Below are positions 1-64,000 of a DNA stretch of 64,000 bases, piece by piece. The translations under genes and the position numbers were made by a program. A model generated the notes under the pieces. That model saw nothing but the letters and a program-made list of their open reading frames with translations. It had not been told where the DNA came from and did not search any database. Position 1 is the first letter of the stretch; the number at the start of each line of letters is the position of its first letter. The stretch is from Pelomonas caseinilytica (GTDB taxonomy: Bacteria > Pseudomonadota > Gammaproteobacteria > Burkholderiales > Burkholderiaceae_C): NCBI RefSeq assembly GCF_021353235.1, contig NZ_JAJTWT010000002.1, positions 558,001 to 622,000 of the forward strand. The letters are read 5' to 3'.

Positions 1-96
1 GCGATGTTCACGCTGGGCTGGGGACGCCGCCTGCTCGAGGAGATCGAAAGGCGCGTCGGGCCGACGCACCTGCGCGACCTGGCCCATCCGGTCTGA
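1..96 (+). CDS. C-terminal end of an unidentified protein (partial)
   Basis: An open frame enters from the left edge and stops with TGA at 94-96. The last 31 residues include a Gly-Trp-Gly-Arg-Arg stretch followed by a charged helix-like segment ending in His-Pro-Val. The next gene starts 12 bases later on the same strand, so the two may be co-transcribed. Too little is visible to name a family. Confidence 0.55.
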   Translation, partial: AMFTLGWGRRLLEEIERRVGPTHLRDLAHPV

Positions 97-108
97 AGCC
101 CTGAAGCG

Positions 109-1122
109 ATGACCGGCGTCTTGGTCATGGGCGCCGGCTCCGTCGGCTGCTTCGCCGGCGGCCTGACGCAACTGGCCGGTGTGCCAGTGCACTTCGTCGG
201 GCGCCCGCGCGTGCTGGCGGCGCTGCGCAAGCACGGCCTGCGCCTGACCGACCAGGACGGCCTGGACCGCCACATCCCCGCGCTGCAGCTGCGCCTGCAT
301 GAAGAGCCACCCGCCGGACTCAAGCCAGACCTGGTGCTGCTGTGCGTGAAGTCCGGCGCGACGGCGGCAGCGGCGACGGCGCTCGGCCTGACGCTGCCTC
401 CTGGCACGCCGGTCGTCAGCCTGCAGAACGGCATCGGCAATGCCGACCTCGCCCGCGCCACCGCCCCGGCGCTGCGCTGGCACGCAGGCATGGTGCCCTT
501 CAACATCGCCGAACTCGCGCCCGGCCACTACCACCGCGGCACGGGCGGCGCGCTGGCCGCCGAGGGCGAGGCCCAGGATGCCGCGCTGTCCGCCTGGCAG
601 ACGGCGCTGTCGCGCGTGGGCATGCGGCTGGACCTGCATGCCGACCTCGCCCCCGTCCAGTGGGGCAAGCTGCTGCTCAACCTGAACAACCCGGTGAACG
701 CCCTCAGCGGCCGGCCGCTACGCGACGAACTGCTGCAGCGCGGCTACCGGCGCGCCCTGGCCGCCCTCCAGGAAGAGGCACTGGATCTGCTGGAGGGCGC
801 CGGCCGCCCGGTCGCCCAGCTCACGCCGCTGCCACCCCGGCGGCTGTTGACGGTGCTGCGCCTGCCCACGCCGCTGTTCCGCCTCGTGGCGGCTCGCATG
901 CTGCGCATCGATGCCAAGGCGCGCTCCAGCATGGCCGACGACCTCGCCCAGGGCCGCACGACCGAGATCGACGCCCTGTGCGGCGAGATCGTCCGCCTGG
1001 CCCAAGGCCTGCGGCGCAGAGCACCGCTGAACGCGCGCATGCAGGGCCTGGTGGAGGCCTGGCCCCGGCGCCGCCGGCCCTATTCGCCCGCCGAGCTGCT
1101 CCAGGCCCTGGGCCTGTCCTGA
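109..1122 (+). CDS. panE: 2-dehydropantoate 2-reductase (ketopantoate reductase family)
   Basis: This 337-residue protein looks like the PanE/ApbA family, which reduces ketopantoate to pantoate with NADPH in cytoplasmic pantothenate/CoA synthesis. The N-terminus has the dinucleotide-binding glycine motif GAGSVG (about residues 8-13). A conserved-type SLQNGIGN segment lies near residues 104-111, and WGKLLLNLNNPVNAL near 185 matches the family's Lys and Asn active-site region. Length is slightly above the usual 300-310. It follows the partial upstream gene by 12 bases and precedes TerC by 123. Family is clear; PanE paralogues acting on other 2-oxo acids exist, so the exact substrate is inferred. 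Confidence 0.8.
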   Translation: MTGVLVMGAGSVGCFAGGLTQLAGVPVHFVGRPRVLAALRKHGLRLTDQDGLDRHIPALQLRLHEEPPAGLKPDLVLLCVKSGATAAAATALGLTLPPGTPVVSLQNGIGNADLARATAPALRWHAGMVPFNIAELAPGHYHRGTGGALAAEGEAQDAALSAWQTALSRVGMRLDLHADLAPVQWGKLLLNLNNPVNALSGRPLRDELLQRGYRRALAALQEEALDLLEGAGRPVAQLTPLPPRRLLTVLRLPTPLFRLVAARMLRIDAKARSSMADDLAQGRTTEIDALCGEIVRLAQGLRRRAPLNARMQGLVEAWPRRRRPYSPAELLQALGLS

Positions 1123-1245
1123 ATCGAGCCGCACGAGCGGCGGCGACACCCCCTGAAAAACCGAAGCGACGCTCAGCCTGGGCCTGGGCAAGGCCGGCCC
1201 CGCGCTGGAGACAATTTCCGGCTCAATCCACGGACCGGCCCCGCC

Positions 1246-2004
<759 letters not shown>

Positions 2005-2017
2005 GGCGCGGCCGGCC

Positions 2018-2704
2018 CTAACGGGCCAGCCAGAAGAACACCGCCGTCATGCGCCGCTCGGCGGGCGCTTCGCCGAAGTAGCCGGAGGCGCTGTGGATCC
2101 GGTCGGCGCGGTAGAGCAGCAGGCGGTTGAAGCGCGCGTCGACTGCCGCCTCCTCGACGAAGAGGTCGGGCGGCACAAAGCGCGTGCCCAGGGCCTCCAC
2201 GAGGTTGGCGAAGCGCGAGGGCACACAGTTGCCGCCGAGCCGGCCGTCGGGGTGGCGCACCCGGAAGAAGGACGTGCCGGCGTGGGGCGGCGTGTCGGGC
2301 GACAGGTAGAGCACGGCGGCGTAGCTGCACAGGGCGCGTGAATCAGTGTGCGGCTTCACCGCGCCTTCGTCGACACCGACGAGCTGCACGCAGTTGTGGT
2401 TGATGCGGTCCCCGGCGCCGACCTGTGGCGCGTACACCTTGCGGCAGCCGGTCTGCGCCAGCATCCAGCGCTCCAGCGGCGCCAGTTCCTCAGGCGTCAG
2501 GCCGGGCTGGATGCGCATGCCGGGCCAGCTTTCGGGGCGGTGGGGCGCCCCCAGCACCCAGTCCTGCCGCGCGAGCGCACGCTGCCTCACCGCCATGGGG
2601 TCGGGCAGCGCGTCGTCGAGCACCCAATAGTCGCGGCCCGGCTGGAGCGGGCGATGGACGAGGCGGTTCAGCTGGGGCTGAGGGGCGGCTGGCGGCGGCT
2701 TCAT
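2018..2704 (-). CDS. DUF6445-like putative 2OG-Fe(II) oxygenase
   Basis: A 228-residue soluble protein resembling the DUF6445 group of 2-oxoglutarate/Fe(II) oxygenase-fold proteins. A His-x-Asp pair (HTDS, about residue 118), a distal His (RIHSASGYFG, about 200) and a following Arg (ERRMT, about 213) are in the order expected for the iron facial triad and the cosubstrate-binding Arg. Members often occur near secondary-metabolite or tryptophan-modifying genes, but nothing like that is adjacent here. It converges with TerC (13-base gap) and is followed on the same strand by nothing obviously related. Substrate unknown. Confidence 0.55.
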   Translation of the reverse strand: MKPPPAAPQPQLNRLVHRPLQPGRDYWVLDDALPDPMAVRQRALARQDWVLGAPHRPESWPGMRIQPGLTPEELAPLERWMLAQTGCRKVYAPQVGAGDRINHNCVQLVGVDEGAVKPHTDSRALCSYAAVLYLSPDTPPHAGTSFFRVRHPDGRLGGNCVPSRFANLVEALGTRFVPPDLFVEEAAVDARFNRLLLYRADRIHSASGYFGEAPAERRMTAVFFWLAR

Positions 2705-2747
2705 GGGGCAGCGAGTCTAGACCGCCCCGACGCGATGCCGGCCGCGG

Positions 2748-4871
2748 CTAGGCCCTGACAGGCCCGTCGACCGCATCATCGGTGGCGGCCTCGACGCCGA
2801 GGGAGTGTCTGCCCGTCAGCGCCTGCGGCAGGGTTTCGCCCTCGCCCGCCTCGAAACGGTGGAAGACGGTCTGGTCGCGGCCGGCGCGCTTGGCTTCGTA
2901 CAGGGCCGCGTCCGCCGCGGCGTACATGGCCTCGGGCGTCAGCGCCGAGGTCGGCGCGGCCCACCAGGCCAGGCCGAAGCTCGCCGTCACATGGCCGAAG
3001 GGGCTCCGGGCATGAGGCAGTGCCAACCCGCGCAGCGTGGCGCCGAGTTCGGCGACGAAATGCTGGGCCGACTCGGCCGACGCGGCCGAGAAGATGACGC
3101 CGAACTCCTCGCCGCCGACGCGGAAGAGTGCGTCGGTGGACCGCTTGAGGTTGTCCTTGAGGGCCTGCGCCACGGTCTTGAGGATGGCGTCGCCGGACTG
3201 ATGCCCGTAATGGTCGTTGTAGGGCTTGAAGTAGTCGACGTCGAGCATGCACAGGCCCACGGCGTGACCACGGTGGGCGCCGGCCAGCGCCGCCAGGCAG
3301 ACGTCGTTGAAGTGCCGGCGGTTGAAGGCGCCGGTGAGGGGGTCGAGGATGGCGAGGTCGCGCAGTTGCCGGTTGGCAGCCTCGAGCGCCCGGGCGTCTT
3401 CCTGCAGGCACTCCTCCTCGGCCTTGCGGCAGGAGACGTCCATGTGGGTGCCCGCCAGGCGCAGCGGCCGGCCGCGGGCGTCGCGCTTGACGATGCTGCC
3501 CACGCTCTGCACCCAGACCCAGCGGCCGTCGGCATGGCGCATGCGGAACTCCACCGCATAGCGCTCCTCCTGGCCCGCCAGATGGCGCTTCATGGCGTCG
3601 TTGGCCGCGATGAGGTCGCCGGCATGGCACAGCCGCTCCCAGGTCGTCCCGGTGATGGGCTCGAGTTCGGAGCGGCTGCGGCCCAGCATCTCGGCCCAGC
3701 GCTCGTTGACCTCGAGGCGACCGCTCTCGACATGCCAGTCCCAGGTGCCGGCGGCCGTGCCGTCGAGCACATTGCTGAGGTACTGGCGGTCCTCGGCCAG
3801 CACGGCCTCGGTGCGTTCGAGCCGGCGGCGGATGACGAGGCTGCGGGCCACCGCGACCCCCATCAACAGCGAAGCCAGGCTCCCGAGGGCCAGGGCGAGC
3901 AAGGGCAATTGGTCCCGCGCACCGCCGACGAAGGCAGGCCTGGGGCGCAGCACCAGCTGCCATGGCCGGCCGCCGACATCGACGCTGAGCACGGCGTCGC
4001 CCTCCTCGCCAGGCGCGGGTTCGGCGCCCGCGGCACCGAAGATGAGGCGGTGCTGCTCGTCCTGGTCGTAGACGAAGAGATCGAGGTCGTTGGCATCGGC
4101 GCGGCGCATGGCCTCGCGCATGAGGGCAGGCATCTCGATGACGCCGGCCAGGAAGCCCAGCAGTTCGCGACGCCGCGCCTCGACGGTGTCGGGCCGGGCG
4201 GCGCGGTAGACGGGGGCGGAGACGGCGAAGCCGAGCACGACCGGGCCGGGCTGGCCGCGGCGGATGAGGCTGAAGGTCTCTGAAGCCACCGGCGAGCCGG
4301 AGTCGCGAGCCAGCAGCTTGGAGCGCATGCGGCGCGGGTCGAAAGCCATGTCCACGCCCAGGGCCGCCCCCGCCTCGGGCCAGGAGTACAGCACCGGCAG
4401 ATGCAGGTCGCGCGGGCGCGCCGCAATGAAGTCGTCACCGGCGGCCCCGCCCTCGGCCGCGGCCGGCTCGACGATGCGATAGCCCCGCTGCTCGGCGGCG
4501 GCGCGGCGCTCGAAGGCGGAGAGGTCCGCGTCGCTCACGACGGGCTGCCACTCCAGCAGGGTCAGGGCCGAGCCGCCGCTCAACAGGCCTCGGCCATAAC
4601 GCCTGAACTGATCGAGCGAGGGCTGGCCCTGGACGGACAGCAACTGGCCGCTCACCTCAAGGGCCTCGATGGCCCGCACCAGCTGCAGGTCGAAGGCGGC
4701 GACGACGCTCTGGCCGATCGCATTCAGCACCTCGCGCTGTTGGGCCGCGGCCTTCTGCGTCAGCGAGCGAAAGGCGCCGATGCTGGCGAGCAGCCCCGCC
4801 AACACCACCACGGCGACGAGGGCGGCATCCAGGGCGAGGGGTAGCAGGCGGGACTGCGAGCCCTGCTTCAC
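2748..4871 (-). CDS. Membrane diguanylate cyclase with CHASE, PAS and GGDEF domains
   Basis: A 707-residue sensor predicted to make cyclic di-GMP. Order: N-terminal membrane helix (about 12-32), extracytoplasmic CHASE-type sensor (about 75-310), second helix (about 322-345), PAS/PAC (about 365-480), short coiled linker and GGDEF (about 495-670). The catalytic signature is RVGGEEF. An RxxD inhibitory site (RSTD) precedes it by five residues, so product feedback is likely. The chosen start is GTG at 4871, with a GGAGG about seven bases upstream. No EAL domain is present. The signal sensed is unknown. Confidence 0.88.
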   Translation of the reverse strand: MKQGSQSRLLPLALDAALVAVVVLAGLLASIGAFRSLTQKAAAQQREVLNAIGQSVVAAFDLQLVRAIEALEVSGQLLSVQGQPSLDQFRRYGRGLLSGGSALTLLEWQPVVSDADLSAFERRAAAEQRGYRIVEPAAAEGGAAGDDFIAARPRDLHLPVLYSWPEAGAALGVDMAFDPRRMRSKLLARDSGSPVASETFSLIRRGQPGPVVLGFAVSAPVYRAARPDTVEARRRELLGFLAGVIEMPALMREAMRRADANDLDLFVYDQDEQHRLIFGAAGAEPAPGEEGDAVLSVDVGGRPWQLVLRPRPAFVGGARDQLPLLALALGSLASLLMGVAVARSLVIRRRLERTEAVLAEDRQYLSNVLDGTAAGTWDWHVESGRLEVNERWAEMLGRSRSELEPITGTTWERLCHAGDLIAANDAMKRHLAGQEERYAVEFRMRHADGRWVWVQSVGSIVKRDARGRPLRLAGTHMDVSCRKAEEECLQEDARALEAANRQLRDLAILDPLTGAFNRRHFNDVCLAALAGAHRGHAVGLCMLDVDYFKPYNDHYGHQSGDAILKTVAQALKDNLKRSTDALFRVGGEEFGVIFSAASAESAQHFVAELGATLRGLALPHARSPFGHVTASFGLAWWAAPTSALTPEAMYAAADAALYEAKRAGRDQTVFHRFEAGEGETLPQALTGRHSLGVEAATDDAVDGPVRA

Positions 4872-5085
4872 CGCTGGCCTCCGAGCGGCGTCAGCGCACT
4901 TTCGGCATTAGGGTCAAAGCGAAACCGCTCGCCGGCGAGCCGCTTCCCCGCGGGCGCGCTGCACCGGCGTCGCCAAGGATTGCTACCCGTCGCCACCATG
5001 GCGCCCATCATAAATTGATAAAAACGGTAGATGATTTGACAGGCCCTGCACGGGCGTCAATCCGTCACGGCAATGCGCGCGGACT

Positions 5086-5613
5086 TCAGCCCGCGGCCTC
5101 CGGCGACAGCAGGAAGGGACGCAATTGCCCGGTCGCGTCGACGCTGGCCTGCACGGCCACGGCGAAGGCCAGCAGGCGCGGCGCGTAGCTGCCATCGTCG
5201 ACCTCGCGCATGGTGAAGGTCGTGCTCATCAGCGGCGCCAGGTCCAGCAGCGTGCCGATTTCCGCCGGAGCGTTCTGTCCGCCCTTGCCGCCCATCACGG
5301 AGATGACGGCCACGCGGCGCAGCCGGCCGCGAAAGCTGGCGACGAAGCTGCGCATGGGGCTGGCCATCTGCTGCAGCCAGATCGGTGCGACCAGCACCAC
5401 CAGGTCGAAGTCGGCGGGATCGGGCCCGTCGTAGACGATGGCCGGGCGCAGCCTGAAGAACGATTCGATCGCGCAGCGCCATGTCACGAAGCGACGCCGC
5501 GGCCGCCTCTCCACCACCTGGGCAGACGCCCAGTCCCGCGACCTGCATAACAGCTCGGTCAAGCGTGCCCCCGTACCGGTGAAGGAGTAGGTCACGACGA
5601 GGATCTTGCTCAT
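5086..5613 (-). CDS. Flavodoxin-like NAD(P)H/FMN family protein
   Basis: A 175-residue protein starting MSKILVVTYSFTGTGARL, the typical flavodoxin opening with the phosphate-binding loop (about residues 8-14) after the first beta strand. The motif LVVLVAPIWLQQMASPMRSF (about 70-89) corresponds to the second FMN loop. A longer upstream frame exists, but it runs into the tRNA gene, so the ATG at 5613 is preferred. It is probably a small cytoplasmic electron carrier or FMN-binding reductase; the partner cannot be told. The tRNA-Ser lies 156 bases upstream on the same strand. Confidence 0.65.
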   Translation of the reverse strand: MSKILVVTYSFTGTGARLTELLCRSRDWASAQVVERRPRRRFVTWRCAIESFFRLRPAIVYDGPDPADFDLVVLVAPIWLQQMASPMRSFVASFRGRLRRVAVISVMGGKGGQNAPAEIGTLLDLAPLMSTTFTMREVDDGSYAPRLLAFAVAVQASVDATGQLRPFLLSPEAAG

Positions 5614-5769
5614 GCGCCGAAGGTTAGGACTTCGGTCCGGCAAGGTCTTGATGCAGCTCAATCCCGAGGACACGGAAAGCCGGCAGCAAGGCGGGCGCGG
5701 CGCGTCGCGGGTTGCGACGGGGCATGAAAAACGGGCCTCTCGGGCCCGTGTTTCTGTTTCGGTAGTGCT

Positions 5770-5862
5770 TGGCGGAGTCGGAGGGATTCGAACCCTCGAT
5801 GCAGGTTTTGCCCACATACTCCCTTAGCAGGGGAGCACCTTCGGCCACTCGGTCACGACTCC
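5770..5862 (-). tRNA. tRNA-Ser (anticodon GCT)
   Basis: Read on the minus strand this folds as a class II tRNA. The acceptor arms GGAGTCG (5862-5856) and CGACTCC pair, with a G discriminator and encoded CCA (5772-5770). The anticodon loop CTGCTAA sits between CTCCC and GGGAG. There is a long variable arm, and the T-arm loop is GTTCGAATC. The GCT anticodon reads AGC/AGU serine codons. It lies between lysC and the flavodoxin-like gene. Confidence 0.95.
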
Positions 5863-5909
5863 AGCACAGCCGCGCATTCTATACCAAGGCGCGCGGCCTC
5901 AGATCGAAA

Positions 5910-7187
5910 TCACGCCGCGGGCGCCACTTCCTGGTCGAGGTCGAAGGCCTTGTGCAGGGCGCGGACGGCCAGCTCCATGTACTTCTCGTCGATGACGACG
6001 CTGGTCTTGATCTCGCTGGTGGAGATCATCTGGATGTTGATGCCCTCTTCGCTCAGCGCCCGGAACATCTTGCTGGCCACGCCCACATGCGAGCGCATGC
6101 CGATGCCAACGATGGAGACCTTGCAGATCTTGGGGTCGCCGACGACCCGGGCGGCGTTGGTGGCCGGGCCGACGGTGTTCTGCAGCAGGTCCATCGTGCG
6201 CGCATAGTCGTTGCGGTGCACGGTGAAGGAGAAGTCGGTCTTGCCGTCCTGCGAGACGTTCTGGATGATGACGTCGATGTCGATGTTGGCCTCGGCGACG
6301 GGGCCGAGGATCTGGAAGGCGATGCCGGGCTTGTCGGGCACGCCGAGCAGCGTCACCTTGGCCTCGTCGCGGTTGAAGGCAATGCCCGAAACGACGGCTT
6401 GTTCCATTTTTTCGTCCTCTTCAAAACTGATCAGGGTGCCGGACTTGGCCTCTTCGTTGATGTCGATGTCCCAGGGCGTGAAGCTGGACAGCACGCGCAG
6501 CGGCACGCGGTACTTGCCGGCGAACTCCACCGAGCGGATCTGCAGGATCTTGGAGCCGAGGGACGCCATCTCCAGCATCTCTTCGAAGCTGATGGTGTGC
6601 AGGCGGCGGGCTTCCGGGACGATGCGCGGGTCGGTGGTGTAGACGCCGTCCACGTCGGTGTAGATCAGGCACTCGTCGGCCTTCATCGCGGCGGCGATGG
6701 CCACGGCCGAGGTGTCGGAGCCGCCACGGCCGAGGGTGGTGATGTTGTTGTCGGCATCGATGCCCTGGAAGCCGGCGATGACGACGACCTTGCCCTCGGC
6801 GAGGTCGGCGCGCACGCGCTTGTCGTCGATGCTCTCGATGCGGGCCTTGGTGTAGGACGAGTCGGTGGCCACGGGCACCTGCCAGCCGGTGTAGCTGACC
6901 GAAGGCACGCCTTCGGCCTGCAGCGCGATGGCCAGCAGGCCGACCGACACCTGCTCGCCGGTGGCGGCGATCATGTCCAGCTCGCGCATGACCTCGGGCG
7001 TGGTGCTGGCCGGCGAGAGTTCCTTGGCCAGGCCCAGCAGCCGGTTGGTCTCGCCACTCATCGCCGAGGGCACGACCACCATCTGGTGGCCGGCGCGCAC
7101 CCATTTGGCGACGCGCTTGGCGACGTTGCGGATGCGATCGGTGGACCCCATCGAGGTGCCGCCGTACTTGTGGACGATCAGGGCCAT
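5910..7187 (-). CDS. lysC: Aspartate kinase
   Basis: This 425-residue enzyme phosphorylates aspartate, the first step to lysine, methionine, threonine and diaminopimelate. It begins MALIVHKYGGTSMGS, the conserved kinase signature KYGGTSMG. The kinase domain covers about 1-245, with TLGRGGSDTSAVA near 150. Two ACT domains follow (about 265-340 and 345-415), the lysine/threonine feedback region. Length is typical of monofunctional LysC. The ATG at 7187 is preferred over one 42 bases upstream because it abuts the family's N-terminus. tilS ends 60 bases upstream on the same strand. Confidence 0.95.
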   Translation of the reverse strand: MALIVHKYGGTSMGSTDRIRNVAKRVAKWVRAGHQMVVVPSAMSGETNRLLGLAKELSPASTTPEVMRELDMIAATGEQVSVGLLAIALQAEGVPSVSYTGWQVPVATDSSYTKARIESIDDKRVRADLAEGKVVVIAGFQGIDADNNITTLGRGGSDTSAVAIAAAMKADECLIYTDVDGVYTTDPRIVPEARRLHTISFEEMLEMASLGSKILQIRSVEFAGKYRVPLRVLSSFTPWDIDINEEAKSGTLISFEEDEKMEQAVVSGIAFNRDEAKVTLLGVPDKPGIAFQILGPVAEANIDIDVIIQNVSQDGKTDFSFTVHRNDYARTMDLLQNTVGPATNAARVVGDPKICKVSIVGIGMRSHVGVASKMFRALSEEGINIQMISTSEIKTSVVIDEKYMELAVRALHKAFDLDQEVAPAA

Positions 7188-8523
7188 GTGTTTGAGCGAA
7201 GGCTGAAGAGGGAGCCGCCGGGACGGCATGCTCGCAAACCCGCGATTTTATGCGGGACCTCCGCCCTCGCCTTCGCTCTGCGGCAAGGCTGAGTCGTCAA
7301 GCCAGCGCACGGACAGCTGCGGCTCATCTTGCCGGGCGAAGGCGCGCGCATCCATGCCCAGCCCGGCCACGGCAAGGAGCCGGCCGTCCACGTCGAAAAG
7401 CAGCGGGCCGGCACGGCGCCAGGGCGGCAGGCCGGCCGCCTGGCAGGCCTTCTTCAGGCTTCGCGGCACCGAGCCGGGCGCCCACTGGAACTGTTCGCCA
7501 CCGGCTCGGCCCTGCTGGGTCAGCTGGGCGAGCCGCTCGGCAGCGATGCCCGGCGCCCCCGGTTCGACGACCCAGGCGCCTTGCCAGTCCGGTTGGCGGT
7601 GCAGGCCCGGCACGCTGAGGTCGACGGGGCGCGCCGCCGGCGTGGCCACGACCTCGGCGGACCAATGCAGGCCGTCGCGATAGGCATGGCACATGCCGCC
7701 CGGGGCGGGCCAGGAAGCAGTCGCGCCCGCATGCCATTCGCTGAGCAGACGCTCGATCAGACTGGCAGGCGGCGTCGTATGCGTGGACAGCCAGGCGCGC
7801 AGCGCGTTGCTGGCCCGCGCGGGAGATAGCCGCGACAGGGCGGCGAGGTCCAGGCGTTCGGGGCTCGCCAGCACCGCGAGGTCGACCTGGGCGATTTCGG
7901 CAGCCAGCTCGTGGGCCTCGCGGGCCCAGCGGGCCGCTTGTGCGAGACCCGTCTCGCCACCCGGAAAGGCCGGCCAGAAGGTCTGGCGCAGGCGGTTGCG
8001 GGCGAAGCGGGGGTCGGCATTGCTCGGATCCTCGATCCAGCGCAGGCCCTGCTGCTCGGCATAGGCCTGGATAGCCTCGCGTGGCCTGTCCAGCCAGGGT
8101 CGGGCCCAGCAGACGCCATCTCGCCATTGCTGCCGGGGCATGCCGGCCAGGCCCGCCGGACCGGCACCGCGCAGCGCCTGCAGGAGGAAGGTCTCGGCCT
8201 GGTCGCGGCGGTGGTGGGCCAATAGCAGCAGGTCGGCGCCGGCGGCGACGGTCATGTCGTGCAGGGCGCGATGCCGGCCGGCGCGGGCCCAAGCCTCGAC
8301 GCTGTCGCCGCGCTGCGGGGCTCCGCTCAGGCGCGTGCAGGCGAAGCCGGCGCCGAGCGAGGCCGCGACCTGCTCGCAATGCGCGGCCCAGTCGTCGGCT
8401 TGCGGTTGCAGGCCGTGGTGGACATGCAGGGCAACCACGCGTTGGCGACCGGCTGCCGCGCGGACCGCGGCGTGCAGCAGGGCCGTGGAATCGAGGCCGC
8501 CACTGAAGGCGACCGTGACGACA

Positions 8524-9495
<972 letters not shown>

Positions 9496-9551
9496 CAGTC
9501 GTCCTGACTCAAACAAACCAACCGCACCGCGCAGAGCCGGCAGGGGGTGGG

Positions 9552-10208
9552 CTAATAGTCCACCGGTAGGGGATCCAGGCTCCGCCAAATGTACCAAACC
9601 GCTACCGATCGGTAGGGGGCCCAGGCGTCGCCGACTTCGCGGGCCTCGGCGCGGGACACGGGCTCGCCGGAGAAGTAGTTCTGGCTGATGCCCTTGAGCA
9701 GGCCGACGTCGTCCAGCGGCATGACGTTGGGGCGCATCAGGTGGAAGATGAGGAACATCTCGGCCGTCCAGCGGCCGATGCCGCGGATGGCGACCAGTTC
9801 CTCGATGATGGCCTCGTCGTCCATCTGCGCCCATTGGCGCACGTGGACGCGGCCGGCGTCGAAATGCTCGGCCAGGTCGCGCAGGTACTCGACCTTGCGG
9901 GCCGACAGCCCGGCGGCACGCTGGGCCTCGACGCTCAGGCCCAGCACGCTGGCAGGCAGGAACTTCGGCATCAGGTCGACCCAGCGATGCCAGACCGACT
10001 GCGCCGCCTTGACCGAGATCTGCTGTCCGACGATGGATCGGGCCAGCGTGGCGAAGGCATCGCCGCGGCTTTGCAGCCGGGCTTCGCCGAACTGGGGGAT
10101 GAGTTTCTTCATCACCCGATCGCGCCGGGCGAGGTGCTTGCACGCCTCGTCCCAGTAGGGCGGCACGACCACCTCGGGGGCGGCCTCGACGGGAGGCTTG
10201 GACGCCAT
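9552..10208 (-). CDS. DNA-3-methyladenine glycosylase 2 family (HhH-GPD)
   Basis: A 218-residue base-excision repair glycosylase of the HhH-GPD superfamily, AlkA/Mag type, expected to remove alkylated purines. The segment [16 protein letters not shown] (about 62-77) and the helix-hairpin-helix with catalytic aspartate ([20 protein letters not shown] then PLDDVG, about 140-170) are visible. There is no C-terminal iron-sulfur cluster Cys set, which separates it from Nth/MutY. Its ATG shares one base with the cysS stop (TGATG), so the two are [15 protein letters not shown] coupled. Confidence 0.88.
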
Positions 10209-11578
10209 CAGCTCTTGACCCAGGTCGTACCGCCCGCGCCGTCCTTCAGCGTGATGCCCTTGGCCGCCAGTTCGGCGCGGATGGCGTCGGCACCGGCGAA
10301 GTCCCGGGCCGCCTTGGCCGCCGCACGGGCCGCGATGCGCTCCTCGATCCAGGCGGCATCGTCGCCGGAACCGCCTTGCAGGAAGGCGCGCGGCGCCTGC
10401 TGCAGCACGCCGAGCACGCCGGCCAGCGCCTTGAGCAGGCCAGCCCGCTGCGGCGACCGGTCGCGGTTGACTTCGTTGGCCAGGTCGAACAGCACGGCGA
10501 TGGCGCCGGGGGTGCCGAAGTCTTCGTCCATGGCAGCCTTGAAGGCGGCGGCGCTGGGCTCGTTCCAGTCGACGGCGACGTCGGCCGGCGGCACGGCGTC
10601 GAGGGCGGTGTACAGCCGCGTCAGCGCGGTGCGGGCGTCCTCGAGGTGGGCGTCGCTGAAGTTGAAGGGGCGGCGGTAATGGGTGCGCAGCATGAAGAAG
10701 CGCAGCGTCTCGCCGTCGAACTTGCGCAGCACGTCGCGGATGGTGAAGAAGTTGCCCAGGCTCTTGGACATCTTCTCGCCATCGACGTTCAGGAAGCCGT
10801 TGTGCAGCCAGTAGCGCGCGAACGGATAGCCCGCGCCCTGGCTCTGGGCGATCTCGTTCTCGTGGTGCGGAAACTGCAGGTCGGTGCCGCCGCCGTGGAT
10901 GTCGAAGCTCTCGCCGAGCAGGGCGCAGCTCATCGCCGAGCACTCGATGTGCCAGCCCGGCCGGCCCTCGCCGAAGGGCGCGGCCCACTTGGCATCGGCC
11001 GGCTCCTCGGGCTTGGCGGCCTTCCAGAGCACGAAGTCCAGCGGGTCGAGCTTGCCGTCGTCCACGGCGACGCGCTCGCCGGCGCGCAGGTCGTCGAGGC
11101 TCTTGCCGCTGAGCTTGCCGTAGCCCTCGAACTTGCGCACCGCGTAGTTGACGTCGCCGCCCTCGGCCCGGTAAGCCAGGCCGCGCTCCTCCAGCCGGCC
11201 GATCAGCGATAGCATCTGGGGCACGTACTCGGTCGCGCGCGGCTCGTGGTCGGGGCGCAGCAGCCCGACGGCCGCGAAGTCCTCGTGCATCGCCGCCGTC
11301 ATCTCGTCGGTGAGCTGTCGGATGCTGATGCCGCGCTCCACGGCGCGCTTGATGATCTTGTCGTCGATGTCCGTGATGTTGCGGACATAGGTCACCTGAT
11401 AGCCGCTGGCGCGCAGCCAGCGGTAGATGACGTCAAACGCCATGTTCATGCGCAGATGCCCCATGTGGCACAGGTCGTAGACCGTGATGCCGCAGACGTA
11501 CATGCGCACCTGGCCCGGAACGATGGGCTGGAAGTCTTCGAGGGTGCGGCTGAGGGAGTTGTGGACGCGCAGGGACAT
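10208..11578 (-). CDS. cysS: Cysteinyl-tRNA synthetase
   Basis: A 456-residue class I synthetase charging tRNA-Cys. The zinc/Cys-selecting motif [10 protein letters not shown] lies near 26-35, the HIGH-type motif HMGHLRM follows, and the KMSKS loop [11 protein letters not shown] is near 270. Zinc-site Cys and His residues are present in WHIECSAMS and [11 protein letters not shown]. The C-terminal DALR-like region is complete. The ATG at 11578 fits the family better than one 21 bases upstream. A GC-rich hairpin with a weak T-rich tail lies in the leader (11627-11657). Confidence 0.95.
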
Positions 11579-11625
11579 GTGAAACGGAAACAGGGGCAAC
11601 GGCCACCAGGCGCCCCGCCAACAAG

Positions 11626-11658
11626 AAGCCCCGCGCAGGGGCCGGCCAGGCGGGGCTC
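11626..11658 (-). promoter_or_regulatory. Hairpin in cysS leader, possible attenuator
   Basis: On the minus strand an 8-bp perfect stem AGCCCCGC / GCGGGGCT encloses a 15-base GC-rich loop and is followed by TTCTTGTT. It sits about 50 bases upstream of the cysS start and just downstream of an A+T-rich stretch containing TATACT and TATGAG -10-like hexamers. A premature terminator or attenuator is plausible; the T tract is imperfect, so confidence is low. Confidence 0.3.
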
Positions 11659-11715
11659 ATAGAATGAATTCAGTATAGCGGCCACCCCCGGCGCCGCCCC
11701 CCCGCCTCAACCCTC

Positions 11716-12234
11716 ATGCGCCTTCCCCTTTCCATCCTTGCGCTGCTGGCCGCCCTCGCCGGGATGCCAGCCCGAGCCGACGACCTGGCCGGCGCCCAGC
11801 GCCTCTGGCTGGCCGGGCAGAAGGCCCAGGCGGTCGAGCAGGTCGAGCAGGCCCTCGCACGCACGCCCGACGACCTGCAACTGCGCTTCGCCCTCGGCGT
11901 CATGCGCATGGAGCTTGGCGAGCGCGCCAAGGCGCTGGCCATCTTCACCCGCCTCACGCAGGACTTCCCCGACCTGGCCGACCCGTACAACAACCTCGCC
12001 GTGCTGCATGCCGCCGCGGGCGAGCTCGACGAGGCCAAGGCCGCCCTGGAGCAGGCCCTGCGGCTGCAGCCCGAGCACGCCCAGGCCCAGGAAAACCTCG
12101 GCGACGTGCTGCTGCGCCTGGCGCTGCGGGCCTACGAACGGGCCCAGAAAGCCGCCGTCACGCCGACGGACGCCCTGGCCACCAAGATCAACCGTACCCT
12201 GGCGCTGACGCGCGAACTGCGCGCAGCGCCCTGA
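11716..12234 (+). CDS. Secreted tetratricopeptide repeat protein
   Basis: A 172-residue protein with an N-terminal signal peptide (hydrophobic core about 3-17, cleavage near [10 protein letters not shown]) and about three TPR units (about 25-125). The latter show the alternating small/large pattern in [26 protein letters not shown]. It is probably a periplasmic scaffold. It begins a five-gene plus-strand run with two cyclophilins, lpxH and mtfA, with an 11-base gap to the next gene. Its partner is unknown; envelope assembly is a reasonable guess from the neighbours. Confidence 0.75.
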
Positions 12235-12245
12235 CCCGCAAATCC

Positions 12246-12809
12246 ATGACCCGTTCCCTCGCCCTCCTCCTCGCCGGCCTGCTCACGCTGGGCAGCGCCA
12301 ACGCCCAGACTGTCAAGCTGCAGACGACCGAAGGCGACATCCGCATCGAGCTCGACGCCGAGAAGGCGCCCCGCACGGTGGCCAACTTCCTGCAGTACGT
12401 GAAGGCGGGGCACTACAACGGCGTGGTCTTCCACCGCGTCATCGATGGCTTCATGATCCAGACCGGCGGCTACGACGCCAAGCTGGCCCAGCGCCCAACC
12501 AAACCGCCCATTCCGCTGGAATCGCACAACGGGCTGTCCAACGTCCGCGGCAGCGTGGCCATGGCCCGCACCAACGACCCGAATTCCGCCACCTCGCAGT
12601 TCTTCATCAACGTGGCCGACAACGTCCGCCTCGACGGCGAGCCCGACGACAGGGCCAGCGGCTATGCCGTGTTCGGCCAGGTCGTCGATGGCATGGACGT
12701 GGTCGACAAGATCCGCGCCGTCGAGGTGGCGCCGCACGGCATCCACCAGCACCTGCCCGTGAAAGCCATCTTCATCACCAAGGCTCTCGTCGAGCCCGTC
12801 AAGAAATGA
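12246..12809 (+). CDS. Periplasmic peptidyl-prolyl cis-trans isomerase (cyclophilin)
   Basis: A 187-residue cyclophilin, PpiA-like, with a signal peptide (about 1-20, ending ANA-QT). Core motifs are [19 protein letters not shown] (about 58-76, with the catalytic Arg in FHRV), [20 protein letters not shown] (about 106-125) and [17 protein letters not shown]. It should catalyse proline isomerisation on exported proteins. The last four bases overlap the next gene (ATGA), which encodes a cytoplasmic cyclophilin, so a coupled pair serves two compartments. Confidence 0.93.
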
Positions 12810-13303
12810 GCCAAGTCAAACTCACCACCAACCACGGCGACATCGTCATCGAGCTGGACGCCGAGAAGGCGCCGGAGTCCGCCGCCAACTTCCTCAGCTA
12901 CGTCCGCAAGGGCCACTACGACGGCACGGTCTTCCACCGCGTCATCAAGGGCTTCATGATCCAGGGCGGCGGCTTCGAACAGGGCATGAAGCAAAAGCCC
13001 ACCGACGCCCCCATCCCGAACGAGGCCAATAACGGCCTGAAGAACGCGCACTACACCGTGGCCATGGCCCGCACGAATGCGCCGCATTCGGCCACGGCCC
13101 AGTTCTTCATCAACACGACCGACAACGGCTTCCTGGACTTCAAGTCCGAGTCGCCGTCGGGCTGGGGCTATGCCGTGTTCGGCAAGGTCGTGGAAGGCCA
13201 GGACGTCGTCGACAAGATCGAGAAGGTCAAGACCAGCCGGTCGGGCTTCCACGACGACGTGCCCGTCGAGGCCGTCGTGATCGAGAAAGCCGTCGAAGTT
13301 TGA
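12806..13303 (+). CDS. ppiB: Cytoplasmic peptidyl-prolyl cis-trans isomerase B (cyclophilin)
   Basis: A 165-residue cyclophilin without signal peptide. The motifs are [17 protein letters not shown] (about 50-66), [18 protein letters not shown] (about 90-107) and [20 protein letters not shown]. Length and the lack of an N-terminal extension match E. coli PpiB. The ATG overlaps the preceding stop (ATGA), and its own stop overlaps the lpxH start. High similarity to the upstream gene suggests an old tandem duplication. Confidence 0.94.
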
Positions 13304-14046
13304 TCCACACGCTGACGGCCCCGGCGCACTGGCGGCAGGTGGATCTGCTGTCCGACCTGCACCTGGGGCCTGACACGCCGGGCACCGCCGCGCGGCTCGA
13401 GGCCCACCTGGCCGGCACGCCGGCACAGGCCGTCCTGCTGCTGGGCGACATCTTCGAGGTGTGGGTGGGCGACGACGCCCGCCATGAGGCCTTCGAGCAG
13501 GGCGTCGTGAACCTGCTGCGAGCCGCCAGCCAGCGCCTGGCGCTCTACTTCATGCCCGGCAACCGCGACTTCCTCGTCGGCGCCGACATGCTTGCCGCCT
13601 GCGGCATGACGGCCCTGCCCGACCCCACTCTGCTCGTCGCCTTCGGCCAGCGCTGGCTGCTGGCCCACGGCGACGCCCAATGTCTGGACGATACGGCCTA
13701 CCAAGCCTGGCGGGCGACCAGCCGCTCGCAGGCCTGGCAGGCCGATTTCCTCGCCAAGCCCCTGGCCGAGCGCCAGGCCTTCGGAAGGCAGGCGCGTGCG
13801 CAGAGCCGGGCATCCCAGGCCGCCCAGCTGCTGGCCACCGACCTCGATGCCGCCGCCTGCCGCGCCTTGCTGCGCGAGGCCGGTGCGGCGACGCTCATCC
13901 ATGGCCACACGCATCGACCGGCGGAACACGACCTCGGCGAAGGCATGCGGCGCGTGGTGCTGTCGGACTGGGATTTCGATGCAACGCCGCCGCGCGGCGA
14001 TGTGGTCCGCCTGTCCGCCACCGGCCTGCAGCGCCTCGCGCCGTGA
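13300..14046 (+). CDS. lpxH: UDP-2,3-diacylglucosamine diphosphatase
   Basis: A 248-residue calcineurin-like metallophosphatase that hydrolyses UDP-2,3-diacylglucosamine to lipid X in lipid A synthesis. The metal-binding series is present: DLLSDLHLG (about 14-22), [14 protein letters not shown] (about 47-60), MPGNRDFL (about 85-92), LAHGD (about 124) and the late IHGHTHRP (about 202-209). The start is TTG at 13300, overlapping the ppiB stop. It is accepted because it abuts the conserved N-terminus and no ATG lies nearby. Its stop overlaps the GTG of mtfA. Confidence 0.93.
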
Positions 14047-14822
14047 TCCTCAAGGCCCTGCGGGAATGGCGCGAGCAGCGTGCCGTCGAGCGCCACGCCA
14101 TCCCGGAGCCGCTCTGGCAGCTGACGCTGCTGCGCTACCCCTTCCTGGCCCGGCGCAGCAGCGCTGACCTCACCGAGCTCCGGCGCCTTTGCAGCCTCTT
14201 CCTGGCGGCCAAGGAGTTCCACGGCGTGGACGGCTTCGAGGTCACCGACGAGGTGGCCCTGGCCGTGGCCGCCCAGGCCTGCTTGCCGGTGCTGCGCCTG
14301 GGCCTGTCGTGGTACGACGGCTTCGTCGGCATCGTCATGCACGAGGGCGAGGTGGTGGCCCAGCGGCGCATCGAGGACGAAGACGGCATCGTCCACGAGT
14401 ACGACGAGGAGCTGGCCGGCGAGGCCATGGAGGGCGGGCCGCTGATGCTGGCCTGGAACGCCATCGCCGTCAGCAACGACCCGGCCGAGTTCGGCAAGGA
14501 CGAGGTCTACAACGTCGTCATCCATGAGTTCGCCCACGTCATCGACATGCGCGACGGCGAAGCCGACGGCGTGCCGCCGCTGCCCGGCACGGAGGAACGC
14601 GAGCGCTGGATCGCCGTCATCGACGCCGAGTGGGAAAAGTTCTGCGAGCGGGTCGACGCCGGCGAGGACACCCTCGTCGACCCCTACGGCGCCGAGGCCG
14701 TGGAGGAGTTCTTCGCCGTGGCCGTCGAGGCCTTTTTCGTGGCCCCGGCCGCGATGCGGGCCGAGGAGCCGGCGATGTACGAGCTTCTGGCCGGCTTCTT
14801 CAGGCAGGACCCGGCGGCCTGA
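14043..14822 (+). CDS. mtfA: M90-family zinc peptidase MtfA
   Basis: A 259-residue cytoplasmic metallopeptidase of the MtfA family; in E. coli MtfA interacts with the Mlc repressor and affects glucose PTS expression. The zinc motif HEFAHVIDMRDG (about 161-172) provides HExxH, and a downstream Glu-rich stretch AVEEFFAVAVEAFF (about 218-231) supplies the third ligand region. The start is GTG at 14043, overlapping the lpxH stop as GTGA. The frame is open further upstream only as an out-of-frame shadow of lpxH. A strong hairpin follows the stop. No obvious Mlc gene is nearby. Confidence 0.9.
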   Translation: MILKALREWREQRAVERHAIPEPLWQLTLLRYPFLARRSSADLTELRRLCSLFLAAKEFHGVDGFEVTDEVALAVAAQACLPVLRLGLSWYDGFVGIVMHEGEVVAQRRIEDEDGIVHEYDEELAGEAMEGGPLMLAWNAIAVSNDPAEFGKDEVYNVVIHEFAHVIDMRDGEADGVPPLPGTEERERWIAVIDAEWEKFCERVDAGEDTLVDPYGAEAVEEFFAVAVEAFFVAPAAMRAEEPAMYELLAGFFRQDPAA

Positions 14823-14824
14823 AC

Positions 14825-14854
14825 GACGAAGGGACGCCGAGGCGTCCCTTCGTC
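14825..14854. terminator. Bidirectional hairpin between mtfA and clpA
   Basis: A perfect inverted repeat has arms GACGAAGGGACGC and GCGTCCCTTCGTC around a CGAG tetraloop (13 bp). It lies two bases after the mtfA stop and about 16 bases beyond the clpA stop, so it can serve both convergent transcripts. T-runs are short. Confidence 0.7.
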
Positions 14855-14870
14855 AGCGCACCACGCCTGC

Positions 14871-17194
<2,324 letters not shown>

Positions 17195-17198
<4 letters not shown>

Positions 17199-17572
17199 GC
17201 GGCCTCCATAATGCACTGCAGGGGGTGGCCGGCGCGCCGGGAGACGGCCAGTACCAGCTCCACCTTGGTCGCGGCGACATCCTTGGTATAGACACCGCAG
17301 ACCCCGCGACCCTCGTGGTGGATTTTGAGCATGATCTGCGTCGCCGTATCGAGGTCATGGCGGAAAAATTCCTGTAGAACCATGACAACAAACTCCATCG
17401 GCGTGAAATCGTCGTTGAGCAGCAGCACCTGGTAGAGCCGCGGAGGCTCGGTTTTCTGGGGCTGGCGCTCCACGACGGTCGCGCCGTCGCCCTCGTCGCG
17501 CCCCGGCTGGAGCGGCGGCGTGGGGGGCGGCGGCGAGTGGTTTCGCGACGAGAAAACGGGGGACGAGGACAT
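17195..17572 (-). CDS. clpS: ATP-dependent Clp protease adaptor ClpS
   Basis: A 125-residue N-end rule adaptor that delivers substrates to ClpA. The diagnostic core is [21 protein letters not shown] (about 49-69), with the ligand-pocket Asn-Asp-Asp, then [20 protein letters not shown] (about 84-103). The N-terminal 45 residues are low-complexity (Pro, Arg). The start at 17572 is chosen; the frame is open to 17695 but that segment looks non-coding. The ATGA overlap with clpA makes a standard clpS-clpA operon. Confidence 0.94.
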
Positions 17573-17754
17573 GCCTGGGATTCTATCGACGGGGGGGTTT
17601 CCCCGCCGACCGGGGGCAGTTGGCGGCATTGCCCCAATTTGCAAGCATCCCCGGGTGAACCCGGCCGGGAAGGTCCCGAATTGACGCTTTTTCACGGGTC
17701 CTGAGAATTTATGTCCGCCTCCGCGGGAGGTGCCACAAGAATGGAGACAAAACG

Positions 17755-17994
17755 ATGGCGCTGGGCAAAGTCAAGTGGTTCAACGATGCCAAGGGCTTTG
17801 GTTTCATCGAGCCGGAAGCCGGTGGCGATGATGTCTTCGCCCACTTCTCGGCGATCCAGATGGAAGGCTTTCGGACGCTGAAGCAGGGCAGCCAGGTGCA
17901 GTTCGACCTGGTGCAAGGCCCCAAGGGTCAATTGGCGCAGAACATCACGCCGATGGAGGTGGCGCACAAGCTGGAGCAGCCGCAGGCGTCCTGA
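17755..17994 (+). CDS. Cold-shock domain protein (CspA family)
   Basis: A 79-residue single-stranded nucleic acid chaperone. RNP1 (KGFGFIEPE, about 13-21) and RNP2 (DVFAHFSAI, about 26-34) are both present. The C-terminus runs about ten residues past the usual 67-70. A GGAG ribosome site lies about eight bases before the ATG. It is monocistronic, ending in a strong terminator. Whether it is cold-induced or constitutive cannot be read from the sequence. Confidence 0.93.
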
Positions 17995-18020
17995 CGCCAC
18001 CACGCACCGGGCTGCCAACC

Positions 18021-18051
18021 GCCCCGTGAGCCTGCCGGCCACGGGGCTTTT
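18021..18051 (+). terminator. Rho-independent terminator after the cold-shock gene
   Basis: Arms GCCCCGTG (18021-18028) and CACGGGGC (18040-18047) form an 8-bp stem followed by TTTT, 26 bases after the stop codon. Confidence 0.85.
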
Positions 18052-18174
18052 GTTTGCCGGCACACGACCGGATCGTCAGCAACCGCTAAACCCGGCTTGC
18101 TAGAGTTCGCCTCTTGCGCGCCACGGCCAGGCTGCCGCGCGCCGCACGGATCTCCCTTTCACCGGACCACGTTC

Positions 18175-20409
<2,235 letters not shown>

Positions 20410-20432
20410 TACCCGGCCGGCGGGCCAATGAC

Positions 20433-20458
20433 AAAGGGGCGCCGAGGCGCCCCTTTTT
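20433..20458. terminator. Bidirectional terminator
   Basis: Arms GGGGCGC and GCGCCCC around CGAG are flanked by AAA on the left and TTTTT on the right. It terminates monomeric IDH on the plus strand and, by symmetry, the PEP-CTERM gene arriving on the minus strand. Confidence 0.88.
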
Positions 20459-20496
20459 ACGGCCGCCCCGGGCGGGGCAGCAGGATTGATCCCGGA

Positions 20497-21006
20497 TCAG
20501 TCGGCGCGACGACGGCGCGCGACGAACCCGATGATGCCCAGGCCAGCGCCGAGCAGCGCATAGGTCTCGGGCTCCGGCACCGGCTGGGCAACGGCCTTCG
20601 CCGCGAGGGCATAGGCCGACACCGGCGCGTTCGACAGCGCCAGGACCTTGAAGTAGTAGTTGCCGGCGGCCAGGGTGTCGAAGTGGCTGGTCGACACGGC
20701 GGAGAAACCATGGCCGACCACCAGCACGTCGTCGGCGTTGCCGACGATCGAATCCAGGCCCGCGGTGTAGATGCCGTAGAAGGCGGGGTTGAGGTTGCCG
20801 AAAACGACGCTCGCGTTGCTCTCCACCGTGGAGGCCACGGACACCGAGAACGTGAAGTTGTCGTTGACGATCGCACCGAAGGACGTCGCCGCGCCACCGG
20901 TGGTGGTGATGGTCGAGCCGAGCGTACCGAGGTTGACCGTCGAGGCCTGCGCCGCGGCGGCAGCAAACGAAAGGGCCGCGACGACCGGAACGAACTTGAG
21001 TTTCAT
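20497..21006 (-). CDS. PEP-CTERM sorting domain protein
   Basis: A 169-residue exported protein with a signal peptide (about 1-22, ending AQA-ST). The C-terminal anchor is VPEPETYALLGAGLGIIGF followed by ARRRR, the PEP-CTERM tripartite tail recognised by exosortase. The middle is rich in Ser, Thr, Ala, Asn and beta-prone, and contains NFTFSVSVAS and NYYFKVLAL, resembling FxDxF-type PEP-CTERM proteins. An AGGAGG ribosome site lies five bases before the ATG. Such proteins are typically surface or matrix-associated; its role is unknown. No exosortase gene is in the window. Confidence 0.88.
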   Translation of the reverse strand: MKLKFVPVVAALSFAAAAAQASTVNLGTLGSTITTTGGAATSFGAIVNDNFTFSVSVASTVESNASVVFGNLNPAFYGIYTAGLDSIVGNADDVLVVGHGFSAVSTSHFDTLAAGNYYFKVLALSNAPVSAYALAAKAVAQPVPEPETYALLGAGLGIIGFVARRRRAD

Positions 21007-21219
21007 TTTTCCTCCTGGGACGAGAACAGACTCAGCACGCCAAGCAAGGTGCATGCCATTCGAGAAAACCCTTGAGAATTCAGCAGCTTGTGACGGAATG
21101 CCCGCGCGCCCGTGCCGAGTTGTCAAGATTCTCGACAGATGACTTTTGCCTTGCTACCAGTGACCGACGCGTGGCGCACAGCTCGCCGGAGGATGTAGCC
21201 CTCCGATGACGCCGACATG

Positions 21220-21252
21220 AAAAAGGCCCCGGCCTCCTGGGAGGACGGGGCC
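21220..21252 (-). terminator. Rho-independent terminator after dimeric icd
   Basis: On the minus strand the outer arms GGCCCCG / CGGGGCC and inner CCTCC / GGAGG are followed by TTTTT. It is placed 33 bases past the icd stop. Confidence 0.9.
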
Positions 21253-21284
21253 CGCAGGGGCGCCGCGCGGGCGGGCTCGAAAGC

Positions 21285-22541
<1,257 letters not shown>

Positions 22542-22602
22542 GGCTGGGGGCTTTCGCAAAAAGGCGAGAGGGAAAACGAAACCCGGCGAGTTTATGACCG
22601 CG

Positions 22603-23229
22603 TCAGCAGGCCAGCGCGATGCGCTGCCAAACGCCGTGACCGAGCGCAAAGCCGGCGCCCACCACCAGGGCCAGGCCGGCCAGGCGCAGGGCCAGCATCT
22701 CGCCGCCGGCACCGCGGCGCAGCAGCCGCGCCCGCCACAACGGCGCGATCACCAGGCCGGGCGTGCTGCCGAGCGCGAAGCCAGCCATCGCGCCCGCACC
22801 GCCGAGGGGCGAACTGGCCAGCGCAGCCAGCAGCAGCGCCGCATGCAGCAGGCCGCAGGGCATGACCAGCCAGGCCATGCCGGTGAAGAAGGCGTGGCGG
22901 GGCTGGGGGCGCCAGTTCACGCGGCCCAGCCAGACGGGCATGCGGCCACGCACGAGCAGGGTCAACCCCAGCAGCAGCATCGCCGCCTGCAGCAACGCCC
23001 AGGCGGGTTGCAGCAGGGCCGCGCTCTGGGAGGCGCGCGCCAGGGCCTGGGCCGAGGCCGCCGCGATGGCACCGCCCGCGGCATAGCCGACGAGCCGGCC
23101 CGCGAGCAGCCTCGCCGGCCGGTGGCCACCCGCCAGGGCGCAGGGCGCGCTGCACATCGCCGCGCAATGCGGCATGCCGGCCAGGCCCATGAGGGTGGCC
23201 GACGTGATCAGCGCAACATCGAGCGCCAT
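22603..23229 (-). CDS. TauE/SafE-like (CcoS-neighbour) sulfite exporter family membrane protein
   Basis: A 208-residue inner-membrane protein with about six hydrophobic helices. It starts [30 protein letters not shown], with the GxPHCxxMC motif of the DsbD-like, heavy-metal-transport/SafE group. Such genes commonly sit beside hemN, fnr and cbb3 oxidase genes, and copper delivery to the oxidase is suspected for several. Its ATG shares one base with the hemN stop (TGATG), so hemN and this gene form a coupled operon. The metal role is inference; two Cys-His motifs support it. Confidence 0.75.
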
Positions 23230-24617
23230 CAGATGATCTTGGAGAAGCGCTCCCGGCTCGCGTCGGCCTGCAGGTAGCGGTCGAAGACCATGGCCACCGC
23301 CCGCACGAAGTACCAGCCCAGCGGCGTCACCTGGATGGCCCCCGGCTCGAGCGTGACGAGACCCTGGTCCGCGAGCTGCTCCAGCCGCTCGATCTCGGGC
23401 GCGAAGTAGCGGGGCACGTCGACGAGGTAGGACGCGGCGATGGACTCGAACTCGACGCGGCCCTGGCACATCAGCGCCATGATGACGGCACGGCGCACGA
23501 GGTCGTCGCGGTTCAGTGCCAGGCCACGCTGCACGGGCAACTGGCGCTGGCGGAGGGAGTCCTCGTATTCCTCCAGCGTCTTGGCGTTCTGGGCGTAGGT
23601 GGCGCCCACGCGGCTGATGGCCGAGACGCCGAGACCGACGAGGTCGCAGTCCGGCTGCGTGGAATAGCCCTGGAAATTGCGGTGCAACAGGCCTTGGCGC
23701 TTGGCCACGGCCAGCGGGTCGTCCGGCAGGGCGAAGTGGTCCATGCCGATGTAGGTGTAGCCATCGCCCAGCAGCGCGCTGATGGCGCCGGACAGCATGG
23801 CCAGCTTGTCTCCAGCCGGCGGCAGCAGTTCGGCCACGATGCGGCGCTGGGGCTTGAAGCGCTGCGGCAGGTGGGCATAGGCGTACATCGCGATGCGGTC
23901 GGGCCGCAGCTCGGACACCTGGGCGATGGTGCGGGCGAAGCTGGCCGGCGTCTGCAGCGGCAGGCCGTAGATCAGGTCGACGCTGATCGAGGTGAAGCCG
24001 AGGGCCCGCGCCGAGCGCATCAGCGCGGCGACCGATTCGAAAGGCTGCACGCGATGCACCGCCTTCTGCACCGCCGGCTCGAAATCCTGTACGCCCAGCG
24101 ACAGGCGGTTGAAACCCAGAGACTTCAGGTGGGCCAGCCGGCCGGCGTCGACGGTGCGGGGGTCGACCTCGATGGACAGTTCGGCGCTCGGCAGCAGGCG
24201 GAAGCGCTGCCGCAGCGACGCCATCAGCGCGCTGAGTTCGGCGTCGGAAAGAAAGGTCGGCGAACCGCCGCCGAGGTGCAGTTGCGACACCGGCGCATGC
24301 CCGCCGATGGCGCCGGCGACCAGGTCCATCTCCACCTCGAGCAGGTCCAGGTAGGGCTGGGCGCGCTCATGGTGCTTGGTGATGATCTTGTTGCAGGCGC
24401 AGTAGTAGCAGAGCTGCTCGCAAAACGGGATGTGCACGTAGATCGACAGCGCCTGCGCGGCGCCGCGCTGTGCCAGCGCCTGCAGGTGCTGCGGCGCCTG
24501 GTGGGCCTCGACGAAGCGGTCGGCCGTCGGGTAGGACGTGTAGCGCGGACCGGCCACGTCGTGGCGACGCAGCAGGTCGGGGTCGAGGGGGCGGACGGTT
24601 TCAGTCAGTGCAGCCAT
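23229..24617 (-). CDS. hemN: Oxygen-independent coproporphyrinogen III oxidase
   Basis: A 462-residue radical SAM enzyme that decarboxylates coproporphyrinogen III in anaerobic heme synthesis. The iron-sulfur motif CxxxCxxC is Cys66, Cys70, Cys73 in YVHIPFCEQLCYYCACNK. GPRYTSYPTADRF near 23-35 is the HemN-specific N-terminal signature (it distinguishes HemN from HemW), and GGGSPTF follows near 112. A perfect FNR box lies 35 bases upstream of the ATG, consistent with induction at low oxygen. The downstream partner is the SafE-like gene. Confidence 0.95.
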   Translation of the reverse strand: MAALTETVRPLDPDLLRRHDVAGPRYTSYPTADRFVEAHQAPQHLQALAQRGAAQALSIYVHIPFCEQLCYYCACNKIITKHHERAQPYLDLLEVEMDLVAGAIGGHAPVSQLHLGGGSPTFLSDAELSALMASLRQRFRLLPSAELSIEVDPRTVDAGRLAHLKSLGFNRLSLGVQDFEPAVQKAVHRVQPFESVAALMRSARALGFTSISVDLIYGLPLQTPASFARTIAQVSELRPDRIAMYAYAHLPQRFKPQRRIVAELLPPAGDKLAMLSGAISALLGDGYTYIGMDHFALPDDPLAVAKRQGLLHRNFQGYSTQPDCDLVGLGVSAISRVGATYAQNAKTLEEYEDSLRQRQLPVQRGLALNRDDLVRRAVIMALMCQGRVEFESIAASYLVDVPRYFAPEIERLEQLADQGLVTLEPGAIQVTPLGWYFVRAVAMVFDRYLQADASRERFSKII

Positions 24618-24651
24618 GCGACCACTGTGCCGAGCCACCTTGGCCGCGGTT

Positions 24652-24665
24652 TTGATCCAGATCAA
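24652..24665. promoter_or_regulatory. FNR box (perfect) between hemN and fnr
   Basis: The sequence TTGATCCAGATCAA matches the FNR consensus TTGATnnnnATCAA at every fixed position. It lies 35 bases before the hemN start and 61 before the fnr start, so it can regulate both divergent genes, including fnr autoregulation. Confidence 0.88.
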
Positions 24666-24725
24666 GCGGGCGGCCGGGCGGGCGGCCAAGAATGCCCGGC
24701 ATTGATGCAAGCCAAGCGCCAGACC

Positions 24726-25490
24726 ATGCCGACTCCCACGCCGTTCGCGGCCCCCGCCCGAAACTGCCCCGACATGACGCTTGAGCCGCTCAAGGTCGCG
24801 TGTGCGAGCTGCAACCTGCGCGAGCTTTGCCTGCCCGTCGGACTGAACGTCCACGACCTGAGCCGCCTCGACGGCCTCGTCGCCAAGCGCCGGACCGTGC
24901 AGCGGGGCGACCATCTCTTTCGCAACGGCGAGCGCTTCGAGGCGCTTTATGCGGTGCGCACCGGCTTCTTCAAGACCTGCGTCAACAGCGAGGACGGCCG
25001 TGACCAGGTCACCGGCTTCCAGATGGCCGGCGAGTTGCTCGGCCTGGACGGCATCAGCAGCGACCACCACCATTGCGATGCCGTCGCGCTGGAGGACTCC
25101 TCGGTCTGCGTCATCCCGTACAGCCAGCTGGAGGAGCTGTCGCGCGAGTTCACGGTGCTGCAGCACCAGTTCCACAAGATCATGAGCCGCGAGATCGTGC
25201 GCGACCATGGCGTGATGCTGCTGCTGGGGAATATGCGCGCCGAGGAGCGGCTCGCGGCCTTCCTGCTCAACCTGACCCAGCGGCTGCAGGCCCGGGGCTT
25301 TTCCGCGTCGAGCGTGGTACTGCGCATGACGCGCGAAGAGATCGGCAGCTACCTCGGCCTCAAGCTCGAGACCGTTAGCCGCACGTTCTCCAAGTTCCAG
25401 GAGGAAGGCGTGCTGGACGTGAAGCAGCGCCAGATCACCGTCCTCGATCTGCAGGCCCTGCAAGGGCTGGTCTCCAACGCCGCCTGCTGA
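24726..25490 (+). CDS. fnr: FNR-type oxygen-sensing transcription factor
   Basis: A 254-residue Crp/Fnr family regulator. Cys26, Cys29, Cys35 (CASCNLRELC) and Cys117 (HHHCDAVAL) are in FNR spacing, so a [4Fe-4S] cluster should make it active only without oxygen. A cyclic-nucleotide-like barrel spans about 45-150, and the C-terminal helix-turn-helix includes TREEIGSYLGLKLETVSRTF, whose E-x-x-S-R reads TTGAT half-sites. The ATG at 24726 is chosen; another ATG lies 21 bases upstream. Several FNR boxes in this window fit its specificity. Confidence 0.93.
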   Translation: MPTPTPFAAPARNCPDMTLEPLKVACASCNLRELCLPVGLNVHDLSRLDGLVAKRRTVQRGDHLFRNGERFEALYAVRTGFFKTCVNSEDGRDQVTGFQMAGELLGLDGISSDHHHCDAVALEDSSVCVIPYSQLEELSREFTVLQHQFHKIMSREIVRDHGVMLLLGNMRAEERLAAFLLNLTQRLQARGFSASSVVLRMTREEIGSYLGLKLETVSRTFSKFQEEGVLDVKQRQITVLDLQALQGLVSNAAC

Positions 25491-25527
25491 GGGCGAGCCC
25501 ACAGCGACCCACCCGCAAGCCGTGATG

Positions 25528-25552
25528 GCCTTTGCTGCACCGCAGCAAAGGC
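25528..25552. promoter_or_regulatory. Perfect 11-bp inverted repeat upstream of NADH dehydrogenase
   Basis: Arms GCCTTTGCTGC (25528-25538) and GCAGCAAAGGC (25542-25552) flank the loop ACC. It lies 37 bases after the fnr stop and 16 before the next start. There is no T-run, so a plain terminator is unlikely. An mRNA leader hairpin or a protein operator is possible. Confidence 0.55.
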
Positions 25553-25568
25553 GGCGTAGGATGGGGCC

Positions 25569-26879
25569 ATGCGTCCCCAAGTCCTCATCATCGGCTGCGG
25601 ATTCGGCGGCCTGGAGGCGGCGCGGGCCCTGAGCGGTTCCGGCGCTGCCGACATCGACGTGACGGTGGTCGACAAGACCAACCACCACCTCTTCCAACCC
25701 CTGCTCTACCAGGTGGCGACGGCCGGGCTGTCGGCCCCCTCCATCGCTGCGCCCATCCGCCACCTCTTCCGCCGACAGCGCAACGTGACGACGCTGATGG
25801 GAGAAGTGGTCGCCATCGACGCCCGGGCCAGGACGGCGACGCTCAAGGACGGCGGCCTGTTGCGCTGGGACCACCTGATCGTGGCCGCCGGCGCCACGCA
25901 CAGCTACTTCGGACGCGACGACTGGGCCGCGTTCGCCCCGGGCCTCAAGACCCTGGACGACGCCTTCGAGATCCGGCGCCGCGTGCTGCTGGCATTCGAG
26001 GCCGCCGAGCGCGAGGACGACCCGGCCCGGCGCGCCGCCCTGCTGCAGTTCGTCGTCGTGGGCGGCGGCCCCACCGGCGTGGAGCTGGCCGGCACCTTCG
26101 CCGAGATCGCGCGCCACACCCTGCCCGGCGAATTCCGCCGCATCGACCCTCGCCAGGCCCGCGTCACGCTGGTCGAAGGCAGCCCGCGCGTGCTGCAGGC
26201 CATGCCCGAGTCGCTGAGCGAGCGCGCCCGTGAACAACTCGCCGCGCTGGGTGTCGAAGTGCGCGTCGGCGCCCGGGTCACCGGCCTCGACGCCCAGGGG
26301 CTGGACTTCGTCACCGACTCCGGCGCCGAGCGGCTGGACAGCCGCTGCATCGTCTGGGCCGCCGGGGTGGCGGCGTCGCCCCTCGGGCGCGTGCTGGCCG
26401 AGGCGACCGGCTGTACGCTGGACCGGGCCGGCAGGGTCGTCGTCGAAGCCGACCTGAGCGTGCCGGGCCATCCGGACATCCAGGTCATCGGCGACCTCGC
26501 CGCCGCCCGCAGCCATGTGCCGGGGCGGGAGCCCAGGCCGGTGCCCGGCGTGTCGCCCGGCGCCAAGCAGATGGGCCGCTGCGCCGCAGCCAACCTCAAA
26601 CGCCGCCGACGCGGCGAGCCGACGCAGCCGTTTCGCTACCGCGACTACGGCAACCTGGCGACCATCGGCCGCAACAGTGCGGTCGTCGATCTCGGCACGC
26701 CGGCCGGGCCGGTGCGCTTTTCAGGCTATCCGGCCTGGCTGTTCTGGTTGTTCGCCCACGTGTACTTCCTGATCGGCTTCCGCAACCGCTTCATGGTGCT
26801 GCTGGACTGGGCCTGGGCCTACTGGACCTACGACCGCAGCGCCCGCGTGGTGACTCAGCGCGGCCAGCCGGGGGCGTGA
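25569..26879 (+). CDS. ndh: Type II NADH:quinone oxidoreductase (FAD-dependent)
   Basis: A 436-residue peripheral membrane flavoprotein passing electrons from NADH to quinone without proton pumping. FAD binding: LIIGCGFGGLEAARAL (about 6-21). NAD binding: VVVGGGPTGVELAGTFAEIA (about 160-179). Second FAD contact: VIGDLAAARS near 306. An aromatic, hydrophobic C-terminus (WLFWLFAHVYFLIGF, near 391) is typical for membrane attachment. It follows fnr by 78 bases with a strong hairpin in between, and converges with the last cco-operon gene, overlapping it by 25 bases. Context suggests a role in low-oxygen respiration. Confidence 0.87.
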   Translation: MRPQVLIIGCGFGGLEAARALSGSGAADIDVTVVDKTNHHLFQPLLYQVATAGLSAPSIAAPIRHLFRRQRNVTTLMGEVVAIDARARTATLKDGGLLRWDHLIVAAGATHSYFGRDDWAAFAPGLKTLDDAFEIRRRVLLAFEAAEREDDPARRAALLQFVVVGGGPTGVELAGTFAEIARHTLPGEFRRIDPRQARVTLVEGSPRVLQAMPESLSERAREQLAALGVEVRVGARVTGLDAQGLDFVTDSGAERLDSRCIVWAAGVAASPLGRVLAEATGCTLDRAGRVVVEADLSVPGHPDIQVIGDLAAARSHVPGREPRPVPGVSPGAKQMGRCAAANLKRRRRGEPTQPFRYRDYGNLATIGRNSAVVDLGTPAGPVRFSGYPAWLFWLFAHVYFLIGFRNRFMVLLDWAWAYWTYDRSARVVTQRGQPGA

Positions 26880-27148
26880 CGCGCGGGCCGGCCTTCGTCG
26901 GGCAGGCTCACCAGCAGCAGGGCCAGGCTGGAACCCAGGGCACTGACACCCCAGAAGATCAGGAAGCTCAAGGTGTAGACCGCCTGGGCCGACAGCTCGA
27001 CGGGCGCCGCGCCGAACCAGCGCAGCTCGCCGGGGTCGACGACGGCAAAGACCAGGGCCTCCAGGACGCCCGCCCCCAGGAAGGACGACCAGGCCACCGC
27101 CATCGCGTAGCGCGCGAGGCGGGAGGGGCCCGGGCCGCCTGCAATCAC
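26855..27148 (-). CDS. Small two-helix membrane protein at the end of the cco operon
   Basis: A 97-residue protein with two predicted membrane helices (about 13-37 and 55-80). The start is GTG at 27148, overlapping the ccoH stop (GTGA), so it is [15 protein letters not shown] coupled to the cco genes. Its last 25 bases overlap the 3' end of ndh on the other strand. No known family was recognised. It is not CcoS or CcoQ, both of which are present elsewhere in the cluster. A role in oxidase assembly or subunit stabilisation is only suggested by position. Confidence 0.6.
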   Translation of the reverse strand: MIAGGPGPSRLARYAMAVAWSSFLGAGVLEALVFAVVDPGELRWFGAAPVELSAQAVYTLSFLIFWGVSALGSSLALLLVSLPDEGRPARHAPGWPR

Positions 27149-27417
27149 CGCTTGGCCCCGGGTACGCCGGTGGCGGCGTGATTGCGAGCCACGAGGGCCG
27201 GCATGTCGCCAGAGTGGGCCCGCACGTCGGCCGGCTCGACATCGTCGGCAGACCGCTGGGCCGTGGCGTGGAGATCCAGCGGCGGATCGGGATGGCGGAT
27301 GGCCAGGGCCAGCGTCAGGAAGCTGGCCACCACGACGACGGCCGGGCCGCCAACCACCAACCAGACCATGGGCTCGCGCCAGGCGGACCGGGCAGGCAAG
27401 GGATGGGTTGCGGACAT
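27145..27417 (-). CDS. ccoH: CcoH/FixH-like cbb3 oxidase assembly protein
   Basis: A 90-residue membrane protein with one N-terminal helix (about 17-40, VWLVVGGPAVVVVASFLTLA) followed by a short periplasmic tail. Topology and position after ccoG match FixH/CcoH, but it is short (full FixH is about 150 residues) and the tail is Asp/Arg-rich. The start ATG at 27417 lies 16 bases from the ccoG stop. The ending overlaps the next gene by four bases. Assignment rests on position and topology more than on sequence motifs. Confidence 0.7.
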   Translation of the reverse strand: MSATHPLPARSAWREPMVWLVVGGPAVVVVASFLTLALAIRHPDPPLDLHATAQRSADDVEPADVRAHSGDMPALVARNHAATGVPGAKR

Positions 27418-27433
27418 GTCGGTCTCCTTGCCG

Positions 27434-28867
27434 TCAACGCGGCAGCACAAACGTGGATTTCTCGACGACCACCTCGGGGGACGGGCCGTCTCGGCTGATG
27501 CGCCAATGCATCGGGTGGGCGCCTGCCTTGAGGCTTTGCGCCGCCTCCGGCGGCATGCGCAAGGCCACCGCCACCCAGCGCGCCTCGGCCGGGCCCAGGT
27601 CCACCGTCGTGGCCTGGCTCAGCACCAGCCCGCTCAGGCCTTCGACCTCGATGCGGTAGTGCTGGGGCGATTCGGTGGCGTTCATGACCTGCAGGCGGTA
27701 GACGTTCTCGATCCACCCATCATCCACGATACGGGCGAGCGACGCACGGTCGCGCACGACGTCGACGCGGAAGCTGTGCCGCGAGGCCAGGCTCCACAGA
27801 AGCGCCGTGCAGATGATGAGGAGGACGGTGGTGTAGATCAGCACGCGCGGGCGCAGCACGCGGCGCCAGCGCTGCCCGGCGTCGAGGTGCTGCTCCAGGC
27901 CGTTCTCGGTGTCGTAGCGGATGAGGCCACGCTCGGTGCCCATCTTGTCCATGACGCCGTTGCAGACGTCGATGCAGGCGGCGCAGCCGATGCACTCGTA
28001 TTGCAGGCCGTTGCGGATGTCGATGCCCGTCGGGCAGACCTGCACGCACAGCCCGCAGTCGATGCAGTCGCCGATGGCGTCGGCGCGCGCCTCGCCCTTC
28101 TTGCCGCGTTGGGCGTTGTTGCCGCGCGGCTCGCCGCGGTCGGGGTCGTAGCTGACGATGAGGGTGTCGCGGTCGAACATCGCGCTCTGGAAGCGCGCGT
28201 AGGGGCACATGTACTTGCAGACCTGCTCGCGCATGTAGCCGGCGTTGCCATAGGTGGCGAAGCCGTAGAACAGCACCCAGAAGGTCTCCCACGGGCCCAG
28301 CGCCAGCTCCGCGACCTCCGCGGCCAGCGTGTGGATGGGCGTGAAGTAGCCGACGAAGGTGAAGCCCGTCCACAGCCCGAGGGCGATCCAGACGGCCTGC
28401 TTGCCGCTCTTGCGCCAGAGCTTGTTCCATCCCCAGGGGGCCTTGTCCAGGCGCAGCCGCGCATTGCGGTCGCCCTCGAACCAATGCTCCACCCGCATGA
28501 AGATCTCGGTGTAGACCGTCTGCGGGCAGGCATAGCCGCACCACAGGCGGCCCGCCACGGCCGTGAACAGGAAGAGGCCGTAGGCCGAGATCATCAGCAG
28601 GGCCGTCAGGTAGACGAAGTCCTGCGGATAGAGCACCAGTCCGAAGACGTAGAAACGCCGCGCGCCCAGGTCGAACAGCACGGCCTGCCGTTCGCCCCAG
28701 TTGAGCCAGGGCAGGCCGTAGAAGACGATCTGGGTCAGCGCGACGAAGGCCCAGCGCCAGCGGGCGTAGAAGCCGTCCACCGATCGGGGGTGGATCCTGT
28801 CTTCCGATCGGTAGAGGCGGATGACGTGGGTGGCATCACCCGAGCCGGGCGCGGCGGGAGCGGTCAT
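27434..28867 (-). CDS. ccoG: Cytochrome c oxidase accessory protein CcoG
   Basis: A 477-residue membrane ferredoxin-like protein; in Rhodobacter CcoG reduces Cu(II) during cbb3 assembly. The N-terminal half has about five membrane helices. Two 4Fe-4S motifs follow, CIDCGLCVQVCPTGID and CIGCAACIDVCN (about 263-299), and further Cys sit in YACPQTVYTE and YMCPYARFQ. An Ig-like C-terminal domain (about 365-477) matches the family's tail. Start ATG 28867, eight bases after the ccoP stop. Confidence 0.94.
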   Translation of the reverse strand: MTAPAAPGSGDATHVIRLYRSEDRIHPRSVDGFYARWRWAFVALTQIVFYGLPWLNWGERQAVLFDLGARRFYVFGLVLYPQDFVYLTALLMISAYGLFLFTAVAGRLWCGYACPQTVYTEIFMRVEHWFEGDRNARLRLDKAPWGWNKLWRKSGKQAVWIALGLWTGFTFVGYFTPIHTLAAEVAELALGPWETFWVLFYGFATYGNAGYMREQVCKYMCPYARFQSAMFDRDTLIVSYDPDRGEPRGNNAQRGKKGEARADAIGDCIDCGLCVQVCPTGIDIRNGLQYECIGCAACIDVCNGVMDKMGTERGLIRYDTENGLEQHLDAGQRWRRVLRPRVLIYTTVLLIICTALLWSLASRHSFRVDVVRDRASLARIVDDGWIENVYRLQVMNATESPQHYRIEVEGLSGLVLSQATTVDLGPAEARWVAVALRMPPEAAQSLKAGAHPMHWRISRDGPSPEVVVEKSTFVLPR

Positions 28868-28875
28868 GGGTCAGG

Positions 28876-29793
28876 TCAGGGTGCGGCGGCGACGGCCTGC
28901 GATTGCGACAGGCTCCAGACGTAGGCGGCCAGCACGCGGATCTGTTCGGGCGTGAGCCGTTCGCCGTGGGCCGGCATCACATTGTGCTTGCCGTTGTTGA
29001 TCATCGCCATCACGGCCTGCTCGCCCCAGCCATGCAGCCAGATCTTGTCGCTCAGGTTGGGAGCGCCGAGGGCCTGGTTGCCCTGGCCGGCGGGACCGTG
29101 GCAGGCCGCGCAGGCGACGAACTTGGGCTTGCCGAGCTGGGCGTACAGCGCGTTGTGCGGGCTGCCCGACAGCGACAGCACGTAGTGGGCGACGTTGCGC
29201 ACGTCCTCGCTCGTGCCCACCGCCGGCGCCATGACGGGCATGTTGCCCTCGCGGCCCTTGGTGATGGTTTCGACGATGGTGTCGTAGCTGCCGCCCCAGA
29301 GCCAGTCGTTGTCCGTCAGGTTGGGGAAGCCCTTGGAGCCCTTGGCGTCGGCACCGTGGCACTGCGCGCAATTGTTGGCGAACAGGCGCTCGCCGATGGC
29401 GTGGGCCTTGGGGTCCTTGGCCAGCTGCTCCGGCGCCATGCCGTTGAAGGCGGCGTAGACGGGAGCCATCGTGGCGCGGGCCTGGGCCACGTCGGCCGCA
29501 TGCTCGCCCGCGCTGCTCCAGCCCAGCTTGCCCGCCGAGCTGCCCAGGCCCGGGTAGAGGGCGAGGTAGGCGCCGGCGAAGACGATGGTCAGCACGAACA
29601 GGCCCATCCACCACAGCGGCAGCGGGTTGTTCAGCTCACGCAGGTCTTCGTCCCAGATGTGGCCGGTGGTGTTGTCGGCCGCGGACGGCTGGCGGCGGCT
29701 GGCGATGAGCAGCAGCACGACGCAGGCCACCAGGCCGAAGATGGTGGCGGCGGCCACGAAGACCGACCAGCCCGAATTGATGAAGTCGCTCAT
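28876..29793 (-). CDS. ccoP: cbb3-type cytochrome oxidase subunit CcoP (diheme cytochrome c)
   Basis: A 305-residue subunit carrying electrons into the oxidase. Two N-terminal helices (about 8-30 and 60-80) precede two cytochrome c domains with CAQCH (about 142) and CAACH (about 228). The axial Met candidates lie in GNMPVMAP and HNVMPAHG. The segment IWDEDLRELNNPLPLWW (about 46-62) is the conserved CcoP N-terminal signature. The start overlaps the ccoQ stop by four bases. Confidence 0.96.
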   Translation of the reverse strand: MSDFINSGWSVFVAAATIFGLVACVVLLLIASRRQPSAADNTTGHIWDEDLRELNNPLPLWWMGLFVLTIVFAGAYLALYPGLGSSAGKLGWSSAGEHAADVAQARATMAPVYAAFNGMAPEQLAKDPKAHAIGERLFANNCAQCHGADAKGSKGFPNLTDNDWLWGGSYDTIVETITKGREGNMPVMAPAVGTSEDVRNVAHYVLSLSGSPHNALYAQLGKPKFVACAACHGPAGQGNQALGAPNLSDKIWLHGWGEQAVMAMINNGKHNVMPAHGERLTPEQIRVLAAYVWSLSQSQAVAAAP

Positions 29794-29921
29794 TGCTCAC
29801 CTCCCTCGAAGGGCAGAGCGGCGGCGGCGTCGAAACGGCCGCGCCAGGCCCAGACGACGATGCCCACGAAAACGGCCAGCGACACGAGGGTCACGGCAAT
29901 GCGGAGTTCGTTGATGCCCAT
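29790..29921 (-). CDS. ccoQ: cbb3-type cytochrome oxidase subunit CcoQ (small)
   Basis: A 43-residue single-helix protein [14 protein letters not shown] the ATG at 29921 to TGA at 29790. It begins MGINELRIAVTLVSLAVFVG, ends in a cytoplasmic tail with PFEGGEQ, and resembles CcoQ/FixQ in size and topology. It overlaps ccoP by four bases and starts 12 bases after the ccoO stop. CcoQ stabilises the CcoNOP complex. Confidence 0.85.
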   Translation of the reverse strand: MGINELRIAVTLVSLAVFVGIVVWAWRGRFDAAAALPFEGGEQ

Positions 29922-29933
29922 GGTGCGGGCTCC

Positions 29934-30557
29934 TTACTTGTTCGCGGTGCCGAGCACCTGCAGATAAGCCACCAGCGCGTCGAGCTCGGTCTTGCCGGCC
30001 ACGTCCTGCGCGGAGGACTTCACTTCAGCCTCGCTGTAGGGCACGCCCAGCAGGCGCATCGCGGCCAGCCGTGCCGGCATGCCGGCAGCGTCCACCGGAG
30101 CGCCCGCCAGCCAGGAATAGGCCGGCATGTTGGACTCGGGCACGAGGTCGCGCGGGTTGTTCAGGTGGATGCGATGCCAGTCGTCGCTGTACTTGCCGCC
30201 CACGCGAGCCAGGTCGGGACCGGTGCGCTTGCTGCCCCACTGGAACGGGTGGTCGTAGACGAACTCACCCGCGGTGGAGTACTTGCCATAACGCAGCGTC
30301 TCGGCGGCGAGCGGCCGGATCATCTGCGAGTGGCAGTTGTAGCAGCCCTCGCGGAGGTAGATGTCGCGGCCGGCCAGCTGCAGCGCGGTGTAGGGCTTCA
30401 GGCCAGGGGCGGCCTGGGTGGTCGAGCGCTGGAAGAACAGCGGCACGATCTCGACGACGCCGCCGACCAGCACGGTCAGCAGCACCAGCACGATCATCAG
30501 CAGGTTGCTGGTCTCGATGCGCTGGTGGCCGGAGACGGCTTGGGTATCGGTACTCAT
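29934..30557 (-). CDS. ccoO: cbb3-type cytochrome oxidase subunit CcoO (monoheme cytochrome c)
   Basis: A 207-residue membrane-anchored cytochrome c. One N-terminal helix (about 18-40) is followed by the heme site REGCYNCHSQMIRPL (about 69-83) and a later Met in ESNMPAYSWL (about 143) as axial ligand. The sequence GPDLARVGGKYSDDWH is highly typical of CcoO. It lies 10 bases after ccoN and before ccoQ. Confidence 0.96.
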   Translation of the reverse strand: MSTDTQAVSGHQRIETSNLLMIVLVLLTVLVGGVVEIVPLFFQRSTTQAAPGLKPYTALQLAGRDIYLREGCYNCHSQMIRPLAAETLRYGKYSTAGEFVYDHPFQWGSKRTGPDLARVGGKYSDDWHRIHLNNPRDLVPESNMPAYSWLAGAPVDAAGMPARLAAMRLLGVPYSEAEVKSSAQDVAGKTELDALVAYLQVLGTANK

Positions 30558-30567
30558 GAAATCTCCT

Positions 30568-32013
30568 TCAGGCGTGGGCCATCACAGGCGCGGGGATGCT
30601 CACCGGCTGCGCACGGCCGGCCTGCACGGTCTTGATGACGTTCCAGCTCATGACCAGCATGCCGGTCAGGTAGAGCAGGCCGCCGCTGAGACGGATCACG
30701 TAGAACGGCCAGGTCGCCTTGACGCTCTCGACGAAGGTGTAGACCAGGGTGCCGTCCGGGTTGACCGCACGCCACATCAGGCCCTGCATGACGCCGGCGA
30801 TCCACATCGCGGCGATGTAGAGCACGATGCCCAGGGTCGCGATCCAGAAGTGCAGCTCGATGGCGCGCTTGGAGTACATCTCCGTGCGGCCGAACATGCG
30901 CGGGATCAGGTGGTAGAGCGAACCCATCGAGATGAGGCCCACCCAGCCGAGGGCGCCGCTGTGCACGTGGCCGACGGTCCAGTCGGTGTAGTGGGACAGC
31001 GAGTTGACCGTCTTGATCGACATCATCGGGCCCTCGAAGGTCGACATGCCGTAGAACGACAGCGCGACGATGAGGAACTTCAGGATGGGGTCGTCACGCA
31101 GCTTGTGCCAGGCCCCCGACAGGGTCATGACGCCGTTGATCATGCCGCCCCAGCTCGGCGCCAGCAGCACCAGGCTGAACAGCATGCCTACGCTCTGCGC
31201 CCAGTCCGGCAGGGCCGTGTAGTGCAGGTGGTGCGGGCCCGCCCACATGTAGGTGAAGATCAGCGCCCAGAAGTGGACGATGGACAGGCGGTAGCTGTAG
31301 ACCGGACGCTCGGCCTGCTTGGGGATGTAGTAGTACATCATCCCGAGGAAGCCGGCAGTCAGGAAGAAGCCCACCGCGTTATGGCCGTACCACCACTGCA
31401 CCATGGCGTCCTGCACGCCGGCGTAGGCGGAGTAGCTCTTGGTGAGGCTGACCGGGATCTCGGCGCTGTTGACGATGTGCAGCAGGGCCACGGCGATGAT
31501 GAAGGCGCCGAAGAACCAGTTGGCCACGTAGATGTGACGGATCTTGCGCGTGCCCACCGTGCCGAAGAAGACGACCGCATAGGCCACCCAGGTCACGGCG
31601 ATCAGGATGTCGATGGGCCACTCGAGCTCGGCATATTCCTTGCCGGTCGTGTAGCCCAGCGGCAGCGAGATGGCCGCCAGCACGATGACGAGCTGCCAGG
31701 CCCAGAACGTGAACCAGGCCAGGGACGGCAGGAAGAGCCGCGTCTGGCCTGTGCGTTGAACGACGTGATAGCTGGTGGCGAACAGCGTGCAGCCACCGAA
31801 AGCGAAGATGACCGCGTTGGTGTGCAGCGGTCGCAAGCGGCCGTAGCTCAGCCACGGGATGCCCAAGTTCAGATCGGGCCAAGCCAGTTGGGCGGCGATG
31901 ATTACGCCTACCAGCATGCCCACCACGCCCCAGAGAACGGCTGCCAGCGCAAAGGCGCGCACGGGTCCATCCTCGTAGATTGCCCCGGTGGCCAGGGCCT
32001 TTTCGTTCGCCAT
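30568..32013 (-). CDS. ccoN: cbb3-type cytochrome oxidase catalytic subunit CcoN
   Basis: The 481-residue heme-copper oxidase subunit reduces oxygen to water at high affinity. About twelve helices carry the metal-ligand histidines, including WYGHNAVGF (the Cu-B His with the cross-linked Tyr later in the series), [14 protein letters not shown] (His pair, about 259) and [12 protein letters not shown] (heme ligands, about 345). The ATG at 32013 is the family start. It lies 56 bases from an FNR-type box embedded in the end of ccoS, and transcription probably continues through ccoOQPGH. Confidence 0.97.
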
Positions 32014-32059
32014 CGCGACTCCTTCAGTCTGATGCAAACGATTCTTCGCGTGGACCGTC

Positions 32060-32209
32060 TTAGACGCCTTGATCCTTGTCAAGCAGGATGCGTTCCCCCT
32101 CGAGGGACAGGTCTTCGAGTTGCCCGGAGTTCACGGCCCAGCCGAAGACGGCCAGGATGATGAGCACCAGGACGACGGAAAAAGGGATGAGGAGATAGAG
32201 GATGTCCAT
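32060..32209 (-). CDS. ccoS: cbb3-type cytochrome oxidase assembly protein CcoS
   Basis: A 49-residue protein from ATG 32209 to TAA 32060. It begins [20 protein letters not shown] with one helix and continues [20 protein letters not shown], the CcoS signature of a charged segment after the helix. CcoS is needed for heme/Cu cofactor insertion in cbb3 oxidases. The start is six bases after the ccoI stop. The last residues (DKDQG) are encoded by sequence that also forms an FNR box for ccoN. Confidence 0.9.
32069..32082. promoter_or_regulatory. FNR-type box upstream of ccoN
   Basis: TTGATCCTTGTCAA differs from TTGATnnnnATCAA at one fixed base (A to G in the second half-site). It is centred about 62 bases before the ccoN start and overlaps the last codons of ccoS. 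Confidence 0.75.
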
Positions 32210-32215
32210 GGGGGT

Positions 32216-34426
32216 TCAGCGCGCCAGGCGCTGTGCGTTGAGCACGACGAAGAGCGAACTCGCCGCCATGCCGATGCCTGCGGCGAGCGGAGGCAGCAGG
32301 CCTGCCAGCGCCAGCGGCACGCAGGCCAGGTTGTAGAGCGCCGCCCAGGCGAGGTTCTGGCGCAGCACACGCCGCGTGCGACGGGCCAGCGACACGGCCT
32401 GAGGAAGGGCCATCAGCCGGTTGGAGACGAGCAGCGCATCGGCCGCGGCGCGGGCCAGCATGGCGCCCTGCCCCATCGCGATGCGGACGTCGGCAGCGGC
32501 GAGCACCGGCGCGTCGTTGATGCCGTCGCCCACCATCAGCACGCGTTCACCGCGCGCCTGCCAGTCCCGCAGCAGCGCGAGCTTGGTGTCCGGCGAGGCA
32601 CCGGCATGCCAGTGCACGATGTCGAGGGCGGCGGCCATGCGGGCCACCGCGGCGGGCTGGTCGCCGGACAGCAGCCGCAGGCGCAGGCCGGCGCCGCGCA
32701 AGGCCGCCAGGGCTTCGTGGGCATCCTCGCGGGGCTCCTCGGCGAGGTCCATCCACAACGCGCTGTCGCCGCTGCCGAAGGCGAGCCGCGCCGCAGGATC
32801 GGGCCGTTCGCTGACCCAGCCGGGCGCGCCCAGGCGCCAGGTCCGCCCCGTCGCGTCGCGCGCCTCGACGCCGCGGCCCGGCAGCTCGTGCACATCCGTC
32901 CAGCCGCTGGCATCGCGACCGTCGACCAAGGCCCGCGCATGTGGATGGCGGGACAGCGCCGCCAGGCTGCGCGCCTGGGCCAGCAAGGCATCGGCATCGC
33001 CGCCCGAGGACCAGTGGCGCTGCAGCTGCAGCCGGTCTTCGCTGAGGGTGCCGGTCTTGTCGAAGACGACGGTGCCGACGCCGCACAGCCGCTCCAGCGC
33101 GGACAGGTCGGTCAGCAGCAGGCCGCGTCGCGCGAGCGCGCCGCTGGCCGTGAGCCACGCGGCGGGCGCGGCGAGCGTGAGGGCGCAGGGGCAGGTGACG
33201 ATGAGCACGGCGACGGCCACGGCCACGGCGCGCGAGGGCTCCACCCACCACCAGGCCAGGCCCGCGGCAAGGGCCAGCAGCAGCACGCCGGCCGTGAAGC
33301 CGGCCGCCACGCGGTCGACGATGCCGTGGGCAGGCGGCCGCTGGCTCTGCGCCTGCTGCATCAGGCGCACGATGCCCTGGGCGGTCGTGTCGGCGCCGAC
33401 ACGCTGCACCGCCACCACCAGGGGGCCGTCGCCGTTGATGCTGCCCGCCACGACCGGGTCGCCCAGGGCCTTGGCCACGGGTGCCGATTCGCCCGTCAGC
33501 AGCGCCTCGTTGACCCAGCCCTGCCCCGACAACACCAGGCCATCGGCAGCGAAGGCCTCGCCGGCCGCGACGCGGATGCGGTCGCCCACGCGCAGGGACT
33601 CGGGCGCAACGCGCTCACTGCGGCCATCGTCCAGCAGCCGCTCGGCCGCCGTCGGCAGCGATCCGGCCACGGCCTCCAGGGCCTCGGCCGCCCGATGCCG
33701 CGCGCCAAGCTCGAACCAGCGCGCCAGCAGCAGCAGCGCAATGAACATGGTCAGCGAGTCGAAATAGACGTCGCGGCCCAGCAGGCCGCCGGGATCGAAC
33801 AGCGCCCCGGTGCTGGCGACGAAGGTGACGCCGATGCCCAGCGCCACGGGCACGTCCATGCCAAGGTGGCCGGCGCGCAGCTGGCGCCAGGCGCCGGCGA
33901 AGAAGGGGGCCGCCGAGAAAGCCATCACCGGCAGGGCCATCACCCAGCTGGCCCAGCGCAGCAACTGGTCCAGGTCGGGGGCCAGTTCGCCGGCGCCGGC
34001 CACGTAGGCGGGGGTGGCCATCATCATGACCTGCATCATCAGGAAGCCGGCGACGAAGAGCCGCCACAACGCCTGCCGCTTTTCGCGCCGGCGCAGGTCG
34101 CGCGCCGGCGCGGCGACGTCCGGCGTGGCCGAGTAACCCACGGCCTGCAGGCCGGCGAGCACGTCGGCCAGGGGGAGTTGCGAAGGCCGCCAACGCAGCG
34201 CCAGGCGCGCCGAAGCGGGGTTCACGCTGGCCTGTTCGACGCCGGGTAGGGCCAGCAGGGCCGACTCGATGATGCCGGAGCAGGCGGCGCAATGGATGCC
34301 CCCGACCTGGAACTGCGACACGGCCACGCCATCCGGCCCGTCGGGCCAGGTCGTGAAGGGGGCAAGGAGGCGCGCGTCGGCATCAGCCGCGTGCAGGCCG
34401 GGAGGGGGAGCACTCACGACGGCCAT
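32216..34426 (-). CDS. ccoI: Copper-translocating P1B-type ATPase for oxidase assembly
   Basis: A 736-residue P-type ATPase. An N-terminal HMA domain has GIHCAACSGIIESAL (CxxC, about 48-62). The membrane core contains TCPCALTLA (CPC ion-binding motif, about 412). The phosphorylation site DKTGTLSED is near 450, and MVGDGINDAPVLAAADV marks the ATP-binding hinge. The position directly before ccoS-ccoN identifies it as CcoI, which supplies copper to the cbb3 oxidase, rather than CopA. An FNR-type box lies 27 bases upstream. Confidence 0.93.
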   Translation of the reverse strand: MAVVSAPPPGLHAADADARLLAPFTTWPDGPDGVAVSQFQVGGIHCAACSGIIESALLALPGVEQASVNPASARLALRWRPSQLPLADVLAGLQAVGYSATPDVAAPARDLRRREKRQALWRLFVAGFLMMQVMMMATPAYVAGAGELAPDLDQLLRWASWVMALPVMAFSAAPFFAGAWRQLRAGHLGMDVPVALGIGVTFVASTGALFDPGGLLGRDVYFDSLTMFIALLLLARWFELGARHRAAEALEAVAGSLPTAAERLLDDGRSERVAPESLRVGDRIRVAAGEAFAADGLVLSGQGWVNEALLTGESAPVAKALGDPVVAGSINGDGPLVVAVQRVGADTTAQGIVRLMQQAQSQRPPAHGIVDRVAAGFTAGVLLLALAAGLAWWWVEPSRAVAVAVAVLIVTCPCALTLAAPAAWLTASGALARRGLLLTDLSALERLCGVGTVVFDKTGTLSEDRLQLQRHWSSGGDADALLAQARSLAALSRHPHARALVDGRDASGWTDVHELPGRGVEARDATGRTWRLGAPGWVSERPDPAARLAFGSGDSALWMDLAEEPREDAHEALAALRGAGLRLRLLSGDQPAAVARMAAALDIVHWHAGASPDTKLALLRDWQARGERVLMVGDGINDAPVLAAADVRIAMGQGAMLARAAADALLVSNRLMALPQAVSLARRTRRVLRQNLAWAALYNLACVPLALAGLLPPLAAGIGMAASSLFVVLNAQRLAR

Positions 34427-34452
34427 CTTGGCCGCTGCCCCGCGGCCGGCCC

Positions 34453-34466
34453 ATGATCTGCATCAA
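34453..34466. promoter_or_regulatory. FNR-type box upstream of ccoI
   Basis: Read on the minus strand TTGATGCAGATCAT matches TTGATnnnnATCAA with one mismatch at the last base. It lies 27 bases before the ccoI start, between ccoI and the sodB terminator. Confidence 0.65.
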
Positions 34467-34504
34467 GGCAGACGCATCGCACCTGAGCTTTACGGGGCGG
34501 GCGC

Positions 34505-34528
34505 AAAAAAGGCCGGCGGATGCCGGCC
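34505..34528 (-). terminator. Rho-independent terminator after sodB
   Basis: On the minus strand, arms GGCCGGC and GCCGGCC with a four-base loop are followed by TTTTTT, 25 bases beyond the sodB stop. It separates sodB transcription from the ccoI promoter. Confidence 0.92.
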
Positions 34529-34552
34529 TGTCGCGGGTCAGAGCGGTGTCGT

Positions 34553-35134
34553 TCAGGCGAAGTTGGCTTCGGCGAACTGCCAGTTCACGAGGTTGTTCAG
34601 GAAGGTCTCGACGAACTTGGGGCGCAGGTTGCGGTAGTCGATGTAGTAGGCGTGCTCCCAGACGTCGACCGTCAGCAGCGCCTTGTCGCCGGTCGTCAGC
34701 GGCGTGCCGGCGGCGCCCATGTTGACGATGTCCACCGAGCCGTCGGCCTTCTTGACCAGCCAGGTCCAGCCGGAGCCGAAGTTGCCCACGGCGCTCTTGA
34801 CGAATGCCTCCTTGAAGGCGGCGTAGCTGCCCCACTTCGCATTGATGGCCGCAGCCAGCGCGCCGCCGGGCTCGCCGCCGCCCTGGGGCTTCATGCAGTT
34901 CCAGAAGAAGGTGTGGTTCCAGATCTGCGCGGCGTTGTTGTAGATGCCGCCCGAGCTCTTCTTGACGATCTCTTCGAGCGGCATGTTCTCGAACTCGGTG
35001 CCCTTTTGCAGGTTGTTGAGGTTGACCACGTAGGCGTTGTGGTGCTTGCCGTGGTGGTACTCGAGCGTTTCCTTGCTGTAGTGGGGCGCCAGTGAATCGA
35101 TCGGGTAGGGCAGCGGGGGCAGCGTGTGTTCCAT
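34553..35134 (-). CDS. sodB: Superoxide dismutase, Fe type
   Basis: A 193-residue cytoplasmic enzyme dismutating superoxide. Metal ligands fall in [12 protein letters not shown] (about 25-36), NHTFFW (about 73-78) and [11 protein letters not shown] (about 157-167). The tract [14 protein letters not shown] and Gly-Gln patterns are Fe-SOD-like, and length is typical of SodB. The ATG at 35134 has GAGG about 11 bases upstream. The -10-like TACAAT at 35182-35177 may be part of its promoter. Fe versus Mn preference is inferred from overall similarity. Confidence 0.94.
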
Positions 35135-35176
35135 CGTGCAATCCTCAGGTGTTTGGGGGGAGGGAAAAACCGCAGG

Positions 35177-35182
35177 ATTGTA
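35177..35182 (-). promoter_or_regulatory. Possible -10 element of the sodB promoter
   Basis: Read on the minus strand TACAAT lies 43 bases upstream of the sodB start. No good -35 hexamer was seen at 16-18 bases further upstream, where the xseA 3' end begins. Confidence 0.3.
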
Positions 35183-35193
35183 GGGAGGCCGCA

Positions 35194-36495
35194 TCACCCT
35201 TGTGGCGAAGGCACTACCCCCAGAACCCTCAGCTCCGCACTGCCATCGACCAGCACGGCGCGCACGTCGGCGCCGGGCTGCAGGGCCTGCACGGACGTGA
35301 TGGCGCCGCCCCGTCCGTCGTCCAGCCACGCATACCCGCGGGCGAGGACGTGCTGGGGGTCCAGGGCCTGCAGTCGCGCCTGGAGCCCGTCCAGGCGCAC
35401 GGCATGGCGGCGCAGCAGCTCGGCGGCCGCGCGCTGCTGACGCGGCCCGAGGTGCTCCAGCCGCTGCCGGTGCAGCTCCAGGCGTCGGCCGGGCGCCGCA
35501 GCCGCCCGCTGGGCCAGCAGTTCCAGCCGGCGGCGCTGGCGGGCCAGGGCGTCGCTGGGCCGGGCCAGGCGCAGGGCGAGGCGGTCCAGGCGCTGGCCAA
35601 GGGATTGGAGCCGGTGGTCCAGGCGCAGGGCCAGGCCGCGCTCGAGGGCGGCGAGCTGTTGCAGCAGGGCGTCGCGTGCGGGTGCCGCGAGTTCGGCGGC
35701 GGCCGTGGGCGTGGGGGCGCGCAGGTCGGCGGCCAGGTCGCACAGGCTCACGTCCGTCTCATGCCCCACGCCGCACACGACCGGCAGGGCCGACGACGCC
35801 ACCGCGCGCACGACTCGTTCGTCGTTGAAGGCCCAAAGGTCCTCCAGCGAGCCGCCGCCGCGCACGAGCAGCAGCACGTCGACCTCCGCCCTGGCGTTGG
35901 CGGTGCGCAGGGCCTGCACCAGCGCAGGCGGAGCCTCGGCGCCCTGCACCGGGCTGGGGTAGACGACCACCTCGACGTGCGGCGCGCGGCGGGCCAGCGC
36001 CGTCAGCACGTCGTGCAGGGCCGCCCCCGCCGCCGAGGTGATCACGCCGATGCGGCGCGGGTGCACGGGCAGCGCCCGCTTGGATGCGGCATCGAAGAGC
36101 CCCTCGGCCGCCAGCCGGGCGCGCAGCTTTAGGAACTGCTCGTACAGGCTGCCGGCGCCGGCCCGCCGCATCGCCTCGACGACGAACTGCAGTTCGCCGC
36201 GCGGCTCGTAGACCGCGACCCGGCCGCGCACCTCGACGAGCAGTCCCTCGCCGGGAGAAAAGTCCAGCATGGCGGCAGCGCGGCGGAACATGGCGCAGCG
36301 CATGCTGGCCGACTGGCCGTCGGCGTCCTTCAGGCAGAAGTAGCAATGTCCGCTGGCGGCGCGCGTGAAGCCGGTGATCTCGCCGCCGACCACGACGACC
36401 GAGAAGCGCTCCGCCAGGCTCTGGGAGATGGCCTCGACGAGGCCAGCCACACCCCAGACCCTTCGGTTCGACGCGGGTTCGCGGGCGTCAATCAC
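35194..36495 (-). CDS. xseA: Exodeoxyribonuclease VII large subunit
   Basis: A 433-residue nuclease subunit (with XseB) degrading single-stranded DNA. An N-terminal OB fold includes [20 protein letters not shown] (about 33-52). The catalytic domain has [20 protein letters not shown] (about 124-143) and [19 protein letters not shown] (about 189-207). A long Arg/Leu coiled coil runs about 255-390. The frame is open up to a TTG at 36543, but the GTG at 36495 places RRVWGVAGL near the usual N-terminus and is preferred. XseB is not in the window. Confidence 0.92.
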
Positions 36496-36845
36496 GCGCA
36501 AACCCAATGCCGGCGCGGGCCGGGAAGTCCACAGCCGCGCCAATGCTGGGCTGGCGGGCAGTTTCGGCCCGGGCGGCTTGTCACGCCGCCGTCATGAGCA
36601 CATAAGGCCTTGTTTTTCAATTCGAATTCCGCTGCTCAAACTTGAGGCAAATTGTCCAAGGCCTTGATTTGACGGCCTCTGTCGGCCCGTCGAGGCGTCT
36701 TGCCCACAAAGTTGTCCACAGCGGCAGTGGATTATGGGAACGCTTCCGTGCCGCGCCGCGACCTGCGGCGGGCGCCAACGCTGGGGCCATAATCCCGCGC
36801 ACTCAACCGGCCGGTGCGCGGCCGTTTTTCTCGACGGGGACGACC
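36496..36845. other. Intergenic region between xseA and exbB
   Basis: About 350 bases separate the divergent xseA and exbB genes. It holds an A+T-rich patch with AATTCGAATT (near 36620), a TTGTCCACA resembling a DnaA box (36712-36720), and TATGGG about 100 bases before the exbB start, which could be promoter parts. No RNA gene or convincing ORF was recognised. Confidence 0.5.
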
Positions 36846-37463
36846 TTGTTTTCGATCATACAAGCCGCCGGCTGGCCGATCTGGCCCTTGCTCCTGTGCT
36901 CCGTGGTGGCCCTGGCCCTGATCATCGAGAGGCTGTCCAGCCTGCGCGCCAGCCGCATCCTGCCGCCGAGGCTGCTGGAGGACGTGCTCAACGTGAGCGC
37001 CCAGCAGCTGCCCGCGCCCGACATGGTCGACCGCCTGGCCGAGAACTCTCTGCTCGGCGAGGTGCTGGCCGCAGGACTGCGTGCCGTCACCGCCGAGCCG
37101 CAGATGCCCGAGGGCAAGCTGCGCATGGTCTTCGAGTTCGCGGGCCGGCGCGCCGTGCACCAGCTCGAGCGCTACATGAACACGTTAGGCACCATCGCCA
37201 CGGCGGCCCCGCTGCTCGGCCTGATGGGCACCGTGGTCGGCATGATCGAGATCTTCGGCAGCCAGACGCCCGGCGGCGGCAACCCCGCGCAACTGGCGCA
37301 CGGCATCTCCATCGCCCTGTACAACACCGCCTTCGGCCTGATGATCGCCATCCCCTCGCTGATGTTCTACCGCTACTTCCGCGGCCGCATCGAGGAGTAC
37401 GTGCTCGAACTCGAAGCCGCCGCCGACCGGCTGCTGGGCCAGTTGCGCCGCTACACCGCCTGA
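36846..37463 (+). CDS. exbB: ExbB/TolQ/MotA family proton channel protein
   Basis: A 205-residue inner-membrane protein with three helices (about 10-30, 110-135, 155-180) and the MotA/TolQ/ExbB signature NTLGTIATAAPLLGLMGTVVG (about 111-131). It energises outer-membrane transport with ExbD. The start is TTG at 36846, giving MFSIIQAAGWPIWPLLLCS, the usual opening; no ATG is nearby. It pairs with the ExbD gene 273 bases downstream, with a structured repeat between them. This is the second, lpxK-linked set; a TonB-linked set lies at 43-45 kb. Confidence 0.88.
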   Translation: MFSIIQAAGWPIWPLLLCSVVALALIIERLSSLRASRILPPRLLEDVLNVSAQQLPAPDMVDRLAENSLLGEVLAAGLRAVTAEPQMPEGKLRMVFEFAGRRAVHQLERYMNTLGTIATAAPLLGLMGTVVGMIEIFGSQTPGGGNPAQLAHGISIALYNTAFGLMIAIPSLMFYRYFRGRIEEYVLELEAAADRLLGQLRRYTA

Positions 37464-37469
37464 AATGGA

Positions 37470-37690
37470 CAGCCCCTCGTCTGGTCTCGCCCTGCTGAAC
37501 GCAGGCGTGCCCAGCCGGTCTTGCAGACCGCGCTGCGGCTTGTGCCGCAGCTCTTCGGCAGGCACATGCCGCCCATTGGGCGCCATGTGTCCGGCCTCAG
37601 CCCCCGAGGGGACGGCGATGCTCGCAGCATTGAGCTGCGAGCACATCGCCTGCGGGCCGGCTTGGGACGGCCCGGCGCCGGTCCGCCGCG
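37470..37690 (+). repeat. Structured intergenic repeat, copy A
   Basis: This fills the gap between exbB and exbD. Its conserved core has CCCC-GA-GGGG, then a main hairpin (37614-37650): GGCGAT plus GCTCGCAGC, loop ATTGA, GCTGCGAGC, bulge AC, ATCGCC. GGGCCG/CGGCCC (37655-37674) follows. An extra part absent from copy B contains GCTGCGGC-TTGT-GCCGCAGC and CACATG/CATGTG arms. Copy B lies at 41761-41890 in the same orientation. Confidence 0.75.
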
Positions 37691-37736
37691 CGCGGCTTCA
37701 CGCGGCCTCGGTGCCGCAAACCATGGATCGACCCAT

Positions 37737-38153
37737 ATGAGATTCCGCTCCCCGCACCGCGAGCCGCCGGAGATCAACCTGATCCCCTTCATCGACGTGC
37801 TGCTGGTGATCCTCATCTTCCTGATGCTGTCGACGACCTACTCCAAGTTCACCGAGCTGCAGATCACGCTGCCTTCGGCCGACGCGGAGAGGCTCAAGGA
37901 CCGGCCGCAGGAAGTCATCGTCGGCATCGCGGCCGACGGGCGCTTCGTGGTCAACCGGCAGCCCGTGGAAGGCCGTTCGGTGGACATCCTGATCAACGCC
38001 CTGCGCCAGGCATCGGGCGGCAACACCGAGGCATCGCTCATCATCTCGGCCGATGCGGCCACGCCCCACCAGGCGGTCATCAACGTGATGGACGCCGCGC
38101 GCCGCGTTGGCCTCACGCGTGTCACCTTCGCCGCCCAGACCGACGCTCGCTGA
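37737..38153 (+). CDS. exbD: ExbD/TolR family biopolymer transport protein
   Basis: A 138-residue protein with one N-terminal helix (about 17-37) containing INLIPFIDVLLVILIFLML, which holds the conserved proton-relay Asp. A periplasmic domain follows (about 45-138). The ATG at 37737 is preceded by the structured repeat. Its last 35 or so bases overlap the start of lpxK. It works with the upstream ExbB. Confidence 0.92.
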   Translation: MRFRSPHREPPEINLIPFIDVLLVILIFLMLSTTYSKFTELQITLPSADAERLKDRPQEVIVGIAADGRFVVNRQPVEGRSVDILINALRQASGGNTEASLIISADAATPHQAVINVMDAARRVGLTRVTFAAQTDAR

Positions 38154-39174
38154 TCGCCTGCAGCGCGAGTGGCTGAGTGGCGGTGCGCTGTCGGCCGCCC
38201 TGCTGCCGCTGAGCTGGCTCTACGCCGGGCTGCTGGCACTGCGTCGCCGGGCCTACCGCCTCGGTCTCATGCAGGTCGGCGCCCTGCCCGTGCCGGTCAT
38301 CGTCGTCGGCAACTGGATCGTCGGCGGCGCCGGCAAGACACCGACGACCCTGGCTTTGCTGGACCTGCTGCGCGCCCGCGGCCTGAGCGCTGGCGTGGTG
38401 TCGAGAGGTTATGGCCGCGATGGCCGCGAGGTGCGACTCGTCGGGCCCGGCTCGACGGCCAGCGAGGTGGGCGACGAGCCCCTGCTCATCCACCTGCGCG
38501 GTCGTGTGCCGGTGGCCGTGGGCGCCGACCGCGTCGCGGCGGCGCGAGCCCTGCTCGCCGCCCATCCCGGCCTCGACCTGCTCGTCAGCGACGACGGCCT
38601 GCAGCATTGGCGGCTGCCGCGGGCGCTGACCTTGCTCGTCTTCGATGAGCGGGGCCTGGGCAACGGCCGGCTGCTGCCCGCCGGCCCGCTGCGCCAGCCA
38701 CCCGGGCCGCCTGCACCGGACCAGCTCGTCGTCTACAACGCCCCCCGGGCCAGCACCGGCCTGCCCGGTTTCCTCGCCGGGCGCCGCCTGGCCGGCGCCG
38801 TCTCGCTGGCCGGCTGGTGGGCGGGCGAAGCCCCTTCGATGGACGGCCTGCTGGCGCTGCGCGGCCGGCCCGGCCTGGTGGCCGTGGCGGGCGTGGCCCG
38901 CCCCCAGCGCTTCTTCGACATGCTGGCGGACCTGGGTCTCCAGTGCTCGCCGCTCGCCCTGCCCGACCACGCCGACTATGCCGCCCTCCCCTGGCCGGCC
39001 GACGCCGCCGGCGTGCTGCTGACGGAGAAGGACGCCGTCAAGCTGCCGCCCGAGCGCATCGGCGCCACGCCGGTGTGGGTGGTGACGCTAGACTTTGCGC
39101 CCGGCGCCGGCTTCGAGGCCGCGCTGGACGCCCAACTCCAACGCCTCTTCCCCTCCCGATGGATCAAAGACTGA
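38119..39174 (+). CDS. lpxK: Tetraacyldisaccharide 4'-kinase
   Basis: A 351-residue membrane-associated kinase that phosphorylates lipid A disaccharide at the 4' position. The P-loop is [19 protein letters not shown] (about 59-77), and [16 protein letters not shown] (about 149-164) is the LpxK signature around the catalytic Asp. An N-terminal hydrophobic helix anchors it. The start is uncertain: GTG 38119 is given, TTG 38107 is possible, and both overlap exbD. The end overlaps the next gene by 16 bases. With kdsB it points to an LPS-assembly operon. Confidence 0.9.
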
Positions 39175-39371
39175 TCGAGATGCTGGTCTGCCCGCTGTGC
39201 AAGGGCCCGCTGACGCTGCTGCGCGAGGGCGAACTGCCGGCCCTGGGCTGCCGGGCCGACCGGCTGGCCTTCCCGATCCGCGACGGCATCCCTCTGATGC
39301 TCGAGAACGAGGCCCGCCCCTGGGACCCGGACGCCACGCCGGCCCCGGTGTCGCTGGCGCCGGCCGACTGA
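39159..39371 (+). CDS. Trm112 family (YcaR-like) protein
   Basis: A 70-residue zinc-ribbon-like protein. CPLCKGPL (about 11-18) supplies one Cys pair, and [19 protein letters not shown] is the family's C-terminal signature; the second Cys pair is reduced to one Cys. YcaR is commonly found between lpxK and kdsB, as here. It overlaps lpxK by 16 bases and shares one base with the kdsB ATG (TGATG). Function is uncertain in bacteria. Confidence 0.88.
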
Positions 39372-40108
39372 TGGGCTTCACCGTCATCGTCCCCGCTCGG
39401 CTGGCGTCGACGCGGCTGCCCAACAAGCCGCTGGCGGACATCGGCGGCCTGCCCATGATCGTGCGCGTGGCTCGCAGGGCGGCCGAGTCGGGGGCTGCGG
39501 CGGTCGTCGTGGCCACCGATGCCCCGGAGGTGGCCGCAGCCTGTGCCGCCCATGGCGTGAGGGCGCTCATGACCCGGCCCGACCATCCGTCGGGCAGCGA
39601 CCGCCTTGCCGAGGCGGTGGAGCAGCTCGGCCTGCCCGACGAGGCCGCCGTCGTCAACGTGCAAGGCGACGAGCCCCTCATCGCCCCGGCCATGATCGAC
39701 GCGTGCGCCGCGACGCTGGCGGCCCAGCCGGACTGCGTCATGGCGACGGTCGCCCACGCCCTGACCGATCCTTCCGAGTTCGCGAACGCCAACGTCGTCA
39801 AGCTGGTCACCGACAAGGCCGGCCGGGCGCTGTATTTCTCCCGAGCCCCGATCGCGTGGTGGCGTGACGGCGGCGGCCAACCCAACCAGGCGCTGCGCCA
39901 CGTCGGCCTGTATGCCTACCGCGCCGGCTTCCTGCGGCGGTTCCCGACGCTGGCGGTGAGCCCGCTGGAGCAGATCGAGTCGCTGGAGCAGCTGCGGGTG
40001 CTGTGGCACGGGGAGCGCATCGCCGTGCACGTCAGCCCCGAACGCCCCGGACCGGGGGTGGACACGCCCGAAGACCTGGAGCGTGTGCGCGCACTGATCC
40101 AGGGCTGA
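39371..40108 (+). CDS. kdsB: 3-deoxy-manno-octulosonate cytidylyltransferase
   Basis: A 245-residue enzyme that activates Kdo as CMP-Kdo for LPS core assembly. [20 protein letters not shown] (about 5-24) is the nucleotide-binding signature. [10 protein letters not shown] (about 96-105) contains the metal-binding Asp, and [15 protein letters not shown] is typical of KdsB. Coupled by TGATG to the Trm112-like gene. Length matches the family. Confidence 0.96.
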
Positions 40109-40864
<756 letters not shown>

Positions 40865-40883
40865 CAGCCCCCCTGCCCCACCG

Positions 40884-40915
40884 AAGCCGCGGCGCGCAAG
40901 CCCCGCGGCTTTTTT
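40884..40915 (+). terminator. Rho-independent terminator after adk
   Basis: Arms AGCCGCGG (40885-40892) and CCGCGGCT (40903-40910) are followed by TTTTTT. Confidence 0.92.
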
Positions 40916-40960
40916 CATGGCCGGCCCGCAGCGGCCTGGGCAGGCATTTGTCGGCCACAA

Positions 40961-40976
40961 TTGACGTTTACGTCAA
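40961..40976. promoter_or_regulatory. Perfect palindrome, LiuR/MerR-like operator
   Basis: TTGACGTTTACGTCAA is a perfect 7-bp inverted repeat around TT. It lies 25 bases upstream of the short-chain dehydrogenase start. The form resembles operators reported for LiuR-type MerR regulators of branched-chain and fatty acid breakdown. No such regulator gene is in the window. Confidence 0.65.
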
Positions 40977-41000
40977 TCAAACTCCCAGGAGATCCTCACC

Positions 41001-41759
<759 letters not shown>

Positions 41760-41760
41760 G

Positions 41761-41890
41761 ACCCCTCGGCCAGGCCCGCTGCGCTGAACGCGAGCGAGGC
41801 CTGACCGGTCCCCCAAGGGGACGGCGATGCTTGCGGCGTTGAGCCGCAAGCACTTCGCCAGGCGGGCCGGCTCGGGATCGGCCCAGCGCT
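41761..41890 (+). repeat. Structured intergenic repeat, copy B
   Basis: Directly follows the dehydrogenase stop. It contains GTCCCC/GGGGAC, then the main hairpin (41823-41859): GGCGAT plus GCTTGCGGC, loop GTTGA, GCCGCAAGC, bulge AC, TTCGCC, and then GGGCCG/CGGCCC. Relative to copy A (37470-37690) two stem pairs changed on both sides (C-G to T-A, A-T to G-C), keeping the fold. Confidence 0.75.
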
Positions 41891-41929
41891 CGGCCCGGCA
41901 TCGCAATTTCCGAACGGATCATCTGAACG

Positions 41930-41956
41930 AAAAAGGGCCTGGTTCGCACCAGGCCC
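41930..41956 (-). terminator. Terminator at the end of the Ton cluster
   Basis: On the minus strand, arms GGGCCTGGT and ACCAGGCCC around a four-base loop are followed by TTTTT, 22 bases beyond the stop of the TPR gene. Confidence 0.93.
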
Positions 41957-41978
41957 GTTTCGTTTCGGCAGTGGCCGG

Positions 41979-43247
41979 TCAGTGCTTGGTGCGCGACTGG
42001 ATGATCCACAGGCGGGCCAGGTCGGCCGAGCCGTCCGTGCCCTTGACGGTCTTCCACACGCCTTGCGCCTTGGCGGTATCACCCGCCAGATAGTGGGCCA
42101 GGCCCAGGTAGAGCTTGGCGTCTTCGGGGCGCTTCAGGTTGCCCTTGGCGATGCCCTGCTCGAGCTGGTCGATGCCCTTCTTGGCGTTGCCGCCGAAGGC
42201 GTTGGCCAGGCCCAGCTTGACGAAGTCGTTGCCGTCCTTGGCGTCTTGGGCCGCCTTCTCGTTGGCAGCAGCGCCAGCCTTGGCCTCGGCGATCTTCTTG
42301 ATCATCAGGTCGGCCAGTCGCTTGTGGCGGGCGCCTTCGGCCCCCTGGCCGAGCACGCCAGCGGCGAAGCCCTTGTCGACAACCTGCTTGCCCTCTTCCG
42401 GATAGCCGGCCTGGGCGGCGAGCTGAGCCATCTCCATGTAGTCGTTGGCCTCGCGCATATTGCCCGTCGCCAGGCGCAGGCGGTAGAGGTCGAGCTGGAA
42501 GCGGTTGTTGTCGAAGCTCTTCTTCTGCGGCAGGCTGCCGAGGATCTGCGCCCAGAGCTTGGGGTCCGGGTAGTAGTTCAGCAGCTTCTCGGTGGCGATG
42601 CCCTCGGCGTTGGCGTCCCCCTTCTTCTGGGCTGCGTAGAGCAGCAGGTTGAGCTTGTCTTTCGGCGGGGTGTGGCCGGCCTTCTCGTCGGCGGCGATCT
42701 CTTCGAGCGTGTCCTTGATGGCACCGCTCATGTCGCCGGTGGCGAACTGGGCGTTCTGCAGCACCTGCTTCATGGTGGCGCTGTTGCCGCCTTCCTTGAA
42801 GTAGCGCTGGGCCCAGGTCAGCGCCTTGTTGCTGTCGCGATTGCGCAGATAGGTGCCGGCGATGGCTTCCATGTACTGCAGCTGCTGCGACTGCGACAGC
42901 TTGCCCGCGCCCTTGAGGGCATCGAACGAACGCACCATCGTGTCGGGATCGTTGGCACCCATGGCCGCCGAGAAGCGCACGCCTTCGATGGCGTTGTTCT
43001 CGGCCGCCGTGCGGCCACCGACCGCCTCGGCGTCACGCAGCTTGGCCAGCGCCTCGCGGTACTTGCCGGCCTTGACGAACTTGCTGGCCTCGGTCAGCGG
43101 CGTGCCGACCTCCTTGCGCACGCTTTCCTGGGCGGCAGCCTGGCTGATACCGAACGCGGCACCGGGCGCACCGTTCAGGGACAGGGCCAGAGCGCCGACG
43201 GCGACGGCGACCACGGTTTTCAAAGTCTTCAACTTGCTCTCCTGCAA
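41979..43247 (-). CDS. TPR-containing exported protein of the Ton cluster
   Basis: A 422-residue protein with a signal peptide (about 1-40, ending SQAAA-QE). Helical repeats run along most of its length, e.g. ASKFVKAGKYREALAKLRDA (about 54-73) and a late unit ending AKAQGVWKTVKG. The arrangement tonB-exbB-exbD-exbD-TPR occurs in several proteobacteria, where such TPR proteins aid TonB-dependent transport or energy transfer. It is the last gene of the minus-strand cluster. A hairpin with T-tail lies between it and the second exbD, which may lower its expression. Confidence 0.8.
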   Translation of the reverse strand: MQESKLKTLKTVVAVAVGALALSLNGAPGAAFGISQAAAQESVRKEVGTPLTEASKFVKAGKYREALAKLRDAEAVGGRTAAENNAIEGVRFSAAMGANDPDTMVRSFDALKGAGKLSQSQQLQYMEAIAGTYLRNRDSNKALTWAQRYFKEGGNSATMKQVLQNAQFATGDMSGAIKDTLEEIAADEKAGHTPPKDKLNLLLYAAQKKGDANAEGIATEKLLNYYPDPKLWAQILGSLPQKKSFDNNRFQLDLYRLRLATGNMREANDYMEMAQLAAQAGYPEEGKQVVDKGFAAGVLGQGAEGARHKRLADLMIKKIAEAKAGAAANEKAAQDAKDGNDFVKLGLANAFGGNAKKGIDQLEQGIAKGNLKRPEDAKLYLGLAHYLAGDTAKAQGVWKTVKGTDGSADLARLWIIQSRTKH

Positions 43248-43250
43248 AGC

Positions 43251-43280
43251 AAAAGCGCGCCGCCCTTTCGGGCAGCGCGC
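43251..43280 (-). terminator. Internal hairpin/terminator between exbD and the TPR gene
   Basis: On the minus strand GCGCGC-T-GCCC, loop GAAA, GGGC-G-GCGCGC forms a 10-bp stem with one mismatch, followed by TTTTGC. It lies 36 bases past the exbD stop and just before the TPR start, and so may act as a partial terminator. Confidence 0.7.
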
Positions 43281-43315
43281 ATCACAGTATGGGTGTCAGC
43301 GGCCCCGAGTGCACG

Positions 43316-43753
43316 TCACTTGACGTATTGCTCGTTACCAACCATGCCCATCTTCTTGACGCTGTTGCGCTGGGCCGAGGCCATCACGGCAGCGACGACG
43401 CCGTAGTCCACCAGCTTGTTCGGCTTGATGTGGATTTCGGGCTGGTCGGAGATCGGCATGGCACCGACTTCGGCCATCTTGGAGTTGACCGCGTCGATGT
43501 TCGGCAGTGCGTTCTCGTCCCAGTAGATGGTGCCGTCGAAGTCGATCATCACCGTGTGCACGACGGGCTCCTGCGACGGCGGGTTCGTACTCGGCGGCGG
43601 CATGTCCAGGTTGATGGTATGCAGCTGGATCGGGATGGTGATGATGAGCATCACCAGCAGGACCAGCATCACGTCGATCAGCGGCGTCGTGTTGACGTCC
43701 ATCAGGACTTCGGGTTCACCGCTGCCCGAGGAACTTCCAACATTCATTCCCAT
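43316..43753 (-). CDS. exbD: ExbD-family transport protein (second)
   Basis: A 145-residue protein with a single helix (about 24-43) carrying NTTPLIDVMLVLLVMLIITI, whose Asp is the expected proton site, and a periplasmic domain. Similar in start to the previous gene (MGMNVGSSSG), so the two likely arose by duplication. The sequence then diverges, with a Pro-rich linker PPPSTNPPSQEP (about 52-63). It starts 15 bases after the neighbouring exbD stop. Confidence 0.9.
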   Translation of the reverse strand: MGMNVGSSSGSGEPEVLMDVNTTPLIDVMLVLLVMLIITIPIQLHTINLDMPPPSTNPPSQEPVVHTVMIDFDGTIYWDENALPNIDAVNSKMAEVGAMPISDQPEIHIKPNKLVDYGVVAAVMASAQRNSVKKMGMVGNEQYVK

Positions 43754-43768
43754 GTTTGACTCCTGGGC

Positions 43769-44197
43769 TCAACCGCCGCGTGCGGGCGGCTCGGTGACGA
43801 AGTTGATCTTCATGATGCCCGCGCGCTGGCAGGCGAAGACCACGCGGCCCACCGACTCGTAGCGGGACTTGTCGTCGCCGCGGATGTGCACCTCGGGCTG
43901 CGGGTTCTTCACGGATTCCTTGCCGAGGCGCTGCACGAGCTCCTCCATGTCCGGAACCAGTTTGGTACCCCAGTAGACGTCGCCGTCCTTGCTGACCGAG
44001 ATTTCGATGTTCTCCGGCTTGGTGACACGGACGATGTTGGTCTCCTTGGGGAGATTGACCGCGATCGATTGCGTCACCACCGGCACGGTGATGAGGAAGA
44101 TGATCAAGAGCACCAACATCACGTCCACGAGGGGCGTGGTGTTGATGGACGAGACCACATCGTCCTCGCCGGAAGAGGATCCGACGTTCATGCCCAT
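43769..44197 (-). CDS. exbD: ExbD-family transport protein (first)
   Basis: A 142-residue ExbD homologue: helix about 22-42 with NTTPLVDVMLVLLIIFLITV, then a periplasmic domain containing EVHIRGDDKSRYESVGRVVF. It follows exbB by 30 bases. Two ExbD copies after one ExbB may form a heteromeric pump part. Confidence 0.91.
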   Translation of the reverse strand: MGMNVGSSSGEDDVVSSINTTPLVDVMLVLLIIFLITVPVVTQSIAVNLPKETNIVRVTKPENIEISVSKDGDVYWGTKLVPDMEELVQRLGKESVKNPQPEVHIRGDDKSRYESVGRVVFACQRAGIMKINFVTEPPARGG

Positions 44198-44227
44198 GGC
44201 ATTGGCTCCTGTACGAGCAGCTCGGGC

Positions 44228-45058
44228 TTAGCGCTTGGCAACGGCGCGGTTGCCCATCAGCACGCCATGCAGGTCGCCTGCGAAGGCGCGCACCTGGCCC
44301 ATGACGCTCTTGTTGCGGTTGACCAGCCAGTTGTAGCCCAGCACGGCCGGCACGGCGACGACCAGGCCGATGGCGGTCATGATCAGGGCGGCGCCCACGG
44401 GGCCGGCAACCTTGTCGATGGAGGCCTGGCCGGCGACGCCGATGGCGGTCAGCGCGTTCAGGATGCCCCACACCGTGCCGAACAGGCCGACGAAGGGAGC
44501 GGTCGAGCCGACGGTGGCCAGGAAGCCCAGGCCGCCGGAGATCTTGGTGTTGACGTCGCCGACGGCGCGGTCCACGTTCATCGTGACCCAGCTGCTGTGG
44601 TCGATGTTCTCGGTCAGGGCGCCTTCATGGTGCTCCGAGGCCTCGACGGCGGTCTGGGCGATGTAGCGGAAGGCGCTTTCTTCCTTCAGGCCGCGGATGC
44701 CATCGGCCAGGCTGGGCTTCTTGAAGAAGCTGGCGCGGACTTCCTTGGCTTCGGACGACAGCTTGCTCGTGTCCCACAGGCGCACGACCAGGATGTACCA
44801 CGAGCCCATGGACATGATGGCGAGGATGGCCAGCACGACCTGGTCGACCACGTTGCCGTGGGCGACGATGTTGCCCAGGCTGTAGGGATTTTCGGGCTTG
44901 GCGGCGGGCGTGGCGGGGGCAGCGGCGGGAGCGGTGGCTTCGGCCGTGGCGGCCGAAGCAGCGTCGGCCGGCTTCTGGTCTTGCGCATGGGCAGGCGAAA
45001 CAGCCAGGGTCGCGGCCATGGCGATGGCGGCAAGGAAGCCGGTGATGCGAGAGATCAT
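44228..45058 (-). CDS. exbB: ExbB-family proton channel with exported N-terminal extension
   Basis: A 276-residue protein. A signal-peptide-like N-terminus (about 1-24, ending AHA-QD) and an Ala/Pro-rich periplasmic stretch (about 25-58) precede three channel helices. The MotA/TolQ/ExbB core GGLGFLATVGSTAPFVGLFGT is near 177-197, followed by AALIMTAIGLVVAVPAVLGYN. It is the long ExbB form. The ATG at 45058 is preferred over upstream in-frame sequence. tonB ends about 77 bases upstream on the same strand. Confidence 0.92.
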   Translation of the reverse strand: MISRITGFLAAIAMAATLAVSPAHAQDQKPADAASAATAEATAPAAAPATPAAKPENPYSLGNIVAHGNVVDQVVLAILAIMSMGSWYILVVRLWDTSKLSSEAKEVRASFFKKPSLADGIRGLKEESAFRYIAQTAVEASEHHEGALTENIDHSSWVTMNVDRAVGDVNTKISGGLGFLATVGSTAPFVGLFGTVWGILNALTAIGVAGQASIDKVAGPVGAALIMTAIGLVVAVPAVLGYNWLVNRNKSVMGQVRAFAGDLHGVLMGNRAVAKR

Positions 45059-45135
45059 GGAGTCAACTCCTAGGGAAAAATTCTGGTTTGATTGGTCAGT
45101 GGCGCCGATGCGGCGCCGGGTTCGAAGCGGGTCGC

Positions 45136-45777
45136 TTATTCGATCTTGAACTGGAACTCCTGCTCGAACACGTGGTCGCCCGGGCATTCGTAGGTGTCGC
45201 GCAGCGTTTGTTCGATGGCCTGGACCAGGGCCCGCTGGGCCTTGCGATCCACGCCGCCACGCAGCGAGGTGATTTCGACGGCCGTCACGCGGCCGGACTT
45301 GACGGTGGCGACGGCCTTGTAGAGGGCCTCGCCGCTCCAGTTGACCGACGGCATCTCGGGCTTGCCCATCTTGGTACAGACCATGCCGGCCGTGATCTTG
45401 GCGGGCTTGGCGGCCGGCGGGGCGGCCGGGGCGGGCGGCGGAGCCGGCCGCACTTCGGCGACGGCCGGCGGCGCGACCTGGGTGGACTGGATGGCCGGGG
45501 CCGGCGGGGCCGGAGCGGTCACCTGGAACTCGGGCGGCGGCACGAAGGGCGGCGGCGGCGCCTTGAGGTCCGGCGGGGGCGGGATGACCTTATCGGGCGG
45601 CGGCGGCGGCTTGACCTTCTCCTCGATCACCTTGACGTCGATGGGACCGGTGACTTTCTTGACGAGGTCCTTGGCGAGGCCGCTGGCCAGCGCATAGATC
45701 GCCACGATGTGGATCAGGACGACGATGCCGAAGCCCGTGAACCGGGATGCGCCCTGCTTCTCCTGCGCAAAATTCAT
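45136..45777 (-). CDS. tonB: TonB energy transducer
   Basis: A 213-residue protein with an N-terminal membrane anchor (about 17-35, including the conserved His in LIHIVAIYAL). A Pro-rich spacer with repeated Pro/Lys, Pro/Val and Pro/Ala blocks (about 55-135) follows, then a C-terminal TonB domain (about 140-213) containing MPSVNWSGEALYKAV. It spans the periplasm to power outer-membrane receptors. Start ATG 45777 is preferred over one 18 bases upstream. A TTGACG -35-like hexamer lies upstream. No TonB-dependent receptor gene is in the window. Confidence 0.9.
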   Translation of the reverse strand: MNFAQEKQGASRFTGFGIVVLIHIVAIYALASGLAKDLVKKVTGPIDVKVIEEKVKPPPPPDKVIPPPPDLKAPPPPFVPPPEFQVTAPAPPAPAIQSTQVAPPAVAEVRPAPPPAPAAPPAAKPAKITAGMVCTKMGKPEMPSVNWSGEALYKAVATVKSGRVTAVEITSLRGGVDRKAQRALVQAIEQTLRDTYECPGDHVFEQEFQFKIE

Positions 45778-46312
45778 GCGCGCTCCTTCTTGCAACTACA
45801 ACACACTCTTCAATTCGCTAGGGCGAGACTGAATCGTCAAACCCGCGGCGGCCTGACCGCCTCAGCCGTTCGAAGATGCCAACGACAAGGGGCAGTATCT
45901 TAGATCGTGATCCGACAGTGCTTGCCCGGGTGTACCGGCTGCTGCAAACAGGCCGGACCACTTACAAAAAAAACGCCCAAAGGCAAGCGCCATCGGGCAT
46001 CTGCACCAGCCCCGAACCACGACGAGGCAGACCTCTACTACACCGCGAAGCGCGGCATCATAGGTGGCAGCCCGAAGCACCTTTCCTGGGGCTTACCCGA
46101 GCATGAAACCAACAAGAAACCAGCTCGCGCCGCTATGTTTTGCGTCATGAAGATGCAACTTAGGAGAACTTGACGTTCCATAACGCGGCAACCACGCAAC
46201 AGTCGTCGAGGGATGTCGACATCGCTGTCAAGCCTCCCCGAAGCCGCTCCACGGAGCCTCTGGTGACCAAGAAAGCCTGACCACCATCGAAGCCGACCGC
46301 GGCTCGTGCACG
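45778..46312. other. Lower-GC intergenic region upstream of tonB
   Basis: About 535 bases, visibly less GC-rich than the surroundings. It holds the tonB promoter region (TTGACG near 45835) and a good minus-strand terminator at 45966-45998. A plus-strand GTG-started frame (45907-46173, 88 codons, Lys/Arg/His-rich) has no family resemblance and is not called as a gene. The terminator lies far from the preceding minus-strand stop at 46313, so a small transcript is possible. Confidence 0.5.
45966..45998 (-). terminator. Orphan minus-strand terminator
   Basis: On the minus strand GCCCGATGGC and GCCTTTGGGC pair around GCTT (9 of 10 positions, one G-U), then TTTTTTTT after one G. It lies 315 bases beyond the LD-carboxypeptidase stop and about 190 bases before the tonB start. 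Confidence 0.75.
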
Positions 46313-47296
46313 TCAATGCCGGTGAGCGCCCTCGTCATGGCCATGGTCATGCGCCGCATGCGCCAGCCGCGGATCCGACTGCCAGCCGAGGATGGCCTCG
46401 CGGCCCTGCACATAAAGCTCCACCGTGGCCCCGATGGGCAGGCAGACCTTGGTGCGCACGTGGCCGAAAGGCAGCCCGGTCAGCACCGGCGTGCGGGTCC
46501 GCGCACGCAGGGCGGCGACGGCGTCCTTGATGCCGTAGCCGCGGTCCAGCGGCGACTTGGCCGCGCCGCTGAAGTCGCCCAGCAGCACCGCCGCCTGCGC
46601 ATCGATGACGCCGGCCTGCTGCAGCTGCAGCAGCATGCGCTCCACGCGGTAGGGGTGCTCGTTGACGTCCTCCAGGAAGAGGATGCCCCCCTTCACCTTG
46701 GGCCAGTGGGGCGTGCCGAGCAGCGAGCACAACACGGTGAGATTGCCGCCCCACAGGCGGCCTCGCGCCTCCAGGCCGTCGAATCCGCCATCGCTGCCAC
46801 GTGAGGATTCGCGAAAGCCCACGGCCTCCAGGGCCCCACTCATGGCCTCGACGAAGCAGTCGCGCGTGACCTCGTCGACGCCGCCTTCGGCCTCGCTGCG
46901 GCCGAAGTCGTCGCAGGCCAGCGGCCCGGCCCACATCGGTAGCCCCTTGTGGCGTGCGATCAGGCCGTTGTGCAGGGCAGTCAGGTCGCTGTAGCCCACC
47001 CACCGCGTGCCGTGCTCAATGCTGTGCGCGATGCGGCCCCAGTCGATCCGGTCGAGCAGGCGCGTCAGGCCGTAGCCGCCGCGCGTGGCCAGCGCCACCG
47101 AGGGCGCGGCGTCGGCAATGCGGTGCAGGGCCGCCAGGCGCGTGGCGTCGTCTCCCGCGAAGCGCTGGTGCCGGGCCAGGGCGTCGGCGTCGATGGCGAC
47201 GTCGAAGCCGAGCTGGCCCAGGCGCCGCGCCGCGCGCTTGAGCGGTTCGGCCTTGGCCAGCGCGCCAGCAGGGGTGAACAGGGTCAGGGAAGTCAT
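46313..47296 (-). CDS. ldcA: LD-carboxypeptidase (muramoyltetrapeptide carboxypeptidase)
   Basis: A 327-residue peptidase of family S66 that removes the terminal D-Ala from peptidoglycan tetrapeptides during recycling. RGGYGLTRLLDRIDW (about 70-84) resembles the S66 nucleophile region, but the Ser sits in WVGYSDLTALHNGL (about 98-111). FLEDVNEHPYRVERML (about 210-225) holds the catalytic Glu, and PFGHVRTKVCLPIGA provides the His. The C-terminus is His-rich (HAAHDHGHDEGAHRH). Start ATG 47296 overlaps the tadA stop by four bases. Confidence 0.9.
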   Translation of the reverse strand: MTSLTLFTPAGALAKAEPLKRAARRLGQLGFDVAIDADALARHQRFAGDDATRLAALHRIADAAPSVALATRGGYGLTRLLDRIDWGRIAHSIEHGTRWVGYSDLTALHNGLIARHKGLPMWAGPLACDDFGRSEAEGGVDEVTRDCFVEAMSGALEAVGFRESSRGSDGGFDGLEARGRLWGGNLTVLCSLLGTPHWPKVKGGILFLEDVNEHPYRVERMLLQLQQAGVIDAQAAVLLGDFSGAAKSPLDRGYGIKDAVAALRARTRTPVLTGLPFGHVRTKVCLPIGATVELYVQGREAILGWQSDPRLAHAAHDHGHDEGAHRH

Positions 47297-47850
47297 TGGG
47301 GGTCGTCCAGGTGCGTGGCCTCGCCGGCCGGGATGGGTTCGTCGCCCGGCCCGGCAGTGCGGGCACGGCGGGCGCGTGCCGCCTCGCGCCGTTCGGTGAA
47401 GAAGTCCCGCAGCAGCCGCGCGGAGGCCTCCGCCAGCAGGCCGCCCTCGACGCGCGTGTGATGGTTGAGACGCCCTTCGCCGAACAGGTCGATGACCGAG
47501 CCGGCGACGCCGGTCTTGGGGTCGGGGGCGGCGAAGACGACCCGCTTGAAGCGCGCGTGCATCAGGGCCATCGCGCACATCGCGCAGGGCTCCAGCGTGA
47601 CGAAGAGTTCGCACTCCGGCAGCCGGTAGTTCTCCAGCAGCGTGGCCGCATGGCGCAGGGCGACGATCTCGGCGTGGGCCGTCGGGTCGTGCGTGGTGAT
47701 CGGGCGGTTGTAGCCGGTGGCGACGACCTGGCCGGCCTTCATGATGACGGCCCCCACGGGCACCTCGCCCACCAGCCAGGCGTTCTGGGCCTGGTCCAGC
47801 GCGAGCCGCATCGCGTACTCGTCGGCGGGCGAGAAGAGGGCTTCGGTCAT
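47293..47850 (-). CDS. tadA: tRNA-specific adenosine deaminase
   Basis: A 185-residue zinc deaminase converting A34 to inosine in tRNA-Arg. The zinc motifs TAHAEIVAL (about 58-66) and PCAMCAMAL (about 88-96) are intact. GVAGSVIDLF and NHHTRVEGG are typical TadA segments. The start ATG 47850 gives a normal N-terminus; about 30 C-terminal residues extend beyond E. coli TadA. It overlaps ldcA by four bases and is divergent from pxpB. Confidence 0.94.
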   Translation of the reverse strand: MTEALFSPADEYAMRLALDQAQNAWLVGEVPVGAVIMKAGQVVATGYNRPITTHDPTAHAEIVALRHAATLLENYRLPECELFVTLEPCAMCAMALMHARFKRVVFAAPDPKTGVAGSVIDLFGEGRLNHHTRVEGGLLAEASARLLRDFFTERREAARARRARTAGPGDEPIPAGEATHLDDPQ

Positions 47851-47885
47851 CAGGGCCGGCAGTGTACCCATGGCATGCTCCGGCC

Positions 47886-48533
47886 ATGACTGCACTGACC
47901 GTCCATCCCCTCGGCGAAGCGGCCCTGTGCTTCGCCCCGCCGGCACCGGTCACGCTGGCGCAGCAGCAAGCCATTTGGCAACTCGCCGAAGGCCTGGGGC
48001 GGGTGGAAGGCGTGCTCGAACTCATCCCCGGCATGAACAACCTCACCCTGGTGTTCGACCCGCTGCGCGCCGAGGGGCCGGCGCTCGAAGACGCCGCGCG
48101 AGCGCTGTGGGCACAGCCGGCCCGGGAGGCTGCGGGCGGCCGGGTCGTGGAGGTGCCGGTGCGCTACGGCGGCGACGCCGGCCCCGACCTCGACGAGGTG
48201 GCCGGGCATTGCGGCCTGACGCCCGATGAGGTCGTCAGGCGCCACACCGGCGGCGACTACGTCGTCTACTTCATCGGCTTCCAGCCGGGCTTCGCCTACC
48301 TCGGCGGCCTCGACCCGGCCCTGCACGTGCCGCGCCGCGCGGCGCCACGCGTGGCCGTGCCGGCCGGCAGCGTCGGCATCGGCGGCGCGCAGACGGGCAT
48401 CTATCCCCTGGCCACGCCGGGCGGCTGGCAGCTCATCGGCCGGACGGCGCTGGCGCTGTTCGACCCGCAGGCCGAGCCGCCGACCCTGCTGGCGCCGGGC
48501 GACCGGGTGCGCTTCGTCGCGGAGCCGGCGTGA
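47886..48533 (+). CDS. pxpB: 5-oxoprolinase subunit B (KipI family)
   Basis: A 215-residue protein of the PxpB/KipI family. LIPGMNNLTLVFDP (about 46-59) and YFIGFQPGFAYLGGLDP (about 126-142) are the family's conserved core, followed by PRVAVPAGSVGIGGAQTGIYP. With PxpC and PxpA it cleaves 5-oxoproline to glutamate using ATP. ATG at 47886 preferred over one 24 bases upstream. Its end overlaps pxpC (GTGA). Confidence 0.94.
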   Translation: MTALTVHPLGEAALCFAPPAPVTLAQQQAIWQLAEGLGRVEGVLELIPGMNNLTLVFDPLRAEGPALEDAARALWAQPAREAAGGRVVEVPVRYGGDAGPDLDEVAGHCGLTPDEVVRRHTGGDYVVYFIGFQPGFAYLGGLDPALHVPRRAAPRVAVPAGSVGIGGAQTGIYPLATPGGWQLIGRTALALFDPQAEPPTLLAPGDRVRFVAEPA

Positions 48534-49453
48534 TCGAGGTGCTGCGCGCCGGCCCACTGGCGACCGTGCAGGACCTGGGCCGCACGGCCTGGCGCGACCG
48601 CGGCCTCAGCCGCTGCGGCGCCCTCGACGACCTGGCCCTGGCCATGGGCAATCTGCTGGTGGGCAACGAGGCCGGCGCGGCGGGGCTGGAGTTCACCATG
48701 GGCCCGGCGGTGCTGCGCTTCGCAACCGACAGCTGCATCGCCCTGACGGGCAGCGACAGCGACGCCACCGTCGACGGCCGGCCCCTTCGCTCCGGCTGGC
48801 GGATGGCGGTGCGCGCCGGCCAGACCCTGCAACTGGCCGCACCGCGTGAGCGCATGCGCAGCTACGTCACGGTGGCCGGCGGCATCGCCGTCGAGCCGGT
48901 GCTGGGCTCGCGCAGCACCGACCTCAAGGCCGGATTCGGCGGCCTCGCGGGGCGCGCGCTGCGCGATGGCGACCGGCTTCCCATCGCACCAGCGACCGGC
49001 CCGCGCCGACGGTCGGTCGGCCTGCGGGCGCCCGAGTGGGAGGCGGCCGTGCGCACCCTGCCGGGGCCGGAGCACGGCGAGTTCTCGGCCGCGGCGCGGC
49101 GGGCCTTCTGGGCCACCGACTGGACCGTGACGCCGCAAAGCAACCGCATGGGCTATCGCCTGCAAGGCCCGAACCTGCAGCGGCGCCGCGGCGGCGAGCT
49201 CGCTTCGCACGGCGTACTGCCCGGCGTCGTGCAACTGCCGCCTTCGGGCCAGCCCATCGTGCTGCTGGCCGACGCGCAGACCACCGGCGGCTATCCGAAG
49301 ATCGGCGTCGTCATCCGGGCCGACCTGTGGAAGCTCGCGCAACTGCGGCTGGGCGCCAGCCTGCGCTTCGTCCCCTGCACGCCCGACGAGGCCCTCGAGG
49401 CCTGGCGCCGCCGGCAGCTGCTGCTCGATCAATGGAAGACTGCACTGGCATGA
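48530..49453 (+). CDS. pxpC: 5-oxoprolinase subunit C (biotin-dependent carboxyltransferase family)
   Basis: A 307-residue KipA/PxpC protein. [20 protein letters not shown] (about 12-31) and PGPEHGEFS with [12 protein letters not shown] (about 180-215) are family signatures. Start GTG at 48530, overlapping pxpB. The last four bases overlap pxpA (ATGA), so the three subunits are [15 protein letters not shown] linked. Confidence 0.94.
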
Positions 49454-50211
49454 GCCTTCAACCGTCCCTCGACCTGAATGCCGACCTCGGCGAAGGCGCG
49501 CCCGACGACGCCGATCTGCTCACCCTCGTCAGCTCCGCGAACATCGCCTGCGGCTGGCATGCCGGCGACGCCCGCCTGATGCAAGCCACCATCGAGGCCG
49601 CGCTGGCTCACGGCGTCGCCCTCGGCGCCCATCCCAGCTTCCCGGACCGCGCGAACTTCGGCCGCAGCCCCATGCAACTCGAACCCGCCGAGGTGCGGGC
49701 CGACCTGATCTACCAGATCGGTGCGCTGGAGGCCCTGGCCCGCGCGGCCGGCGCACGGCTGCACCACGTCAAGCCCCACGGCGCCCTCTACAGCCAGTCG
49801 GCCCGCGATCCGGGGCTGGCCGACGCCATCGCCGACGCGGTACGCGCCGTGGACCCGCGCCTGGCCGTCTACGGCCTGGCCGGCGGCGAACTCCTGCGCG
49901 CAGCCGAGCGGGCGGGCCTGCGCGCCGTGGCCGAGGTCTTCGCCGACCGCGGCTACCGCGCCGACGGCAGCCTGGTGCCGCGGGGCCAGCCGGGCGCCCT
50001 CGTCGACGATGTGGACGAAGCCGTGGCGCGCACCCTGCGCATGGTGCGTGACGGCGTCGTCACCGCAGTCACCGGCGAGACCGTGCCGCTGCTGGCCCAG
50101 ACCGTCTGCCTGCATGGGGACGGGCCGCATGCGCTGGCCTTCGCCCGGGCCTTGCGGGCGGCCCTGGTCGCGCGGGGCGTGGAAATCGTCGCCAGCCCCG
50201 CCGGCCGCTGA
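49450..50211 (+). CDS. pxpA: 5-oxoprolinase subunit A (LamB/YcsF family)
   Basis: A 253-residue protein starting [20 protein letters not shown]. The LamB/YcsF signature [13 protein letters not shown] (about 29-41), [14 protein letters not shown] (about 59-72) and VKPHGALY (about 105-112) are all present. Completes pxpBCA, which opens 5-oxoproline formed from glutamine/glutathione damage. The next gene starts 12 bases later. Confidence 0.96.
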
Positions 50212-50223
50212 ATCCCGCGCCCC

Positions 50224-51207
50224 ATGCAGGACGAGCTGTTCGAGGCACCGCCGCTCAGGCGCGCCCGCGGCGTGCAGCCCGTGCCGCCCGACGTGGGCGA
50301 CCTGGCCCTGGCGAAGGCGCTGTCACCCCGCGTCCATCTCGGCACGTCGAGCTGGAGCTATCCCGGCTGGGAGGGCCTGGTGTGGGCCGGCCGGCACAGC
50401 GAGTCGACGCTGTCCAGGACCGGCCTGCCGGCCTACGCTGCTCACCCGCTGCTGCGCGCCGTCGGCATCGACCGCGGCTTCTACCGGCCGCTGGCGGCCA
50501 GCGATTTCGAGCGCCATGCGCAGCAGGTGCCGCGAGGTTTCCGCTTCACCGTCAAGGCGCCCAGCCTGGTGACGGACGCGCTGCTGCGCACGGAGGACGG
50601 CCGCGGCCAGGAGGCCAACCCGCTCTTCCTGGACCCGGTCGCCGCAAGACGGGATTTCATCGAACCGGTCTGCGAGGGCCTGGGAGACAGGATCGGCGCC
50701 CTGGTCTTCCAGCTCAGCCCGCTGCCGCCGCAGCGGCTGGCCTGCATGAACGAACAACTGGACCTCCTGCACGACCTGCTGCTCGCCCTGCCCCGGCCTC
50801 CCGCCGGTGTCATCGCCGTCGAAGTGCGCAACGCGGAGTGGCTCGGCCCCGACCTCGTCGCCCTGCTGCGCGACGCCCGCGCCTGCTATTGCCTCGGCCT
50901 GCATCCCAAGCTGCCGCCCCTGCCGGACCAACTGCCCCTACTGCGCGCGATGTGGCCCGGGCCGCTGGTGGCGCGCTGGAACCTCAACCGCCTGCACGGG
51001 CCCTTCGGCTATGAAGCGGCGGAGAAGCGCTATGGTGAGTTCGACGCGCTGATGGATCCCGACCCCGACACCCGCGCGACGCTGGCCCGCGTCATCCGCG
51101 GTACCGCGGGCGCTGGCCAGGAGGCCTTCGTGACCATCTCCAACAAGGCCGAGGGCTGCGCGCCGCTCAGCGTGCGAGCGCTCGCACGAGCCATCGTTGA
51201 CGGCTGA
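50224..51207 (+). CDS. DUF72 domain protein
   Basis: A 327-residue TIM-barrel-like protein of the DUF72 (YecE) family. VHLGTSSWSYPGW (about 37-49) is the N-terminal signature. FYRPLAASDFERHAQQVPRGFRFTVKAP and AVEVRNAEWLGPDLVALLRD follow as family markers, with FVTISNKAEGCAPLSV at the C-terminus. Function is not established. It closely follows pxpA, possibly by read-through. Confidence 0.88.
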   Translation: MQDELFEAPPLRRARGVQPVPPDVGDLALAKALSPRVHLGTSSWSYPGWEGLVWAGRHSESTLSRTGLPAYAAHPLLRAVGIDRGFYRPLAASDFERHAQQVPRGFRFTVKAPSLVTDALLRTEDGRGQEANPLFLDPVAARRDFIEPVCEGLGDRIGALVFQLSPLPPQRLACMNEQLDLLHDLLLALPRPPAGVIAVEVRNAEWLGPDLVALLRDARACYCLGLHPKLPPLPDQLPLLRAMWPGPLVARWNLNRLHGPFGYEAAEKRYGEFDALMDPDPDTRATLARVIRGTAGAGQEAFVTISNKAEGCAPLSVRALARAIVDG

Positions 51208-51221
51208 CCCCGGCGCGACGC

Positions 51222-51407
51222 TCAGCGCGGCACCTGGCTCCTCGTCGGCAGGTTGCCGCCCTCCTCTTCCCAGCGATAAACGTCCTCGCGCTGCCGCCGG
51301 CGTTCATCGTGCGCCCGGCGCAGCTGGTGCCTGTCGCTCAGATGCCGGACCAGTTTCACGGCCAGCGCCGACGTGGCCAAGAGGGCGATGAGGGGCTTGA
51401 TCATCAT
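51222..51407 (-). CDS. Small single-helix membrane protein, unknown
   Basis: A 61-residue protein with an N-terminal hydrophobic helix (about 3-18) and a strongly charged Arg/Glu/Asp tail with RRAHDERRRQREDVYRWEEE. The start lies at the double Met (51407 or 51404), with AGGAG about seven bases upstream. Convergent with DUF72. No family recognised; it may be a small regulator or membrane-bound factor. Confidence 0.55.
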   Translation of the reverse strand: MMIKPLIALLATSALAVKLVRHLSDRHQLRRAHDERRRQREDVYRWEEEGGNLPTRSQVPR

Positions 51408-51500
51408 GGCGCGTTCTCCTTGCGGACCGGCCCATGCTGGCCGGCGCCCGCCCACCCGCCCGTCGGCGGGCGGCGCCATGCCCTGTAGGAGCGGGCCGGC

Positions 51501-52046
51501 TCAGGGCTGCAAGGGCCAGCGCCCGATGACGTCGTGGCGCGTCAGGCCCTGCGGGCTCTTCACCAGGGCGAACTCGCTGGCCACCCAGCCGGGCAGTTCC
51601 ACCGGCCAGCCCGCGGCCACATGCTTGTCGTAGCGGAGCGTGAGATGGGGTTCGTAGTCGCGCTCGGGCGCAGCCAGTCCGTGGGCGACCAGGCGCTCGA
51701 CCAGCGCATCGCGCAAGTCGCGCACCGCCTCCAGGCCCTGGCCGCCGGTCAGCACGAAGGGATGCTGGCGCACCTGCGCGCCGCCCCAGCTTTCGATGGC
51801 CTCGAAGGCGAGGTCGAAGGCCGGCCGCACGACCTCCGACGCGGCGCGCGAGGCCAGGTCGACCAGGCCCGCATCGGGCTCTCCCGCGAAGGCGCCGAAG
51901 TAATGCAGCGTGATGTGGAAGACGCGGGTGGGGCGCAGGCGCGCCGCCAGGCCGCGCGCCTCGCGCTCCGCGGCGGCGACACGCGCAATGCGCTCGGCCG
52001 ATTCGTTATCTGGCCGCAGCGCGAAGAAGAGCTTGTGGCCGGGCAT
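51501..52046 (-). CDS. thpR: RNA 2',3'-cyclic phosphodiesterase (2'-5' RNA ligase family)
   Basis: A 181-residue 2H phosphoesterase. The two catalytic motifs HITLHYFG (about 43-50) and HLTLRYDK (about 128-135) are intact, and the N-terminus LFFALRPD is typical. It hydrolyses 2',3'-cyclic phosphates on RNA ends in related proteins. Start ATG 52046 is preferred. The small membrane gene lies eight bases upstream on the same strand. Confidence 0.9.
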
Positions 52047-52053
52047 GCGCGCT

Positions 52054-52293
52054 TCAGCGCGTCGCTTCGGAGGCGGCTTCCGCCGCGCGGCGGGCGGCGT
52101 CGTCCACGCTGCCCTGCACCTGCTCGCCGACCGCCCGGGGCTGGGGCAGCGCCGCGCCGCCCGTGGCGTTGGCGCTTGCAGATGCGGCGCTGGCCGGCGG
52201 CTTGAGCGCGGTGGCCTGCTTCTTGGCCAGCGACAGCACGATGGCCGCAACGATGACGAGGGCGAGAAGGCTGAAGGCAGCGCGCATGGTCAT
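52054..52293 (-). CDS. Small exported or membrane protein, unknown
   Basis: A 79-residue protein: one hydrophobic helix (about 4-22), then a low-complexity Ala/Ser region ending [11 protein letters not shown]. It starts at ATG 52293 (or 52287) and lacks a clear ribosome site. Precedes thpR by eight bases. No family recognised; the tail is Ala-rich and could form a helix. Reality as a gene is moderately supported by spacing and helix. Confidence 0.45.
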
Positions 52294-52355
52294 GCCGCGT
52301 CGTGGAGGAGTTGGCAAGCATAGCCGCGGCCCGCCGAAGGTCATCGCTCGCGCAA

Positions 52356-52369
52356 TTGATGCAGCGCAA
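52356..52369. promoter_or_regulatory. Possible FNR/Dnr-type box upstream of nirK
   Basis: TTGATGCAGCGCAA keeps the first half-site TTGAT and the last CAA of TTGATnnnnATCAA (two mismatches). It is centred about 88 bases before the nirK start, with an A+T-rich stretch after it. Plausible because nirK is normally FNR/Dnr controlled. Confidence 0.45.
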
Positions 52370-52450
52370 ATACATATTTCCACGACCTTCCTAGGATTTC
52401 CTCCGGGTTCGCGGCATGTGCCGCCACCACTTCAACCCTGGGGAGACCCT

Positions 52451-53899
52451 ATGTTCAAACGCCTGCTCCTGCTCGCGGCCGTCGCCACCTCGACGCTGCT
52501 GAGCCCGCCCGTCCTGGCCGCCAGCAGCGGCCTGCCCGTCATCAAGGCCCAGCTCACCAGCCCGCCCCTCGTGCCGCCGCCCACCGGGCGCAAGGCGCCG
52601 GCCAAGGTCGTCGTCGAGCTCGAAGTCGTCGAGAAGGAGATGCCCATCTCCGAAGGCGTCAGCTACACCTTCTGGACCTTCGGCGGCACCGTGCCGGGCA
52701 GCTTCATCCGCGTGCGCCAGGGCGACACCGTGGAGTTCCACCTGAAGAACCACCCCAGCAGCAAGATGCCCCACAACATCGACCTGCACGGCGTCACCGG
52801 CCCCGGCGGCGGCGCGGCCTCCAGCTTCACGGCGCCGGGCCATGAGTCCCAGTTCACCTTCAAGGCCCTCAACGAAGGCATCTACGTCTACCACTGCGCC
52901 ACCGCGCCGGTGGGCATGCACGTGGCCAACGGCATGTACGGCCTCATCCTCGTCGAGCCGCCCGAGGGCCTGCCCAAGGTCGACCACGAGTACTACGTGA
53001 TGCAGGGCGACTTCTACACGGCGGGCAAGTACCGCGAAAAGGGCCAGCAGCCCTTCGACATGGAGAAGGCCATCGCCGAGCAGCCGACCTACGTGCTGTT
53101 CAACGGCGCCGAGGGATCGCTGACCGGCGACCGCGCCATGACGGCCAAGGTCGGCGAAACGGTGCGCCTGTTCGTCGGCAACGGCGGCCCCAACCTGGTG
53201 TCGAGCTTCCACGTCATCGGCGCCATCTTCGACCAGGTGCGCTACGAAGGCGGCAGCAACATCCAGAAGAACGTGCAGACCACGCTCATCCCCGCGGGCG
53301 GCGCGGCCATCGTGAAGTTCACGGCCAAGGTGCCCGGCAGCTACGTGCTGGTCGACCACTCCATCTTCCGGGCCTTCAACAAGGGCGCCCTGGCCATCAT
53401 GAAGATCGACGGCCCCGAGGACAAGAGCATCTATTCCGGCAAGGAGGTCGATTCGGTCTACCTGGGCGACCGCGCGCAGCCCAACCTGCAGTCGGTGGCC
53501 AGCGCCACCCAGGCGGCCGCCGGCGGCAAGCTCACGCCGCAGGACCAGATCAACGCCGGCCGCGAGCTCTTCGCCGGCACCTGCTCGGTCTGCCACCAGG
53601 CGAACGGCGCGGGGCTGCCCGGCGTCTTCCCGCCCCTGGCCAAGTCGGACTTCCTGGCTGCCGACCCCAAGCGCGCCGTCGGTGTCGTGCTGCACGGCCT
53701 GTCGGGCAAGGTCAAGGTCAACGGCAAGGACTACGACTCGGTCATGCCGCCCATGAACCAGCTCAATGACGACGAGGTCGCCAACATCCTGACCTATGTG
53801 CTCAACAGCTGGGACAACCCCGGCGGCAGCATCTCGGCCGACGAGGTGAAGAAGGCGCGCGCCGCCAAGCCCGCAGCCGCCAACCAAGCGGGCCACTGA
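52451..53899 (+). CDS. nirK: Copper nitrite reductase fused to cytochrome c
   Basis: A 482-residue periplasmic enzyme reducing nitrite to nitric oxide. Signal peptide about 1-24. Type 1 copper ligands are His113? and His108 region (MPHNIDLHG), Cys149 ([11 protein letters not shown]), His157 and Met162. Type 2 copper and catalytic residues fall at His108, His148, Asp111, His254 (SFHVIG) and His303 (VDHSIF). A C-terminal cytochrome c domain (about 365-450) has CSVCH and [11 protein letters not shown]. The fusion supplies its own electron donor. An FNR-like box lies upstream. The next two genes overlap it or each other. Confidence 0.93.
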
Positions 53900-54630
53900 T
53901 GAGCCTCGCCGCCGCGCTGATCGGGCTGGCCGCCGGCGCGGCCTACGTCGCGATGCCGGCCGGCACGCTCAACAGCGTGCTGGCCCGCGACACCGACCGC
54001 GAGCCGACGCGCGTGGCGGCCTTCTCGCTGCGTGAGCGGCCGGTCACGCGCGGCGAGTTCCGGCGCTTCCTGCAGTCGCATCCCGAGTGGCAGCCGGCGC
54101 AGGTGCCGGCGGTGTTCGCATCGCCGGGCTATCTGCGCCAGGGGCTGCAAGGCGGCGACGACGAGGCGCCGGTCACCGAAGTCAGCTGGTTCGCAGCCCA
54201 GGCCTATTGCGAGGCCGAGGGCGGCCGGCTGCCGACGTGGTACGAGTGGGAGTACGCCGCCGCCGCCGACGCCACGCGCACCGACGCGCGCGGCGACCCG
54301 GTGTGGCTGGCCCGCATCCTCGGCTGGTATGCCCGGCCAGCCACCCAGGCCCTGCCCAAGGTCGGCGGCGAGGCCAACGTCTACGGCGTGCGCGACATGC
54401 ACGGCCTGGTGTGGGAGTGGGTGGACGACTTCAACGCCCTGCTCGTCAATGGCGACAGCCGCAGCGCCGAAGACCCCGACAAGCTCAAGTTCTGCGGGGC
54501 CGGCGCGATCGACCTGCAGGATCGGCAGAACTACGCCGTGCTGATGCGCGTGGCCCTGCTCTCCTCCCTCAGCGCCGCCGACAGCACCGGCAGCCTGGGC
54601 TTCCGTTGTGCCCGCGAGGTGACGCGATGA
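53899..54630 (+). CDS. Formylglycine-generating enzyme-fold protein of the nirK operon
   Basis: A 243-residue exported or membrane-anchored protein (hydrophobic N-terminus, about 3-20) with the FGE/sulfatase-modifying fold. Signs are EVSWFAAQAYCEAEGGRLPTWYEWEYAAA (shown by its parts near 93-121), GLVWEWVDDF (about 170) and a C-terminal GSLGFRCARE. In true FGE a Cys sits about 15 residues before this last Cys; here that stretch is LMRVALLSSL, without Cys, so it is probably non-catalytic. Its ATG shares one base with the nirK stop and its end overlaps the SCO gene. Likely a nitrite reductase maturation or partner protein. Confidence 0.82.
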   Translation: MSLAAALIGLAAGAAYVAMPAGTLNSVLARDTDREPTRVAAFSLRERPVTRGEFRRFLQSHPEWQPAQVPAVFASPGYLRQGLQGGDDEAPVTEVSWFAAQAYCEAEGGRLPTWYEWEYAAAADATRTDARGDPVWLARILGWYARPATQALPKVGGEANVYGVRDMHGLVWEWVDDFNALLVNGDSRSAEDPDKLKFCGAGAIDLQDRQNYAVLMRVALLSSLSAADSTGSLGFRCAREVTR

Positions 54631-55190
54631 AACGACTCCGATTCCTTATCCTGACCTGGTTCTGGCTGGCCGGCGTGGCCCTGGCCCTGCCCGGCGACTC
54701 CGTCTACCAGCTCGACGCCAGGCTGACCGACCAGCGCGGCCAGGCCATCAAGCTCGATGCCGGGCGCGGCCAGCCGGTGCTGGTCAGCATGTTCTACACC
54801 TCATGCCAGTTCGTCTGCCCGATGCTGATCGACGCGGCACGCGATACCCGGGCCGCCCTGCCCGAGGCTGAGCGCAAGCGCGTCAAGGTGCTGCTGATCA
54901 GCTTCGATCCGGCGCGCGACACGCCGGCCAAGCTCGAGGCCATGGCGCGCGAACGCGGCCTGGACGCCACGCAGTGGACGCTGGCGCGCACCGACCCCGC
55001 AACGGTGCGCAAGATCGCCGCGCTGCTGAAGTTCCAGTACCGCGCGCTGCCCGACGGCGAGTTCAACCACAGCGCCGAGCTCATCCTGCTGGACGGCGAG
55101 GGCCGCGTGGCCGCCCGCACGTCCATGCTGGCCGGCGCCGACGAGCGCATCGTGGGCGCCATCCGCAAGCAACTGGCGGCGGCGCGCTGA
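54627..55190 (+). CDS. SCO1/SenC-family copper chaperone
   Basis: A 187-residue protein with a signal peptide or anchor (about 1-21). The thioredoxin fold has the copper-binding pair FYTSCQFVCPML (CxxxC, about 56-67) and a later His in FNHSAELILL (about 146). SCO proteins insert copper into respiratory copper proteins. Overlap by four bases with the FGE-fold gene and co-transcription with nirK suggest it loads NirK rather than the cbb3 oxidase. Confidence 0.9.
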   Translation: MKRLRFLILTWFWLAGVALALPGDSVYQLDARLTDQRGQAIKLDAGRGQPVLVSMFYTSCQFVCPMLIDAARDTRAALPEAERKRVKVLLISFDPARDTPAKLEAMARERGLDATQWTLARTDPATVRKIAALLKFQYRALPDGEFNHSAELILLDGEGRVAARTSMLAGADERIVGAIRKQLAAAR

Positions 55191-55208
55191 ACGCCGCCGG
55201 GGCCAAGC

Positions 55209-56174
55209 CTAGAAGTTCACCATGTCCACGCCCGGCGTGCCCTTGGCCGGCTTGTGCGCGGGCTGGGGAGGCTGGAGCACCAGGCCCTTCCAGCGGTCAC
55301 GGTCGGCCGTCAGCTGAGCCTTGAGCTGGCGGCCGATGGGCAGCTTCTCGCTCTGGTGCTTGAGCTCGGCGTTGTGCTTTTCCTTGGCGGCGATCCACTT
55401 CTGGAGCTGCTCCAGGATCTCGTCGGCGAGGTTGAGCCGCTGCAGACGCATCTGGTTGACGAGGTCGAGCATCTTGGCGTCGACCGCCATCTTCATGACG
55501 GAGCCCGGCGATTGGGAAGCCATCGCCAGGTAGCGCGTGAGCCGCGGCTTGATCGCCTGGGCGGCGGCCACCACGTCCTTGCCGTGGCCGCGCTTGAACA
55601 GGTCGGGCAGCAGCTTGCTCTTCTTCTCCATGAAGGCCTTGGCCACGGCCGGATCGACTTCCGAATGCGTGAGCGCCTTTTCGAGGCCCTTGAGCCAGGC
55701 CGCCTGCTGATCCGCCAGATGACGCGCGGCGTCGGCCTCGGCGAAGCGCGCCTTGTGCACCTGCTCCTCGAGCACGCGGCAGGCCTCGGCATAGGCGCGC
55801 GCGGCCGGCTCCAGGCTCTTTTGCGCCACCAGATCCACGTCCCTGGCCGTCAGCTGGCCGAGGATCCTGGCCAGCTCCGACGGGCTCAGGGTGTCGAGTT
55901 CCGCCTGGCCCGTCTTCACCAGCCAGGCCCTGAGGGTTTCGGCGCGATGGCCGTGCGCCTTCACGAAGGCGACCGCTTCCTTGAGCGTCCTGGGCTGGTG
56001 CTTGGGGTCCTGGTGCGTCTGGCACCAGGTCGCCACTTCGGCGACTTCCGGGCCGAAGGCCTTCTTCTTGGCGACCTGGTGGAACTCGGGGTTGGTGCCC
56101 AGTTCCTTCTCCTGCAGCCGCCCTCGCAGGAAGGCCAACGCCTTGCGCGTCACATTGCCGGCACCCTCGCTCAT
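55209..56174 (-). CDS. Uncharacterised helical protein
   Basis: A 321-residue, mostly helical, Lys/Glu/Ala-rich protein with a long coiled-coil-like stretch (about 125-220) and a Pro-rich C-terminal tail (QPPQPAHKPAKG). No signal peptide or membrane helix. No domain recognised. The ATG at 56174 is chosen; an in-frame ATG 36 bases upstream is possible. It converges with the SCO gene (18-base gap). Confidence 0.6.
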   Translation of the reverse strand: MSEGAGNVTRKALAFLRGRLQEKELGTNPEFHQVAKKKAFGPEVAEVATWCQTHQDPKHQPRTLKEAVAFVKAHGHRAETLRAWLVKTGQAELDTLSPSELARILGQLTARDVDLVAQKSLEPAARAYAEACRVLEEQVHKARFAEADAARHLADQQAAWLKGLEKALTHSEVDPAVAKAFMEKKSKLLPDLFKRGHGKDVVAAAQAIKPRLTRYLAMASQSPGSVMKMAVDAKMLDLVNQMRLQRLNLADEILEQLQKWIAAKEKHNAELKHQSEKLPIGRQLKAQLTADRDRWKGLVLQPPQPAHKPAKGTPGVDMVNF

Positions 56175-56290
56175 CGCGGATCTCCCACGGCTCTCGCCCG
56201 AACGCCACACGCCGAAGGACCAGGCCGCTCGGCACCGGCCGGCATTCTAGTTAGGGGTGCGGCCGGGCGACCGCATCGCCCCGCCTCCGC

Positions 56291-56995
56291 TCAAGCCGCC
56301 GGACCTTCGGTCCAGCGCCGCACCGACGCCCGAAGATGGTGGTCCATGGCGGCGGACGCCGATTGCGGGTCCCGGCCCTTCAATGCGCCCAGGATGACCT
56401 CATGCTCGGCGATCGCCGCGCGCCACGTCGCTGCCGACTCCGAGCGGTGGCACAAGCGCAAGGTCGCCGGGTTGTTGCGCCCATCGAAGAGAACGCCGAC
56501 GAGCGCAGCCAGCACGGCATTGCCGCACATCTCCGCAATGCAGACGTGGAAGAGCCGGTCAGATTCGATGGGCCGGCGCCCGACGGCGACGTCGTCGCGC
56601 ATGGCTTGCAGGGCGTCCTCGACACGCCGCAGGCCGTCCTCGTTCTGCCGCGCCGCTGCCAGGCTGGCCACGGAACTCTCCAGAACGGCCCTGGCGTTCG
56701 CCAGCGCCTCGGGCGATTCCCCGAGCACCAGCGGCGCCACATCCGTGCTCAGCTTGGCCGTGGCGCACACATAGACGCCGGATCCCCCGCGGATGTCGAC
56801 ATGCCCGTCGATCTCCAGGGCGATCAGCGCCTCGCGGACCGTCTGCCGCGAGACACCCAGCCGCAAGGCGAGCTCCCTCTCGCTGGGCAGGCGCGAACCC
56901 ATGGCGATGTGGTCCAGGGCGATCAGCGAGCGGATTCGTTCAGCAACCAGTTGATGCTGGCGAGGCGCTTCTTGGCTGGGCAACGGAAGGGACAT
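56291..56995 (-). CDS. GntR-family regulator with FCD ligand domain
   Basis: A 234-residue transcription factor, FadR/UxuR subfamily. Winged helix: SRLPSERELALRLGVSRQTV (about 34-53), then VREALIALEIDGHVDIRGG. The FCD domain (about 90-225) shows Asp and His residues for a metal/ligand site (SDRLFHVCIAE, AEHEVILGAL and MDHHLRASV). Many members respond to sugar acids. Divergent from the GH39 gene (197-base gap), so it probably controls the hydrolase cluster. GntR-type operators before the GH42 gene support this. Confidence 0.87.
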   Translation of the reverse strand: MSLPLPSQEAPRQHQLVAERIRSLIALDHIAMGSRLPSERELALRLGVSRQTVREALIALEIDGHVDIRGGSGVYVCATAKLSTDVAPLVLGESPEALANARAVLESSVASLAAARQNEDGLRRVEDALQAMRDDVAVGRRPIESDRLFHVCIAEMCGNAVLAALVGVLFDGRNNPATLRLCHRSESAATWRAAIAEHEVILGALKGRDPQSASAAMDHHLRASVRRWTEGPAA

Positions 56996-57046
56996 GGATC
57001 ACTCGGCATGGACCGACGGGAGCGCCGGTCCGCCCGCATTCTGCAT

Positions 57047-57062
57047 GATTTAACGCAAAGTC
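57047..57062. promoter_or_regulatory. Candidate operator 1 before GH39
   Basis: GATTTAACGCAAAGTC matches the other two copies at 13 of 16 positions (consensus GATTTAwCGmmAArTC). It lies between the GntR and GH39 starts, 64 bases from the second copy. Confidence 0.55.
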
Positions 57063-57110
57063 ACGTCAGGGGAAGCGCGAAGTGTTTGGGCAACGGACTA
57101 CCTGCAGAAT

Positions 57111-57126
57111 GATTTATCGAAAAATC
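57111..57126. promoter_or_regulatory. Candidate operator 2 before GH39
   Basis: GATTTATCGAAAAATC has inverted ends GATTT/AAATC and a central TCGA. It lies 66 bases upstream of the GH39 start. A nearly identical site precedes the GH42 gene (62075-62090). Confidence 0.65.
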
Positions 57127-57192
57127 TGACGACCGACTCCAGCCCCGACTCAAGGTCGCACGACCAACGGCCCCGCCCAACACGACCGCCAC

Positions 57193-58773
57193 ATGATCAA
57201 ACGCCTGACCTCCATCGCGACCGCCATGCTTGCCTTGGGCCTTTCCAGCCCGACACCAGCGGCCGGCCCCCTCCCGCGCAACGTCGACCTCGACCTCGCC
57301 GCCGCGGTCCAACCCCTGGACCGCTTCTTCGACTTCTGCGTCGGCGCCGACTACATCGGCACCACCGGCCGCCCTGAGAACCTCGCACAGCTGAAGACCG
57401 CCGTGGACGAACTCGGCTTTCGCCACGTGCGCTTCCATGACGTGTTCCACGACGTCTACGGCACGGTCCAGAAGCGGGGCGACGAGTGGGTGTTCGACTT
57501 CAGCGGCATCGACCGCGTCTACGACGCGCTGCTGGCGCGCGGCATCAAGCCCTTCGTCGAACTGGGCTTCTCGCCCAAGGCCATGACCACCTCCGGGCAG
57601 ACCATCTTCCACTGGAAGGGCAACACCTCGCATCCCCTGCCCGGCCCCTGGAGCCAGCTCGTCGAGGCCTTCGCGCGCCACCTGATCCAGCGCTATGGCG
57701 CCGACGAGGTCAGGCAATGGCCCTTCGAGGTCTGGAACGAGCCCAATCTGGCGGGCTTCTGGGAGAAGGCCGATCAGCAGGCCTATTTCGAGCTCTATGC
57801 CAACACCGCGCGGGCGCTGAAGAAGGTCGACCGGGGGCTGAAGGTCGGCGGCCCGTCGACGGCAGGCGCCGCCTGGGTGCCCGAATTGCTGGCCTATGCC
57901 CAGGCGCACGAGTTGCCGGTGGACTTCGTCACCACCCATACCTACGGCGTGACCGAGGGCTTCCTCGATGAATACGGCCAGTCCGACCGCATCCTCGCCA
58001 CCGACCCGGATTCCATCATCGGCGACGTGCGCCGCAACCGCCGCGAGATCCAGGCCTCGGCCTTCGCCGGCATCCCGCTCTACATCACCGAGTGGAGCAC
58101 CAGCTACAACCCGCGGGACAAGGTGCACGACAGCTACGTCAGCGCGCCGTGGATCCTGACCAAGCTGCGCGGCACGCGCGGCCATGCCCAGGCCATGAGC
58201 TACTGGACCTACAGCGACCTGTTCGAGGAGCCGGGGCCGCCGGACCGCGCCTTCCACGGCGGCTTCGGGCTGATGACGCGCGACGGCATCCGCAAGCCGG
58301 CCTGGTTCGCCTACAAATACCTCAACGCCCTGCGCGGCAAGGAGGTGCCGAGCGCCGACGGCCGGGTGCTGGCCGCGGTCGACGGGGGCAGGACGGCGGT
58401 GCTCGTCTGGGACTGGCAGCATCCGGACCAGAAGACCGTCAGCAACGGCGTGTTCTTCGGCAAACCGGTACCCAACGGCTCGGCGCCACCGGTGACGCTG
58501 CAACTGCGCAACCTCGACGCCGGCCGCTACCGCGTGCAGGTCCGCCGCACCGGCCACAAGGCCAACGACGCCTACACCGCCTATCTCGAAATGGGCGCCC
58601 CCAAGGACCTGAGTGCCGAGCAGCTCGCCCAGCTGCAATCCCTCACGCAGGACCGTCCTGAAACCGAAGAACTCGTGAAGGTCGGCCAGGACGGCAAGCT
58701 GCGATGGCAGCTCCCCATGCACAGCAACGACATTGTGCTGCTCACGCTGGAGCCGGTCACCGCCGCGAAGTAA
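57193..58773 (+). CDS. Secreted glycoside hydrolase family 39
   Basis: A 526-residue exported enzyme with a signal peptide (about 1-23). The GH39 acid/base is Glu183 in EVWNEPNLAGFW, and the nucleophile is Glu300 in YITEWSTSYNPRD. DIVRFHDV-like active-site motifs (FRHVRFHDVFHDVYG, about 76-90) are GH39 markers. GH39 includes beta-xylosidase, alpha-iduronidase and beta-galactosidase/arabinosidase activities, so the substrate is open. A C-terminal beta domain lies about 390-520. It heads the hydrolase cluster; the GH43 gene follows by 57 bases. Confidence 0.9.
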   Translation: MIKRLTSIATAMLALGLSSPTPAAGPLPRNVDLDLAAAVQPLDRFFDFCVGADYIGTTGRPENLAQLKTAVDELGFRHVRFHDVFHDVYGTVQKRGDEWVFDFSGIDRVYDALLARGIKPFVELGFSPKAMTTSGQTIFHWKGNTSHPLPGPWSQLVEAFARHLIQRYGADEVRQWPFEVWNEPNLAGFWEKADQQAYFELYANTARALKKVDRGLKVGGPSTAGAAWVPELLAYAQAHELPVDFVTTHTYGVTEGFLDEYGQSDRILATDPDSIIGDVRRNRREIQASAFAGIPLYITEWSTSYNPRDKVHDSYVSAPWILTKLRGTRGHAQAMSYWTYSDLFEEPGPPDRAFHGGFGLMTRDGIRKPAWFAYKYLNALRGKEVPSADGRVLAAVDGGRTAVLVWDWQHPDQKTVSNGVFFGKPVPNGSAPPVTLQLRNLDAGRYRVQVRRTGHKANDAYTAYLEMGAPKDLSAEQLAQLQSLTQDRPETEELVKVGQDGKLRWQLPMHSNDIVLLTLEPVTAAK

Positions 58774-58830
58774 CGGCGTTTCTCGCCGCAAGGCCGTGGA
58801 GCGCTTCGGATCCTTCGCCCAGACTTCGAC

Positions 58831-59880
58831 ATGTCTCACCTCCTCTCCAGACTCCTGCTGGCCTGCATCGCCCTGCCGGTGGCCGCGCTCATGGCGTCCT
58901 GCGCCACGGTCGAGCCGGCCCGGGCGCCGCGCTACGCCGGCTACCTCTTCGTCTACTTCGGCGGCGACAGCACCGCAGACGGCGAGCAGATCCGCTACGC
59001 GCTGAGCGTCGGCAACGACCCGCTGCACTGGCGCGCGCTGAACGGCGGCCGGCCCGTGCTGACCTCCACCGTGGGCGAGAAGGGCGTGCGCGATCCCTAC
59101 ATCGTCCGGGCGCCGGGCGGCGGCAAGTTCTACATCATCGCCACCGACCTGCGCATGGCGGGCAGGGACATGGGCCAGTGGTGGGTGGTACAGCGCCAGG
59201 GCAGCCTGTCCATCGTCGTGTGGGAGTCCGCCGACCTCGTGCATTGGAGCGCACCGCGCCTGGCCCAGGTGGCGCCCGAGGAAGCCGGCAACACCTGGGC
59301 GCCGGAAGCCGCCTGGGATCCGCTGCTCGGCAAGTTCGTCGTGTTCTGGGCGTCCCGTCTCTACGTCCCCGGCGACAAGGACCGTCAGCAACTCACCCAC
59401 AACCGCATGCTGTACGCGACGACGGACGATTTCCGCAGCTTCAGCGAGCCCAGGGTCTGGCACGACCCGGGCCACTCGGTCATCGACGCGACCGTCATCG
59501 AGCATGCCGGCCGCTACTACCGCTTCACCAAGGATGACCGCGAGCCACGCGACGGCACGCCCTGCGCCAAGTCGATCACCGCGCAGCGGTCGAGCTCGCT
59601 GACCTCCACCCACTACGAGTTCATCGCCGACTGCATCGGCCGCGGCGCCATCGGCGACGGCGAAGGCCCGCTGGTGTTCAAGTCCAACACCGGGGAGAAG
59701 TGGTATCTCTTCATCGACGAGTACGGCAAGCGCGGCTATGTGCCCTTCGAGACCACCGACCTCGACAGCGGCCGGTGGACGCCGGTGAAGGACTACCGGA
59801 TGCCCGGCCAACCGCGGCACGGCGTGGTGCTGCCGGTCACGCAGCAGGAGGCCGAGCGGCTGCTCGCGGCCTATCCTTGA
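58831..59880 (+). CDS. GH43-like glycoside hydrolase lipoprotein
   Basis: A 349-residue protein with a lipobox-like N-terminus (LPVAALMASC, about 15-24), so it is probably an outer-membrane or periplasmic lipoprotein. The beta-propeller shows the GH43/62 pattern: GVRDPYIVRAPGGGKFYIIA (about 91-110), EAGNTWAPEAAWDPLLGKFV with the likely acid Glu (about 151-170), and DGEGPLVFKSN (about 276-286). Activities in this family include arabinofuranosidase, xylosidase and galactanase. Part of the GH39-GH43-GH42 cluster. Confidence 0.82.
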   Translation: MSHLLSRLLLACIALPVAALMASCATVEPARAPRYAGYLFVYFGGDSTADGEQIRYALSVGNDPLHWRALNGGRPVLTSTVGEKGVRDPYIVRAPGGGKFYIIATDLRMAGRDMGQWWVVQRQGSLSIVVWESADLVHWSAPRLAQVAPEEAGNTWAPEAAWDPLLGKFVVFWASRLYVPGDKDRQQLTHNRMLYATTDDFRSFSEPRVWHDPGHSVIDATVIEHAGRYYRFTKDDREPRDGTPCAKSITAQRSSSLTSTHYEFIADCIGRGAIGDGEGPLVFKSNTGEKWYLFIDEYGKRGYVPFETTDLDSGRWTPVKDYRMPGQPRHGVVLPVTQQEAERLLAAYP

Positions 59881-59913
59881 CCCGGCGCGGCGTCGCGGCA
59901 GGCGCTGCGATCA

Positions 59914-62031
59914 GTGACAAATATGGCGCTCACCCGTACCGGCCCGGGCCTTGGCGCGCCTCCGGGCGGCCTGGCCCGGACCCCTGGCGCGGACAATGAG
60001 CCGCCCCTCAGCCGACGCCGGAGCAACGCCTTGGCCCTGTCCCTCACGCCCTGCCATGCGGTCGCCTGGCTGCTGGCCTGGGCCTTGCTCGCCCTGCCCT
60101 GTCGGGCCCAGGCGCCGGCCGACGAGCTGGCGGCCTGGGAGGCCCAGGTCCAGGCGCTGAAGGACTACGGCACGCGGGCACAACTGCTGGACTTCCTGGA
60201 AACCGGCGTGAAGCGCCACGAGGCGGCCGGCCAGGCCCGCATGGCCGCTGCTGCGCTGCTGGAACTCGGCAAGCAGTTGCGCGACGAAGATGGCCCTCGC
60301 GCCGAACAGTTGCTCGAGAGGGGCGCCGCCCTGCTCGGACAGGCCCCCGACCCGGCCCTGCAATTCCGCTACCGGCTGTTGAGGCTGGGCCAGCTCAAGG
60401 CCCGGCACCAGTTCGAGCAGGCCGTCGCCGAAGGCAACGAGCTGCTGGCCACCGCCCGCGCGCGCCGCGACTGGCGCGACGAGCTCAAGGTGCTGCTGGC
60501 CCTGGAGGAAGGCTGGGAGCAGTTCCACGCCTTCAGCCGCTACATCGAGGATGCGATGCGCCTGGCCGTCGCCCACCCCGGCGACCGGCTGACCTGGTGG
60601 GCGCGCAGCGAGTGGGCCGACCGGCTGCGCTCCGAGGGCCGGCGCGCCGAGGCCGAGCGCCTGTTGCTGGAGGTGCTGCAGGAGCAGGTCACGGCCGGCG
60701 ACGGCATCGAGCAGATCCGCAGCCTCGTCAACCTCGGCATGTTCTACCGCAGCGGCCGCGAGTGGGACAAGCTGCTGCCCCTGGGCCCGCGCGCAATCCG
60801 CATCGCCGACCAGCTCGGGCGAACGCCCACCCTGCTGCCGCATTTCCTCTGCAACCAGTCGGACGCCCTGCTGCTCGCCGGCATGCCCGCCCCCGCCCTG
60901 GAGATGGCCGATGCCGCTCTGGTCGCGGCACGCGGCGCCCCGGGGCCCACGCACGTCGCGCGCTTCAACCGCGGCAAGGCCCTGAACCGCCTGGGCCGGC
61001 ACGGCGAGGGCCTGGCCATCCTGGAAGCCGAGGCCCAGGGCCCCGAGCGCTGGGAGATGTTGAACGAGCTGGCCGAGGAATACGCCTTCGCCCACCGCCA
61101 TGAGCAGGCCTATGCCACGCTGCAGGAGCATCTGCAGGGCCTGCTCAAGAGCCAGGAGGAAGCGCACCGCGCCGGCTTGAGCCTGGACCAGGCGCTGGCC
61201 GAGGCGGACCGTGAGCGCAGCCAGCGCCAGGCCAGCGAACGCCGCACCCAGCAGGTCATCACCGCGGCCGTCATCGCCGCGGCCCTTGCTTGTGCGGGCA
61301 CGGCCTGGCTGCTGGTGCGTGCCGCGCGTCGACATGGGCGCGAACTCGCGGCCCTCAACGCCCAGTTGCGGGAGACCGCGGTCACCGACGCGTTGACCGG
61401 CCTGCACAACCGCCGCCACCTGTTGTCCCGCATCGAGGCCCACGTCGCCGCGGCCGACCGCGCCCACCGCGACCAGGCCCGCACCGGCATGCCCCCGGTC
61501 GACCTGCTGTTCTTCCTCATCGACCTCGACCACTTCAAGCGCATCAACGACAGCCACGGCCATCCCGCCGGCGACGCCGTGCTGGCCGAGGCCGCCACCC
61601 GCTTCAAGGGCCTGGTGCGCCGCGAGGACGAATTGATCCGCTGGGGCGGCGAAGAGTTCCTGCTGATGACGCGGGACACCCCACGCGACCACGCCGCCGC
61701 GCTGGCGGAAAGGCTGCGGCAGGCACTGCTGCAGCGCTCCTTCCAGCTGCCCGACCGGCAAGAGCTGGCCGTCTCCTGCAGCGTCGGCTTCGCGCCCTAT
61801 CCGCTGGGCAGCGGCGGCTCCTGGGAAGCCTCGGTGGAATTGGCCGATCAGGCGCTCTACCAGGCCAAGGCCAGGGGGCGCAACGGCTGGTGCGGCGTGC
61901 TGCGCTTGAAGCCGCCGGCGACCGAGGCGCCGAGCTGCGGCCTGGAGCAGGCCATCGCGCAGAACCTCGTCGTGGCGCTGTACTCGCCGACGGCGAAGTC
62001 GGGCGGAAATAGGTCAGACCAAAATTCGTGA
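59914..62031 (+). CDS. TPR-GGDEF diguanylate cyclase in the hydrolase cluster
   Basis: A 705-residue protein: signal or anchor helix (about 45-65), a TPR-like helical sensor (about 70-440), a second membrane helix (about 448-468) and a cytoplasmic GGDEF domain (about 485-660). The active site is RWGGEEF, with an RxxD inhibitory site (RRED) five residues before. The N-terminal 25 residues before the signal helix may be misassigned, and ATG 59923 is an alternative start. It lies between GH43 and GH42, so it may link glycan sensing to c-di-GMP. Its 3' end overlaps a GntR-type operator. Confidence 0.88.
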   Translation: MTNMALTRTGPGLGAPPGGLARTPGADNEPPLSRRRSNALALSLTPCHAVAWLLAWALLALPCRAQAPADELAAWEAQVQALKDYGTRAQLLDFLETGVKRHEAAGQARMAAAALLELGKQLRDEDGPRAEQLLERGAALLGQAPDPALQFRYRLLRLGQLKARHQFEQAVAEGNELLATARARRDWRDELKVLLALEEGWEQFHAFSRYIEDAMRLAVAHPGDRLTWWARSEWADRLRSEGRRAEAERLLLEVLQEQVTAGDGIEQIRSLVNLGMFYRSGREWDKLLPLGPRAIRIADQLGRTPTLLPHFLCNQSDALLLAGMPAPALEMADAALVAARGAPGPTHVARFNRGKALNRLGRHGEGLAILEAEAQGPERWEMLNELAEEYAFAHRHEQAYATLQEHLQGLLKSQEEAHRAGLSLDQALAEADRERSQRQASERRTQQVITAAVIAAALACAGTAWLLVRAARRHGRELAALNAQLRETAVTDALTGLHNRRHLLSRIEAHVAAADRAHRDQARTGMPPVDLLFFLIDLDHFKRINDSHGHPAGDAVLAEAATRFKGLVRREDELIRWGGEEFLLMTRDTPRDHAAALAERLRQALLQRSFQLPDRQELAVSCSVGFAPYPLGSGGSWEASVELADQALYQAKARGRNGWCGVLRLKPPATEAPSCGLEQAIAQNLVVALYSPTAKSGGNRSDQNS
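62011..62021. promoter_or_regulatory. GntR/FadR-type operator 1 before GH42
   Basis: AGGTCAGACCA is one base from the palindrome TGGTCAGACCA, the TGGTnnnACCA type bound by several FadR-subfamily GntR proteins. It lies in the last codons of the GGDEF gene, 29 bases centre to centre from the second site. Confidence 0.5.
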
Positions 62032-62039
62032 AAACTCTC

Positions 62040-62050
62040 TGGTCTTACCA
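62040..62050. promoter_or_regulatory. GntR/FadR-type operator 2 before GH42
   Basis: TGGTCTTACCA matches TGGTnnnACCA and is followed by ATT, as in PdhR/LldR-like sites. It lies 74 bases before the GH42 start. Confidence 0.6.
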
Positions 62051-62074
62051 ATTTACACTGAGGTTTAATCGATT

Positions 62075-62090
62075 GATTTATCGACAAATC
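62075..62090. promoter_or_regulatory. Candidate operator 3 before GH42
   Basis: GATTTATCGACAAATC is an inverted repeat differing by one base from the 57111 site. It is 34 bases upstream of the GH42 start and overlaps an AATCGATT palindrome just before. Confidence 0.65.
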
Positions 62091-62123
62091 TCCTACCCTC
62101 CTCTCATTCGACGCCCACCGTCC

Positions 62124-64000
62124 ATGAAGCCTTCGAGAATCCACGCCCTGGTGCTCGCCCTGCTGCTGTCCGCAGGCCACGCAAGCGCTGCCGATCTCCC
62201 GCCCGGCTGGCCTGGCGCCGGCCAGCTCTTCGTCGGCACCAACTACCAGCCCTTCGACCGCAGCCGGGAGCAGATCGAGCGCGACATCGAGCGCATGAAG
62301 GCCGCCGGCATGAAGGTCGTGCGCTTCGGCGACCTGTCCTGGGACTCCTTCGAGCCCGCCGAGGGCCAGTTCGACTTCCGCCTCGCGGACTGGATCATGG
62401 ACCGCATGCAGGCCGCCGGCCTCAAGGTCCTCCTCGACATCCCCGGCCAGCCGGCGCCGCGCTGGCTGCATCACAAATACCCAGGGGTCGACATCGTCAA
62501 CGCGGCCGGTACGCGCCTCGCGCCGGCCGAGCGCTACATGGACAACACCAGCGACCCGGACTACCGCCGCCTGCTGGTGCGCCTGGCCGACACCCTGCTC
62601 AAGCGCTATGCCAGGCATCCGGCCCTGTTCGCCGTGGGCTACAACAACGAGAGCGGCAACGGCATGCTGTCGTACTCCGAGGCCGACCGGCAGCGCTTCA
62701 TCGCCTGGCTGCAAAAGAAGTACGGCACGCTCGACGCGCTGAACAAGGCCTGGGCCACCCAGCGCTGGTCGCGCCGCTTCGGCCAGTGGGACGAAGTCAC
62801 CCTGCCCTACCAGGACGGCCCCGGCGCCTACGAGCCCAATCTCGACCTGCGCCGCTTCTGGTCTCAGCAGACCATCGAAGTGCTGGAGCTGCTCGACGCC
62901 TCCCGCCGCCGCCACGCGCCCGACAAGCCCACCATCTCCAACCTCTGGGACAGCGCGCCCCGCAAGGGCTTCGACTACTTGTCCAGCTACCGCGGCTATG
63001 CAAGCTACGGCGCCATGGGCTTCTATCCCGGCGACCCGCTGTACGCGGCCTTCGAGGCCACCATGATGCGCGCCGGCATGGACACGCCCATCTGGTTCAA
63101 CGAGTTCACCGCCGGCGGCACCGGCTACTACGGCACCCGCGGACGCTCGCGCATGTGGGCGCACTTCGGCCTGGCGCTCGGTGCGCAGGCCGTCATGCCC
63201 TGGACCTGGCACAGCCACCACGGCGGCGAGGAGCAGGCCCTCTTCGGCCTCATCGACCATGACGACCGCCCCTCGTGGAAGCTCGGCGAGTTCGCCACCA
63301 TCGCCAAGGAGTTCGCCCAGTTGGAGAAGCTCGGCTTCCCGCGCCTGCAAAAGCCCCAGGTCGCCATCGCCTACGCCTTCGACAACATCATCGCCACCAA
63401 CCCGCCCAAGGGCATCTCCAACAGCGTCGCGCCCTACATCAACCCGGGCTACCACAAGCAGATGCTGGGCGCCTACGAGCCGCTCTACAAGGACAACGTC
63501 GACGTCGCCGTCATCCACATCGGCCACGAGGACCTGAGCCGCTACAAGCTGGTCATCGTGCCCGGCATGTATCTGCTGGACCGGGCCTCCACCGACAACC
63601 TGCGCAAGTTCGTCGCCGCCGGCGGCACGGCGCTGATGACGGCGCAATCGGCCAAGGTCAATGACTTCAACCAGTGGCACACCACGCCCCTGCCCGGCGG
63701 CCTGACCGACGTCTTCGGCCTGCGCACCAACGAGTTCTACAACGTCGGCGACGTGACCGTCCGCTATGCCGACGCGCCCGATGCGGAGTTCAAGGGCAAG
63801 GGCCTGGCGCCGGTCGAAGTGCTGGAGCCCTCCACGGCCCAGGCGCTGGCGCGCATCGTCAACGCCGACGGCCAGCCGCCGGCCATCACCGTCAACCGCT
63901 TCGGCAAGGGCCAGGCCATCTACCTGGCCACCTCGGGCCAGCCGCAGTTGCTGGCGCCTCTGTACCGGCGCCTCTACACCGAGCTCGGCATCGAGCGCGG
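62124..64000 (+). CDS. GH42-type beta-galactosidase, secreted (partial at window end)
   Basis: The frame is open from ATG 62124 to the window end, 625 codons visible. Signal peptide about 1-22 (ASA-AD). GH42 landmarks: MKVVRFGDLSWDSFEP (about 63-78), acid/base Glu176 in AVGYNNESGNG, nucleophile Glu327 in IWFNEFTAGG, and the WTWHSHHGGEEQALFGLIDHD region. A beta-galactosidase trimerisation-type domain begins about 410. It probably acts on beta-galactosides such as galactan oligomers. The stop codon is outside the window. Confidence 0.88.
   Translation, partial: MKPSRIHALVLALLLSAGHASAADLPPGWPGAGQLFVGTNYQPFDRSREQIERDIERMKAAGMKVVRFGDLSWDSFEPAEGQFDFRLADWIMDRMQAAGLKVLLDIPGQPAPRWLHHKYPGVDIVNAAGTRLAPAERYMDNTSDPDYRRLLVRLADTLLKRYARHPALFAVGYNNESGNGMLSYSEADRQRFIAWLQKKYGTLDALNKAWATQRWSRRFGQWDEVTLPYQDGPGAYEPNLDLRRFWSQQTIEVLELLDASRRRHAPDKPTISNLWDSAPRKGFDYLSSYRGYASYGAMGFYPGDPLYAAFEATMMRAGMDTPIWFNEFTAGGTGYYGTRGRSRMWAHFGLALGAQAVMPWTWHSHHGGEEQALFGLIDHDDRPSWKLGEFATIAKEFAQLEKLGFPRLQKPQVAIAYAFDNIIATNPPKGISNSVAPYINPGYHKQMLGAYEPLYKDNVDVAVIHIGHEDLSRYKLVIVPGMYLLDRASTDNLRKFVAAGGTALMTAQSAKVNDFNQWHTTPLPGGLTDVFGLRTNEFYNVGDVTVRYADAPDAEFKGKGLAPVEVLEPSTAQALARIVNADGQPPAITVNRFGKGQAIYLATSGQPQLLAPLYRRLYTELGIER

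What the first reader, a model, noticed from the sequence alone, without database searches (positions are those of the whole stretch)
56291..64000. Glycan-degradation locus with a diguanylate cyclase built in
A GntR/FCD regulator, secreted GH39, lipoprotein GH43-like enzyme, TPR-GGDEF cyclase and secreted GH42 lie together on 7.7 kb. A GGDEF protein with a large exported TPR sensor between hydrolases suggests c-di-GMP output tied to glycan availability (for example surface attachment while feeding). Seen: domains, order and shared operators. Inference: joint function and a galactose/arabinose-containing substrate.
Basis: partly seen in the sequence, partly recalled or inferred. Interest (0 to 1): 0.72.

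Follow-up and report, generated by a model that had tools for sequence, protein, structure and literature searches.

The report
Stray signalling gene in hemicellulose cluster
A bacterium has a large gene cluster that apparently digests plant hemicellulose, and one of its many c-di-GMP signalling genes sits inside one operon of that cluster, but relatives mostly carry the digestion genes without it, so the link looks like a local insertion rather than a conserved design.

Summary
Genes, order and shared operators are real. GntR/FCD, GH39, a GH43-like lipoprotein, a TPR-fold membrane diguanylate cyclase and GH42 are collinear at 56291-64184 (GH42 runs 184 bases past the window). They form the left end of a roughly 53-60 kb cluster with GH2, GH127, GH5, GH67/GH78, GH74, GH9, an alpha-fucosidase, TonB receptors and a LacI regulator, pointing to xyloglucan-type hemicellulose. 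A 16-bp LacI-type operator occurs four times in the genome, always in this cluster; two copies precede GH39 and GH42. The cyclase has none and probably rides on the GH39-GH43 transcript.

GGDEF is absent from 17 of 18 same-genus stretches around GH39 or GH42 relatives and from 72 of 80 GH42 loci (7 of the 80 same-genus), including all 13 with GH39. In six of those GH39 directly precedes GH42. The cyclase's two orthologues (61-64%) lie away from hydrolases. With 59 GGDEF domains in the genome, two in the cluster is near chance (P about 0.1). Best reading: lineage-specific insertion of GH43 and cyclase into an older GH39-GH42 arrangement, possibly placing c-di-GMP synthesis under glycan control; untested.

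The parts
56291..56995 (-). GntR/FCD transcriptional regulator (UxuR/ExuR/NanR-like)
   Evidence: Pfam FCD 1.5e-22, GntR 7.5e-19; NCBIfam NanR/UxuR/ExuR models, all below cut-off
57111..57126 (.). LacI-type operator GATTTATCGAAAAATC, start of GH39 67 bases after its end
   Evidence: 4 sites in the whole genome, all in this cluster
57193..58773 (+). secreted GH39, beta-xylosidase-like
   Evidence: Pfam 1.5e-88; best solved relatives are GH39 beta-xylosidases, 6uqj E 4.7e-214
58831..59880 (+). lipoprotein GH43-like glycosidase, arabinofuranosidase-like
   Evidence: Pfam 8.2e-9; NCBIfam BAD1527 4.8e-61, under cut-off; no solved relative at 1e-6; lipobox read by eye
59914..62031 (+). membrane diguanylate cyclase: export signal or anchor, TPR-like solenoid (periplasmic by inference), one TM segment by eye, GGDEF domain with GGEEF and RxxD five residues upstream (meaning of motifs recalled). 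Start could be 59914 or 59923. The last 14 residues run past the end of both orthologues, over the first TGGTC site.
62011..62021 (.). imperfect palindrome AGGTCAGACCA (FCD-type site by inference), inside the 3' end of the GGDEF frame
62040..62050 (.). palindrome TGGTCTTACCA (FCD-type site by inference)
   Evidence: the only other exact TGGTCNNACCA in the 78 kb examined is at C12:667828, near the LacI gene
62075..62090 (.). LacI-type operator GATTTATCGACAAATC, start of GH42 34 bases after its end
62124..64000 (+). secreted GH42, beta-galactosidase-like; stop at 64184, outside the window
   Evidence: Pfam GH42 8.6e-68 and GH42M

Best explanation
The stretch is the left end of a TonB/LacI-type hemicellulose (most likely xyloglucan) utilisation cluster of about 53-60 kb. 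A LacI-family repressor encoded about 45 kb to the right most probably binds GATTTATCGATAAATC before GH39, GH42, the lipoprotein/TonB operon and its own gene, and releases them when sugar from the polymer enters (inferred). The diguanylate cyclase is not a conserved part: GH43 and the cyclase were inserted in this lineage between GH39 and GH42, which are direct neighbours in some distant relatives. The cyclase now probably shares the GH39-GH43 transcript while GH42 keeps its own promoter. If so, glycan would raise the amount of this cyclase through transcription; what its TPR-like domain senses is unknown and need not be a glycan. Shown: genes, operators, neighbourhoods, absence in most relatives examined. 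Inferred: who binds which operator, co-transcription, substrate, direction of the insertion.
For: Operator: 4 sites at up to 2 mismatches in the 5.98-Mb genome, all at C12:615111-667797; the backward pattern gives 0. A LacI gene at C12:666539-667621 lies beside one site; a 75% identical LacI protein lies about 1.8 kb from a site in G008. Gene gaps 57, 33 and 92 bases; no sigma-70-like promoter in 56900-62300 and no terminator-like site between the genes (one lies inside the cyclase gene, fewer than the 2.5 expected by chance). Full-length cyclase orthologues in 2 of 19 other genus genomes and in no other genus among 299 family genomes, this one included, with only the five best candidates per genome scored; the two have unrelated neighbourhoods without hydrolase-cluster matches. 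GH43: one 32% match in 19 other genus genomes at 1e-20. Stretches around GH39 or GH42 relatives in the genus: GGDEF in 1 of 18. GH42 loci: GGDEF in 8 of 80, GH39 in 13 of 80, both in 0. GH39 directly precedes GH42 in L160, L161, L162, L211, L219, L230. Substrate: GH74 like solved xyloglucanases, GH5 like xyloglucanases, alpha-fucosidase, GH39 beta-xylosidase, GH31 beside GH42 in two relatives.
Against: No expression data, and no promoter was recognised at all, so co-transcription rests on spacing. The cluster holds two GGDEF genes, and one relative (G016, L045) has a different GGDEF gene just upstream of the same GH42, which leaves room for repeated recruitment. GH67, GH78 and GH127 do not fit pure xyloglucan. 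In same-genus loci L042/L043 other genes (a GH31) also lie between GH39 and GH42, so the ancestral state in this genus need not be the bare pair; only 6 of 80 GH42 loci show the bare pair.
Confidence: 0.72

Rival explanations
1. One reading: the cyclase is a functional part of the glycan locus. Its TPR domain senses the glycan or the hydrolases outside the membrane and raises c-di-GMP so that cells attach while feeding.
For: Same strand, 33-base gap to GH43, between two operator-bearing promoters; GGEEF intact. A second GGDEF gene with a beta-propeller (Reg_prop/Y_Y_Y) sensor lies in the same cluster, and one relative has such a gene just before the orthologous GH42.
Against: Hydrolase loci without GGDEF are the rule in what was sampled; the two cyclase orthologues found live without hydrolases; the two orthologues (64-66%) of the second GGDEF gene also stand away from the hydrolases, in G012 and G015; chance of two or more GGDEF genes in 53 kb about 0.10.
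Confidence: 0.15
2. Pure bystander: with 59 GGDEF domains in 5.98 Mb, one landed here; it is transcribed by read-through or by itself without any selected link to feeding. (This differs from the best explanation only in denying any functional consequence.)
For: Density of about one per 100 kb; 8 of 80 GH42 loci have a GGDEF gene within 10 kb, against 15.8 expected at this genome's density.
Against: The frame is intact, motifs are kept and identity to orthologues is 61-64%, so the enzyme itself looks selected; a place inside a regulated transcript would be likely to alter its expression.
Confidence: 0.4
3. The substrate is arabinogalactan, pectin side chains or glucuronoxylan rather than xyloglucan.
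For: GH43 arabinofuranosidase-like, GH127 beta-L-arabinofuranosidase, GH42, GH2, GH67 alpha-glucuronidase, GH78 rhamnosidase.
Against: GH74 and GH5 enzymes nearest to solved xyloglucanases plus an alpha-fucosidase within the same operator-defined cluster. The cluster may be two modules with several substrates.
Confidence: 0.25

Closest known systems
Xyloglucan utilisation locus of Xanthomonas (PMC8245568, passages read)
   Same: TonB receptors, GH74 xyloglucanase, fucosidase and galactosidase functions in one cluster
   Different: That locus has GH31, GH35, GH95 and an esterase; here GH39, GH42, GH2, GH127, GH67/GH78, GH9 and GH5 accompany GH74, with a LacI-type operator and two GGDEF genes. 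The words GGDEF and diguanylate do not occur in that paper's main text.
Bacteroidota polysaccharide utilisation loci with hybrid two-component sensors (recalled; PMC3243724 seen only in a listing with the start of its abstract)
   Same: Outer-membrane receptor plus hydrolases; the second GGDEF gene of the cluster has the same Reg_prop/Y_Y_Y sensor domains
   Different: Output is GGDEF, not histidine kinase with DNA binding; no SusD match in the lipoprotein beside the receptor; the orthologues of this sensor found are not beside hydrolases
GGDEF proteins with a TPR region
   Same: Helical-repeat sensor part, one membrane segment, GGDEF output
   Different: Full-length relatives were found only in three genomes of this genus. 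PMC12282931 (listing and start of abstract only) concerns TPR proteins that modulate c-di-GMP in Vibrio; whether they are related to this one was not tested.

Membership tests
Active diguanylate cyclase (GGDEF family) | GGDEF domain over the curated cut-off with GG[D/E]EF signature | tested here: met
   132.5 bits against 23.8; GGEEF and RxxD seen in the [11 protein letters not shown], meaning of motifs recalled
Active diguanylate cyclase (GGDEF family) | c-di-GMP synthesis in vitro or in vivo | not testable with these tools
   needs an enzyme assay
TPR protein | TPR repeats by sequence model | tested here: inconclusive
   only sub-threshold Pfam TPR hits
TPR protein | superhelix of helical hairpins | tested here: met
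   model of residues about 68-416, pLDDT mostly 84-97; top PDB matches are TPR proteins, E 1.8e-7
SusC/SusD-type polysaccharide utilisation locus | SusC/SusD pair | tested here: not met
   TonB receptor present; the neighbouring 484-aa lipoprotein has no SusD match in Pfam. Not every ORF of the cluster was scanned.
Xanthomonas-type xyloglucan locus | GH74 plus TonB receptors | tested here: met
   (GH74 inferred from matches to solved xyloglucanases; Pfam gives Sortilin/BNR repeats)
Xanthomonas-type xyloglucan locus | GH31, GH35, GH95 in the same cluster | tested here: inconclusive
   none among the cluster ORFs scanned, but not all ORFs were scanned
Conserved hydrolase-cyclase locus (the finding's claim) | GGDEF gene kept with the hydrolases in relatives | tested here: not met
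   GGDEF in 1 of 18 same-genus stretches and 8 of 80 GH42 loci; in 0 of the 13 loci with both GH39 and GH42

The most novel reading that the evidence does not exclude
Non-homologous diguanylate cyclases are recruited repeatedly into the slot just before GH42 in hemicellulose operons (TPR-GGDEF here, beta-propeller Reg_prop-GGDEF in G016), each time upstream of a GH42 promoter with TGGTCNNACCA sites, so that glycan induction sets c-di-GMP by the amount of enzyme rather than through a dedicated glycan sensor.
Probability: 0.13. Interest if true: 0.55.

Novelty: new variant of a known kind. Interest (0 to 1): 0.28.

Why it matters
If the cyclase is really induced with the hydrolases, it would tie feeding on plant cell walls to surface attachment in one lineage by simple operon capture, and the four-site LacI-type regulon makes that directly testable. 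As it stands, the main use of the result is cautionary: in a genome with 59 GGDEF domains, one lying inside a catabolic operon is weak evidence of function.

Tried and rejected
Idea that Reg_prop/Y_Y_Y-GGDEF sensors are in general the regulators of glycan loci in this genome: 9 Y_Y_Y matches, 8 of them at GGDEF proteins by coordinates. I listed neighbours of the other 7 plus one further GGDEF protein (8 stretches). Read by eye from protein starts, they did not look like hydrolase clusters; 2 of the 8 stretches hold a TonB plug match. This was not a domain scan. Rejected on that basis.

Idea that GGDEF is enriched near GH42: at this genome's density 15.8 GGDEF genes would be expected in 80 stretches of 20 kb; 8 of 80 stretches had one. 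Other taxa have other GGDEF densities, so this only says there is no sign of enrichment. 61 of the 80 loci have full flanks; the 80 are the best of 130 relatives.

A first GGDEF count by tblastn (4 of 80) was too blunt: the GGDEF query alone recovered 40 of 59 known sites of this genome at 1e-8 and 44 of 59 at 1e-6. It was replaced by an HMM built from 57 of the 59 domains, which hits all 51 own-genome stretches (largely by construction), 8 of 80 GH42 loci and 1 of 22 further stretches. Of those 22, 18 are centred on GH39 or GH42 relatives and 4 are the remaining parts of one G008 contig; I count the 18, two of which are from this same genome (L055, L058).

TGGTCNNACCA is not rarer or commoner than chance in the window at one mismatch (8 found, 9.1 expected). 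Its weight rests on position: two exact copies in 78 kb, each starting within 50 bases of a LacI-type site, and two exact copies before the GH42 of G016. In the wider scan only L153 (the same G016 contig) had copies near GH42: 2 of 13 copies in all.

Relatives of the sensor on plasmids: none at 1e-5. It carries no weight.

Literature: eight searches listed no paper that by title or abstract start describes a diguanylate cyclase inside a glycan utilisation cluster. Lists were capped at 8-20 rows. Passages were read only for PMC8245568 and PMC10714752. Absence there is not proof.
Full report
What is there. The likely GH42 start is the ATG at 62124, before what reads as a signal peptide, and it ends at 64184, outside the window. 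The GH43 assignment is weak in Pfam (35.7 bits against 32.2) and clearer but under cut-off in NCBIfam; no solved relative reached 1e-6.

The cyclase. The protein has an N-terminal export signal or anchor and one membrane segment (both read by eye) around an all-helical region, then a GGDEF domain with GGEEF. Pfam does not call TPR above cut-off, but the predicted structure, made from three sequences, gives helical hairpins at residues about 68-416 with block pLDDT mostly 84-97 and dips to 67, and the best PDB matches are TPR proteins such as LGN. The GGDEF half of the model is poor (blocks under 60) and is not used. So 'TPR-GGDEF' is right as a fold.

The wider cluster. The window is C12:558001-622000 of a 5.98-Mb genome. 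To the right follow a beta-helix protein, GH2, GH127, GH2 with an F5/8 domain, GH5, and one open frame with GH67 and GH78; then on the other strand a Reg_prop/Y_Y_Y/GGDEF protein, an unassigned frame, a Sde182-like protein, a protein that reads like a halogenase, GH5, a GH74-like enzyme, an alpha-L-fucosidase, a TonB receptor, a lipoprotein, a tryptophan halogenase-like protein, GH9, GH5 and a LacI regulator. The GH74-like enzyme and one GH5 enzyme are closest to solved xyloglucanases (for the GH5, two of the four best chains are named xyloglucanase and the best is called only a GH5 cellulase), and GH39 to solved beta-xylosidases. In two relatives a GH31 lies next to GH42. Xyloglucan is therefore the best single guess, though GH127, GH67 and GH78 suggest a mixed diet.

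Operators. GATTTATCGANAAATC occurs at 57111 and 62075 and nowhere else in the window at up to two mismatches; 100 shuffles gave none. In the whole genome there are four sites at up to two mismatches, all between C12:615111 and 667797, and none for the backward control; 3 of 20 genus genomes, this one included, have sites. One lies beside the LacI gene, and a 75% identical LacI protein in G008 lies about 1.8 kb from such a site. A central CG fits LacI-family sites (recalled). TGGTCTTACCA occurs exactly twice in the 78 kb examined, at the GH42 promoter and near the LacI gene, each starting within 50 bases of the 16-bp site. It resembles FCD-type sites (recalled), so the GntR/FCD protein is a fair candidate; this is not tested. 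In G016 two exact TGGTCNNACCA sites also precede GH42. The cyclase has neither site directly upstream. The last 14 residues of its frame extend past the end of both orthologues and overlap the first TGGTC palindrome, as if the gene had been placed against an existing GH42 promoter (inference).

Is the cyclase part of the locus? Three tests say no. First, its own relatives: only G006 and G008 among 19 other genus genomes carry a full-length orthologue; G009, G012 and G016 have only weak partial matches. No other genus among 299 family genomes, this one included, has a match at 1e-20, with five candidates scored per genome. The two orthologues have neighbours that do not match each other, and apart from GGDEF domains none matches the hydrolase cluster; in G008 they include CHAT, MFS and RmuC proteins, and in G006 the starts of two nearby proteins look like GuaB and GuaA by eye. 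Second, the hydrolases in the genus: of 18 stretches centred on GH39 or GH42 relatives (two of them from this genome), 17 have no GGDEF by HMM, among them L042 and L043 with GntR/FCD, GH39 and GH42 (and GH31, domain-checked in L042), and L044 with GH5, GH2, beta-helix, GH42, GH2 and GH67 at 54-85% identity. The six stretches that cover the whole G008 contig with L042 and L044 hold no GGDEF. Third, a wider sample: 80 GH42 loci, the best of 130, from Burkholderiales, Sphingomonadales, Caulobacterales, Acidobacteriota and others (groups read from record titles). At least seven of the 80 are same-genus contigs met before: L152, L153, L168, L171, L172 and L193 agree in contig length with L044, L045, L043, L051, L050 and L042, and L165 agrees in position with a G008 hit. 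GGDEF is found within 10 kb in 8 of 80, GH39 in 13 of 80 (one query at 1e-8), both in none; flanks are cut in some, L211 and L230 among the 13. In L160, L161, L162 (Rugamonas, Duganella, Oxalobacteraceae) and L211, L219, L230 (Acidobacteriaceae, Acidobacterium and Bryobacterales MAGs) GH39 directly precedes GH42. GH43 has no close relative in the genus either (best 32% at 1e-20; a 26% match in L049). The simplest history is that GH43 and the cyclase entered between GH39 and GH42 in this lineage.

Chance. With 59 GGDEF domains, a 53-kb cluster holds 0.52 on average; two or more has P 0.097, and 0.119 for 60 kb. This was computed after seeing the data and assumes even spacing.

Results on the other side. 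The cluster does have two GGDEF genes of different types. G016 has a Reg_prop-GGDEF between the beta-helix gene and the 75% identical GH42. But the G016 protein is nearest to another GGDEF protein of this genome (45%) and only 33% identical to the one in the cluster, and the two orthologues of the cluster's own Reg_prop-GGDEF (64-66%) in G012 and G015 stand among genes without matches to the hydrolase cluster. Repeated recruitment is possible but not shown.

Mechanism. Most likely the LacI protein represses four units; uptake of hemicellulose sugars relieves it; GH39, GH43 and the cyclase are made together and GH42 starts its own unit. c-di-GMP would then follow enzyme amount, subject to whatever the TPR domain senses and to product inhibition. 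The transcript, the binding and the output are all inferred.

Comparison with what is known. In Xanthomonas the xyloglucan locus is linked to expression of virulence factors (PMC8245568, passages read), and plant glucans alter motility (PMC10714752, passages read); GGDEF and diguanylate do not occur in the main text of either. So a link from glycan to lifestyle is plausible in general, but this gene is not yet evidence for one.

Noticed in passing
L002:6695-9838 (C12:638694-641837, minus strand): A second GGDEF protein in the same cluster with Reg_prop/Y_Y_Y beta-propeller sensor domains like those of Bacteroidota hybrid sensors; its two orthologues, in G012 and G015, lie outside hydrolase clusters.
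   Followed up: yes
L045:6242-9460 and 9603-9686: In G016 a different Reg_prop-GGDEF gene precedes the orthologous GH42, with two exact TGGTCNNACCA sites between them.
   Followed up: partly
L067:17782-17838 (C12:667782-667838): LacI-type operator and TGGTCTTACCA side by side between the LacI gene and a ThuA-like gene, the same pairing as at the GH42 promoter: possible dual LacI/FCD control.
   Followed up: partly
L002:1830-6737: One open frame of about 1,635 codons holds complete GH67 (alpha-glucuronidase) and GH78 (alpha-rhamnosidase) domains; whether it is a fusion or two genes in one stop-free frame was not resolved.
   Followed up: no
L068:532-1365 (C12:670532-671365): Another regulator, GntR with UTRA domain, beside a second TonB receptor and a sodium:solute symporter at the right edge of the cluster.
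   Followed up: no
window 2871-3353 (minus strand): Another GGDEF domain lies near the left edge of the window (C12:560871-561353).
   Followed up: no
window 52163-53899 (plus strand): An ORF that reads like a copper nitrite reductase with a C-terminal cytochrome c part; read by eye, no domain search made.
   Followed up: no
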